DNA from: Candidatus Magasanikiibacteriota bacterium
GTDB lineage: Bacteria; Patescibacteriota; Patescibacteriia; Magasanikbacterales; UBA922
Length of the DNA stretch: 41,577 nt
Direction of reading: 5' to 3'
Assembly: GCA_018061685.1 (NCBI GenBank)
Contig: JAGOTR010000001.1
Span: 1-41,577, forward strand
Shown: positions 1 to 41,577 of the stretch, piece by piece
Layout of the letters: the number at the start of each line of letters is the position of its first letter
Numbering within the stretch: position 1 is the first letter of the stretch
Notes under the pieces: model-generated
Database searches by the model: none
What the model was told of the DNA's origin: nothing
The model's input: the letters and a program-made list of their open reading frames with translations, nothing else
Program-made: the position numbers and the translations under genes

Positions 1-729
1 GATATGCTGGTGGTAACCGAGCAACTCCAAACCTATTTAGCTCGTATGTCGGGTGGCACGGCAAATCAGCAAGATCTGTATGAAATGGCGGGCAACTTTT
101 TGTTTCGTCAAGATGATCTCAAAAAAAATATTGGCATGTTAAGTGGAGGCGAAAAAGCACGCCTGTGTTTGGCGGGTCTATTACTCCAAAAAAATGATGT
201 GCTGCTGTTAGACGAACCCACCAATCATTTAGACTTTGAAACCGTTGAAGCATTGGCAAACGCCCTTGAACATTCTCGCATGACAATTTTATTTGTGAGT
301 CACAATAGAACGTTTGTGAATACCATAGCCACGAGCATTATTGAAGTGGGTGGGGGCAAAGTGGTTCGTTCGCACCATGATTATGAAAATTATGTGTATC
401 ACTTAAAAGAGCAATTACATATTCAAGAAAAAATAATAGCCACTCCACCAAAACAAAAAATAGAATTAAAACTTGCCCGCATAGAAATACAAAAAATTCT
501 CAAAGAAGAAAAAAAACTCTTGCGTGACACAGAGCTTGAAATGATGGAACTAGAAAAAGAAAAACAAGACCTGTTGCATTGGTTTGAAAAAAATACCGAT
601 ACGTTTTCACGATTGAAACAAGATGCGTTTCAAGATGTGACGCAAAAATTACAAGCAGCCGAAGAACAGTGGTTTGTGCGGCAGGAATATATTCAGGAAC
701 TTGAGGTGGAGTTGCATGGACTGCGGTAA
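1..729 (+). CDS. ABC-F family ATPase, C-terminal part (5' end outside window)
   Basis: This is the last ~240 residues of an ABC-F protein, the soluble twin-ATPase family (EttA/Uup/YkpA type) that acts on ribosomes and has no membrane domain. Visible parts of the second nucleotide-binding domain are the signature LSGGEKARL, the Walker B VLLLDEPTNHLD and the H-loop FVSHNR. The Walker A of this domain and the whole first domain lie upstream of the window. From about 130 residues before the end the protein becomes Lys/Glu-rich with heptad-like spacing, as in the C-terminal coiled coil of Uup-like members. The frame is open from base 1. Which ABC-F subfamily it belongs to cannot be settled from this half. 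Confidence 0.93.
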   Translation, partial: DMLVVTEQLQTYLARMSGGTANQQDLYEMAGNFLFRQDDLKKNIGMLSGGEKARLCLAGLLLQKNDVLLLDEPTNHLDFETVEALANALEHSRMTILFVSHNRTFVNTIATSIIEVGGGKVVRSHHDYENYVYHLKEQLHIQEKIIATPPKQKIELKLARIEIQKILKEEKKLLRDTELEMMELEKEKQDLLHWFEKNTDTFSRLKQDAFQDVTQKLQAAEEQWFVRQEYIQELEVELHGLR

Positions 730-731
730 TA

Positions 732-755
732 AAAAAGAGCCAAGAGGCTCTTTTT
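732..755 (+). terminator. Intrinsic terminator of the ABC-F gene
   Basis: A ten-base stem AAAAAGAGCC / GGCTCTTTTT with the loop AAGA begins 2 bases after the ABC-F stop codon and ends in a T run. The A run on the other side could let it also stop the convergent gene ending at 777. Confidence 0.85.
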
Positions 756-776
756 GTATACGTATATTTCACCTGT

Positions 777-1796
777 CTACTCACAATTCGTTTTCGTCAC
801 CTCTACCCTATTTTCAAGAAAAAAATATGTTCCCGTATGTGCAATACAAGAGGTATACGTCGTATCGGGTTGTTTGCCCTCAAATGAAATTGACGTAGTA
901 TCTCTGTCACCAAATTTTGCGGCACAATACTGTGGCCCAGTTGCTGCCTCCAACTTCCCTGTAGCGATAGTGTATCGCCATATGTCACCACAGTATGACG
1001 CTGAGGCAAAATCCTCTGGAATAAAGACAAAATATTTTTGATCTGCAACAAGACACCCCCCTATTCCTTGATCTGATACGCCAATTCTATCTGTCATATA
1101 CTCCCCTTTTGCATACAAGTCATTGAGTGCAGCAAACCACTCATAACTTTGAAACGCACTGTGCGGGGCACACACATCCTCTTGGGTCAGCAAAATACTT
1201 TGCGAAAACGGACCATACCACGCATCAATCAAACCCACGGTTCCCGTACCCGGAATTCCTCCGGTGTATTGATGGTGAACATAGTAGCCTCCACCATAAT
1301 GCACATCCTGATCACACACATACACCTGATATCCATTTGGAATATCTGCTGAAATAATTTTTTTCATAATTTTTGTATCCGATAAATTTGCATCCTCAAA
1401 TTGACAGACATCGCTTAATCGATAGTCATTTGAAGCGGTTGGTGCATCTGTTTTTCTGTATTTTCCTAACGCCCCTACCAGTGCGACTTTTACTTCATAC
1501 GACAAATCGGTGTTTTCAAAATAGGCATAATTCATGAGTGAGGCAAAACCATCTGACTCTGAATTGGTATGTTGTATCGGCTGTTGCAGGCTATCTTCGT
1601 TTGGAGCTACTGGCTTTGGTTGTGCAGAAACATCGTTTTTTTGTTTTTGCACATTCATCGACAAATTGGCAATTTCTTGTTGTAATAGGTCTACTTTTTT
1701 GTTTTGTGCAACATATAAAAAACCAACACAGATGAGAAAAAATACCATAATAGCGAGGGCAACACTATACTGTTTTGATAGAGGCGGAAAATTCAT
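777..1796 (-). CDS. Membrane-anchored, Cys-rich hypothetical protein
   Basis: A 339-residue protein of unknown function. Residues ~9-31 form one hydrophobic segment (VALAIMVFFLICVGFLYVA) followed by KK, so it is probably a signal anchor with the bulk of the protein outside the membrane. Next come a short coiled-coil stretch (~33-54) and a Pro/Gln/Ser-rich linker. The domain from ~85 to the end holds eight cysteines, enough for four disulfides, which fits an exported fold. It also has a YGGGYYVHHQYTGG segment rich in aromatics and Gly. ATG at 1796 directly precedes the anchor. It converges on the ABC-F gene. No family was recognised; a pilin-like or cell-surface protein is possible. Confidence 0.75.
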   Translation of the reverse strand: MNFPPLSKQYSVALAIMVFFLICVGFLYVAQNKKVDLLQQEIANLSMNVQKQKNDVSAQPKPVAPNEDSLQQPIQHTNSESDGFASLMNYAYFENTDLSYEVKVALVGALGKYRKTDAPTASNDYRLSDVCQFEDANLSDTKIMKKIISADIPNGYQVYVCDQDVHYGGGYYVHHQYTGGIPGTGTVGLIDAWYGPFSQSILLTQEDVCAPHSAFQSYEWFAALNDLYAKGEYMTDRIGVSDQGIGGCLVADQKYFVFIPEDFASASYCGDIWRYTIATGKLEAATGPQYCAAKFGDRDTTSISFEGKQPDTTYTSCIAHTGTYFFLENRVEVTKTNCE

Positions 1797-1860
1797 ATGA
1801 TAGCATGAAGAAGTGAATTTAATTGTATGTAGTATATCACAAAAAAATTTTTTTCATATA

Positions 1861-1886
1861 AAAAAAGAGCATGGGTATACTCTTTT
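1861..1886 (-). terminator. Terminator after the methyltransferase gene
   Basis: Read on the minus strand, a nine-pair stem (AAAAGAGTA / TGCTCTTTT, one T-G pair) with the loop TACCCA is followed by more T residues. It lies 58 bases past the stop codon at 1944. Confidence 0.55.
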
Positions 1887-1943
1887 CTTGCGGCAGATTG
1901 TGAAAAAAAACAATATTTATAATGACCAATCAAATTGAAAAAA

Positions 1944-2573
1944 TTACTTAGAACCACGAATAACCCACCGGCCATAGCTATCAGCGGTTACTTGTACATT
2001 GTTAAATTTTGAAAATAATTTTTTAGCTTCTTCTTTTGTATAAAAACTATGAGGCAGTCCTTTTTCAGGACCTGAGACTGGAACAAACGTCCCCACCTCT
2101 ATTTCTTCTTGATCTTTAAAATTGTTCTTTTTTTTATTCGCTTCAAAATCAGGAACGGTAATAAAAAATTTTCCATTTTTTACAAGAACTTCATAGATAG
2201 TGTTCACGAGCTGCTCAACACTCTTTTTTGTGCCGTGATGAATAGTCGAAATTGAAATAATAAAATCATACCTATTTTTCGGAATTTCAAATGTAAACAT
2301 ATTAACACAAAAAATATCCGAATCATCATCAAGTATCGATTTGGTCATTTGGACAGCAATATCACTTGAATCGATACCTGCTGTTTTAAATCCTTGAGAT
2401 TGTAATGCTTTCAAATATTTTCCCGTTCCACACCCAATATCAAAAGCAGATTGAACCTCAAAGGTTGATTGGTTCACAAACGATGTAAATAACGGATGTA
2501 CTTCTTCGGAAAGGGTTGCCCATGCAGCACCACCATTTTTAAACTGCTTATAAATAGTATTCCAAATAGTCAT
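1944..2573 (-). CDS. Class I SAM-dependent methyltransferase
   Basis: A 209-residue soluble protein with the Rossmann-type methyltransferase fold. Motif I is FDIGCGTGKYL (about residues 44-54), followed by the acidic end of strand 2 in AGIDSSD, and a motif IV-like segment YDFIISISTIHH. The C-terminal part ends in a beta-rich segment (VQVTADSYGRWVIRG). It resembles the broad methyltransferase-11/TehB-like group that modifies small molecules or tRNA wobble bases; the substrate cannot be read from the sequence. It stands alone between a terminator and the tRNA-Trp gene, on the same strand as both. Confidence 0.85.
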   Translation of the reverse strand: MTIWNTIYKQFKNGGAAWATLSEEVHPLFTSFVNQSTFEVQSAFDIGCGTGKYLKALQSQGFKTAGIDSSDIAVQMTKSILDDDSDIFCVNMFTFEIPKNRYDFIISISTIHHGTKKSVEQLVNTIYEVLVKNGKFFITVPDFEANKKKNNFKDQEEIEVGTFVPVSGPEKGLPHSFYTKEEAKKLFSKFNNVQVTADSYGRWVIRGSK

Positions 2574-2626
2574 AGTTCGTTAGAGCATGTTTGTTAAAAT
2601 TTGAAAGGGGCATCTCTCAGAAAATG

Positions 2627-2697
2627 CAGGCGTGGCAGGAATCGAACCTACGCAGTTGGTTTTGGAGACCAACGTACTACCATTATACGACACGCCC
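2627..2697 (-). tRNA. tRNA-Trp (anticodon CCA)
   Basis: The minus strand folds into a full cloverleaf: acceptor GGGCGTG/CACGCCT, D arm, anticodon stem TTGGT/ACCAA with loop CTCCAAA (anticodon CCA), and T arm GTAGG/CCTGC with the loop TTCGATT. The 3' CCA is not encoded: GCAT follows the acceptor stem, so CCA must be added after transcription. A CCA anticodon reads only UGG, in line with UGA being used as stop in this window. Confidence 0.95.
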
Positions 2698-2711
2698 GTG
2701 TTGACTGTTAC

Positions 2712-2790
2712 CTATTCACAATTGACCCGACTTCGCCTGAGGGCTACCTGCCTGCCGGCAGGCAGGCGCCGGGCAAGCAATTAACTATTA
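2712..2790. repeat. Intergenic GC-rich palindromic repeat, composite copy
   Basis: The core is the perfect 20-base palindrome CCTGCCTGCCGGCAGGCAGG (2747-2766), between a TTCGCCTGAGGGCTA segment and GCCGGGCAAGC. These are flanked by CAATTGACCC and AATTAACTATTA. The same palindrome recurs at 28583, and the flanking words recur near 31755-31812. No coding potential was seen. Confidence 0.8.
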
Positions 2791-2858
2791 CTCTATAAAA
2801 ATTAACACCTTCACATCATATCAGAAATAGAAAAGAAATCAAGATACCCATCTGAATA

Positions 2859-2890
2859 AAAAACAACGCTTTTGGAAGAGCGTTGTTTTT
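2859..2890 (-). terminator. Terminator of rpmG
   Basis: A perfect 12-pair stem (AAAAACAACGCT / AGCGTTGTTTTT) sits just after the bL33 stop codon and ends in T residues on the minus strand. It closes the long recO/rpmG side of the ribosomal cluster before the tRNA-Trp gene. Confidence 0.85.
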
Positions 2891-2895
2891 GAATG

Positions 2896-3051
2896 TTACT
2901 TGGTTTCTTTATGTGAAGTATGTGACACGCAGAATTGACAATGTTTTTTCAATTCTAAGCGATCTTTCAAAATCTTTTTATTCTTTCGAGAAAAATAATT
3001 CACATGCTTACACACCGTACATTCCAATTTTACCATGTTATCTTGTGACAT
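2896..3051 (-). CDS. rpmG: 50S ribosomal protein bL33
   Basis: A 51-residue basic protein. The frame contains [19 protein letters not shown] and ends in a second Cys pair, CQFC; two CxxC pairs are the zinc-binding form of bL33, a component of the large subunit near the E site. Length and spacing fit the family. The first ATG (3051) is used here; an internal ATG five codons later (before VKLE) is equally close to family norms. No Shine-Dalgarno sequence precedes either. It lies downstream of recO on the same strand and ends directly before a strong terminator, so it is probably the last gene of that unit. Confidence 0.93.
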
Positions 3052-3129
3052 ATACAAACGAGTCAATTTAAAGTAGGCAAACTATACTATAAAATACGTG
3101 GTTCGTCAAGAGACGAATATGTGTATAAA

Positions 3130-3888
3130 TTAGGCTCTACAAAGCAATTTCTCTATATTTGCCCAGTCAAATACCCGCCGCCCGGTATGGAACGTAGAAT
3201 AGCCATATACCGCCTCATGCACCTCTTCTCGGCAGGTAGTATCGCTTGGGTGAAGTGATTCTTCTTCAAATACCCTTAGTTCAAGTGCTTGAACGAGATA
3301 CTCACGGCTTCTAGACGAAAGCCAAATACCTGTTTTTTTGTGTATTGAGGAGTCCGGCATGCAAGAAACACATACCCCCTCCCCTGTTTCAAACAAGAAA
3401 AAGCTTGTCTCTTCGTGTTGTAAATCTTTTTCACAATTGCCACAGGCAGTAAGGTTTGGCGGAAAGCCTAATAACGCAATGGTACGAAGAAAAAAAATAT
3501 CTAAAAAAATGGTTATTGCCGAGGTGACTCGAGAGACTTGATCGAGACTGTGATACAGGTGATCAAAGGCACGCGTATCTCGCTCTTTTGGTTCAAACAA
3601 TTGGCTATACCCTTTTGCCATTGCCTGGGCAATGCTGGCATACACGATATTCGTTCGAATATGTGAAAAATATTCTTCTACATACACGGTGGTGAGATAG
3701 TCTATTTCTTTGCCACGAACAATTTGCGCATCAACGAATGCACATGGCTGCAATACACTGGCATGTTTACTCGTACTTTTTTTGAGCCCCTTGGCAATCA
3801 CATCATACTTACCATGCTCTTTGGTATACAACGTTACCAACGCATCATACTCTCGAATGGGCTGCTGTGATAACACAATGGCGTGCAT
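3130..3888 (-). CDS. recO: DNA repair protein RecO
   Basis: A 252-residue protein that works in RecFOR recombination, annealing SSB-coated single strands and helping RecA load on gaps. The N-terminal OB-fold is visible as the start IVLSQQPIREYDALVTLYTKEHGK and the basic KGLKKSTSKH segment. A helical middle is followed by a four-Cys zinc site, CGNCEKD... and CVSC (about residues 150-180). The length is typical. It lies 9 bases after ruvX, so two recombination genes are paired at the end of the ribosomal cluster. Confidence 0.93.
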   Translation of the reverse strand: MHAIVLSQQPIREYDALVTLYTKEHGKYDVIAKGLKKSTSKHASVLQPCAFVDAQIVRGKEIDYLTTVYVEEYFSHIRTNIVYASIAQAMAKGYSQLFEPKERDTRAFDHLYHSLDQVSRVTSAITIFLDIFFLRTIALLGFPPNLTACGNCEKDLQHEETSFFLFETGEGVCVSCMPDSSIHKKTGIWLSSRSREYLVQALELRVFEEESLHPSDTTCREEVHEAVYGYSTFHTGRRVFDWANIEKLLCRA

Positions 3889-3897
3889 ACAAGATGC

Positions 3898-4320
3898 TTA
3901 CAAAAATAATGTATTCCCCGAAAGCGAGATGCCCCCATCCAAATGAGCCCGATAGGTTTCAAGTATGACCATGGCTGCCTTTTCGTCACGCGTCACATCT
4001 CCACCCATGTCATCAGCTTCAAACGAACTGAGTCGTTCATCGACGTAGACCACGGGTACTCCTGCTGCTTCTTCTATTTTTTCACCAAAGGCTCTGACAC
4101 GCTCGGTATTTTTATTTTCTGTTCCGTCTTCCAGTGTGAGCGGCAATCCAATAGCAACGCGATTAATTTTTTCTTCTTTGATAAGTGAAACAATTTTTTC
4201 TATTTGTTTTTCTGGTACTTTTTCTGTCATTCTTCCAAACGGTAACACAACATCTAAGCCGAGCTGCATCCATGCTAAGCCAATATTTTTTTGCCCGTAA
4301 TCAATACCAAGGATGTTCAT
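3898..4320 (-). CDS. ruvX: RuvX/YqgF family Holliday-junction resolvase-like nuclease
   Basis: A 140-residue RNase H-fold protein of the YqgF family, proposed to process rRNA ends or resolve junctions. The first catalytic Asp is in ILGIDYGQKNIGLA. The second acidic position is in the family motif VAIGLPLTLEDGTE, and VVYVDERLSS carries the later Asp/Glu. The start is taken at the ATG encoding MNILGID, 5 bases after the map stop codon; an in-frame ATG at 4338 would overlap map and adds no conserved residues. Confidence 0.92.
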   Translation of the reverse strand: MNILGIDYGQKNIGLAWMQLGLDVVLPFGRMTEKVPEKQIEKIVSLIKEEKINRVAIGLPLTLEDGTENKNTERVRAFGEKIEEAAGVPVVYVDERLSSFEADDMGGDVTRDEKAAMVILETYRAHLDGGISLSGNTLFL

Positions 4321-4324
4321 ACTA

Positions 4325-5140
4325 CTAGTACGTTTCATGTGGACGCCGTGTCACAACAAGAATATCTGATTCGGTAACCACAATCGTGTGTTCAAAATGT
4401 GCACTTAAACTTTTGTCTACGGTAGAAATACTCCACCCGTCGGCTGCGGTTTTTACCCGTGGGCTACCAGCGGTAATCATCGGTTCAATAGCAATCACGA
4501 GGCCGGGTTCAATTTTCCATTTTTCGAGTGTATGGTCATAATAATTGGGAACGCGTGGATCTTCGTGAACCGCATACCCAACACCATGGCCCACTAAATC
4601 GTCTACAATGCCGTATTTGTATGGCACTACATATGATTCCACGGCTTTGCCAATGTCGGCAATGCTGCCACCAATACGCATGGCGGCAATACCTTTTTCA
4701 AGTGATGTTTTGGTTACATCAAGTAATTGTTGTGTTGCTTTGGGAATTTTTCCTACCGCAACGGTCAAGGCAGTATCGGTAAAAAAACCATTGCCCTTTG
4801 CACCCAAGCCACAATTCACTGGCCACTGCATGCCAATATCAATACTAAAAATATCGCCTTCTCGTAATATTTTTTGTTTGGTGGCAATGCCGTGTACCAC
4901 TTCTTCGTTGACCGAGGCACAAATGGTACTGGGAAATTTGGGATCTCGTGGATGACTTTGATACCCTTTAAACGCAGGTCTGCCGCCGCAAGCCTTAATT
5001 AATTTTTCTGCTTCTGCATCAATGTCATACGCAGACACACCCGGTGCCACAAGAGCCACGAGTTTTTCTAAAATTTCACCCATGAGCTTACCGCCTTTGA
5101 TGAGGTATTGTATTTCTTCTGGTTTTTTTATATGTGACAT
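4325..5140 (-). CDS. map: Type I methionine aminopeptidase
   Basis: A 271-residue metalloenzyme that removes the initiator Met from new proteins. All five metal ligands are visible in order: Asp in FSIDIG, Asp in FFTDTA, His in VGHGVGYAVHEDP, Glu in AIEPM and Glu in HFEHT. Between the two Asp ligands is an insertion (MQWPVNCGLGAKGNG) longer than in E. coli MAP. It is 13 bases downstream of adk, the usual secY-adk-map order of the spc operon. Confidence 0.96.
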   Translation of the reverse strand: MSHIKKPEEIQYLIKGGKLMGEILEKLVALVAPGVSAYDIDAEAEKLIKACGGRPAFKGYQSHPRDPKFPSTICASVNEEVVHGIATKQKILREGDIFSIDIGMQWPVNCGLGAKGNGFFTDTALTVAVGKIPKATQQLLDVTKTSLEKGIAAMRIGGSIADIGKAVESYVVPYKYGIVDDLVGHGVGYAVHEDPRVPNYYDHTLEKWKIEPGLVIAIEPMITAGSPRVKTAADGWSISTVDKSLSAHFEHTIVVTESDILVVTRRPHETY

Positions 5141-5153
5141 ACTGGTCAGACTA

Positions 5154-5822
5154 TTATTTGTTCATGTGTAAAATTTTCTCAACATCTTCATCAACAGCCG
5201 TAATATGTTGAGAGCCATCCACATGCACCAACATACCCAGAGTATCGTAATAGGCTAAAATAGGAGCCAATTTTTCGTTTCCCTGCTCCCGCAATCTTTT
5301 TTCAATTATTTCTGGTGTATCGTCGCTTCGTACTACCAAGGATCCGCCGCATTTATCACATACCTCTTTTTCATCATTTTCAGGGGTATATGGCAAAATG
5401 TCGCCACATCCTGCACATACTTTTCTTTTAGTCATGCGTTTATATCCAATATCGTTTGACAGCGCAATATCAATCACAAGCACATCGGAAACAATTCCCT
5501 GCTCTTCAAAAAACGTATTATAGGCTTTGGCTTGGTCGACACTCCGAATTGCACCATCTAAAATTACTCCTTTGCCTTGTTTGAGATACGACAAAATTTC
5601 TCGAAATGCCAGTCGGTAAATAAGCGTGTCGGCAACTAAATTGCCTTGTTTCATGTCGAGAAGCATGGCTTTGTCTTCGGCAGAAGCTGCTGGGTCAGTA
5701 TCGAGCCGACGAAGTAAATCACCAGTTGAAATATGCCCATAGCCATATCGCTGTGCCAAAAGACGTGCCTGTGTTCCCTTTCCACTTCCAGGAATACCCA
5801 TGAGAATAAGTATTTTTTTCAT
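5154..5822 (-). CDS. adk: Adenylate kinase
   Basis: A 222-residue enzyme (ATP + AMP = 2 ADP). The P-loop GIPGSGKGTQ is at residues 9-18, the AMP-binding region contains HISTGDLLRR, and the LID carries a four-Cys zinc site (CAGC ... CDKC) as in Gram-positive-type enzymes. DGAIRSVDQA replaces the usual DGFPR motif: the Arg is kept, while Phe-Pro is Ala-Ile. It is separated from secY by a repeat and a terminator-like hairpin. TATAAT at 5831-5836 (minus strand) may provide a separate promoter. Confidence 0.95.
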   Translation of the reverse strand: MKKILILMGIPGSGKGTQARLLAQRYGYGHISTGDLLRRLDTDPAASAEDKAMLLDMKQGNLVADTLIYRLAFREILSYLKQGKGVILDGAIRSVDQAKAYNTFFEEQGIVSDVLVIDIALSNDIGYKRMTKRKVCAGCGDILPYTPENDEKEVCDKCGGSLVVRSDDTPEIIEKRLREQGNEKLAPILAYYDTLGMLVHVDGSQHITAVDEDVEKILHMNK

Positions 5823-5864
5823 AAAGAGTTATTATATGTAAAAGTATATCATGAATTATATGCC

Positions 5865-5992
5865 CCCGTCTTCGTCCGGCTTCACTTCCTGCCTGCCGGT
5901 AGACAGGCGCTCCAGCTACGCCGGGCAAGCTCCTCATGTCAAACGGAGTCTTTTAAGGAGTTTACCCGGCGTAGCCCTCAGGCGAAGACGGG
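5865..5992. repeat. Long GC-rich inverted-repeat element between adk and secY
   Basis: The outer arms CCCGTCTTCG (5865-5874) and CGAAGACGGG (5983-5992) match perfectly. The inner arms GCTACGCCGGGCAAGCTCC (5915-5933) and its near-complement at 5957-5975 form a second stem. A further CCTGCCTGCCGG-like part sits in the left half. It belongs to the repeat family also seen at 2712, 17049 and 21745, and codes for nothing. Confidence 0.82.
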
Positions 5993-5998
5993 TACAAA

Positions 5999-6021
5999 AT
6001 AATCCCGCTCAGCGGGATTAT
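5999..6021 (-). terminator. Terminator-like hairpin after secY
   Basis: A ten-pair perfect stem (ATAATCCCGC / GCGGGATTAT) with the loop TGA on the minus strand is followed by TTTTGT. It lies 48 bases past the secY stop, so transcription of the ribosomal cluster may end or be reduced here before adk-map. Confidence 0.65.
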
Positions 6022-6068
6022 GTATATACTATATTTGAGCACTTTTTTGAATAGACCGTCTTTTTTAT

Positions 6069-7340
6069 TTACGAACGATCGTATTCATGAAGTGATAATT
6101 GTGCTTCAATTTGTTTAGCAATATCAATTGCAACACTCACAACGATAAGTAAACTGGTACCACCAATCGCTAATGCTTGCGTGCCGGTGACGGCTTGCAA
6201 AATAAATGGCAGAACAGCAATCATACCAAGAAAGAGTGCGCCAGAAAATACCAATCGTGTCATAATTTTTCCTAAGTACTGCTCGGTTTCTTTACCAGGT
6301 CGAATACCTGGAATAAAACCACCTTGTCGTTGTAAATTTTCAGCCACTTTGTTTGGTTGAAAAATAACAGCAGTGTAAAAATAGGTAAAGGCAAACACCA
6401 ATACAAAATATGAAATAGTATAGAATGTTTGGTTTTGAAATAATTGAATCGTTCCCACAGCAACACGACCAAGCAATCCCCCACTATTCACAAAAAATTG
6501 TGCGATCATGGAAGGGAATAAAATCAATGAAATGGCAAAAATGATTGGAATAACACCTGCGGTATTAATGCGAAGTGGCAAATAACTTGAGGTGCCACCA
6601 AATGATCGAGTGCCAATAGCACTTTTTGCATAATTGACTGGAATATGGCGTTGTCCTTCGTTGACCACCACCACACTTACCACCGTCACAATCGTAATGG
6701 CAATAAATAACAAGTAGGTGTATAAATCTGCTGGAGTATAATTGAGGATTGCTGTTTGTACCGCTTGTGGAAGTGAGGCAACGATACCTGCAAAAATAAG
6801 AAGTGAAATACCATTTCCAATTTTCTTTTCGGTAATCAATTCACCAATCCACATTAAAAACACGGTTCCGGCAGTCGTGGTCAAAATAATTCCCACGTAT
6901 GTCATGGTAGTAATATCAGTTAAGATATTTGCTTGTGATTGACGGAGTAATTGGATCAATGCAAACGATTGTAAAATCGCAAGCGGCACAGATGCTAACC
7001 GCGTATAGAGTTGAATTTTTTGTTGACCAGACTCACCTTCTTTACGCAATTCTTCTAGGCGTGGAACCACCATTTGAAGCAATTGAAAAATGATAGACGC
7101 CGTAATATAAGGAGCAACACCAAGCATCACAACAGAAAAATTTTCTAATGTGCCACCAGAAAAAACATTTAATAATCCCAAAATTTGATTGCCTTGTAAA
7201 AATTGTTTTAATCCTTCAGGATTCACGCCAGGAACAGGAATATGCGCTGCGATACGAAAAATAACAAGCATTCCTAACACAAAAAGAATGCTTTTACGAA
7301 GATCTTTCATGTTCCAAATATGTACTATTTTTTTCCACAT
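6069..7340 (-). CDS. secY: Protein translocase subunit SecY
   Basis: A 423-residue polytopic membrane protein forming the channel of the Sec translocon. The start MWKKIVHIWNMKDLRKSI leads into the first transmembrane helix and plug region (FVLGMLVIFRIAAHIPVPGV). The cytoplasmic loop GTRSFGGTSSYLPLRINTAGVIP and the late loop GFIPGIRPGKETEQYL, which contacts the ribosome, are clear. The frame stays open to another ATG (7394) that has AGGAA before it; that would add 18 residues absent from the family, so 7340 is preferred. It follows rplO, as in most bacteria. Confidence 0.95.
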   Translation of the reverse strand: MWKKIVHIWNMKDLRKSILFVLGMLVIFRIAAHIPVPGVNPEGLKQFLQGNQILGLLNVFSGGTLENFSVVMLGVAPYITASIIFQLLQMVVPRLEELRKEGESGQQKIQLYTRLASVPLAILQSFALIQLLRQSQANILTDITTMTYVGIILTTTAGTVFLMWIGELITEKKIGNGISLLIFAGIVASLPQAVQTAILNYTPADLYTYLLFIAITIVTVVSVVVVNEGQRHIPVNYAKSAIGTRSFGGTSSYLPLRINTAGVIPIIFAISLILFPSMIAQFFVNSGGLLGRVAVGTIQLFQNQTFYTISYFVLVFAFTYFYTAVIFQPNKVAENLQRQGGFIPGIRPGKETEQYLGKIMTRLVFSGALFLGMIAVLPFILQAVTGTQALAIGGTSLLIVVSVAIDIAKQIEAQLSLHEYDRS

Positions 7341-7451
7341 ACGAAGAGGAAATAGAAGGAAACACGAGGAAAGATGCTCCGTAGCATACGGCATGCGACA
7401 ATTCCTACAATATATTCCTAATGAAGAAAAGACTTAGGTTGAAATCAAGAA

Positions 7452-7895
7452 CTAGAATACAATACTACCACCTGCTTTTTCAATGGCAGCAATACCTGTT
7501 TTACTCACTAAACATCCTTTGAGAGTGATTTTTTTTGTGAGTGTTCCGGTTGCAACAACTTTGACGCCATTTTTTGGTGCATCAACAACACCTTTTTTAT
7601 GCAAAAATGCTGGAGTAACCACGTCACCAGAAGCGACGATACGTTCTAATGTGGTTAAGGTAACTAATTCTTTTTTGTTCACTAAACTGTGGAAACCACG
7701 GAGTTTTGGTACTTTTTGAAGTGCAGCCTTAAATCCACGGCGTTGAACACCACCTTTTCCACCAGAACGAGCACGTTGTCCTTTGAGACCACGACTTGAG
7801 TAGGTGCCTTTTCCAGATCCATTCCCACGACCAACACGTTTTTTTGAGGTGTGTGATTTTGGATGTGGCTGAATTGTATGTGCAGAAAGTGCCAT
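7452..7895 (-). CDS. rplO: 50S ribosomal protein uL15
   Basis: A 147-residue protein with the uL15 hallmarks: a Gly-rich N-terminus (RVGRGNGSGKGTYSSRGLKG, then QRARSGGKGG) and a C-terminal domain ending in AIEKAGGSIVF. It lies directly downstream of rpsE with only 22 bases between, with no rpmD (uL30) gene in the usual place. Confidence 0.96.
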   Translation of the reverse strand: MALSAHTIQPHPKSHTSKKRVGRGNGSGKGTYSSRGLKGQRARSGGKGGVQRRGFKAALQKVPKLRGFHSLVNKKELVTLTTLERIVASGDVVTPAFLHKKGVVDAPKNGVKVVATGTLTKKITLKGCLVSKTGIAAIEKAGGSIVF

Positions 7896-7917
7896 ATCAG
7901 CAAGATATTAGAAAATG

Positions 7918-8529
7918 TTATACATCTTTACTTGTTTTTGTTGTTTTTTTTGCGACTACTTTTTTTGGCTTTGTTGCTACGGCAGCAACAGCCTTCGGAG
8001 CATCTTCTTTTTTCACAGTCGCTTTTTTCACCACGGTATGGTGGTGACCTTTTGGTAAAAATTGTTGTAATGCGGCAAATGTCGCACACACATTCGTTAC
8101 TTTATTGTTTGTTTTTCCAAGTGTTTTTGCAGATGCATTTGGCACGCCAGCAAGTTCCAAAATAATACGAGTCGCACCACCAGCAATAACTCCAGATCCT
8201 TTTGGTGCGGGTTTCAACATGACTTTGGCTGCTTTAAATTTGGCTTCTACACGATGAGGAATTGTTTCTTTACGAATAGGCACGCGAATCATGGTTTTTT
8301 CCGCTTGATGAACAGCTTTACCAACGGCAATTTGCACGTCAGCTCCTTTAGCCAATCCAAATCCAACGCGTCCTTTTCTGTCACCAATCACAATACAAAC
8401 TCGAAAATTGAGCTGCTTACCACCTTTGGTAACACGAGTAACACGAGCCATGTCAACAATTTGTTGATCAAACTCTGGTTTCTCTTTTCTCTTCATTGGT
8501 TTTCTTTTGTCTCTACCTTCTTGTGCCAT
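7918..8529 (-). CDS. rpsE: 30S ribosomal protein uS5
   Basis: A 203-residue protein of the decoding-site side of the small subunit. The double-stranded-RNA-binding half has RVTRVTKGGKQLNFRV and GDRKGRVGFGLAKG; the second half has GVIAGGATRIILELAGV. A ~35-residue Ala/Lys-rich tail (KKATVKKEDAPKAVAAVATK...) goes beyond the family core. The ATG at 8529 is chosen; the TTG nine codons upstream adds nothing conserved. Confidence 0.95.
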   Translation of the reverse strand: MAQEGRDKRKPMKRKEKPEFDQQIVDMARVTRVTKGGKQLNFRVCIVIGDRKGRVGFGLAKGADVQIAVGKAVHQAEKTMIRVPIRKETIPHRVEAKFKAAKVMLKPAPKGSGVIAGGATRIILELAGVPNASAKTLGKTNNKVTNVCATFAALQQFLPKGHHHTVVKKATVKKEDAPKAVAAVATKPKKVVAKKTTKTSKDV

Positions 8530-8559
8530 ATGTGACTGGTTTAAATAATTGGGCAAGTA

Positions 8560-8928
8560 TTAGAATAATAATCCACCATCTCGAGCGCCATCAGCAACCG
8601 CTTGAACTCTTCCCGTATAGGCATACCCTGCTCGATCAAATACTACGGCAGTAATACCAGCGGCGGAGGCTCTTTGTGCTAGCATTTTTCCTAATGCATA
8701 GGCAACAGCAACTTTTCCTTTTCGTTCTCCTGCGTCAGCTGCTCCTGCTGCATCTTTTTTACTGTTAGCACTCGCAAGCGTTTTTCCGCTCACATCATCG
8801 ATGAGCTGCACATACATGCCGAGTAAACTCCGAGAAACGGTCAATCGAGGACGAGTCGGCGTACCAGAAATACTGGCGCGTACTCTGCGTTGTCTTTTTT
8901 CTTTTTGTTCTCTTTTTGTAAATTTCAT
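8560..8928 (-). CDS. rplR: 50S ribosomal protein uL18
   Basis: A 122-residue 5S-rRNA-binding protein. RRVRASISGTPTRPRLTVSR gives the family's N-terminal basic strand, and the end (FDRAGYAYTGRVQAVADGARDGGLLF) matches the typical uL18 C-terminus. It lies between rplF (11 bases upstream) and rpsE. Confidence 0.95.
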   Translation of the reverse strand: MKFTKREQKEKRQRRVRASISGTPTRPRLTVSRSLLGMYVQLIDDVSGKTLASANSKKDAAGAADAGERKGKVAVAYALGKMLAQRASAAGITAVVFDRAGYAYTGRVQAVADGARDGGLLF

Positions 8929-8939
8929 ACAGGTAAAAA

Positions 8940-9482
8940 TTAAGCGCTCTTCGCAGCTTTTCCAGCTTTTCGACGAATTATTTCATCGATATATTTGATT
9001 CCTTTTCCTTTATACGGTTCTGGTTTTTTGGTTTGTCGAATTTCAGCCGCTGTTTTGCCAACCAATTCTTTATCAATACCGGTAATGGTCATCAAATTTT
9101 TTTCCACAGCAAATGTAATTCCTTCTGGTGCTGGAAAAATAACAGAATGAGAAAATCCAACTTCAAGTTTCAAATCTTTTCCTTGCATGGCGACGCGGTA
9201 GCCAACACCATTGATTTCTAATTCTTTTTTAAATCCTTCGGTCACGCCACGTACCATATTTTTTGCATGAGAAGCAAATGTTCCCCAAAGGGCACGTTCT
9301 TGCTTTTCTTCTTTATTCTTCACATCAACAATAATAGCATTTTCTTCAATACGCACCGTCACCAATGAGTGAAGTGTTCGGCGCAATGTTCCTTTTGGTC
9401 CTTGAACAACCAAAACATTGCCGTCAATAGTTGCTGTGACGCCCGCTGGAATAGTAATATGTTGTTTTCCTATACGTGACAT
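8940..9482 (-). CDS. rplF: 50S ribosomal protein uL6
   Basis: A 180-residue protein of two similar domains near the sarcin-ricin loop. It starts MSRIGKQHITIPAGV, and the second domain ends with the family signature TKKPEPYKGKGIKYIDEIIRRKAGKAA. A structured spacer (9495-9561) separates it from rpsH. Confidence 0.96.
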   Translation of the reverse strand: MSRIGKQHITIPAGVTATIDGNVLVVQGPKGTLRRTLHSLVTVRIEENAIIVDVKNKEEKQERALWGTFASHAKNMVRGVTEGFKKELEINGVGYRVAMQGKDLKLEVGFSHSVIFPAPEGITFAVEKNLMTITGIDKELVGKTAAEIRQTKKPEPYKGKGIKYIDEIIRRKAGKAAKSA

Positions 9483-9494
9483 ACGTGAATATTA

Positions 9495-9561
9495 GTTCAG
9501 AATTCGGAGCGTGGTATTCACCAGTATGGTGAGGATGAAGCACACGCTCTGAACTCTGAAC
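9495..9561 (-). promoter_or_regulatory. Structured spacer RNA between rpsH and rplF
   Basis: Three nested complementary pairs are visible: GTTCAGA (9495-9501) with TCTGAAC (9555-9561), GAGCGTG (9507-9513) with CACGCTC (9543-9549), and TTCACC (9517-9522) with GGTGA (9528-9532). It ends 13 bases before the uL6 start codon. Such a fold could bind a ribosomal protein or pace translation. It has no T run and is not an obvious terminator. Confidence 0.55.
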
Positions 9562-9565
9562 ACTC

Positions 9566-9955
9566 TTAATAAATAGAACAGAGAACTTCTCCGCCCACTC
9601 CTTTATCTCGTGCTTGTTTATTGGTCATAAGCCCTTGTGAAGTTGAGATAATAGCAAAACCATAATCGTTCAACACACGAGCTAATTCAGTTGATTTTTT
9701 ATACACGCGATGTCCTGGAGCACTTTCTCTTTGGATATGCTGAATCATTGGTTTTCCATCACGGTATAATAATTCCAATACAAGCATTGCTGGGATTCCC
9801 GCCACTTCTTCAATACGAGCAATATAGCCTTCTTCTAAAAGAATAGCGGCTAATCGCTTTTTTAATTTTGATGCAGGAATCTGCACAGTACGGTTTCCAG
9901 CCATCTGTGCGTTGCGAATGCGAGTTAACATGTCTGCTATTGGATCTGTCATCAT
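9566..9955 (-). CDS. rpsH: 30S ribosomal protein uS8
   Basis: A 129-residue primary 16S-binding protein. The start MTDPIADMLTRIRNAQ and the C-terminal ISTSQGLMTNKQARDKGVGGEVLCSIY are diagnostic. Two ATG codons in a row (9955 and 9952) open the frame; family alignments would favour the second. In E. coli uS8 is the repressor of the spc operon, which makes the hairpin right after this gene worth noting. Confidence 0.96.
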   Translation of the reverse strand: MMTDPIADMLTRIRNAQMAGNRTVQIPASKLKKRLAAILLEEGYIARIEEVAGIPAMLVLELLYRDGKPMIQHIQRESAPGHRVYKKSTELARVLNDYGFAIISTSQGLMTNKQARDKGVGGEVLCSIY

Positions 9956-10006
9956 ACGATAGTGATTGATAGAGAGGTTACGAAGATATTATTATTAAAG
10001 TATATA

Positions 10007-10192
10007 TTACCAACTTGACTTTCGAACTCCGGGTAATAACCCACTATTTGCTAATTCTCTAAAGCAAATACGGCATAAACGAAATCGTCTCAAAAAACTT
10101 CTTCTTCTTCCACAGCGAAAACAACGGCGCACTTGTCGTGTACTAAATTTTTGTTTTTTGTTTGATTTTGCTTTTTGTCCTTGTGTTGCCAT
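10007..10192 (-). CDS. rpsZ: 30S ribosomal protein uS14, zinc type
   Basis: 61 residues with CFRC and CRIC, the four-Cys zinc site of the short type Z uS14, and the usual end [16 protein letters not shown]. It occupies the standard place between rplE and rpsH. Confidence 0.96.
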
Positions 10193-10211
10193 AGAAATTC
10201 GAGTGGAATAA

Positions 10212-10757
10212 TTATTGCTTAAATGGAATACCCATTTTCACGAGTAACGCCAGTCCTTCTTTTTTATTTTTTGCGCTAGTCGCGATAATCACTTGCAGCC
10301 CATGAATCTTATCCGCATTTCCCGTTCCACTTACTTCTGGAAACGCGACATGCTCTTTAAATCCGAGGGTATAATTTCCTTGTCTATCAATACCTTTATC
10401 AGTCAATCCGCGAAAATCGCGAACGCGAGGTAATGTCAAGTGAATCATTTTGTATAAAAATTCATACATTTTTTTTCCACGCAAGGTCACCGACATACCA
10501 ATGTCCATACCTTCACGAATTTTAAAGTTCGAGATAGATTTGGTAGTTTTATTATGAACAGGCTTTTGTCCGGTAATCGATTGCAATGTTTGTTCGACCA
10601 TGTCAATAAAGGCACCATCTTTTGCTTGTCTTCCATAGCCAACATTGAGAACAATTTTATTGATCTTTGGCACTTGCATAATGTTGGTATACCCAAATTC
10701 TTGCTTTAAAGCCGGGGCAACATCGCGTTTATATTGTGTATACAAAAGTGGTTCCAT
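10212..10757 (-). CDS. rplE: 50S ribosomal protein uL5
   Basis: A 181-residue 5S-binding protein of the central protuberance. [35 protein letters not shown] and the [12 protein letters not shown] segments are all present. It starts at the first ATG, 8 bases past rplX. Confidence 0.96.
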
Positions 10758-10765
10758 AATAATGA

Positions 10766-11086
10766 TTAGTCTATATATTCAGTACTTTTCTTTGCAACGC
10801 GTTTCTTTTTATCTCCATCTTGCGCAAAGCCAACGCGAGTTGGTTTTTTGGTTTTTGGATCAATAAGCATGACGTTACTAATATGAATTGGTCCAGGGAG
10901 TTCAATAATTTGCCCACTTTGACCTTTTTTTTGTGAACGAATATGTTTTTTTCTAATATTTAATCCATCAATAACCACATAATTCTGTGCATTTTTTTTG
11001 TTTAACAAAACCTGGACGACGGTGCCATTTTTACCGCGTTCTTTTCCTGTCAATACTTGTACATTGTCTCCTGTTTTGATATGCAT
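10766..11086 (-). CDS. rplX: 50S ribosomal protein uL24
   Basis: A 106-residue assembly initiator. The N-terminal KOW motif reads MHIKTGDNVQVLTGKERGKNG, followed by GLNIRKKHIR and the ISNVMLIDPKTKKPTRVGF end. It is downstream of rplN. Confidence 0.96.
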   Translation of the reverse strand: MHIKTGDNVQVLTGKERGKNGTVVQVLLNKKNAQNYVVIDGLNIRKKHIRSQKKGQSGQIIELPGPIHISNVMLIDPKTKKPTRVGFAQDGDKKKRVAKKSTEYID

Positions 11087-11126
11087 AGAAAAATTATTTT
11101 ATAGGGCTATTGCTTTACTGAAATAC

Positions 11127-11498
11127 TTACAATACTTCAGGGGCTAAAGACACAATTTTTTGATACCCATTTTGTCGAAGCTCTCGAGCAACTGGTCCAA
11201 AAATACGTGTGCCTTTTGGCTCTTTACTTTTTTTATCAATAATAACTGCGGCATTTTCATCAAAGCGGATATACGTTCCGTTGCTTCTTCGCATTTCTTT
11301 TGCCTGACGCACAATTACCGCATGTACCACTTCCCCTTTTTTTACCATACCACGAGGTGCGGCTTCCTTAATGGTGCAGGTCACGATATCACCAATAGTA
11401 GCATATCGTTTCTTGTATCCACCAAGAACACGAAATACCATTAACTTCTTTGCGCCTGTATTGTCTGCTACTTTGAGCATGGATCTATGCTGAACCAT
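11127..11498 (-). CDS. rplN: 50S ribosomal protein uL14
   Basis: 123 residues. It begins [18 protein letters not shown], keeps the family signature [17 protein letters not shown], and ends [13 protein letters not shown]. uL14 sits at the subunit interface beside bL19 and uL3. Confidence 0.97.
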
Positions 11499-11513
11499 AG
11501 TGAGGGAATACTA

Positions 11514-11795
11514 TTATATAACGTGTTTTTTTGCAATACGTACTAATTTCCATTTTTTTGTTTTACTGTATGGTCTCGACTCTTGAAACACCACTTCATC
11601 ATGCATTTGTGCACTATTCATTTCGTCATGCACTGCGTATTTTTTACTCACCCAATATTGTTTTTTATATTTAGGATGCATTTTTTGCATACGCACAATA
11701 ACATGAATGGTTTTATTTTCTACCACACTCAATACTTCTCCCGTGAGCTGTCTTTTTCTTGTTTGTTGTGGATTGTTTGTAAGAGTTTCTGACAT
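11514..11795 (-). CDS. rpsQ: 30S ribosomal protein uS17
   Basis: 93 residues with an OB fold. LTGEVLSVVENKTIHVIV and the paired segment HDEMNSAQMHDEVVFQESRPYSKTKKWKLV (the usual GDxVxIxExRPlSKtKrw) mark uS17. It lies between rpmC and rplN. Confidence 0.94.
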   Translation of the reverse strand: MSETLTNNPQQTRKRQLTGEVLSVVENKTIHVIVRMQKMHPKYKKQYWVSKKYAVHDEMNSAQMHDEVVFQESRPYSKTKKWKLVRIAKKHVI

Positions 11796-11805
11796 ACAAA
11801 TAAGT

Positions 11806-12006
11806 TTATGCGTTGTGTAGGACGCGCTTCATACGAAGCACTGTCAAAATACGAGCAATTGTTTTTTTTGTTTTTTTGACTAACGTTACTTTTGCTAACT
11901 GTCTTTCGCTTGCTTGAAACAACAAAACCCGAAGGTGTGCTTGTTCTTGCACGAGAAGTTCAGTCAACTCTTTTTCTGTTTTTTGTGTTAAATCTTTTAT
12001 CATCAT
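11806..12006 (-). CDS. rpmC: 50S ribosomal protein uL29
   Basis: A 66-residue two-helix protein at the exit tunnel. KDLTQKTEKELTELLVQEQAHLRVLLFQ and the Lys-rich TKKTIARILTVLR fit the family. The frame opens with two consecutive ATG codons (12006 and 12003). It lies between rplP and rpsQ, the usual order. Confidence 0.92.
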   Translation of the reverse strand: MMIKDLTQKTEKELTELLVQEQAHLRVLLFQASERQLAKVTLVKKTKKTIARILTVLRMKRVLHNA

Positions 12007-12016
12007 ACAAAACCGG

Positions 12017-12430
12017 TTATATTTTTTTCACAAAACGAGCTTGCAATGGCAATTTGTATGCTGCCAAGAGTAATCCTTCTCGTGCTTCACCTTCGGGAAT
12101 ACCATCCATTTCAAAAAGTACAGTTCCTGGTTTGATGGTTGTGACATAATGATCCGGTGAACCTTTTCCTCCACCCATAGGTACTTCCGATCCTTTCTTT
12201 GTCACAGGTCGGTCTGGGAATACACGAATCCAGACTCGTCCTGAACGACGGATATATCGGGTCAAGACACGTCGAGCTGCTTCAATTTGACGTGAAGAAA
12301 CCCACGCATGAGTGGTCGCAACTAATCCGAAACTGCCAAAGGCAACGGAGGTTGCTCTGGTAGCAACTCCTTTATTGCGTCTTCGGAGTTTATGCCATTT
12401 TCTGTGTTTTACTTTTTTAGGTAATAACAT
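12017..12430 (-). CDS. rplP: 50S ribosomal protein uL16
   Basis: 137 residues. It opens MLLPKKVKHRKWHK and carries the family motifs ITSRQIEAARR-like (WVSSRQIEAARRVLTRYIRR), WIRVFPDRPVTKKGSEVPMG and KGSPDHYV near the peptidyl-transferase centre. It starts 2 bases past rpsC. Confidence 0.97.
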   Translation of the reverse strand: MLLPKKVKHRKWHKLRRRNKGVATRATSVAFGSFGLVATTHAWVSSRQIEAARRVLTRYIRRSGRVWIRVFPDRPVTKKGSEVPMGGGKGSPDHYVTTIKPGTVLFEMDGIPEGEAREGLLLAAYKLPLQARFVKKI

Positions 12431-12432
12431 AC

Positions 12433-13134
12433 TTATGAAATGCTAGGTTTCTTTTTGGCAGGTGCTTGTGGAGCTTCTTTTTCTTCAAATTTATCTTTGA
12501 TTCCAAATACTTCTCCGCAATAAATCCATACTTTAATACCAATTTTTCCAAAAATAGTGTGTGCTTCAACAATCGCATAATCAACATCACTTCGAAGCGT
12601 AATCAAAGGAATTTTTCCTTGTGCCAACATTTCGGTACGGGCAATTTCTGCTCCGTTTAACCGACCTGCCATTTTAATTTTAATTCCTTGCGCACCTGAT
12701 TTCATTACACGCTCAATCGTTTGCTTCATGATACGACGGAAGGGCATACGTTTTTCTGTATCGGCGGCAATACTTTGTGCAACAACAGAAGCAGACAATG
12801 CTGGTGAGCGTACTTCTTTTACATGAATCTTTGCTTTTGATTTCATTTTTAAAATTTTTGTTTCAATATATTTGCGAATTTCTTCTAATCCTTGCCCACT
12901 TCTTCCAATAATAAATCCTGGTTTTGCTGCCAAAATAGTGATACTCACATTGTTTGGACCACGAGAAACACTTACAGCGTCCACTTGTGCATCTTTACAT
13001 TTTTTTTGAATATACGTACGAATCAAAACATCTTGTTCCAAAAGAACGCCGTACTCTTTATTCGAAAACCAACGTGAATCCCATGGGAAAATCACTGGTG
13101 TTCTATGAATTTTGGGATGGACTTTGTGACCCAT
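12433..13134 (-). CDS. rpsC: 30S ribosomal protein uS3
   Basis: A 233-residue mRNA-entry protein. It opens MGHKVHPKIHRTPVIFPWDSRWF, has a KH-domain core (ILAAKPGFIIGRSGQGLEEIR), and the C-terminal domain contains GRLNGAEIARTEMLAQGKIPL. A short Ala/Lys/Pro tail follows. The start is ATG 13134; a TTG five codons upstream abuts the rplV stop and is less likely. Confidence 0.96.
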   Translation of the reverse strand: MGHKVHPKIHRTPVIFPWDSRWFSNKEYGVLLEQDVLIRTYIQKKCKDAQVDAVSVSRGPNNVSITILAAKPGFIIGRSGQGLEEIRKYIETKILKMKSKAKIHVKEVRSPALSASVVAQSIAADTEKRMPFRRIMKQTIERVMKSGAQGIKIKMAGRLNGAEIARTEMLAQGKIPLITLRSDVDYAIVEAHTIFGKIGIKVWIYCGEVFGIKDKFEEKEAPQAPAKKKPSIS

Positions 13135-13149
13135 ACGAATAGGTATCAA

Positions 13150-13599
13150 TTATTGTGTTATCTTTTTTTTCGCTGCGCGAACCGGAGTAGTTTTTTTTGA
13201 CTTTGGGGTAACGTTGGTTGCTTCTTCTTGAACCACTGCTTCCTGTACAGCAATTTCTTCAGTATCTCCTTCAAGTATTACGGTAATGTGTGAGGCTCTT
13301 TTTCGAAGAGGAGTCGCACGTCCCATAGCACGAGGCATCCATCGCTTGAGTGCATCACCTTCGTTGACAAAGGCACGCTTGACTACCAAGGTACTCTTTT
13401 CAATTTTATGGTTATGCTCGGCATTTGCCATGGCTGATTCAATCAACTTTTTTACTGGTTTTGCAGCTGACTTTTTTGAGTATGTCAATTGCACGACCGC
13501 GTCGACTGCTTTCATTCCACGAACCATATCAACAAGTAATCGTACTTTTCGTGGACTCATGCGAAGTTGTTTTAATTGTGCTTGGGTTTCCATTTTCAT
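13150..13599 (-). CDS. rplV: 50S ribosomal protein uL22 with extended tail
   Basis: A 149-residue tunnel-lining protein. LRMSPRKVRLLVDMVRGM and the hairpin region ALKRWMPRAMGRATPLRKRASHITVIL are the conserved core. About 40 further residues (Glu-rich, then Lys/Thr/Pro-rich, ending VRAAKKKITQ) extend past the normal C-terminus. It lies between rpsS and rpsC. Confidence 0.95.
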   Translation of the reverse strand: MKMETQAQLKQLRMSPRKVRLLVDMVRGMKAVDAVVQLTYSKKSAAKPVKKLIESAMANAEHNHKIEKSTLVVKRAFVNEGDALKRWMPRAMGRATPLRKRASHITVILEGDTEEIAVQEAVVQEEATNVTPKSKKTTPVRAAKKKITQ

Positions 13600-13604
13600 A
13601 AAAA

Positions 13605-13886
13605 TTATTTAGCTTCTGCTTTTGCCATTTTTCCACCATGGCTAATAAATTTACGGGTTGGAGAAAATTCGCCTAACTTATGGCCAACCATATTTTCATC
13701 CACAAACACTTCTAAAAATAATTTTCCATTGTGTACCAAAAATGTCATCCCTACCATTTGTGGAGTAATGGTAGATGCACGTGCCCATGTTTTTATAGGC
13801 TGTTTGTTTCCACTTTGTTGTGCTTTTTGAACTTTTTCCATCAATCTTTCGTTGATAAAAAGTCCTTTTTTTAAACTGCGTGACAT
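13605..13886 (-). CDS. rpsS: 30S ribosomal protein uS19
   Basis: 93 residues. It starts [19 protein letters not shown] and includes [18 protein letters not shown] and [14 protein letters not shown], the standard uS19 motifs at the head of the small subunit. Confidence 0.97.
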
Positions 13887-13953
13887 AGAATAGTACGTCC
13901 TTCAATAGTTAGGGCTGTGCTGATGGATACAACACAAGCTCCTCAAGTACAAA

Positions 13954-14796
13954 TTATTTTTTCTTTTTGCGTCTTTGAACGATGAATTTATCTGACCATT
14001 TTCCTCTTTTTCTTGTTTTGACCCCCAATGCTTTTTTACCCCATGGAGTTTTTGGACCACCCTTCAAACCAATCGGCGAGTGTCCTTCTCCACCTCCGTG
14101 TGGATGGTCTACTGGGTTCATATTTTTTCCTTTTACCGTTGGACGCCATCCTCGGTGTCTCATGCGGCCGGCTTTTCCAATACGGACCAATCGGTAATCT
14201 CCATTTCCTACCCGACCAACATTGGCCATGGATTCTTTTGGAAAAAGTCGCATTTCGCCAGATGGCATTTTTAATTGTGCATATTTTCCTTCAATTGCTT
14301 GAATTTGAGCGGCAAGCCCTGCTCCACGAACCAATGTTCCACCTAATCCAGGACGAAGCTCAACATTATATACGAACATACCAACTGGGATATATTCTAA
14401 TGGCATGCGTGCGCCTGATTTTGGTTCAACTTGGTTTTGAGAAGAGACAACAGTATCTCCAACAGCAACACCTTCGTATCCTAACATGTATACTTTTGTT
14501 CCATCTTCGTAGGTAACTAAGATAATGCGTGGTCCACGATTTGGATCGTATTCAATTGCAGTAACCGTTCCAACAGCATCAAAATTGGTGCAAGCAAAAT
14601 CAACCATACGGTATTGTTGCTTGGCTCCACCACCGCGGTGACGCACAGTAATTCTTCCGGTATTATTTCGTCCGCTCTTTTTTTGGATATGTTGAAGCAA
14701 GGTTTTTTCAGGTCTTGTTTTTGTAATATCCGAAAAATCTTGGACGCTTGATTTGCGTCTTCCGGGGGTTGTTGGTTTGTACACTTTTATTGGCAT
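13954..14796 (-). CDS. rplB: 50S ribosomal protein uL2
   Basis: A 280-residue protein needed for subunit joining and peptidyl transfer. It opens MPIKVYKPTTPGRRKS and keeps GRITVRHRGGGAKQQYR, and the C-terminal signature MNPVDHPHGGGEGHSPIG with the conserved His. The ATG at 14796 matches the family N-terminus. The frame is open for 29 more codons upstream from a TTG, but that region forms a strong RNA fold and is treated as leader. Confidence 0.97.
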   Translation of the reverse strand: MPIKVYKPTTPGRRKSSVQDFSDITKTRPEKTLLQHIQKKSGRNNTGRITVRHRGGGAKQQYRMVDFACTNFDAVGTVTAIEYDPNRGPRIILVTYEDGTKVYMLGYEGVAVGDTVVSSQNQVEPKSGARMPLEYIPVGMFVYNVELRPGLGGTLVRGAGLAAQIQAIEGKYAQLKMPSGEMRLFPKESMANVGRVGNGDYRLVRIGKAGRMRHRGWRPTVKGKNMNPVDHPHGGGEGHSPIGLKGGPKTPWGKKALGVKTRKRGKWSDKFIVQRRKKKK

Positions 14797-14812
14797 ACAG
14801 CGTGTGTGAATA

Positions 14813-14881
14813 CATTCGAATCGGCTCAAAAGGCCAACAGGGAAACGAAACGCGTTCGAATGCCTGTTGGCTTTTTCAGCC
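14813..14881 (-). promoter_or_regulatory. Hairpin/pseudoknot leader of rplB
   Basis: On the minus strand the arms at 14881-14863 and 14841-14823 pair at 17 of 19 positions. The 21-base loop starts with CATTCGAA, which is the exact complement of TTCGAATG at 14820-14813 just 3' of the stem, giving an H-type pseudoknot topology. The fold ends 16 bases before the uL2 start codon. It fits a ribosomal-protein feedback site or an attenuator within the S10 transcript. Note that TTCGAA is self-complementary. Confidence 0.6.
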
Positions 14882-14885
14882 AAAC

Positions 14886-15326
14886 TTATACTCCTTCGTG
14901 AATATGAATGGTTTTACCTTTTGGTAATACCACAATTGCTTTTTTCCAATCTTTTCTTTTTCCACTTGATCGTCCAAATCGAGCAATTTTTCCTTCTACA
15001 TTGATCATGTTGACAGCGATTGGCTGTACACCATACACCGCAAGAATTGCTCGTTTTACTTGTAATTTTGTGGCAGAAATTCGCACGGCAAAGGTATATT
15101 GACCTTTTGATTCTTGTCGTGCTGTTTTTTCACTTGTCACTGGTTTTACCAAGACACTTCCACCGACACGATACGTTTGCTTTTCTGGAGTTACGGCAGC
15201 ATCTTTCTTTGTTTTTTTTGCTGCGTTTTTTTTGGGAGCAACAACAGCCTCGTGATCATGGTCATGATCGTGGTCGTGGTCGTGGTCAGTTGATGGATTT
15301 TTTTTCATTTTATCAAGTAATCCCAT
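14886..15326 (-). CDS. rplW: 50S ribosomal protein uL23 with His-Asp repeat extension
   Basis: 146 residues; the uL23 core starts at about residue 55 (VLVKPVTSEKTA) and runs through YTFAVRISATKLQVKRAILAVYGV to KKAIVVLPKGKTIHIHEGV. Before it lies an extra ~50 residues: residues 14-25 are six Asp-His pairs (with HE after), followed by an Ala/Lys-rich linker. Alternating His/Asp tracts bind divalent metals in other proteins; here that is only a suggestion. It lies 4 bases past rplD. Confidence 0.95.
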   Translation of the reverse strand: MGLLDKMKKNPSTDHDHDHDHDHDHEAVVAPKKNAAKKTKKDAAVTPEKQTYRVGGSVLVKPVTSEKTARQESKGQYTFAVRISATKLQVKRAILAVYGVQPIAVNMINVEGKIARFGRSSGKRKDWKKAIVVLPKGKTIHIHEGV

Positions 15327-15330
15327 AGAA

Positions 15331-15957
15331 TTATGCTAATCTTTTTTCAAGCGAAACTAATGCGTCTTTGGTAATAATAATATATTGATGATGCAAGAGA
15401 TCGGCCACATTCACATCTTGTGCTCGTTGCAAATGAACGGTTGAGATGTTTCGTACAGAGCGAGCAATTAATTCATCGCCTCCATTAGTGACAATCAATG
15501 TGGATTTTCCCATTCCTGGCATATTGCCTCGGAATGCTGCCATTTCTTTTGTTTTACCACTTACAGGAAGTGATTCAACAACAAAGAATTTTTCATGTTT
15601 TATTTTGTCTTTTAAACAAAGTTGTACCGCTTTTTTGTTCATTTTTTTGTTTATTTTTTGAACATAATTGCGAACATTCAATGGACCAAAGGTTACCCCT
15701 CCACCTTTCCAAATCGGTGAACGAATAGAACCGTGTCGAGCGCGTCCTGTACCTTTTTGCTTCCATGGTTTTTTTCCACCACCACGAACGTCTCCCCGAT
15801 CTTTCGTGTGTGCCCATGGTTCACGTGCATTTGCTTCAAGAGCTAAGTACACTTGGTGTACGACATCCTTTTTTCCAGTCACACCAAATACAACATCAGA
15901 CACATCGATGGTACCATTCTCTTTTCCATTTGCATTGTATACGACAACCTTTGGCAT
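15331..15957 (-). CDS. rplD: 50S ribosomal protein uL4
   Basis: 208 residues. The tunnel loop is visible in RGGGKKPWKQKGTGRARHGSIRSPIW-type sequence (about residues 60-85), and the Rossmann-like C-terminal part has TLIVTNGGDELIARSVRNI. In E. coli uL4 represses its own operon by binding the S10 leader; here the matching leader candidate is upstream of rplC. Confidence 0.96.
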   Translation of the reverse strand: MPKVVVYNANGKENGTIDVSDVVFGVTGKKDVVHQVYLALEANAREPWAHTKDRGDVRGGGKKPWKQKGTGRARHGSIRSPIWKGGGVTFGPLNVRNYVQKINKKMNKKAVQLCLKDKIKHEKFFVVESLPVSGKTKEMAAFRGNMPGMGKSTLIVTNGGDELIARSVRNISTVHLQRAQDVNVADLLHHQYIIITKDALVSLEKRLA

Positions 15958-15968
15958 ATAGGGTGAAA

Positions 15969-16721
15969 CTATTGAGTTTGAGTAACAGATGCATCTTCTT
16001 TTGCATCAACGGGTGCATCTACAGCTTCCACAGGAATTTCTGATTGCGCAGCTTCTGCGGGAGCAATCATTTCTTCTGAAGAAGGCATGTTTTGTACTTC
16101 AATCATTCCATCTTGCGTGCTGATAAGCAATAAATTACCACGAGCACCAGGAATAGCACCTTTAATTAATAATTCATTTTCTTCTAATAATACATCAACA
16201 ATTTCAAGATTTTTTACTGTCACGCGATCATCACCCATGTGGCCACCCATACGAGTACCTTTAAATACACGTTGTGGTCCGGTAGATCCAATAGAACCAG
16301 GCATGCGCAATTGGTCTTTGTGTCCATGTGTTTTTAAACTTCCACGGAAACCATGTCGTTTTACAACACCTTGAAATCCTTTTCCTTTTGATGAACCTGT
16401 TACTTGTACTTTTTCTCCTGGAGTAAAAATTTGTACCGTAAAGGTATTTCCTCTTTCTAATCCATGAGCATCATCAGTACGAAAATCACGCAAAAATTGA
16501 ACTGTTTGCAAGCCTTTTAAGTGTCCTTGTTCCGCTTTTGACAAACGATATTGTTTTTGAACACCATATCCTACTTGTACAGCAGCAACACCTTGTTTTT
16601 CTTGCGTTTTTACTTGTGTCACAACACAAGGACCTGCTTTGACTCTTGTCACAGGAACAATGGTTCCGTCTTCACGAAACACTTGTGTCATACCAAGTTT
16701 TTTTCCAAGGATAAATTTCAT
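15969..16721 (-). CDS. rplC: 50S ribosomal protein uL3
   Basis: A 250-residue assembly initiator. It starts MKFILGKKLGMTQVFREDG; the long loop HGFRGSLKTHGHKDQLRMPGSIG holds the Gln methylated in E. coli uL3; the core ends QNMPSSEE. A further ~35-residue acidic, Ala/Pro-rich tail follows. It is the first gene of the rplC-to-secY unit, behind its own promoter. Confidence 0.96.
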   Translation of the reverse strand: MKFILGKKLGMTQVFREDGTIVPVTRVKAGPCVVTQVKTQEKQGVAAVQVGYGVQKQYRLSKAEQGHLKGLQTVQFLRDFRTDDAHGLERGNTFTVQIFTPGEKVQVTGSSKGKGFQGVVKRHGFRGSLKTHGHKDQLRMPGSIGSTGPQRVFKGTRMGGHMGDDRVTVKNLEIVDVLLEENELLIKGAIPGARGNLLLISTQDGMIEVQNMPSSEEMIAPAEAAQSEIPVEAVDAPVDAKEDASVTQTQ

Positions 16722-16774
16722 AGTAAAGGTTCTGGAGAAGACAATTTTTATTACACGATTGACCTATAAAATAT

Positions 16775-16850
16775 AAAACGAGAAATACGCTCTCATCAGG
16801 AATACTCGCAATTGCAACAATACTGATGATGAGGAAGTATTTCTCGTTTT
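16775..16850 (-). promoter_or_regulatory. Long hairpin in the rplC leader
   Basis: The outer 14-base arms AAAACGAGAAATAC (16775-16788) and their exact complement (16837-16850) enclose a second pairing, CTCATCAG (16792-16799) with CTGATGATGAG (16823-16833). Read on the minus strand the stem is followed by ATATTTTATAGG, a weak U-rich stretch. It lies ~55 bases before the uL3 start, in the ~265-base leader of the promoter at 16993. It is a good candidate for uL4-type autogenous attenuation. Confidence 0.6.
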
Positions 16851-16992
16851 TATTCGAGAGACGTCTGTGCAGAAGGCACATATTCCTCAGTATACTGAAT
16901 CGGTGCAAATGTTTTTTCTCTTCTTTTTTTGGAGAGAAATCTTATTTGAAATGATACTAAATACTGATTTTTTAATTTGTTCAAGTGGCAAT

Positions 16993-17021
16993 ATAATACT
17001 AGACTGATTCTTTCTTGTCAA
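16993..17021 (-). promoter_or_regulatory. Promoter of the rplC-secY operon
   Basis: Minus strand: TTGACA (17016-17021), 17-base spacer, TATTAT (16993-16998). A consensus -35 box and optimal spacing place the start near 16986, downstream of rpsJ. This implies that rplC onward is transcribed apart from tuf-rpsJ. Confidence 0.8.
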
Positions 17022-17048
17022 GAGAAAGAAATCACCATGTTATCCACA

Positions 17049-17153
17049 CGGCTTCGCCTGCGGGCTACGCCGTGCAAGCTGTTCATTTATGAATAACTTA
17101 TTTTTAATTTGTAGACCTGCCCGGCGTAGTCCGCGCGTAGTGAAGCGAAGCCG
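17049..17153. repeat. GC-rich inverted-repeat element after rpsJ
   Basis: CGGCTTCG / CGAAGCCG outer arms and CGGGCTACGCCG-type inner arms flank an AT-rich centre (GTTCATTTATGAATAAC). It shares words with the copies at 2712, 5865 and 21745 and begins 13 bases past the rpsJ stop, so it also separates rpsJ from rplC. Confidence 0.78.
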
Positions 17154-17166
17154 GACGTAGCCTGGG

Positions 17167-17511
17167 TTACATCATTTTAATAGCCACATCAACGCCAGTT
17201 GGTAAGTTTAAATTCATGAGGGCGTCGATTGCTTTTGGTGTAAGAGTAACAATATCAATCAACCGTTTATGGACACGCATCTCATATTGTTCTGAAGCGG
17301 TTTTGTGCACAAAGGTAGATCGAGCAACACTAAACTTACTTTTTTCAGTAGGAAGAGGCACTGGCCCTACTATTTTAGCATTATTTCTTTCGGCTGTATC
17401 AATAATCGTTTTGCATGCAATATCAATAATTTTGCTATCGTATGCACGAATTTTAATACGAATTTTTGTTCCACTTCCCTCTTGTACATTTTTAACGGCA
17501 GCATCTGACAT
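17167..17511 (-). CDS. rpsJ: 30S ribosomal protein uS10
   Basis: 114 residues. IRIKIRAYDSKIIDIACKTIIDTAERNNAKIVGPVPLPTE and the end LTPKAIDALMNLNLPTGVDVAIK are uS10; the first ~13 residues are a family-unlike Ser/Gly/Glu extension. It follows tuf, separated by a hairpin, and is cut off from rplC by a repeat and a new promoter. Confidence 0.95.
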   Translation of the reverse strand: MSDAAVKNVQEGSGTKIRIKIRAYDSKIIDIACKTIIDTAERNNAKIVGPVPLPTEKSKFSVARSTFVHKTASEQYEMRVHKRLIDIVTLTPKAIDALMNLNLPTGVDVAIKMM

Positions 17512-17540
17512 ACAAGTAAAATAACAATAAAAGAACGGTG

Positions 17541-17586
17541 GATACCGAGGGAGCTCTTTACGTTAAAAGAGCTCCTCTCGAGTATC
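17541..17586 (-). promoter_or_regulatory. Long hairpin between tuf and rpsJ
   Basis: The stem is built from GATAC/GTATC, CGAG/CTCG and the ten-base GGAGCTCTTT/AAAGAGCTCC, with two single-base bulges and the loop ACGTTA. No U run follows on the minus strand, so partial termination, RNA processing or mRNA stabilisation are all possible. Confidence 0.55.
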
Positions 17587-17599
17587 GCAACTACTTAAA

Positions 17600-18793
17600 T
17601 TAGGTAATAATTTTGATGACAACTCCAGCTCCTACGGTGCGTCCACCTTCGCGGATAGCGAAACGCATTTTTTCTTCTAAAGCAACTGGAACTAATAATT
17701 TTACGGTTGCTGTTACAGTATCTCCTGGCATCACCATCTCTACACCGGCTGGCAAGGAAACTTCACCTGTTACGTCGGTTGTACGGATATAGAATTGTGG
17801 TTTATATCCTTTAAAGAATGGTTTGTGTCGTCCACCTTCTTCTTTGGTCAATGCGTAAATTTCAGTTTCAAATTCAGTATGTGGGGTAATGGTACCTGGT
17901 TTTGCAAGTACTTGACCACGTTGGACGTCTTCTTTTTTGGTACCACGGAGAAGAATACCAGCATTGTCACCAGCTTGTGCACGGTCGAGTGATTTGTTAA
18001 ACATTTCAACGCCCGTTACTGTGGTTTTGGTAATTTCTGTTCCCATACCAACGATGGCAACTTCGTCACCGACTTTGGCCATACCACGGTCAACACGTCC
18101 GGTAACTACAGTTCCACGACCTTCGATAGAAAATACGTCTTCGATAGGCATGAGGAAATCTTTATCCAAATCACGAACTGGTTCTGGAATATAAGAATCC
18201 AAGGTTTTTAACAAGTCAAGGATAGGTTTGGCGGCTGCTTCGTCTGTTGGGTTTTCCAACGCTTTCAACGATGAACCACGAATAATTGGAGTTTCGTCGC
18301 CAGGGAATTCGTATTTTTTAAGCAAATCACGAATTTCTTCTTCTACCAAGTCAATCAATTCTGGATCTGACACTTGGTCAACTTTGTTCAAAAATACCAC
18401 GATGTATGGTACACCAACTTGACGAGCAAGCAAGATGTGTTCTCGTGTTTGAGGCATTGGACCGTCTGCTGCTGAAACAACAAGAATAGCTCCATCCATT
18501 TGAGCGGCTCCGGTAATCATGTTTTTGACATAATCAGCGTGACCTGGACAGTCTACGTGTGCGTAGTGACGTGTTTCTGTTTCGTATTCTACGTGTGCGG
18601 TGGCAATGGTAATTCCACGTGCTTTTTCTTCTGGTGCAGCGTCAATTTCGTCAACACCTTTTGATTGGGCGGTAAGCCCATGAGCGGCAGCAACCTTTAA
18701 AATGGCTGCTGTTGTGGTTGTTTTACCGTGGTCAACGTGACCGATGGTACCAACGTTTACGTGTGGCTTTGTTCTTTGAAATATGTCTGCCAT
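17600..18793 (-). CDS. tuf: Elongation factor Tu
   Basis: A 397-residue GTPase that brings aminoacyl-tRNA to the ribosome. G1 [11 protein letters not shown], switch-I region [16 protein letters not shown]3 DCPGHADY, G4 NKVD and the domain-2/3 motifs ([28 protein letters not shown]) are intact. It has its own promoter and leader upstream and rpsJ downstream. Confidence 0.98.
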
Positions 18794-18807
18794 ACGGCTT
18801 GAAAACG

Positions 18808-18856
18808 TCCCGCACTGCAGTTCGAGTGGTCGAAGCAGATTTGTGATCCAGCGGGA
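18808..18856 (-). promoter_or_regulatory. Hairpin in the tuf leader
   Basis: TCCCGC/GCGGGA closes a domain containing CTGC-AG-TTCGA / TCGAA-GCAG. It sits in the ~110-base leader between the tuf promoter and its start codon. Its role is unknown; stabilisation or translational control is possible. Confidence 0.5.
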
Positions 18857-18909
18857 TATTATTAATTTATGATAAAAAGGATGCCAAAATAAAAAATAAA
18901 GGCGGAGCC

Positions 18910-18938
18910 ATTATAGCTTGAACAAAAAGTTTCGTCAA
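18910..18938 (-). promoter_or_regulatory. Promoter of tuf
   Basis: Minus strand: TTGACG (18933-18938), 17-base spacer, perfect TATAAT (18910-18915). This is one of the strongest promoter matches in the window and lies just past the stop codon of the preceding gene. Confidence 0.85.
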
Positions 18939-18981
18939 GCACACTGTTGGGGACGATGTGGAGAAATATACACCACGATAA

Positions 18982-19638
18982 CTATGAAAGGGGCTCTTCA
19001 AAAAAAATAGGAGACCGCTCTTTTTCTTTGAGTGGCTTTTGTACTCCACCAAAGGCCGTTTCTGGCATGTGAACTCGTGGAATATGTTGTGGTGGTGGAT
19101 TTTGTGGGTACGTTTCAACAGAAACAGGCTGAACAAAATTTAATTCTTCAGTCACAGGAATTTCATACACTAAGTCTGTACTGGCAACATCACCTTCTTG
19201 TTCTTGAGGAAGATCTTCATACGAAAAAGGTGTATGTGTTACTTTTTCCGATACAGAAGACGTTTCTTTTTGAAAAAAATCACCATAGTGTTCTTCTACC
19301 ACATCGCCAATAGATTCCCAATCATCCTCCGAGGAATCCTCATCGTCTTGTTCAAAATTTTCTTGAAATAACGGCATGTCGAGCACTTCTTCATACAAAC
19401 CAGCAGCCAGTTCCTCTTGCTCATCTTCTTCATGATTTGAGCGCCAAATAGACACATCGCGATTAATTTTATCCACCATTTGCTGACTGGTTAAATCATG
19501 CACAGACGTTCTTCCTTCTAAAAGCCGTGTATATTGATCTACATCCATAATAACCATATCCCGATTGGTATATGGATCATGAATAATTAATCTATCGCCC
19601 GTTCGCTTTGCCAAATCAATCAATCTGTCGAGTGACAT
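18982..19638 (-). CDS. Acidic conserved-type hypothetical protein
   Basis: 218 residues. The first ~60 (LAKRTGDRLIIHDPYTNRD, MVIMDVDQYTRLL, MVDKINRDVSIWR) look folded and recall the small beta-alpha unit of Phd/YefM-type antitoxins, in which 'VMxxDxYxxLL' is common; no toxin gene is adjacent. The remaining ~150 residues are strongly acidic (EEDEQEEL, EQDDEDSSEDDWES) and then Pro-rich, probably disordered. It sits between the 16S gene and tuf on the same strand. Function is not known; a DNA- or ribosome-associated regulator is a guess. Confidence 0.75.
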   Translation of the reverse strand: MSLDRLIDLAKRTGDRLIIHDPYTNRDMVIMDVDQYTRLLEGRTSVHDLTSQQMVDKINRDVSIWRSNHEEDEQEELAAGLYEEVLDMPLFQENFEQDDEDSSEDDWESIGDVVEEHYGDFFQKETSSVSEKVTHTPFSYEDLPQEQEGDVASTDLVYEIPVTEELNFVQPVSVETYPQNPPPQHIPRVHMPETAFGGVQKPLKEKERSPIFFEEPLS

Positions 19639-19732
19639 AGGTGTTATATATTAAAAATACCCCCTTTCGAAACTACGTACTATATAAAAGTATAGTCAGA
19701 ATAATCTGCTTCGTCAAGAATAAAAAAAGATT

Positions 19733-19781
19733 AAGATTAAGACTGAGATTAATTTTTGTTCTTGATCTTAGTCTTAATCTT
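19733..19781. repeat. AT-rich inverted repeat downstream of 16S
   Basis: The 17-base arms AAGATTAAGACTGAGAT and ATCTTAGTCTTAATCTT pair throughout (one G-T). The arm is made of repeated short words (AGATTA, AGACT), like the palindromes at 29933 and 35583. Confidence 0.75.
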
Positions 19782-19786
19782 TACAC

Positions 19787-19817
19787 AAAAAAAAACCCGC
19801 ACTAAGCGAGTTTTTTT
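19787..19817 (-). terminator. Terminator downstream of the 16S rRNA gene
   Basis: AAAAACCCGC and GCGAGTTTTT pair except for one mismatch, with the loop ACTAA. T runs occur on both sides. It lies ~205 bases past the mature 16S 3' end and before the next gene, so it probably ends the rRNA transcript. Confidence 0.7.
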
Positions 19818-20022
19818 GATATATGAACACAACCATTGTTCAAGAACTATTTCACACCATAAACGTGACAAAAAGAGAGTTGCGTTTGACGGCAACAAAC
19901 AACGCCTACTGATCCTAGATCATGATTGATCTAGTTTCAGGTATCTCGATCAGACCTGTTTTTCAACAGATAGATCTCGATTCGACAAGAGTGTTTTCTC
20001 TTTCGAGAAAACAAGTACTCCA

Positions 20023-21518
<1,496 letters not shown>

Positions 21519-21976
21519 ATCGAACGAAGTGAGATTGCATTGAGCTACGAGATGACGAAGTCATTTTTCGTAGCCAACACAGTCAAATCGCCCGATAAAA
21601 CTGTCTCACGACAGTCAAAGAGTTGATAATCTGTGAACCGAAGTCCACAGCTCAAAATTTTTTTTTGAATAGACGTTGTTTTTCTATCTTTTTGTCACAT
21701 TTCTAATGTGAAGTATTGATAGTATTTGTTCTGTTATATATGCTTGACTTGTCCGGCGTAGCCTTTCGGCGAAGACGGATTCATATATATTTGAACCTTA
21801 CTTGTTTATGGTTGGTTGATGAGTTGTAATGATCGCTGAAGTTCTCTTTGAATAAAAAAGAGAAACCGGATCATGCTCTTGAACCAACGGTTCACGGACA
21901 TGAATAAGTTACTCTTTGCTTCTCCCAGTTCCCATTTTTTTGGGCTTTGGAAAATGTAAGTTTTTAATGCTCGAGT
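21519..21976 (-). other. 16S rRNA leader with hairpins, boxA-like site and repeat
   Basis: The ~450-base transcribed leader holds several hairpins (ACTGTC/GACAGT at 21600-21615; GCTACGA/TCGTAGC at 21544-21574; CAATG/CATTG at 21512-21543 spanning the mature 5' end). A boxA-like AACTCTTTGACTG lies at 21612-21624 on the minus strand. A short copy of the GC-rich repeat (TCCGGCGTAGCC...GGCGAAGACGGA) is at 21745-21779. These fit antitermination and RNase III-type processing. No gene is present. Confidence 0.6.
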
Positions 21977-22006
21977 ATTATATACGAGGTGCGAGAACTA
22001 TGTCAA
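21977..22006 (-). promoter_or_regulatory. Promoter of the 16S rRNA gene
   Basis: Minus strand: TTGACA (22001-22006), 18-base spacer, TATAAT (21977-21982). Both boxes match consensus exactly. The start would fall near 21970. Confidence 0.85.
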
Positions 22007-22081
22007 GAGACTTACCCTCCCCAATTGTGGGGATAAGTATTGAAAAGAGAAAATTCTATACAACTAGGGTTCCATTTTTCC

Positions 22082-22771
22082 TTACTTTTTACGCCAATCT
22101 GCAATTTTTTTATGATCCCCACTCAAAAGAACATCTGGCACTTTCCAGCCTTTAAAATCCGCTGGCTTCGTGTATTGTGCGTACTCTGTATCACTTTCAA
22201 AATGATGTGTTTCTTCTTTAAGTGATTCTGGATTCCCAAGAACACCGGGGATAAGTCGAGAAACAGCTTCAATCATAACAAGAGTACCCAGTTCGCCACC
22301 TGCCAATACATACGGCCCCACGGAAATTTCTTCGTCTGCCATGTGATCAACGACCCGTTGATCAATACCTTCGTACCGTCCGCAAATAAAAATAATTTCG
22401 TCTAAACCCGCCCATGATTCGGCAATGCTTTGGGTAAATTGACGACCTCGAGGTGACAACACCACGGTTCTTTTTTTTCTTTTTATTCCACCGGTAAATA
22501 TCTTTTTTACTTTTGACAACCCATTCGCTTTTTGAAATGGAATAGCGTCAATAGACACCAATGCATGATAAATTGGTTCTGGCTTCATAATCATACCCGC
22601 TCCCCCACCGTACGGCGTATCGTCTACCGTACCCCGAGTGTCGGCAGAAAAATCACGAATGTTCACGGTACGCACGGCTATATGCCCCTGTTTTTGTGCG
22701 CGACCCAAAATACTCGCATCGGTATACGAGCGAATCATGTCGGGGAATAATGTAAGTACAGAAAATTGCAT
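22082..22771 (-). CDS. trmD: tRNA (guanine-37-N1)-methyltransferase
   Basis: 229 residues. This SPOUT-fold enzyme makes m1G37 and prevents frameshifting. The start MQFSVLTLFPDM, the segment VDDTPYGGGAGMIMKPEP, and the knot region FICGRYEGIDQRV...EEISVGPYVLAGGELG with SRLIPGVLGN are all present. The ATG at 22771 fits the family; 13 more upstream codons are open but do not. It is divergent from the next gene. Confidence 0.96.
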   Translation of the reverse strand: MQFSVLTLFPDMIRSYTDASILGRAQKQGHIAVRTVNIRDFSADTRGTVDDTPYGGGAGMIMKPEPIYHALVSIDAIPFQKANGLSKVKKIFTGGIKRKKRTVVLSPRGRQFTQSIAESWAGLDEIIFICGRYEGIDQRVVDHMADEEISVGPYVLAGGELGTLVMIEAVSRLIPGVLGNPESLKEETHHFESDTEYAQYTKPADFKGWKVPDVLLSGDHKKIADWRKK

Positions 22772-22831
22772 AGAAAAAATACAAAAGGAAGTATACGAAA
22801 CCAACGCCAAGAACGCAAGTAAAAAGTGTGC

Positions 22832-22837
22832 TATACT
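22832..22837 (+). promoter_or_regulatory. Extended -10 element upstream of the membrane protein gene
   Basis: TGCTATACT forms an extended -10 (TGn before TATACT), 45 bases before the start codon at 22882. No clear -35 box is present. Confidence 0.4.
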
Positions 22838-22881
22838 ACAAAAAACATTCCACTTCTTACTTGATTATTTCGTATTTTTTT

Positions 22882-23484
22882 ATGTCACACGACCTTCCGG
22901 GGTTTCACCCTATGCCCACAGCCCCAGTAGCACACCGTTCTTTGGCACTCCCTTTTTTGAGTATTACCTTTGTTATTGTGCTCGTTATTCTTATTATCAT
23001 TTACCCACCACTTATGGTGATTGCGTTTGATATTGCGGTTATTGGTGGAGCCATACTGTTGGTAACCATTATTGCCAATATGTGGAGGCATGAAATTCAA
23101 CGATTAGGAAAAATGATGACCAACCTCACCAGTGCGTTGAATGTTCACCCAGAACAACAAGAAGAATGCGAACAGTATTATGTATTATCAAGTGTGACGC
23201 AATCCATTCAAACACTCAAAGAAAAAAAACAGTTGGATGCAAATGAAAAAAAACAACTTCGCTATTTGGAACGGCAACAGATGAAAAACCAAATGGTGCT
23301 GGCAAAACGGGGTATTGTCTGGACACTTCGATTACTGTCACCATTTCATAAAGCGGGGTACCCCACTCTTCTCGATAACGTTCGAACTATTTTTCAAGAT
23401 CCAAAATTTTTGGCCCTTCGACTCACATTAATTGTGTGGTTTTTGTTTTCGATGACGATTGTGTTTTTAATTGTAAAAAAATAG
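22882..23484 (+). CDS. Membrane protein of unknown function
   Basis: 200 residues. Two adjacent hydrophobic segments near the N-terminus (LPFLSITFVIVLVILIIIY and MVIAFDIAVIGGAILLVTII, about residues 24-65) are followed by a ~100-residue charged, helical cytoplasmic region (EKKQLDANEKKQLRYLERQQMK), with a last hydrophobic segment near the C-terminus (LRLTLIVWFLFSMTIVFLIV). The start is the ATG before SHDLPGF; an upstream in-frame ATG at 22828 overlaps the putative promoter. It is the only plus-strand gene between 729 and 28.3 kb. Not recognised. Confidence 0.7.
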   Translation: MSHDLPGFHPMPTAPVAHRSLALPFLSITFVIVLVILIIIYPPLMVIAFDIAVIGGAILLVTIIANMWRHEIQRLGKMMTNLTSALNVHPEQQEECEQYYVLSSVTQSIQTLKEKKQLDANEKKQLRYLERQQMKNQMVLAKRGIVWTLRLLSPFHKAGYPTLLDNVRTIFQDPKFLALRLTLIVWFLFSMTIVFLIVKK

Positions 23485-23494
23485 TGTGTTTGTG

Positions 23495-23580
23495 TGTCAT
23501 CCCCATGAACATGGGGGTCCACTTATATCACGTGGATCCCCGATTTCCTACCTGCCGGCAAGCATGGCTTGGGAATGACA
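23495..23580. repeat. TGTCA...TGACA-ended palindromic element
   Basis: The ends TGTCATCCC and GGGAATGACA are inverted. Inside are two small hairpins (CCCATGAACATGGG; CCACTTATATCACGTGG) and an ACCTGCCGGCA piece of the GC-rich repeat. Similar ends occur at 31818 and 32530. Confidence 0.75.
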
Positions 23581-23584
23581 AATA

Positions 23585-23615
23585 AAAAAACACCCTTCAA
23601 CTGAGGGTGTTTTTT
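23585..23615. terminator. Bidirectional terminator between membrane protein gene and fusA
   Basis: The stem AAAAAACACCCT / AGGGTGTTTTTT with the loop TCAACTG has T runs on both strands, serving the two convergent genes. Confidence 0.85.
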
Positions 23616-23640
23616 GTTTCTTGTTTTCAAGAAGGAACTA

Positions 23641-25722
23641 CTACTTCTTCCCTTCCACAATTTGCATTTCAACATTTTTTGGAACTTCTGCATAGTGAGA
23701 AAATTCCATGGCATAACTCGCTCGGCCACTCGTCATAGAACGCAAGTTACTCACATAGCCAAACATGCTAGAAAGCGGTACTTTTGCTTTCACGACCTTG
23801 GCTTGTCCACGATCGGTCATACTTTCAATTTGTCCACGCTTTGAGTTTAAGTCGCCAATGACGTCACCCATGTGTGCTTCTGGGGTCACAACTTCTACAG
23901 ACATAATTGGTTCCAAAATAACTGGTTTTGCTTTTTTTACCGCAGCGGTAAACGCCATGGCAGCAGCCAATTTAAACGCAATTTCAGAAGAGTCAACATC
24001 GTGATAACTTCCATCAAATACCGTCACTTTTACTTTTTCAAGTGGATACCCAGCGACAATTCCTTTGTCCATGGTTTCTTCCACCCCTTTTTCAATTGGT
24101 TTAATATATTCTTTTGGAATAAGACCACCTTTAATATCGTCCACAAATTCCAAACGCTCGGTACTTTCAACAGGAAGTGGTTCAATTTTAAGCCAGCAAT
24201 GTCCGTATTGTCCACGTCCACCAGATTGTTTGATATATTTTCCTTCTGCTTCAGCACTTTCTCGAATAGTTTCTCGGTATGCTACTTGTGGTGCGCCCAC
24301 GTTTGCTTCTACTTTAAACTCGCGTCTCATGCGGTCAACAATAATATCAAGATGCAACTCTCCCATACCAGAAATAATGGTTTGGAGCGTTTCATCATCT
24401 GTTTTGACACGGAAAGTTGGGTCTTCTTCGGCAAGTTTTTGAAGTGCCATACCCATTTTTTCTTGATCTTGTTTTGTTTTTGGTTCAATAGCAACAGAAA
24501 TAACTGGCTCTGGAAACACAATATTTTCAAGCATGAGTTCACGAGTTTCTGCACAAAGCGTGTCCCCTGTACGAGTATCTTTAAGCCCAATTGCCGCAGC
24601 AATTTCTCCGGAATACACATCTTGCACATCTTCACGAGAATTGGCGTGCAAGCGAACAATACGAGCCAATCGTTCTTTATTTCCTGTACGGGTATTAATA
24701 ATATACGTTCCTGCACTCACTTTTCCTGAATACACGCGGAAGAAAATTAATTTCCCCACAAATGGATCAGTAGCTACTTTAAATGCAAGCGCAGCAAATG
24801 GTTCATCGTCTGATGCTTTGACCACAATTTTTTTCTCGGCATCGTTCACATCTTCACCTTCGAGTTCCGGTACATCGAGTGGTGATGGTAAGTAGTACAC
24901 CACAGAGTCTAACGCTCGTTGCACACCCACGTTTCCAAGCGCTGATCCACACATCACAGGGTACAATTCATTTTTGAGTACCATAGAGCGGATAGCTGCT
25001 CGGATTTCTTCTACGGTAAACGTGTCACCACCTAAATAACGATCCATCATGGCATCATTTGCTTCTGCTACTTTTTCTAATAATTGATTGCGGTATGTTT
25101 CTACCTGTTCCACCATATCGGCTGGAATGTCTATTTCACTAATATTTTCACCAAATTCACCTTCAAATTTATATGCCTTTTTTTCAACTAAATCGATAAG
25201 TCCTTTAAAGCTCGATTCTTCACCAATAGGTAATTGAATGGCAAATGCTTTATTTGATAAACGAGTTTGAATAGAGGTGAGCGTCATGTAAAAATCAGCC
25301 CCCATTTTATCCATTTTATTAGCAAAACACATGCGTGGTACGCCATATTTATCTGCCTGTCGCCACACGGTTTCTGATTGTGGCTCTACCCCTTGAGATC
25401 CGTCGAACAGGGCAATAGCGCCGTCGAGTACACGGAGTGATCGTTCTACTTCTACGGTAAAGTCAACGTGACCTGGAGTATCAATAATGTTAATGCGATG
25501 ATTATTCCAAAAACACGTTGTCGCGGCACTCGTGATAGTAATACCACGTTCTTTTTCTTGTTCCATCCAGTCCATTTCGGCAGCACCTTCATGCACTTCT
25601 CCGATTTTATGTTTTTTTCCGGTATAAAATAATACGCGTTCGGTAAAGGTTGTTTTACCAGCGTCAATGTGAGCCATAATCCCGATATTACGGGTATGGT
25701 CTAGTGAATATTCTCGAGGCAT
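23641..25722 (-). CDS. fusA: Elongation factor G
   Basis: A 693-residue translocase GTPase. G1 [14 protein letters not shown]2 [15 protein letters not shown]3 [10 protein letters not shown]4 NKMDKMG and the domain-IV tip segment [26 protein letters not shown] are intact. It closes the str operon, 48 bases past rpsG. Confidence 0.98.
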
Positions 25723-25770
25723 AGGTGAAATAAAAAATGTAAATGAATACGATTGGGAAGAAATCCAAAC

Positions 25771-26244
25771 TTATCCACGTCGAGCAAAGTGAGCAAAGGC
25801 TTTGTTTGCTTCGGCCATGCGGTGTGCATCATCACGTTTTTTGATAGAGCCACCAACACCTTCTAAAATATCCAAAAATTCAGCAGTCAATTTTTCTACC
25901 ATAGGACCGTTTTTGCGTGCACGTGCAGCAACCAAAATCCAGCGGAATGCTAAGGTATTTCCACGGTTGCCAAGAACGGGCATAGGTACTTGATAGTTGG
26001 CACCACCCACACGTTTTGAGCGAACTTCTACTTGTGGTTTTACGGTTTCAATTACTTTTTCAAATAATTTAATTGCATCACCATCTTTTTTTTCGGCCAA
26101 TTTTTCTAATGTTGCGTACACAATTTGTTGTGCAATAGTTTTTTTCCCATTCATCATGAGATAGTTAATAAATTTTGCCAAGAGTTCATTATGATACTTT
26201 GGATCTGGTAAAATGTCTCTTTTCGGGGCTTGTTTTCCGCGCAT
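25771..26244 (-). CDS. rpsG: 30S ribosomal protein uS7
   Basis: 157 residues. It begins MRGKQAPKRDILPDPKYHNELLAKFINYLMMNGKK and contains VKPQVEVRSKRVGGANYQVP and the RWILVAARAR segment of uS7, the primary binder of the 16S 3' domain. Order rpsL-rpsG-fusA. Confidence 0.97.
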   Translation of the reverse strand: MRGKQAPKRDILPDPKYHNELLAKFINYLMMNGKKTIAQQIVYATLEKLAEKKDGDAIKLFEKVIETVKPQVEVRSKRVGGANYQVPMPVLGNRGNTLAFRWILVAARARKNGPMVEKLTAEFLDILEGVGGSIKKRDDAHRMAEANKAFAHFARRG

Positions 26245-26341
26245 ATGAAGAGGTTGCTAACAGGCAAGCGGTTGGGTGAAGGAATTCACCACGAATGCTG
26301 CCAGAATAAATAGAAATTAAAAAATCAAAATATGAAACAAA

Positions 26342-26761
26342 CTATTTTTTCGGTCGTTTTGTTCCGTAGAGCGATCGACTTCTTCGACGTGCGTCAATAC
26401 CTTGCGTATCGTACACCCCGCGAACAATATGATAACGAACACCCGGCAAATCTTTTACACGTCCACCACGAATAAGAACGATAGAGTGTTCTTGCAAATT
26501 GTGTCCTTCACCTGGAATATAGGCAATAACTTCCATTCCGTTTGATAACCGTACTTTCGCAACTTTACGCAGAGCAGAGTTTGGTTTTTTTGGTGTCATG
26601 GTATACACCTTGGTACATACGCCACGCTTGAACGGAGCTCCTTTTTGAAGTTCTGTTTTTTTGCGGTGCAAACTATCGTAAGTAAATTGCAACGCTGGCG
26701 ACTTTGACTTGGTCGTTTTGCTTGTTCTGCCTTTGCGCAGAATTTGATTCATCGTAGGCAT
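26342..26761 (-). CDS. rpsL: 30S ribosomal protein uS12
   Basis: 139 residues. [12 protein letters not shown], then [31 protein letters not shown] (decoding-site loop with the Lys of streptomycin-resistance fame), [33 protein letters not shown]. It has a slightly longer start than E. coli. First gene of the str operon. Confidence 0.97.
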
Positions 26762-26783
26762 AGATGAGTAAATATGTTGCTCA

Positions 26784-26955
26784 GGGTATTACTATAATAC
26801 CCATGAATAAATAAAAAAATGCTCTTGTGTAAAAGGCATTTGCGGTACAGTGAAGATAATTTCTTTTGTGAATCAAGAAGAAATTTCTTCCAACCGGTGG
26901 CCTGATACAGGCGTTTTCATCAGGGTAGATACCCTGATTACTCCGCTGGAATAAT
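26784..26955 (-). promoter_or_regulatory. Hairpin-rich leader of the str operon
   Basis: Between the promoter and rpsL the minus strand can form ATCAGGGTA/TACCCTGAT, GCCTG/CAGGC, the palindrome GAAGAAATTTCTTC, and GGGTATT/AATACCC just before the start codon. None carries a U run. They could serve autoregulation by uS7 or uS12, or stabilise the mRNA. Confidence 0.5.
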
Positions 26956-26969
26956 TAATAACTAGGGGG

Positions 26970-26998
26970 AGTATATATGGGGAGTGAGGTTTTGTCAA
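26970..26998 (-). promoter_or_regulatory. Promoter of rpsL-rpsG-fusA
   Basis: Minus strand: TTGACA (26993-26998), 17-base spacer, TATACT (26970-26975), giving a ~200-base leader. Confidence 0.82.
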
Positions 26999-27006
26999 GA
27001 TATGTG

Positions 27007-27032
27007 AAGCCCCCCATGGTGTTGGGGGGCTT
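27007..27032 (-). terminator. GC-rich hairpin after the 27054 gene
   Basis: The nine-pair stem AAGCCCCCC/GGGGGGCTT with an eight-base loop lies 22 bases past the stop codon. It has no T run, so it would be a weak or noncanonical terminator. Confidence 0.5.
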
Positions 27033-27053
27033 GGGGCTTGAGGTCGTTGTCAC

Positions 27054-27371
27054 TCACTGAGGAGTGATCGGACCTCGATCCTGCATGGTCACCTTGAGCT
27101 TGTGACCAACAAATGTGTTGCTGAACCATGCGTACCAGGCGTCAAAAGCGGTGAAACCGCTCTTTTTGACCTGAATCGAGGTCGGCGTCCCCGTCACGGG
27201 AGACGGGAAGGTGTAGTGAAGCACAACCGTGGCCGAATCGCCGTCCACGAAGACCTGCCCCATCTCGCTTCCGCGCTCATCGAGCACGACATAGTGACGG
27301 GGATCGTTGGGCTTCCTCGCGAAGAGGCGAAAACTCAAAGTGGCCACATGGGCCTGGGTGGGTTGAAACAC
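27054..27371 (-). CDS. GC-rich small protein of unknown function (105 aa)
   Basis: 105 residues, one of the GC-rich genes of the mosaic. The start is set at GTG 27371 because a perfect AAGGAG lies 7 bases before it (27379-27384); ten further codons back to a TTG are open but precede this site. The protein is soluble and beta-rich in appearance: LSFRLFARKP, HYVVLDERGSEMGQVFVDGDSATVVLHYTFPSP, then FTAFDAWYAWFSNTFVGHKL. No family recognised. Codons are visibly richer in G and C than in rpsL upstream. A terminator-type hairpin lies between it and the M50 gene upstream. Confidence 0.75.
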   Translation of the reverse strand: MFQPTQAHVATLSFRLFARKPNDPRHYVVLDERGSEMGQVFVDGDSATVVLHYTFPSPVTGTPTSIQVKKSGFTAFDAWYAWFSNTFVGHKLKVTMQDRGPITPQ

Positions 27372-27401
27372 GTGATTGCTCCTTGTTTTTTGGAGTGTCA
27401 A

Positions 27402-27450
27402 CTCTTTGAGCAGAATGCAAAAAGAGCTGGTGCAAACCCTAGCTCTTTTT
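27402..27450 (-). promoter_or_regulatory. Terminator with competing pairing upstream of the 27054 gene
   Basis: AAAAAGAGCT and AGCTCTTTTT form a ten-pair intrinsic terminator (27419-27450) usable on both strands. On the minus strand its second arm (CTCTTT) can instead pair with AAAGAG at 27407-27402, which would break the terminator. No leader ORF is visible here. A TTGACA at 27458-27463 (minus) lies upstream with only a poor -10. It may be the M50 gene's terminator, an attenuator, or both. Confidence 0.45.
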
Positions 27451-27555
27451 TATGGTTTTGTCAATATGCGTATAGCCTATACTCTACTTATAAAAAAACT
27501 ATCGAATTTTTCGGTGATTTTTATTTTCTTATATGAAGTAATCCTGTCGTACCCC

Positions 27556-27570
27556 GACCGAGTCGGGAAA
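27556..27570. repeat. Small GC-rich palindrome after the M50 gene
   Basis: CCCGAC-CGA-GTCGGG, the same core as the rpmB terminator at 28486. On the minus strand it follows the M50 stop but has no T run. Confidence 0.5.
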
Positions 27571-27577
27571 AGACGGA

Positions 27578-28198
27578 TTAAAATCTACCGCCTCCCCCAC
27601 CCGTAAACAACGTATAAAAGAATTCAATAAACGGCTGCAATATATCAAAGAAAAAGAAAATAAAGATGAGCAAAATAACAAACCCATATCGCTCTAAATT
27701 GGCACGCACATTGTGCATAGAATCAGGCAACACGGCAAACAAAATTTTTGACCCATCAAGGGGTGGAATTGGGACTAAATTAAATACCCCTAACAGCACA
27801 TTGGCATATACCACAATGGACAAAAATAACGTTATGTCACCCGTAGGGATTACTCGAGTTAATAGGCCAAATACAATAGCCAAAACAAAATTAGACAATG
27901 GCCCGGCAATAGCAACGAGCACCGACCCCCATTTTTGATTTTTCAAATTATATGGGTTGTATGGCACCGGCTTGGCGTAGGCAAACAAAAAGTTGCCACC
28001 AGACCCAACAAACAACATAAGCGGAAGCAAAATAGTACCCCACAGGTCAATGTGTGCTAATGGGTTCAGGGTCAATCTGCCGGCATAACGAGCCGTTGGG
28101 TCTCCTAGCTGATCTGCCACATACCCATGCATATATTCATGAATAATGGCCGAGGGCAGCATGACGATAAAGAAAAATATGCGTGCAATTAAGTCCAT
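27578..28198 (-). CDS. Site-2-type M50 membrane metalloprotease
   Basis: 206 residues with about five hydrophobic segments. The zinc motif HEYMH is in the first transmembrane region (PSAIIHEYMHGYVADQLGDPTARYAGRLTLNPLAHIDLWGT), and the third ligand Asp is in NLVPIPPLDGSKI. It belongs to the small M50/YwhC-like group lacking a PDZ domain, which cleaves membrane proteins within the bilayer. The start is taken at the ATG (28198); a TTG two codons upstream is less likely. It is divergent from rpmB. Confidence 0.92.
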   Translation of the reverse strand: MDLIARIFFFIVMLPSAIIHEYMHGYVADQLGDPTARYAGRLTLNPLAHIDLWGTILLPLMLFVGSGGNFLFAYAKPVPYNPYNLKNQKWGSVLVAIAGPLSNFVLAIVFGLLTRVIPTGDITLFLSIVVYANVLLGVFNLVPIPPLDGSKILFAVLPDSMHNVRANLERYGFVILLIFIFFFFDILQPFIEFFYTLFTGGGGGRF

Positions 28199-28222
28199 AT
28201 ACAATTCAAATAAAAGCTATTC

Positions 28223-28251
28223 TTGACAAAATTAGTATTCTTATATATACT
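28223..28251 (+). promoter_or_regulatory. Promoter of rpmB
   Basis: TTGACA (28223-28228), 17-base spacer, TATACT (28246-28251); start near 28258, 42 bases before the ATG. Confidence 0.85.
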
Positions 28252-28299
28252 TTCGACACTCTTACTATACTGTAGTATTTCTATTATTTCAATACTCAT

Positions 28300-28467
28300 A
28301 TGTCACGTATTTGCGACAACTGTGGCAAAATTCCACAATCAGCAGCAAACCGAAGTCATGCAAAAAACAAAACCTTGCGAGTGCAACGACCAAACTTGCA
28401 AAAATTGCAAGGCGAACTCCTTTGCGGACGCTGCCGAAAGACTGAAACAAAAAAAGTTACCGCGTAA
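28300..28467 (+). CDS. rpmB: 50S ribosomal protein bL28
   Basis: 55 residues: [20 protein letters not shown] then [15 protein letters not shown], and a second Cys pair CGRC. The Cys pairs mark the zinc-binding bL28 form, and the [11 protein letters not shown] stretch is the family's rRNA-binding loop. The gene is complete with its own promoter and terminator, so it is a single-gene unit. Confidence 0.93.
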
Positions 28468-28474
28468 TAGTATA

Positions 28475-28509
28475 AAAAAACCATCCCGACTGAGTCGGGA
28501 TGGTTTTTT
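28475..28509 (+). terminator. Terminator of rpmB
   Basis: A 16-pair perfect stem (AAAAAACCATCCCGAC / GTCGGGATGGTTTTTT) with the loop TGA, starting 7 bases past the stop codon. Confidence 0.92.
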
Positions 28510-28580
28510 GTTTCCCTAATTCCCCAAAAAACGTGATCAAAATTTATTTGGGAATTAGGGATTAGGAAATAGGAATTTGG

Positions 28581-28604
28581 AACCTGCCTGCCGGCAGGCA
28601 GGTT
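28581..28604. repeat. GC-rich palindrome, isolated copy
   Basis: AACCTGCCTGCCGG and its mirror form a 24-base perfect palindrome with the same core as 2747-2766. It overlaps the stop codon of the 28603 gene and follows word-like repeats of TTAGGAATTAGG type. Confidence 0.8.
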
Positions 28605-28920
28605 AGAGGTGAAACCTCATGCCCTCAATCACCGCATGTATCCGTGCAGCCTCGCGCTCCACCGCCTCGCCCTCGTACTCACCGGCGTGCATAGATGTGC
28701 CACTATAGCTAGCTTGTTTTTGATCTAAATGCAAATTCACGTCAAACCCTACGTCTTTCATTTCTACATACGCATGAAAGCGCGGATAAAATACGCTGGG
28801 GCGGAGTGTGCGAACATAACTGACCTTTCTTGTTCGAGGATCTACAAACTCATGATACCCCGCCTTTCGGAGGAGTTGCTTTGGAATCATTTGGTATTGG
28901 TTTGAAAATGGTATAATCAT
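28603..28920 (-). CDS. Conserved-type hypothetical protein (105 aa)
   Basis: 105 residues starting MIIPFSNQYQMIPKQLLRKAG; the frame also opens 12 codons earlier at a GTG (28956), but that region overlaps the divergent promoter. The middle (YHEFVDPRTRKVSYVRTLRPSVFYPRFHAYVEM) and the segment DVNLHLDQKQASYSG look well folded; the end is a charged helix (GEAVEREAARIHAVIEG). AT-rich codon use is like the core genes. No function can be assigned. Confidence 0.75.
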   Translation of the reverse strand: MIIPFSNQYQMIPKQLLRKAGYHEFVDPRTRKVSYVRTLRPSVFYPRFHAYVEMKDVGFDVNLHLDQKQASYSGTSMHAGEYEGEAVEREAARIHAVIEGMRFHL

Positions 28921-28934
28921 ATCCACAGCTATGG

Positions 28935-28964
28935 TTGACAGAATCAATACTATCACTCTATAGT
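28935..28964 (+). promoter_or_regulatory. Promoter of the Thr-leader unit
   Basis: TTGACA (28935-28940), 18-base spacer, TATAGT (28959-28964). The start would be near 28971, ten bases before the leader peptide ATG. Confidence 0.8.
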
Positions 28965-28980
28965 GGATGAATCAAGCAAT

Positions 28981-29046
28981 ATGAATATACCATTTGTAAC
29001 AACTACCACCACTACCACTGTATTCACTGCCTCTTGGCTGGTGTAG
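28981..29046 (+). CDS. Thr-rich leader peptide (21 aa), putative attenuator
   Basis: An ORF of 21 codons: MNIPFV, seven consecutive Thr codons (ACA ACT ACC ACC ACT ACC ACT), then VFTASWLV and TAG. It has a consensus promoter before it and an intrinsic terminator 22 bases after it. No Shine-Dalgarno site precedes it, as for most core genes here. Eight Thr in 21 residues recalls the thr operon leader of enterobacteria. The Thr codon stretch (AACTACCACC, 29001-29010) can pair with GGTGTAGTT at the leader end, the protector pairing of classical attenuators. Confidence 0.65.
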   Translation: MNIPFVTTTTTTTVFTASWLV

Positions 29047-29097
29047 TTCTTGTATCAACACGATGCACAAACCACCCGCCGAAGAGGCGGGTGGTTT
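29036..29097 (+). promoter_or_regulatory. Transcription attenuator (antiterminator/terminator) of the Thr unit
   Basis: The terminator is AAACCACCCGCC (29069-29080) / GGCGGGTGGTTT (29086-29097), loop GAAGA, then TTATATAT. The alternative pairing is GGCTGGTG (29036-29043, the last leader codons) with CACCCGCC (29073-29080), seven of eight pairs. A ribosome stalled on the Thr codons would leave 29036-29043 free and favour antitermination; one reaching the stop codon would cover it. Confidence 0.65.
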
Positions 29098-29171
29098 TAT
29101 ATATACAAAGTACTGTACCTTGACTGCCGCGCGAGATTCTCAACCCTTGTTGCGTGGCTGAAAGGTGGAGT

Positions 29172-29414
29172 ATGGCAACGCCTCGATTCAATGGCAATTC
29201 ATGCCTTTCTGTGGGGGGAAATCCCTCTTCGGAATTTGCCGAATACGCACCGGCGCAAGCAGATTTGCGTGAGTGGAACCAAGCAAATCCCAGCCTCACA
29301 AAGGGCCAATTTGAAGCCACGTTCAAGGAGATCTGCGAACGGCGGAACCTCACCACCCACAACAACGCGTTCAAAGCCGCGTGGGAGGAGCTTTGGGAGG
29401 AATTGCACAGCTAA
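29172..29414 (+). CDS. GC-rich small protein under Thr attenuator (80 aa)
   Basis: 80 residues. ATG 29172 is preceded by AAAGGTGG at good spacing; a GTG six codons upstream is in frame but lacks a site. The N-terminus is low in charge (MATPRFNGNSCLSVGGNPSS); the rest is a likely helical, amphipathic domain with repeated Trp (DLREWNQANP, LTKGQFEATFKEICERRNL, AFKAAWEELWEELHS). No family recognised. Visibly GC-richer than flanking genes. It is the only gene downstream of the Thr attenuator and is followed by a hairpin at 29428. Confidence 0.7.
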   Translation: MATPRFNGNSCLSVGGNPSSEFAEYAPAQADLREWNQANPSLTKGQFEATFKEICERRNLTTHNNAFKAAWEELWEELHS

Positions 29415-29427
29415 ACACAGCCAGAGA

Positions 29428-29468
29428 GAACGGCAGTACACTTCCGGGGGAAGTCACTGCTGCCGTTC
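29428..29468 (+). terminator. Hairpin after the Thr-controlled gene
   Basis: GAACGGCAG/CTGCCGTTC outer and ACTTCC/GGAAGT inner pairs, 13 bases past the stop codon. There is no immediate T run, so termination would be weak; processing or 3'-end stabilisation is possible. Confidence 0.5.
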
Positions 29469-29531
29469 GCTCCCCCTACTTATATAGATATTCCTCTTTT
29501 TGGAGGATTTTTTTTATATAAACGTCACAAA

Positions 29532-29894
29532 TCATTCTCTTTGCAACATACTACGAATCAATCCTGAAAGCATTTTGGCGATACTACAAAGCAAATCATA
29601 TAACGCACTAAACAAATCTTCAGAAATATATTGCTCAATTTTTAAAATTCGTAATAATGCTACACATTCGTTTACCGAACCCTTAGCTATTATATAAAAA
29701 TTCTTTTTATCGTTTTTACTATATTTTCCAGAACCCTCAGCAATATTTAAAACGATGCTCAGTGCCGCTCGTTTTAGTTGATCTTGTATATGCTTTTCTA
29801 TTTTTTTATTTTTAAAAATTTGTATAACATGAACATAAAATTCTTCCGATTTTTGATACACCGGAAATTTCTCAAATTGAAATTCATTTGTCAT
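29532..29894 (-). CDS. Four-helix bundle protein (23S-intervening-sequence type)
   Basis: 120 residues of the small four-helix bundle family first found inside 23S rRNA intervening sequences and now common as free genes. The family core is clear: FEKFPVYQKSEEFYVHV, QLKRAALSIVLNIAEGSGKYS and the NFYIIAKGSVNECVALLRI helix. The start ATG at 29894 has GGGAGGG eight bases before it, better than the upstream in-frame codon. Its biochemical role is unknown. It is not located in an rRNA gene here. Confidence 0.88.
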   Translation of the reverse strand: MTNEFQFEKFPVYQKSEEFYVHVIQIFKNKKIEKHIQDQLKRAALSIVLNIAEGSGKYSKNDKKNFYIIAKGSVNECVALLRILKIEQYISEDLFSALYDLLCSIAKMLSGLIRSMLQRE

Positions 29895-29932
29895 AATATT
29901 TCCCTCCCAAAAAAATCCCTTACTTCTCAATT

Positions 29933-29994
29933 CTTAATCCTAAATCCTTACTTCTTTTATTTTTAATTGAAAGAAGTAAGGATTTAGGATTAAG
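29933..29994. repeat. Perfect 25-bp inverted repeat
   Basis: The arms at 29933-29957 and 29970-29994 are exact complements around a 12-base loop. The arm is built from CTTAATCCTAAATCC-type words. It lies between the four-helix gene and tRNA-Pro and has no coding content. Confidence 0.85.
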
Positions 29995-30030
29995 GTGAAG
30001 AATTAAGATAACTTTTCCCATAAAATATTT

Positions 30031-30106
30031 TGGTCGGACCGGCGGGGCTCGAACCCGCGGCCTCAGGACCCCCAGCCCTGCGCGCTACCAACTGCGCCAC
30101 GATCCG
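30031..30106 (-). tRNA. tRNA-Pro (anticodon GGG)
   Basis: Acceptor CGGATCG/CGGTCCG, D arm GCGC/GCGC, anticodon stem CAGGG/TCCTG with the loop CTGGGGG (anticodon GGG), T arm GCGGG/CCCGC. Discriminator A and the 3' CCA are encoded, unlike the tRNA-Trp gene. It starts with C1-G72, as expected for bacterial tRNA-Pro. Confidence 0.95.
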
Positions 30107-30161
30107 ATTTAAGACTCATTAGTTTTATCAAAGATTATTATTTTTGTAAATATACGGATAC

Positions 30162-30321
30162 AAAAACAACCCCACTCGGGATTGTTTTTATCGATCCTCT
30201 CTCGTCTATTAATTACCCCTACAAAAAATAGGTGGGTTGCCGCAACTCCGACCCACAGGTCGGAACAATATAGACATCCCTTGGTAACTTGCAACGGATA
30301 AAAATAAGACGAAGAAGATCA
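30162..30321 (-). ncRNA. Candidate small structured RNA upstream of tRNA-Pro
   Basis: A promoter (TTGACC at 30351-30356, 17 bases, TATAGT at 30328-30333, minus strand) and a terminator-like hairpin (AAAAACAATCCC / GGGGTTGTTTTT, 30162-30189) bracket ~150 bases. Inside are CCGACC-TGT-GGGTCGG, GTTGC-G-GCAAC and a CCC/GGG pairing. No convincing ORF was seen (only GTG-started frames). It may be a small RNA, or a leader that gates tRNA-Pro transcription, which lies just beyond the terminator. Confidence 0.35.
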
Positions 30322-30327
30322 CTTATA

Positions 30328-30356
30328 ACTATACACAATTTTATTTTTTCGGTCAA
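30328..30356 (-). promoter_or_regulatory. Promoter upstream of tRNA-Pro region
   Basis: TTGACC, 17-base spacer, TATAGT on the minus strand. It is the nearest strong promoter for tRNA-Pro. Confidence 0.65.
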
Positions 30357-30358
30357 AC

Positions 30359-30441
30359 AAAAACACCACATTCCATAAAAATCTCCTATATACACACGAA
30401 ATATATTCATGTGTATATGTGATGATGGAATGGGTGTTTTT
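30359..30441. repeat. Large hairpin with nested perfect stem
   Basis: The outer arms AAAAACACC-A-CATTCCAT and ATGGAATGGGTGTTTTT pair with one bulge. The inner ATATACACA (30388-30396) and TGTGTATAT (30410-30418) are exact complements. It ends in a T run on the plus strand. Confidence 0.7.
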
Positions 30442-30448
30442 TGTAGGA

Positions 30449-30498
30449 AAGTTTGTGATGAATTGTACATGTGGGTATGCACTTTTCATCACAAACTT
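30449..30498. repeat. 14-bp perfect hairpin downstream of the Phe-controlled gene
   Basis: AAGTTTGTGATGAA and TTCATCACAAACTT, 22-base loop. On the minus strand it is the first structure after the stop codon at 30523, then the hairpin at 30359 follows. Confidence 0.7.
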
Positions 30499-30522
30499 GT
30501 CCATTGACGGTGCCGAAAAAAC

Positions 30523-30666
30523 CTAGTGCGGCAAAGGCACCCGCTGGTGTTCCGTACGGGGTTGCGGCGTTACCTCCCCCAAAACAATTGGCTGCTTGGG
30601 AACCTTCTTTGGGTCAGCCTGTGCAGGAGCAGGAGTTGAGTTTCCACTGGTTACTCGCGTACCCAT
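30523..30666 (-). CDS. GC-rich Pro-rich small protein under Phe attenuator (47 aa)
   Basis: 47 residues, Pro/Gln-rich and basic (MGTRVTSGNSTPAPAQADPK, then KVPKQPIVLGEVTPQP). The ATG at 30666 has AAAGGA about nine bases before it. The frame continues upstream to an ATG at 30753, which would give 76 residues, but with a poorer site. No domain recognised; it is probably unstructured. A plus-strand frame overlaps the same bases but lacks any start signal. Confidence 0.5.
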   Translation of the reverse strand: MGTRVTSGNSTPAPAQADPKKVPKQPIVLGEVTPQPRTEHQRVPLPH

Positions 30667-30781
30667 AATGTTTTTTCCTTTCCCTCTTGGGATAGACCAC
30701 GCCTCACCGATCTCCCTGACCGGCGGCTTTCGTAAAACGATACACCCTATCATTTTGCCAAAGCCACCGACCAGTACAAAT

Positions 30782-30829
30782 AAAAAATCGCCTCCTTCGG
30801 CGAATTATTTTTTTACAAAACAACTCACC
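30782..30829 (-). promoter_or_regulatory. Transcription attenuator of the Phe unit
   Basis: Minus strand. The terminator pairs TCGCC with GGCGA around the loop GAAGGA, extended by AAT/ATT, followed by TTTTTT. Antiterminator: GGTGAGTTGTTTT (30829-30817) pairs at all 13 positions (three G-T) with AAAATAATTCGCC (30811-30799) around the five-base loop GTAAA, using up the terminator's first arm. The antiterminator begins seven bases past the leader stop codon, where a terminating ribosome would cover it. Confidence 0.6.
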
Positions 30830-30835
30830 AAAGGG

Positions 30836-30883
30836 TTAGGCGAAAAAAAAGAAAAAAGAAAATTGTTTGGTATATAATTTCAT
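30836..30883 (-). CDS. Phe-rich leader peptide (15 aa), putative attenuator
   Basis: The ORF MKLYTKQFSFFFFFA ends in TAA. Six of 15 codons are Phe (TTT/TTC), five in a row, recalling the pheA and pheST leaders of enterobacteria. A TGTTAGAAT extended -10 lies nine bases before the ATG. T-rich DNA makes Phe codons by chance, so the leader call leans on the attenuator that follows and its likeness to the Gln unit. Confidence 0.5.
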   Translation of the reverse strand: MKLYTKQFSFFFFFA

Positions 30884-31022
30884 ATTTTTATTATTCTAAC
30901 AGATAAAAATAAATATGCAGGCGGTGTGCCCCTCGCACCCCTACTTTTTCCAAAGTGGGGGCACGAGGGGGAGGGAACGCGAAGTTCTTTGAATGAGATG
31001 GGCTCCTTCCTCCTCATTTTTT

Positions 31023-31226
31023 TCACCAGAATCGGTGTCCGTTCGTCGTGTATTTCTCACGACATGAACTACACTCAAACGTGCGCTGCGAAGATTGCCC
31101 AGCCAAATTCCGGACAACCGTATGCTTCGCAGTACAGCGGCGTGCTGGACAAGAAAATGTAGCGCCCTCCTTGGCGCCGAGTGTCAAATAAAAGCTCGCA
31201 TTGTCTTTGAGCAAAGGCTGGCTCAT
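31023..31226 (-). CDS. Small putative zinc-binding protein (67 aa)
   Basis: 67 residues with FSCPARRC (CX4C) and, ~22 residues later, ECSSC (CX2C), plausibly one four-Cys zinc ribbon. The ATG is preceded by GGGAGGGGAG at a good distance, one of the best ribosome sites in the window. GC-rich like its neighbours. A long hairpin (31271-31329) and a 20-codon ORF lie in its leader. Function unknown; nucleic-acid binding or a redox role is possible. Confidence 0.68.
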   Translation of the reverse strand: MSQPLLKDNASFYLTLGAKEGATFSCPARRCTAKHTVVRNLAGQSSQRTFECSSCREKYTTNGHRFW

Positions 31227-31270
31227 TTTTTTAGCTCCCCTCCCGTGGAATGCACCCCAAACTCAGACAT

Positions 31271-31329
31271 TGAGCCGGCGTGCGAAGAAAAAAGTACCCA
31301 TGTACCAATCTCTTCACACGCCGTCTCAA
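31271..31329 (-). promoter_or_regulatory. Long leader hairpin of the 31023 gene
   Basis: Arms TTGAG-A-CGGCGTGTGAAGA and TCTTCGCACGCCG-G-CTCAA pair with one mismatch and one wobble; GTAC/GTAC pairs inside the loop. Its first arm overlaps the TGA of a 20-codon ORF (31326-31388, MFRSKVIFKKYFEGTRIIFY). No U run follows, so any control would be translational or by processing. Confidence 0.5.
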
Positions 31330-31441
31330 TAAAAAATTATTCGCGTTCCCTCAAAATATTTTTTAAAGATCACTTTACTCCTAAACATCCTCCGCTTTTC
31401 CCAATGAACAACAGAGTTCACAGAGAAAAGCCAAAGCGTTT

Positions 31442-31476
31442 AAAAAAAATCACCCGAGGATTTTTTCCGGGGTGAT
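31442..31476 (-). terminator. Terminator after the 31508 small ORF
   Basis: Minus strand: ATCACCCCGG / CCTCGGGTGAT stem with an A-rich loop, followed by eight T. It separates the 31672 promoter and small ORF from the 31023 gene, so it may also be an attenuator for that gene. Confidence 0.7.
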
Positions 31477-31507
31477 ATTACTTGTGCAAATGTGGTATGC
31501 GTTTCTT

Positions 31508-31648
31508 CTATGAAGCGCTTACGCTTGTATTTTTTGCTTGTAATATATTGCCGGAAAATTCCTGAATCCAATTAAACACAAAGAGATCCACAATCACGAG
31601 GAGCTTCTGAATAAAACGGCAAATATATTGTTGAGCAATTTGTTTCAT
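31508..31648 (-). CDS. Small ORF in a short transcription unit (46 aa)
   Basis: 46 residues: MKQIAQQYICRFIQ, a hydrophobic, aromatic helix (KLLVIVDLFVFNWIQEF), then a polar Ser/Asn-rich end. A TTGACC-17-TACAGT promoter lies 24 bases upstream and an intrinsic terminator 32 bases downstream. It has no Shine-Dalgarno site. It could be a small membrane-associated peptide, a leader peptide for the 31023 gene, or part of a non-coding RNA. Confidence 0.4.
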   Translation of the reverse strand: MKQIAQQYICRFIQKLLVIVDLFVFNWIQEFSGNILQAKNTSVSAS

Positions 31649-31671
31649 AATATATTTTATTGATACGGTTA

Positions 31672-31700
31672 ACTGTACTACTCAAAAAATGTGTGGTCAA
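31672..31700 (-). promoter_or_regulatory. Promoter of the 31508 unit
   Basis: Minus strand: TTGACC (31695-31700), 17-base spacer, TACAGT (31672-31677). The -10 is of the TACnGT type also seen at 35532 and 37909. Confidence 0.55.
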
Positions 31701-31710
31701 GAAAAGTTAT

Positions 31711-31812
31711 CCCCATCTTCGCCTACGCTGCGCTACGGCTACGATGGGCAGGCCCAACAGTGACAATTAACTATTAACGATTGACCCCGAAGAACGGGGC
31801 ACGCAATTAACG
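31711..31812. repeat. Composite intergenic repeat near ndk
   Basis: A CCATCTTCGCCTACGCTGCG / CTACGATGGG palindromic part is followed by CAATTAACTATTAACGATTGACC and CCCGAAGAACGGGG. The flanking words match those around the copy at 2712. Confidence 0.65.
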
Positions 31813-31817
31813 TGTTG

Positions 31818-31916
31818 TGTCACTCCGAGCGATGAGCCTTCAGGCGAAGAGTCGAGGAGTTCAGGAACATCAACGCACTGATGATTCTGAACTCCTCGAC
31901 TCCGCTCGGAGTGACA
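31818..31916. repeat. TGTCA...TGACA palindromic element near ndk
   Basis: TGTCACTCCGAGCG pairs with CGCTCGGAGTGACA, and GTCGAGGAGTTCAG with CTGAACTCCTCGAC, leaving a CAACGCACTGATGAT-type loop and an unpaired GCCTTCAGGCGAAGA bulge on the left side. It resembles a miniature, transposase-less mobile element. Confidence 0.8.
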
Positions 31917-31978
31917 TAATAAAATATACAAAAACGCACCACTCTATGATGCGTCTGTTTTTGTTTTTCGTAAGAAAA

Positions 31979-32458
31979 CTATTTTCTCTCATCATCCATG
32001 TACACATGCATGAATTCTGATTTTGAATAGTCAAAGATTTCTTCTTCTCTAAAAAATCGAGCAACTTCTGCGGTAGCAGTTTCAACAGAATCTGAACAAT
32101 GTACCACATTGGCAAATCCCATAGCCAAGTCACCTCGGATAGTACCTGCGTCTGCTTTTGCCCCGTCAGTCACGCCAGCAATCAAGCGAACCGCTTCAAT
32201 AGAATTTTTTCCTTCGGCACAGATAATCACCACAGGAGAAGATTTCATAAATGCTTCAAGCCCTGGGTAAAATGGCTTTTCTACATGATGCGCATAGTGC
32301 TCACGTAATTTTTCTTCACTCAAATATTCCATTTTTAACCCAACAATTTTTAACCCTTTTCTTTCGAGGCGTTTCACTACTTCTCCTACAAGTCCACGCT
32401 GTACGCCATCTGGTTTGATGATTAAAATTGTTTTTTCTTTGATTCCTTGCATGTTCAT
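31979..32458 (-). CDS. ndk: Nucleoside diphosphate kinase
   Basis: 159 residues. ILIIKPDGVQRGLVGEVVKR opens the fold, followed by HYAHHVEKPFYPGL, and the active-site His is in ANVVHCSDSVETATAE. RGDLAMGF stands where RGD(F/Y) is usual. It balances NTP pools by phosphate transfer from ATP. Single gene, with TGTCA-type repeats on both sides. Confidence 0.96.
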   Translation of the reverse strand: MNMQGIKEKTILIIKPDGVQRGLVGEVVKRLERKGLKIVGLKMEYLSEEKLREHYAHHVEKPFYPGLEAFMKSSPVVIICAEGKNSIEAVRLIAGVTDGAKADAGTIRGDLAMGFANVVHCSDSVETATAEVARFFREEEIFDYSKSEFMHVYMDDERK

Positions 32459-32529
32459 AATATATTTTTGCTTAAATATGGTGTGAGTATAGCAAAATAT
32501 ACTCTTTTGTCAAGACTCTACTATACTAT

Positions 32530-32558
32530 TGTCATCCTGAACTTGTTTCAGGATGACA
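32530..32558. repeat. Short TGTCA...TGACA palindrome
   Basis: TGTCATCCTGAA and TTTCAGGATGACA around a short centre, the minimal form of the elements at 23495 and 31818. Confidence 0.75.
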
Positions 32559-32576
32559 TGTAACTGAGATGTTAAC

Positions 32577-34649
32577 TTATAAATCCTCAATACTCTTTAA
32601 AAAACTCTTCTTACTCGCATTCCACCCCGTATCATCATCAAGCGATTCGTATACAATATCATCTACATCATCGCTGGGATTAGAAAAAACAGTGAGTCGG
32701 TTGCCGGTTGAGAGTGAATCCGTGTGTATGAGCGAATAATCCATTTCTTCCAAAAACATACTTTTTTCACCCAGCATGGTGCCATAGCCACCCATGAGTG
32801 AATAGGAAAAATATAATTGTTTTTTGGCACGGGTCACGGCCACGTAAAACAATCGGCGTTCTTCTTCAATGCCATTTTTTTCTTTCATAGACCGTTCACT
32901 CGGAAACTGGCCTGCACCAAGCTGCATCACAAACACCACTTCCCATTCCAAGCCTTTTGCTTGGTGAATAGTTGATAACACAAGCGGGGCTTCATCATCG
33001 GTACGAGCACCTTCACCATCTCGTGATGGTTTTGCTTGTTGTTCTTGGAGTGTCACATCGGCTAAAAAGGTATGCACGTCTTGTTCACGCTCGGCAAAGC
33101 GTGCAAGTTGTTCAATATCTTGCGTGCGTTCTCGATAATCAGGATATTCATATTTGAGATACTCCACATACTTTGACTCCAGCACCGCCAAAATAAGAGA
33201 CGCTGGACTGCCGTCGGTACTCATAATTTGTTTCCAAATAGAAACAAAATCTGCCCAGCCGACTTGTGCGCGGGCAGATAATTTTATACGCACTTCATGT
33301 AACACAGAAAGATCTGGCAGTTGTGCAATGCAATCAATAATTTTAAGCGCAGTCGTAGCACCAATTCCCGCTTGCATGGTGAGTATTCTACTCCACGCAA
33401 TGCTATCCTCTTTATTTGAAAAAATACGAACAAAAGCAAGTACATCTTTAATATGTGCTCTATCAAAAAACCGTGTGCCCCCACGATATTCATAGGGAAT
33501 GTCACGCCGAGTCAACTCGACTTCAAGTGCCTGCGAATGAAACGATGCACGGAATAATACCGCCATTTCTGATAGAGGAATTCCTTCATCACGCAGTTCT
33601 AAAATGGTTTTGGCAATGTGTGCCGCTTCTTCTTGTTGGTCGGCAAAGGCAGATAATTCTGGCTTCACAAACGATGGCAACACACTTTCTAAATGTTTTT
33701 CATATTGGTGCTTATTGTGAAGAATCACATCGTTCGCCACTGCCAAAATTTCTGGAGTAGAGCGATAATTAATTTCCAATCGAAACACGCGTGCGTCTTT
33801 GTATTGTTTTTCAAATTGTAAAATGTGTTCAATGTTTGCCGCACGAAATGAATAAATACTTTGTGCATCATCGCCTACCACCAAAATATTGTTATGGATA
33901 GAAGAAAACAATTTCATAATCGACGCTTGAATGGCATTGGTATCTTGATACTCGTCGACTAGGCAATAGCGAAACTGCGTGGCAAATTTTTTTCGCACGG
34001 GTTCGTGTTGTAACAATAACAAATACAAATTCACTAACAAATCGTCAAAGTCCATTGCCTGTGCTTGGCGTTTTTTTTGTGCATAACTTTCGGCAATGCG
34101 TCCAATCGTTTCAGAGAGATGTGCCCAGTTTGGATATTGTTCTTCCAAAATGTCCGACAGTGGGCGCTCGGCATTTCGCGCAAACGAAATAATGGATTGC
34201 ACCACCCTCGCGGACGGGAATCTTTTTTCACTGGTATCAGTCCCCTCTTGTTTGATACAGAGTTTTAACAAATGCGTGGAATCATCACTATCAAGAATAC
34301 TAAACGTATTCGCATAGCCCAAGAGTGCTGCGTATTGTTTGAGAATTTTAAAGGCAATATGGTGAAATGTACCTGCCCACGGCAGTGACGAATGATTCTT
34401 GGTTTGCCCCACCACGCGAGCAATCATTTCTCTTGCCGCTTTATTGGTAAAAGTCACGAGTAAAATTTCTTGTGGAAATACGCCCTGCGACAACAAGTAG
34501 GCAACCCGAGCGGTAATGGTTCGCGTTTTTCCTGATCCCGCCCCAGCCAATACTAAACAGGCTCCGTCGCCAGACTCTACCACACGACGCTGCTCAGGAT
34601 TTAACTGTTCTAAAAAGTTTAATATCTCTTGCATACGGAAAGTGTTCAT
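32577..34649 (-). CDS. UvrD/PcrA-type superfamily I DNA helicase
   Basis: 690 residues, 3'-5' helicase of repair and replication. Motifs in order: Q motif LNPEQRRVVE, motif I AGAGSGKT, Ia FTNKAAREM, II DEYQDTN, III GDDAQSIYSFRAA, IV INYRS, V STIHQAKGLEW, VI RRLFYVAVTRAKK. No nuclease domain is present. The ATG at 34649 is chosen; 34634 is also possible, and an upstream codon adds ten residues. The C-terminus is short and acidic, without the PcrA Tudor-like end. Confidence 0.94.
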   Translation of the reverse strand: MNTFRMQEILNFLEQLNPEQRRVVESGDGACLVLAGAGSGKTRTITARVAYLLSQGVFPQEILLVTFTNKAAREMIARVVGQTKNHSSLPWAGTFHHIAFKILKQYAALLGYANTFSILDSDDSTHLLKLCIKQEGTDTSEKRFPSARVVQSIISFARNAERPLSDILEEQYPNWAHLSETIGRIAESYAQKKRQAQAMDFDDLLVNLYLLLLQHEPVRKKFATQFRYCLVDEYQDTNAIQASIMKLFSSIHNNILVVGDDAQSIYSFRAANIEHILQFEKQYKDARVFRLEINYRSTPEILAVANDVILHNKHQYEKHLESVLPSFVKPELSAFADQQEEAAHIAKTILELRDEGIPLSEMAVLFRASFHSQALEVELTRRDIPYEYRGGTRFFDRAHIKDVLAFVRIFSNKEDSIAWSRILTMQAGIGATTALKIIDCIAQLPDLSVLHEVRIKLSARAQVGWADFVSIWKQIMSTDGSPASLILAVLESKYVEYLKYEYPDYRERTQDIEQLARFAEREQDVHTFLADVTLQEQQAKPSRDGEGARTDDEAPLVLSTIHQAKGLEWEVVFVMQLGAGQFPSERSMKEKNGIEEERRLFYVAVTRAKKQLYFSYSLMGGYGTMLGEKSMFLEEMDYSLIHTDSLSTGNRLTVFSNPSDDVDDIVYESLDDDTGWNASKKSFLKSIEDL

Positions 34650-34724
34650 ATATACCACCGTATCATAACAAAAAAACACATCGTATGGATAGTGTTCTGT
34701 TTTTCTTCAAAAGTGATGTGATCC

Positions 34725-34764
34725 CGGAGTGGGTCACAGCGTGTTTAACGCTGGATCCACTCCG
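34725..34764. terminator. Hairpin between the small zinc gene and the helicase gene
   Basis: CGGAGTGG/CCACTCCG outer and CAGCGT/ACGCTG inner pairs. On the minus strand it follows the 34777 gene by 12 bases, with no T run; it is possibly a weak terminator. Confidence 0.5.
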
Positions 34765-34776
34765 AGAATTTCTGCT

Positions 34777-34983
34777 TCACCCTTGGGTGTACACATGTAC
34801 ACCGGGGGGGAAGGTAGAGTCCCTCGAATCTTCCTCAGTAGCAGGAGGGCGAGTATGCAGGCATTGTGCCTCGTGATTCCCTCGTGAAGTAGCCCCTTTG
34901 ACAAACACGGTAGTCTGACAGCGGCGGTGCTCCGCACGGTTGCGATGCCCCGCAGAACATGTCCATCCTTCTTCTTGAGCCAT
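34777..34983 (-). CDS. GC-rich small protein with zinc-ribbon-like start (68 aa)
   Basis: 68 residues. A perfect AAGGAGG lies 5 bases before the ATG. The N-terminus EEGWTCSAGHRNRAEHRRC has the W-x-C-x3-H-x-N ... C spacing of small zinc ribbons, but the usual final Cys is missing (Thr instead), with CLH later. The rest is polar and Pro-rich. Second gene of the Gln-attenuated unit, 130 bases past the first; that spacer can fold (GTGGGGG/CCCCCAC, GGAATTGC/GCAATTCC). Function unknown. Confidence 0.65.
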   Translation of the reverse strand: MAQEEGWTCSAGHRNRAEHRRCQTTVFVKGATSRGNHEAQCLHTRPPATEEDSRDSTFPPGVHVYTQG

Positions 34984-35113
34984 GTTGGCCTCCTTAGCTG
35001 GGTGGGGGGATTCCCCCACATATCGCCAAACATGTGAAGATATAGGGGGGAATTGCGACCGAAGAGCAATTCCTAGGCATATACACCCTTGGGAAGGGCG
35101 TATTATGCACACA

Positions 35114-35308
35114 CTACGGTCGCTTCTGTTCGGAGAGATCAACAGGAGTTCCTGACGTCTTTCCATCTCCTTTTTTGATTGGAGCATGCCCGGTACACCG
35201 AGCAGCTACAACACTGGGGGCCACTACAGTCGGGCCTCCCATCCCATCGTGGATAACACGAGCTCGGCCGAGTCGAACCCCCGCTACCCGAGATTGTTCT
35301 GTGGGCAT
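35114..35308 (-). CDS. GC-rich small protein under Gln attenuator (64 aa)
   Basis: 64 residues: basic start (MPTEQSRVAGVRLGRARVI), Gly/Val/Pro-rich middle (GGPTVVAPSVVAARC), then TGHAPIKKGDGKTSGTPVDL. AAAGGAG lies six bases before the ATG. The frame extends upstream for many codons through the attenuator, but that part is the leader. No family recognised. First gene downstream of the Gln attenuator. Confidence 0.62.
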   Translation of the reverse strand: MPTEQSRVAGVRLGRARVIHDGMGGPTVVAPSVVAARCTGHAPIKKGDGKTSGTPVDLSEQKRP

Positions 35309-35406
35309 ACGCCACTCCTTTATGTGAACACCCCGTAGGGCACTTGCCCGAAAATACCCATTTTCAAGCCAGTGCCCCCTACCTCTCAAAAACAAAAAGA
35401 GATAAG

Positions 35407-35465
35407 AAAAAACCACCTCGCGGTGGTTTGTTGTTTCGTTTAAAATCAATACAACAAAACTCACC
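35407..35465 (-). promoter_or_regulatory. Transcription attenuator of the Gln unit
   Basis: Minus strand. The terminator is AAACCACC (35429-35422), loop GCGA, GGTGGTTTTTT (35417-35407). Antiterminator: GGTGAGTTTTGTTGT (35465-35451), which starts at the leader stop codon, pairs with ACAACAAACCACC (35434-35422) in 13 pairs with two single-base bulges, using the terminator's first arm. The Gln codon stretch (35515-35503) can pair with the same antiterminator strand, completing the classical 1:2 / 2:3 / 3:4 scheme. Confidence 0.65.
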
Positions 35466-35523
35466 GCTTTGGGTGGCGAATAATACTGCGAATAATGATT
35501 ACGTTTTGCTGTTGTTTGTTCAT
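35461..35523 (-). CDS. Gln-run leader peptide (20 aa), putative attenuator
   Basis: The ORF MNKQQQNVIIIRSIIRHPKR ends in TGA. Three consecutive Gln codons (CAA CAG CAA) fall in the segment that can pair with the antiterminator strand; a later Ile-rich part is not in that position. The -10 box ends only eight bases before the ATG, so the leader message would be nearly leaderless. Confidence 0.6.
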   Translation of the reverse strand: MNKQQQNVIIIRSIIRHPKR

Positions 35524-35531
35524 ATAGAAAT

Positions 35532-35560
35532 ACGGTAACAAAGGGACGTGCGTTTGTCAA
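35532..35560 (-). promoter_or_regulatory. Promoter of the Gln-leader unit
   Basis: Minus strand: TTGACA (35555-35560), 17-base spacer, TACCGT (35532-35537). Perfect -35, atypical -10. Confidence 0.65.
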
Positions 35561-35582
35561 ATAGTTTAGTGTTAATAAAAAC

Positions 35583-35738
35583 ATATGCAGATATGCGGAT
35601 AATGCAGATTTACGGATAGTTTTGATGAATAGATTATTGGATTATTTGTATAGGCTGGTTAGTCCTAATAATCTATTAATCTATTCATCAAATAATCAAC
35701 CAGATCCGTAAATCTGCATTATCCGCATATCTGCATAT
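35583..35738. repeat. 156-bp palindrome with 35-bp perfect arms
   Basis: The arms at 35583-35617 and 35704-35738 are exact complements. Inside, GATGAATAGATTA-type sequence pairs again with TAATCTATTCATC. The arms are made of repeated words (ATATGC, GATAATGC). The right arm ends on the stop codon of the C39-like gene, so the whole element forms the 3' end of that transcript. Confidence 0.88.
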
Positions 35739-36577
35739 TACTCAATAACTAAAACGACTCTCCTCCCCGCCTCCACCTCGCCATCATTCCAATCGCGAAT
35801 GGCATTCATAAGATCTTGTTGTTTATACACAAAATTTTCTCCAAATTGCGTGCCTGGATCGTTGGTAATAAACGTATCTTCAGTGTACCCACGAATGACC
35901 AATGCATGGTACTCTGGCCCGCCATTTTGAAAATGTGGATTGGGTAATGTTTTTCCATTTGCCACCACCAATACCGGATTGCCCTTGGCCAACAATCTTT
36001 TTATTTGTTCTATTGTAGGGTTTTCTATAATCTTTGGCGTTTTTGTGTGTTCGCCAATTCCATATGTCAAATATGCCGTAAAAATTTCTTGTATTTTTTC
36101 TATATCAATACTTAAACCCCACTCACGAGCGTCTTCAAACGCTACCATTTTTATAATTTCATCTTTTGCAAACAATGGGCTTAATCCATAGCCTTCGTAA
36201 TACGCATCCATCATAAGTATTGCCGCTTCTTCACACGCATCTTGCCACGGCTGCTCCCAATTTTTTTCGGGTGCTTGCGAGGTGAATGGCACTGCCAATG
36301 TAAGGGATGGTGGGAGTGGCTGTTCGACGGGAGTGGGTTCTTCAACAATCGCTTCAGAAGTGGGTACAACAGGTGTAGATGAGGGAGGAGTAAAATTTGC
36401 AATGTCTGCAGCGTGATTATTTTTTAATTCTTGATCGCTTATAAATGTAACAAATGAACCAGAATCAATAGTGTTTGTGGCTGCATGAATGCCGGTGAAC
36501 CATAAAAAAAGTGTGGCACTCAAAAATACGCCCGAAACAGCGACACAACAAAGATTAAAAAAAGTATATGGTTTCAT
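35738..36577 (-). CDS. Secreted C39-like cysteine peptidase
   Basis: 279 residues. An N-terminal signal or anchor (FFNLCCVAVSGVFLSATLFLWF) is followed by a ~60-residue Pro/Thr/Glu linker. The peptidase-like domain starts LAVPFTSQAPEKNWEQPWQDACEEAAILM (Cys nucleophile in DACEE), with His in EYHALVIRGY and Asp in FITNDPGT, the C39-like triad. Substrate unknown; cell-wall peptides, leader peptides or host proteins are possible. The ATG at 36577 precedes the signal; an upstream frame extension is not needed. Confidence 0.85.
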   Translation of the reverse strand: MKPYTFFNLCCVAVSGVFLSATLFLWFTGIHAATNTIDSGSFVTFISDQELKNNHAADIANFTPPSSTPVVPTSEAIVEEPTPVEQPLPPSLTLAVPFTSQAPEKNWEQPWQDACEEAAILMMDAYYEGYGLSPLFAKDEIIKMVAFEDAREWGLSIDIEKIQEIFTAYLTYGIGEHTKTPKIIENPTIEQIKRLLAKGNPVLVVANGKTLPNPHFQNGGPEYHALVIRGYTEDTFITNDPGTQFGENFVYKQQDLMNAIRDWNDGEVEAGRRVVLVIE

Positions 36578-36626
36578 ATACTGGTACTGTAGCAGAAAGT
36601 GAATGACAAATATAGGTATCCTTTCT

Positions 36627-36659
36627 GCCCCGTACACACGTCACACGTGCATACGGGGC
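36627..36659. terminator. Hairpin between the aminotransferase-like and C39-like genes
   Basis: GCCCCGTA/TACGGGGC with inner CACG/CGTG pairing. It lies 28 bases past the stop of the minus-strand aminotransferase-like gene. No clear T run. Confidence 0.5.
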
Positions 36660-36686
36660 AAATACATGTTTCATGAATGAGTCAGT

Positions 36687-37760
36687 TCAGCACTCAGGAA
36701 TGACCGAAGACAAGAACACGTTGCTCCATACTTCGCCATTCCACGCCTGGCTGTGCAACTCCTGAAGCCGCGGAATCACGGATGATTCGGGAAGGGTCTC
36801 ACCATCGTAGCTCAAAATGCGCACAATCCCCCCGGCAGTACCGAGGGACGCCGCTGGCAACGTGCGAAGCATGTCTTCGGTGATTGGAACTTTTTTCACT
36901 TTCCAACCACTACCCAACAAGCCAAGCACAACGTACTGCACGACCAACCACTCAGTGAGTCCGCTGAATCGATGGTGTTCGGCAGACATGAAGAGGGTCT
37001 TGTTTGACTCATCGACCAACACGAGATTGGCGCAGCCCAATTCAACGACATGCCCCTCTTGGTTGAAGAGCACGGTCTCTACATCTGTTCCGACTTTAAG
37101 GACTACTCCGGCAGCGGCAAGACGGCTGCGTGCACGCTGCTTCAACTGAAACAACTCTGCGTACAACCCCTTGACTTTCCACGGGGTCAAGACACCCTTA
37201 GGGCGAAAAAACTCTCGCTCTGGCGAAAGCACCAATCCATTGCCATACAGAGGAAGCTCTGCAGACACAGCAATGTATGTTTGCAGTTGTGCTTGAGCGG
37301 CACGGAGCATGGCCCCTCCACCCGAGGTCGGCCCGATTTCAATGTGGATGTAGCACCAGTTTGGGTCTCCACCACGCTTGAAATATTCACGCACCGCAGC
37401 AAAGAGCTGTTTTTCCCAGCCTACGGCATGTGCCAGAACAACATCCTTTTTGTTGGGGAAACAGTGGTGTGCGGTTTCTTTCAACCGCTTCAGGTGCTGT
37501 TTAAGCATGAGCACCCGCACCTTGCCATCGGGGCAACGCCGTGCCCGAATGCGGGTGAATACAGACAGGCCATACAGCACGCCGGCTGAATAGGCAGGGA
37601 AGTGCGCGGCACGGAGCATCAACACCCCATCCACCATCTCAATCAAAATCCGCTCATTCGTCGGCGAACCGACAGAAGGAAGCGAAAAGAAAAACAGGAG
37701 AGTAACAACCGTCGCGACCACACACAGCAAAAATACAGGCTGATTGATAAACTCGTCCAT
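36687..37760 (-). CDS. Membrane-anchored class IV aminotransferase-like protein
   Basis: 357 residues. After one transmembrane segment (FLLCVVATVVTLLFFFSL, residues ~9-26), the body follows the fold-type IV PLP family (branched-chain and D-amino acid aminotransferases): YGLSVFTRIRAR...QHLKRLKETA matches the N-terminal domain, WKVKGLY carries the PLP Lys (as KxGGNY in IlvE), HVVELGCANLVLV holds the conserved Glu, and SLGTAGGIVRIL matches the GTAAEI phosphate-binding segment. GGGAGG lies five bases before the ATG. GC-rich. Activity is uncertain because several motif residues differ and a membrane anchor is unusual. Confidence 0.72.
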   Translation of the reverse strand: MDEFINQPVFLLCVVATVVTLLFFFSLPSVGSPTNERILIEMVDGVLMLRAAHFPAYSAGVLYGLSVFTRIRARRCPDGKVRVLMLKQHLKRLKETAHHCFPNKKDVVLAHAVGWEKQLFAAVREYFKRGGDPNWCYIHIEIGPTSGGGAMLRAAQAQLQTYIAVSAELPLYGNGLVLSPEREFFRPKGVLTPWKVKGLYAELFQLKQRARSRLAAAGVVLKVGTDVETVLFNQEGHVVELGCANLVLVDESNKTLFMSAEHHRFSGLTEWLVVQYVVLGLLGSGWKVKKVPITEDMLRTLPAASLGTAGGIVRILSYDGETLPESSVIPRLQELHSQAWNGEVWSNVFLSSVIPEC

Positions 37761-37776
37761 GAAATCCTCCCTTTTG

Positions 37777-37833
37777 TGTAAACGCCGGCGACCCGCGTTC
37801 ACAGGTGTATACAAAAGAACACTTTGTCGCCAG
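37777..37833 (-). promoter_or_regulatory. Mutually exclusive hairpins in the aminotransferase-like leader
   Basis: CTGGCGAC (37833-37826) can pair with GTCGCCGG (37792-37785), or TGTGAACGC (37803-37795) with GCGTTTACA (37785-37777). The two overlap and cannot coexist. The second ends just before the GGGAGG ribosome site, so a switch would act on translation. A GTG-started Leu-rich ORF (37847-37882, MFLLLGGCFLV) precedes them. Confidence 0.4.
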
Positions 37834-37878
37834 ATGCTTATTTTCTTCACACAAGAAAACAACCACCTAACAACAAAA

Positions 37879-37907
37879 ACACTCTTAAAAAAATATTTTA
37901 AGAGTGT
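37879..37907 (-). terminator. Terminator of the 37952-38525 gene pair
   Basis: A 12-pair perfect stem (ACACTCTTAAAA / TTTTAAGAGTGT) followed on the minus strand by TTTTG. Confidence 0.8.
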
Positions 37908-37908
37908 C

Positions 37909-37937
37909 ACCGTAGTAAAAATTTTGTTTTTTGTCAA
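37909..37937 (-). promoter_or_regulatory. Putative promoter of the aminotransferase-like gene
   Basis: TTGACA (37932-37937), 17-base spacer, TACGGT (37909-37914) on the minus strand. The predicted start falls inside the preceding terminator hairpin. Confidence 0.5.
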
Positions 37938-37951
37938 TACGACCTATGAAA

Positions 37952-38506
37952 CTATATTCCTAATAATCGACGAATTTCTTCTTGCCGGGCTTCAATTTGT
38001 GCTAATAATCCACTTCCTTTTTGAATAGAGCCATCTAATTGAATTACCACTTCTGAACGAGTATTACGAATATCTCTTTTAAAAAGAACCGTATACGTAC
38101 GCCCACCATGTGGTTCTCGGGACTCATTGGCACGAATATGTGCATATGGTGCTAATCCAAATTTATGTAATAATTCTCGCAAAGGGTAATCTGCTGATTT
38201 TTTTTCCGCTTCTTCTAAACGAGGAACACCACTACGTCGAGAAACGGTTGCGGGCTGTCCTACCATGCGACGAAATCGAGCTTCTTCTTTTTTATGTTCA
38301 TATTCAACAAGATATTTTTTCCCACTTAGCGTTATGACACCGTCTGAAGTCAAGTATCCCTCTTGAACTGCTTGGTTAAACGCTTCATTAAATCCATCGG
38401 GGTCTTTTTTGCCCCACAGCGTATGTGCGAGTGCTTGTAATCGTTGTTCTTCCATTTGTTTTTCAGTCCCTCTTTCTCTTATCGAGCCTGCTCGAGATTC
38501 ATCCAT
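37952..38506 (-). CDS. Hypothetical protein downstream of the PDZ protein
   Basis: 184 residues, soluble and highly charged. The N-terminus (MDESRAGSIRERGTEKQMEEQRLQALAHTLW) is helical, followed by a possible small winged-helix-like unit (AFNQAVQEGYLTSDGVITLSGKKYLVEY), a linker and a beta-rich end (RTYTVLFKRDIRNTRSEVVIQLDGSIQ). No family recognised. It starts 18 bases after the PDZ gene stop, so they are probably co-transcribed and may act together. Confidence 0.75.
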   Translation of the reverse strand: MDESRAGSIRERGTEKQMEEQRLQALAHTLWGKKDPDGFNEAFNQAVQEGYLTSDGVITLSGKKYLVEYEHKKEEARFRRMVGQPATVSRRSGVPRLEEAEKKSADYPLRELLHKFGLAPYAHIRANESREPHGGRTYTVLFKRDIRNTRSEVVIQLDGSIQKGSGLLAQIEARQEEIRRLLGI

Positions 38507-38524
38507 AAAAAATATATACAATAA

Positions 38525-40384
38525 TTATATTCTTTCGTGTTTTTTTGGTATTCTTTTTTTCTTTTTACCAATATCCCGCCGAAATGTACGAACGCAATCT
38601 AAAGGCACACCAATATCTTGCATATACCCATGTACGGCGTTAAGGCTTTCCACTTCATGTCGCAACCAATCTTGAAGAGATATTCCTTCTTCTAATAATT
38701 CTTCATGAGGTGGTGGTGGCTGTACCGGCTGTAACAAATTCACTCCCGTCCTTTCTTTTATTTGTCGTAAGCCTTTGAGTGCACCAAACTCTGCGTCGCG
38801 TTCCATGAGGAGTGTTGGGAGTCGAAGAACATCGACGAGAGATAGCGGATCAATAATACGAGTAGTCGGAAGTGCATTTTTTGCCAATGTGAATTCTTGT
38901 TCAAGACGTTTGACTTTTTCTGTTCGCTCTGTAACGTTCTTTGTATACAGGTCGTTCCATTTTGTTTTACTTTCTTCCTGTACTTCTTGTTTCTGTTGTT
39001 CAAACGATGCAACCTCATCTGGAGAAATATGAACCAATAGTATCACCGAAGAAACCCCACCCACAATAGGAATTTCTACTTGTCCTGAAGGATCAATTCT
39101 TATATCTTGCCAATCACACTGTCCCATACCTGTTTTTCCAGACAATGCCGATTGCACAGCCAAGCCAATATCTTGATACTGTAAAAGATTCACAAAAGGA
39201 TCATCTGAGGGAGTAAAATTTTTTACCAATAGGCCCAATACTTGTTGTATACGAGGCGTACTTTTTTCAATATCAGTAAAGGGATTAAATGATTTATCAG
39301 AAAAATATGTAGCCTGTATATGTTCAAATGATTTCTTAAAGAGTGGAAAAAATCTTTCTTTATACATGTTTCTTTCAAATTCATGCTGCCCCAAAGAAGC
39401 CGTTTTTTCTCCCTCTCGAAGTGCGGATTGTTCTCGAAAAAGTGCTGTTTGTGCACTATCAATACGGTCATAGGCTGCTTGCAAATTTTTTTGTGCCACA
39501 GCCACCACATCATCCGCGATAGTCTCATCACGAACCATATAGCGTAGAATAGTTTCAACATTTTTTATCACCAATTCTTTCTCTCGAATTTGGAAACCAG
39601 CATCTCCATATGACGGATCCGATGTTGCACCATATAATCCTTCGATTGTGTCAAACATACCTGTTCGATATTGTTCAGCATGACGCAACTCATGCAACAA
39701 CGCATGAACAAAAAGACGATCATCAATACGTCGAAGTGAACACTCTTTTTTTATATCTGAATAATGTCCACCAATATTCTGATTACTTCCTTCATCAAGA
39801 TACACAGGTACATTATCACTATTATGATGCTCAAGAACATCGTATTCTTTTCTTTCTCCTGCAGTATCTTCGTACATCAAAGCATACTTCAAAAGAGCTC
39901 TTCTTTTTTTGCCATCAACAGTCTCTTGCTTTCCTAGCACAACATCAGCAAACACTCCCCTCTCAGGGGCATTTCCAACAAAGACTGGGACTTCTAAATG
40001 AATAGCACTTTCCGTTTGTTCATGCTCAACGGTGTACAACGTTTTGGCATAATAAACATAGCCAATTTTCCACGCCTCTGATGTTTCGTCCCATTTTGGC
40101 TGTACCACCACCGTTCTTTTTTCTCCAGTACTCGTACACACATCAAGAATCAGTGGCTCTGCACCTACCAAAGAAATCATCCAGTTCAAATTCTGCATAT
40201 CAACAGCCTGTCCATTTACCGACAAAATATGATCTCCTTTCACAAGCCCTGCGACGTCTGCAGCCGATCCCGGAGTTATTTTTTCAATAACATAGGTATG
40301 ATATACGTTTCCAGGGACAACGGTTTCTTTTTGTGATGTTTCTTTATTTTCAAAAGATGCATCAAAATGTTTTGTTTCTCTCAT
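38525..40384 (-). CDS. PDZ-domain protein with HExxH metallopeptidase motif
   Basis: 619 residues with no signal peptide. A PDZ domain spans ~25-90 (YVIEKITPGSAADVAGLVKGDHILSVNGQAV). A beta-rich region follows, then HALLHELRHAEQYR (about residues 235-250), a zincin-like HExxH, with GFQIREKELVIKN downstream as a possible source of a third ligand. Residues ~290-550 are long helices, and the C-terminus has PVQPPPPHEELLEEG. The ATG 40384 is chosen; the frame is open for 29 more codons. It could be a cytoplasmic metalloprotease, or a scaffold with a degenerate peptidase. Confidence 0.75.
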   Translation of the reverse strand: MRETKHFDASFENKETSQKETVVPGNVYHTYVIEKITPGSAADVAGLVKGDHILSVNGQAVDMQNLNWMISLVGAEPLILDVCTSTGEKRTVVVQPKWDETSEAWKIGYVYYAKTLYTVEHEQTESAIHLEVPVFVGNAPERGVFADVVLGKQETVDGKKRRALLKYALMYEDTAGERKEYDVLEHHNSDNVPVYLDEGSNQNIGGHYSDIKKECSLRRIDDRLFVHALLHELRHAEQYRTGMFDTIEGLYGATSDPSYGDAGFQIREKELVIKNVETILRYMVRDETIADDVVAVAQKNLQAAYDRIDSAQTALFREQSALREGEKTASLGQHEFERNMYKERFFPLFKKSFEHIQATYFSDKSFNPFTDIEKSTPRIQQVLGLLVKNFTPSDDPFVNLLQYQDIGLAVQSALSGKTGMGQCDWQDIRIDPSGQVEIPIVGGVSSVILLVHISPDEVASFEQQKQEVQEESKTKWNDLYTKNVTERTEKVKRLEQEFTLAKNALPTTRIIDPLSLVDVLRLPTLLMERDAEFGALKGLRQIKERTGVNLLQPVQPPPPHEELLEEGISLQDWLRHEVESLNAVHGYMQDIGVPLDCVRTFRRDIGKKKKRIPKKHERI

Positions 40385-40486
40385 ATACAAATAGATTATA
40401 TTTTTATAGCGTATCATACTTTTGGTATTCTCGAAAACAGCATTGCTTTTTCGGTTAAAACCTATTACCATAGGCCTATATATTCT

Positions 40487-41577
40487 ATGTCTTTTACCCT
40501 CCTCTCAAAATCCACCGAATGCGCTGCCCGTCGTGGCACCATTCATACCCCACATGGTGATATTCAAACGCCCATTTTTATGCCCGTAGGCACACAGGCA
40601 ACCGTCAAAACACTTGATACTCAAGATTTAGAAAAAAGTAACGCGCAAATAATTTTAGGAAATACCTACCACCTCCACCTTCGCCCAGGAGAAAATGTGA
40701 TTGCAGAATTTGGCGGACTCCATACATTTATGGGGTGGAATAAACCCATTTTGACAGACAGTGGCGGGTTTCAAGTATTTTCTTTGGGCGCGCAAAAAGA
40801 AGCAAAAGAAAGTAACGATGGAAATCACAATCAAGAAAAATTGGTAAAAATCGACGACGAGGGAGTAGACTTTCGGAGTTACATTGACGGATCACTCCAC
40901 CGATTTACGCCAGAAATTGCCATAGACATTCAACACAAAATCGGTGCTGATATTATTATGGCGTTTGACGAATGCACACCCGATTCAGCCTCGGCAGAGT
41001 ATGCACAAAAAGCGCTTGAGCGTACTCATGCGTGGGCAAAACGATGCGTCCATTATCATAAAAAACAACACTCAAAACAATTATTATTTGGTATTATTCA
41101 AGGTGGTACGCATAAAGAATTGCGAGAGGAATCTGCCCGTGCCATTACCTCACTTGATTTTGATGGCATTGCGATTGGTGGAGAATCAATTGGCTACAAC
41201 ATGGCGGCAACCAAAGATATTTTAGACTGGGTTATGCCGTACATCCCAGAAAACAAACCTCGATATACTATGGGCGTGGGTCTCTCCCCGTTAGATTTAT
41301 TTGCCGTGGTTGAACAAGGCGTTGATATGTTTGATTGTGTTTCTCCTACCCGATTAGCAAGAAACGGCACGCTCTATATTTGTCCTGAACAAAAACAAAA
41401 ATTAGGTGCAAAAAAACTGCAACTAACTATTACAAATGCACAATTTGCAACAGACAAAAATCCGATCGACGCAGATTGTTCCTGCTTTACCTGCACCCAC
41501 CACTCTCGTGCCTACCTGCACCATCTGTTTAAAGCAGAAGAACTCTTGGCCTACCGTCTCGCCACCATTCACAACGT
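40487..41577 (+). CDS. tgt: Queuine tRNA-ribosyltransferase (3' end outside window)
   Basis: The first 363 codons are visible. Tgt swaps G34 for queuine or preQ1 in tRNAs with GUN anticodons. The start MSFTLLSKSTECAARRGTIH, TDSGGFQVFSLG (proton-acceptor Asp), GGES, and RYTMGVGLSPLDLFAVVEQG with the nucleophile Asp in DMFDCVSPTRLARNG are present. The zinc site CSCFTC plus a downstream His is also visible. Only the last residues are missing. Divergent from the PDZ gene; TATATT at 40478 may be its -10. Confidence 0.96.
   Translation, partial: MSFTLLSKSTECAARRGTIHTPHGDIQTPIFMPVGTQATVKTLDTQDLEKSNAQIILGNTYHLHLRPGENVIAEFGGLHTFMGWNKPILTDSGGFQVFSLGAQKEAKESNDGNHNQEKLVKIDDEGVDFRSYIDGSLHRFTPEIAIDIQHKIGADIIMAFDECTPDSASAEYAQKALERTHAWAKRCVHYHKKQHSKQLLFGIIQGGTHKELREESARAITSLDFDGIAIGGESIGYNMAATKDILDWVMPYIPENKPRYTMGVGLSPLDLFAVVEQGVDMFDCVSPTRLARNGTLYICPEQKQKLGAKKLQLTITNAQFATDKNPIDADCSCFTCTHHSRAYLHHLFKAEELLAYRLATIHN

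Follow-up and report, generated by a model that had tools for sequence, protein, structure and literature searches.

A stretch of patescibacterial DNA very probably carries a threonine-codon, ribosome-mediated transcription attenuator, predicted to sense the supply of threonyl-tRNA. The window, that is the whole stretch of 41,577 nucleotides that was analysed, is part of a 71-kb contig in an assembly of 851 kb (89.5% complete). The locus is a single plus-strand transcription unit between two minus-strand genes, and consists of a promoter, a leader ORF, a terminator, an ORF of 80 amino acids (the 80-aa ORF) and a final terminator (Table 1).

Table 1. Features of the attenuator locus and its transcription unit, in window coordinates
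Feature	Position	Strand	Details
Sigma-70 type promoter, TTGACA-18-TATAGT	28935-28964	+	11/12 match to consensus
Leader peptide ORF, MNIPFVTTTTTTTVFTASWLV	28981-29046	+	21 codons (28981-29043) and stop TAG (29044-29046)
Seven consecutive Thr codons, ACA ACT ACC ACC ACT ACC ACT	28999-29019	+	Proposed sensor, also arm 1
Arm 2, GCCTCTTGGCTGGTGTAGTT	29029-29048	+	Antiterminator strand, overlaps leader stop codon
Intrinsic terminator (arms 3 and 4)	29069-29097	+	12 perfect pairs, T-rich tail TTTTATATATA
Second hairpin, over ribosome-binding site and ATG of the 80-aa ORF	29110-29174	+	-29.8 kcal/mol, z -4.4, 0/200 shuffles
80-aa orphan ORF, candidate controlled gene	29172-29414	+	Predicted three-helix domain
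Hairpin between stop codon of the 80-aa ORF and final terminator	29424-29472	+	Inverted repeat I3; region z -4.8
Final intrinsic terminator of the transcript	29492-29507	+	

All parts of the layout described in an earlier note on this DNA were present, including the promoter and the 21-codon ORF with seven Thr codons in a row, and the case for it is stronger than was claimed there; the position of the leader stop codon had to be corrected, to that given in Table 1. The locus combines a promoter with a short translatable ORF in which codons for a single amino acid are clustered, as is expected of an attenuator. Judging by the spacing of the promoter, transcription would start near 28971, leaving the leader ORF an expected 5' untranslated leader of ~10 nt, with no clear Shine-Dalgarno sequence. 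The Thr run is the only ACN x7 run in the assembly, and a control pattern, read backward, was found 0 times.

The terminator claimed in the earlier note was borne out, with a folding energy of -23.4 kcal/mol, and it stands just 3' of the leader stop codon. Its weak point is the tail, TTTTATATATA, in which the U tract is interrupted, and a consensus scan did not list it. A second structure, the antiterminator, is formed when GCCUCUUGGCUGGUGUAGUU (29029-29048) pairs with AACCACCCGCCGAAGAGGC (29070-29088) at -22.0 kcal/mol, and the two are mutually exclusive. The alternative pairing noted previously, GGCTGGTG (8 nt, one mismatch), is real, but it is only the core of this longer helix. When the RNA lying between Thr run and terminator was shuffled, the strength of the antiterminator was matched by 1 of 1000 dinucleotide shuffles (z -4.0), placing it above chance. 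The same calculation applied to a positive control, Escherichia coli thrL, gave -23.4, z -4.0 and 1/1000, while 180 ordinary terminators from the loci fetched for comparison gave a mean z of -0.06 (sd 1.03), with 1.1% at z ≤ -3. The remaining pairing that had been proposed, between the Thr codons and GGTGTAGTT, appears when the free RNA is folded to minimum energy, and the leader as a whole folds at z -4.9.

These values also bear on a simpler reading of the locus. Promoter, leader ORF and terminator make up a complete unit on their own, and could represent a free-standing gene for a small protein, with the 80-aa ORF read from elsewhere or never. This is extremely unlikely, as the antiterminator would then be a product of chance, both in the window and among the related loci described below (z ≤ -3 in 10 of 14, against the 1.1% of ordinary terminators), and a promoter scan found no promoter-like site on the plus strand between 29097 and the 80-aa ORF.

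The earlier note had suggested folding the leader in both of its states, and this was done with constrained folds, in which the RNA was masked up to the edge of a modelled ribosome (assumed footprint 14-15 nt, counted from the A-site codon's first base). For ribosomes placed on Thr1 to Thr5, the best structure was the antiterminator until the RNA reached 29092, a point at which the terminator's last arm is still incomplete; with the ribosome on Thr5 it was still best after this point, and with the ribosome on Thr7 it was not obtained. When the ribosome was placed at the leader stop, only the terminator could form, and with no ribosome the Thr codons paired with arm 2 and the terminator formed. 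The geometry is that of an attenuator, a ribosome at the stop codon masking arm 2 and one on the regulatory codons leaving it free, and the two states switched as had been anticipated. At equilibrium, the full-length RNA preferred the terminator at most stall positions, which means that antitermination depends on the order of folding.

The mechanism proposed for the attenuator runs as follows. RNA polymerase would start near 28971, and a ribosome would load on the near-5'-terminal AUG at 28981. If Thr-tRNA is ample, the ribosome would reach the stop codon at 29044 and cover arm 2, allowing the terminator to form and transcription to stop. If Thr-tRNA is scarce, the ribosome would stall on the Thr run and leave arm 2 free to pair with the terminator's loop and 5' arm once these emerge, resulting in read-through into the 80-aa ORF. 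If there is no translation at all, arm 1 would pair with arm 2, making termination the default.

No orthologue of the locus was found among relatives, so that the site offers no base-pair covariation, and the leader ORF is without a homologue by sequence. Since neither the leader nor the 80-aa ORF has a sequence homologue, related loci were sought by architecture, using a pattern of ATGA and, shortly after it, five or six ACN codons. The search covered 780 genomes of Patescibacteria (86 of the same order, plus samples of the class and phylum), and the family was searched separately for ACN x6 anywhere. Matches were retained if they formed a short in-frame ORF whose stop codon was followed, 15-45 nt later, by a terminator. 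The fetched loci held 36 distinct short Thr-run ORFs, 13 of which passed and 23 of which were without a terminator of comparable score (22-38 in passing loci versus 17 or less in the rest). Addition of G507, a near-duplicate of G494, brought the total to 14 loci, window included. Besides the window there are at least 13 further loci of attenuator architecture, a lower bound given that only ATGA starts were covered and that candidates from the two largest listings were picked by eye. Among the pattern matches set aside, L102, L106 and L108 were parts of coding genes, as were L009 (Leu run) and L042 (Phe run), which had appeared leader-like in a crude scan; L128, L131, L142, L156, L164, L170 and others were rejected as attenuators for want of a terminator.

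The 14 loci share a consistent arrangement. In every one the terminator follows the leader stop codon by 25-38 nt, and an antiterminator is present with z between -1.5 and -7.0 (z ≤ -3.0 in ten), giving a combined P of about 4e-19 in which the near-duplicate pairs G494/G507 and G380/G394 are counted as independent. The arms of most loci are unlike one another in sequence, and thus it is the pairing that recurs, not the sequence. The best promoter match placed the expected start within ~12 nt of the leader ATG throughout (predicted 5' leaders of ~0-12 nt), although at G380 the best-scoring -10 element lies so near that the start falls at or just past the ATG. Most of these predicted promoters carry TTGACA or TTGACN at -35. 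Within the family, such a leader occurred in 3 of 46 genomes, each time before a different gene. The outcome of the search for conservation of the leader, as advised in the earlier note, was therefore divided: the architecture recurs in related genomes with unrelated sequence, but this particular locus is not conserved. That the same kind of switch is found in distant relatives, including before threonine genes, supports attenuation of the thr type, the reading first put forward in the earlier note, as do the significant antiterminator and the correct switching in the constrained folds.

The genes behind the related leaders are in part threonine genes. The leader precedes thrS in G658 and G771, an aspartokinase gene in G126, G380 and G394, and a gene for a ThrA-type protein in G494 and G507, the targets of G380 and G507 having been assigned by sequence identity to their near-duplicates. 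This means that seven of the 14 leaders stand before thrS or aspartokinase/ThrA genes, the targets expected of a threonine sensor. Two genomes of the same family as the window genome have, behind the leader, a SerB-like HAD phosphatase (G020) and a protein weakly like glutamate-cysteine ligase (G024), and a third genome, of the same order (G075), has a SLOG/TIGR00725 protein; the SLOG/TIGR00725 and glutamate-cysteine-ligase-like targets have no known link to threonine. In G226 and G305 the leader is followed by ORFs of 57 and 62 aa, respectively, and in G618 by a 60-aa ORF and then pheS. Three or four small orphan ORFs among 14 targets is a notable number, in a small sample. Among the nearest relatives, no Thr run of five or more was found before thrS in 30 thrS loci, and the thrS of the window genome itself is a 235-codon fragment on a 12-kb stretch of another contig.

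Several of the fetched loci carried further details. Thr leaders of the same order were seen at L124 789-1328 (-) and L134 378-1346 (-), with SLOG/TIGR00725 and weakly glutamate-cysteine-ligase-like targets. At L103 1501-2915, a nine-Thr-codon leader with terminator and antiterminator precedes a 60-aa ORF and pheS, and the Phe synthetase gene may therefore be under the control of a Thr leader. A ThrA-type ORF lies behind the Thr leader at L104 1622-3040 and at L105 2-1423 (-), and since the family alignment of the L104 protein begins only at position 220, the N-terminal half of its aspartokinase domain seems to be missing.

That the ORF controlled in the window is without a threonine link, and that half of the related leaders have targets with no obvious tie to threonine, would also fit a leader that senses a translation inhibitor, be it a natural inhibitor of threonyl-tRNA synthetase (ThrRS) or a drug by which ribosomes are stalled on nascent chains containing Thr, and so turns on a protective small protein. 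Phenicols cause context-dependent stalling after Ala, Ser or Thr, and natural ThrRS inhibitors are known. Inhibitor sensing is nevertheless highly improbable: it sits poorly with the seven leaders before thrS or aspartokinase/ThrA genes, the run is pure Thr with no Ala or Ser, and the 80-aa protein matches no family of resistance factors. An inhibitor of ThrRS would, in any case, work via the same Thr-stalling step as the proposed sensor of threonyl-tRNA.

The 80-aa ORF is supported as the only good candidate for the controlled gene. The earlier note had described the target as a small protein of none of the usual kinds, neither biosynthetic nor a synthetase, and this description holds, as it is an orphan with no visible link to threonine and so lies outside the metabolism of the amino acid sensed. 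A target within that metabolism is usual for this class of attenuator, but is no part of the mechanism. Homologues of the ORF were absent from 59 whole genomes of relatives, genome contigs, viral contigs, phages and plasmids, no match was found in Pfam, NCBIfam, PHROGs, PADLOC or PDB, and fold searches with the protein gave none. A ribosome-binding site, AAAGG (29161-29165), lies 6 nt before the ATG at 29172. The codon-usage score of -0.157 falls between those of genes (0.21 +/- 0.13) and wrong frames (-0.41 +/- 0.18). AlphaFold2, run on the single sequence, gave a mean pLDDT of 76.6 and a pTM of 0.62, with three helices at pLDDT 83-91 over residues 21-80, as against 54.1 and 0.34 for an antisense ORF of equal length. 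This predicted fold, and its margin over the antisense ORF, argues for a real protein, and the ORF is probably translated.

The attenuator might instead be real but control a structured non-coding RNA (about 29110-29512), the 80-aa ORF being accidental. The region 29110-29512 does fold at z -3.95, and the ORF combines atypical codon usage (GC3 0.62 versus 0.32) with the lack of homologues. However, the excess structure belongs to the hairpins on either side of the ORF (z -4.4 and -4.8), the body of the ORF being no more structured than shuffles (z -0.95), and together with the pLDDT of the protein model this makes a non-coding product unlikely. The first of these hairpins, which was absent from the earlier note and encloses the start of the ORF, points either to a further layer of control, at translation, or to slow translation. 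The strong hairpin at 29424-29472 lacks its own T tract, and the region 29415-29512 folds at z -4.8.

The class of mechanism is already known, and is classical. A close comparison is the E. coli thrL / thr operon attenuator (Rfam RF00506, Thr_leader), which shares with the present locus a 21-codon, Thr-rich leader, a stop codon in or beside arm 2, a terminator that follows the stop by about 20-25 nt, and an antiterminator equally strong in the same test. The two differ in that the window leader has a pure Thr run, whereas that of thrL is mixed Thr/Ile, and in that the window leader is near-leaderless, has no clear Shine-Dalgarno sequence, and controls an orphan ORF rather than thrABC. The locus scored 19.0 bits against RF00506, with a gathering cut-off of 55, and is not a member of that family; below-cut-off matches to the Rfam families P9, Trp_leader and Thr_leader are taken as resemblance only. 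Mycobacteria are reported to have attenuators in which a leaderless leader ORF carries a poly-Cys run (Canestrari et al. 2020, doi 10.1111/mmi.14498); these are likewise short ORFs with a homopolymeric codon run that attenuate the genes behind them, with Cys in place of the Thr seen here. At the mycobacterial cys leaders, a survey from 2005 (PMC1262725) detected no terminator hairpin that was conserved, whereas terminator and antiterminator are clear at the window locus. Attenuators also occur before aminoacyl-tRNA synthetase genes, such as pheST, and trpS and leuS in Streptomyces (PMC1262725). These likewise place a regulatory-codon leader, terminator and antiterminator before a gene that is not biosynthetic, as do the two sibling loci before thrS, but the target in the window is not a synthetase. 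T-box riboswitches similarly antiterminate in response to uncharged tRNA, but are without a leader peptide, and no T-box match was found in 28500-29600 up to E 1, or in the window at gathering cut-offs.

What appears to be new is the occurrence of such attenuators in Patescibacteria, the near-leaderless leader ORFs found there, and targets without a threonine link. No description of leader-peptide attenuation in Patescibacteria (CPR) was found in the open-access literature, and subscription journals may hold one. Gene regulation in these bacteria has been little explored, and as the switch can be read from sequence alone, it provides a handle on orphan genes turned on by amino-acid shortage in host-dependent cells. 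It is also a natural inducible element for organisms without genetic tools, and its repeated placement before small orphan ORFs offers a concrete way to test whether starvation is linked to proteins of unknown function. A broader and tentative reading, which we would not favour as it stands, is that Patescibacteria use widespread but sporadic near-leaderless poly-Thr attenuators as a general starvation sensor, recruited beyond threonine genes to small orphan proteins, such that loss of the threonine supply (for example, when the host cell is lost) might turn on a response of lineage-specific proteins.

The surroundings of the unit provided some minor observations. Its left neighbour (28603-28920, minus strand, start at 28920) is divergent from it and specifies a conserved protein of ~105 aa without a Pfam or NCBIfam family, relatives of which were present in 42 of 78 genomes searched (own genome counted). 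The gene on the other flank, also on the minus strand, belongs to the 23S rRNA intervening-sequence protein family. A 17-nt inverted repeat (28906-28922 / 28979-28995) connects the start of the divergent gene with that of the leader ORF; no claim is made for it, because repeats of equal quality number 21 in half the window. Elsewhere in the window, an ORF among ribosomal protein genes (14886-15326, minus strand), probably uL23 by position and sequence, opens with an Asp-His repeat, MGLLDKMKKNPSTDHDHDHDHDHDHEAVV (about 15240-15290), an odd extension that is perhaps metal-binding.
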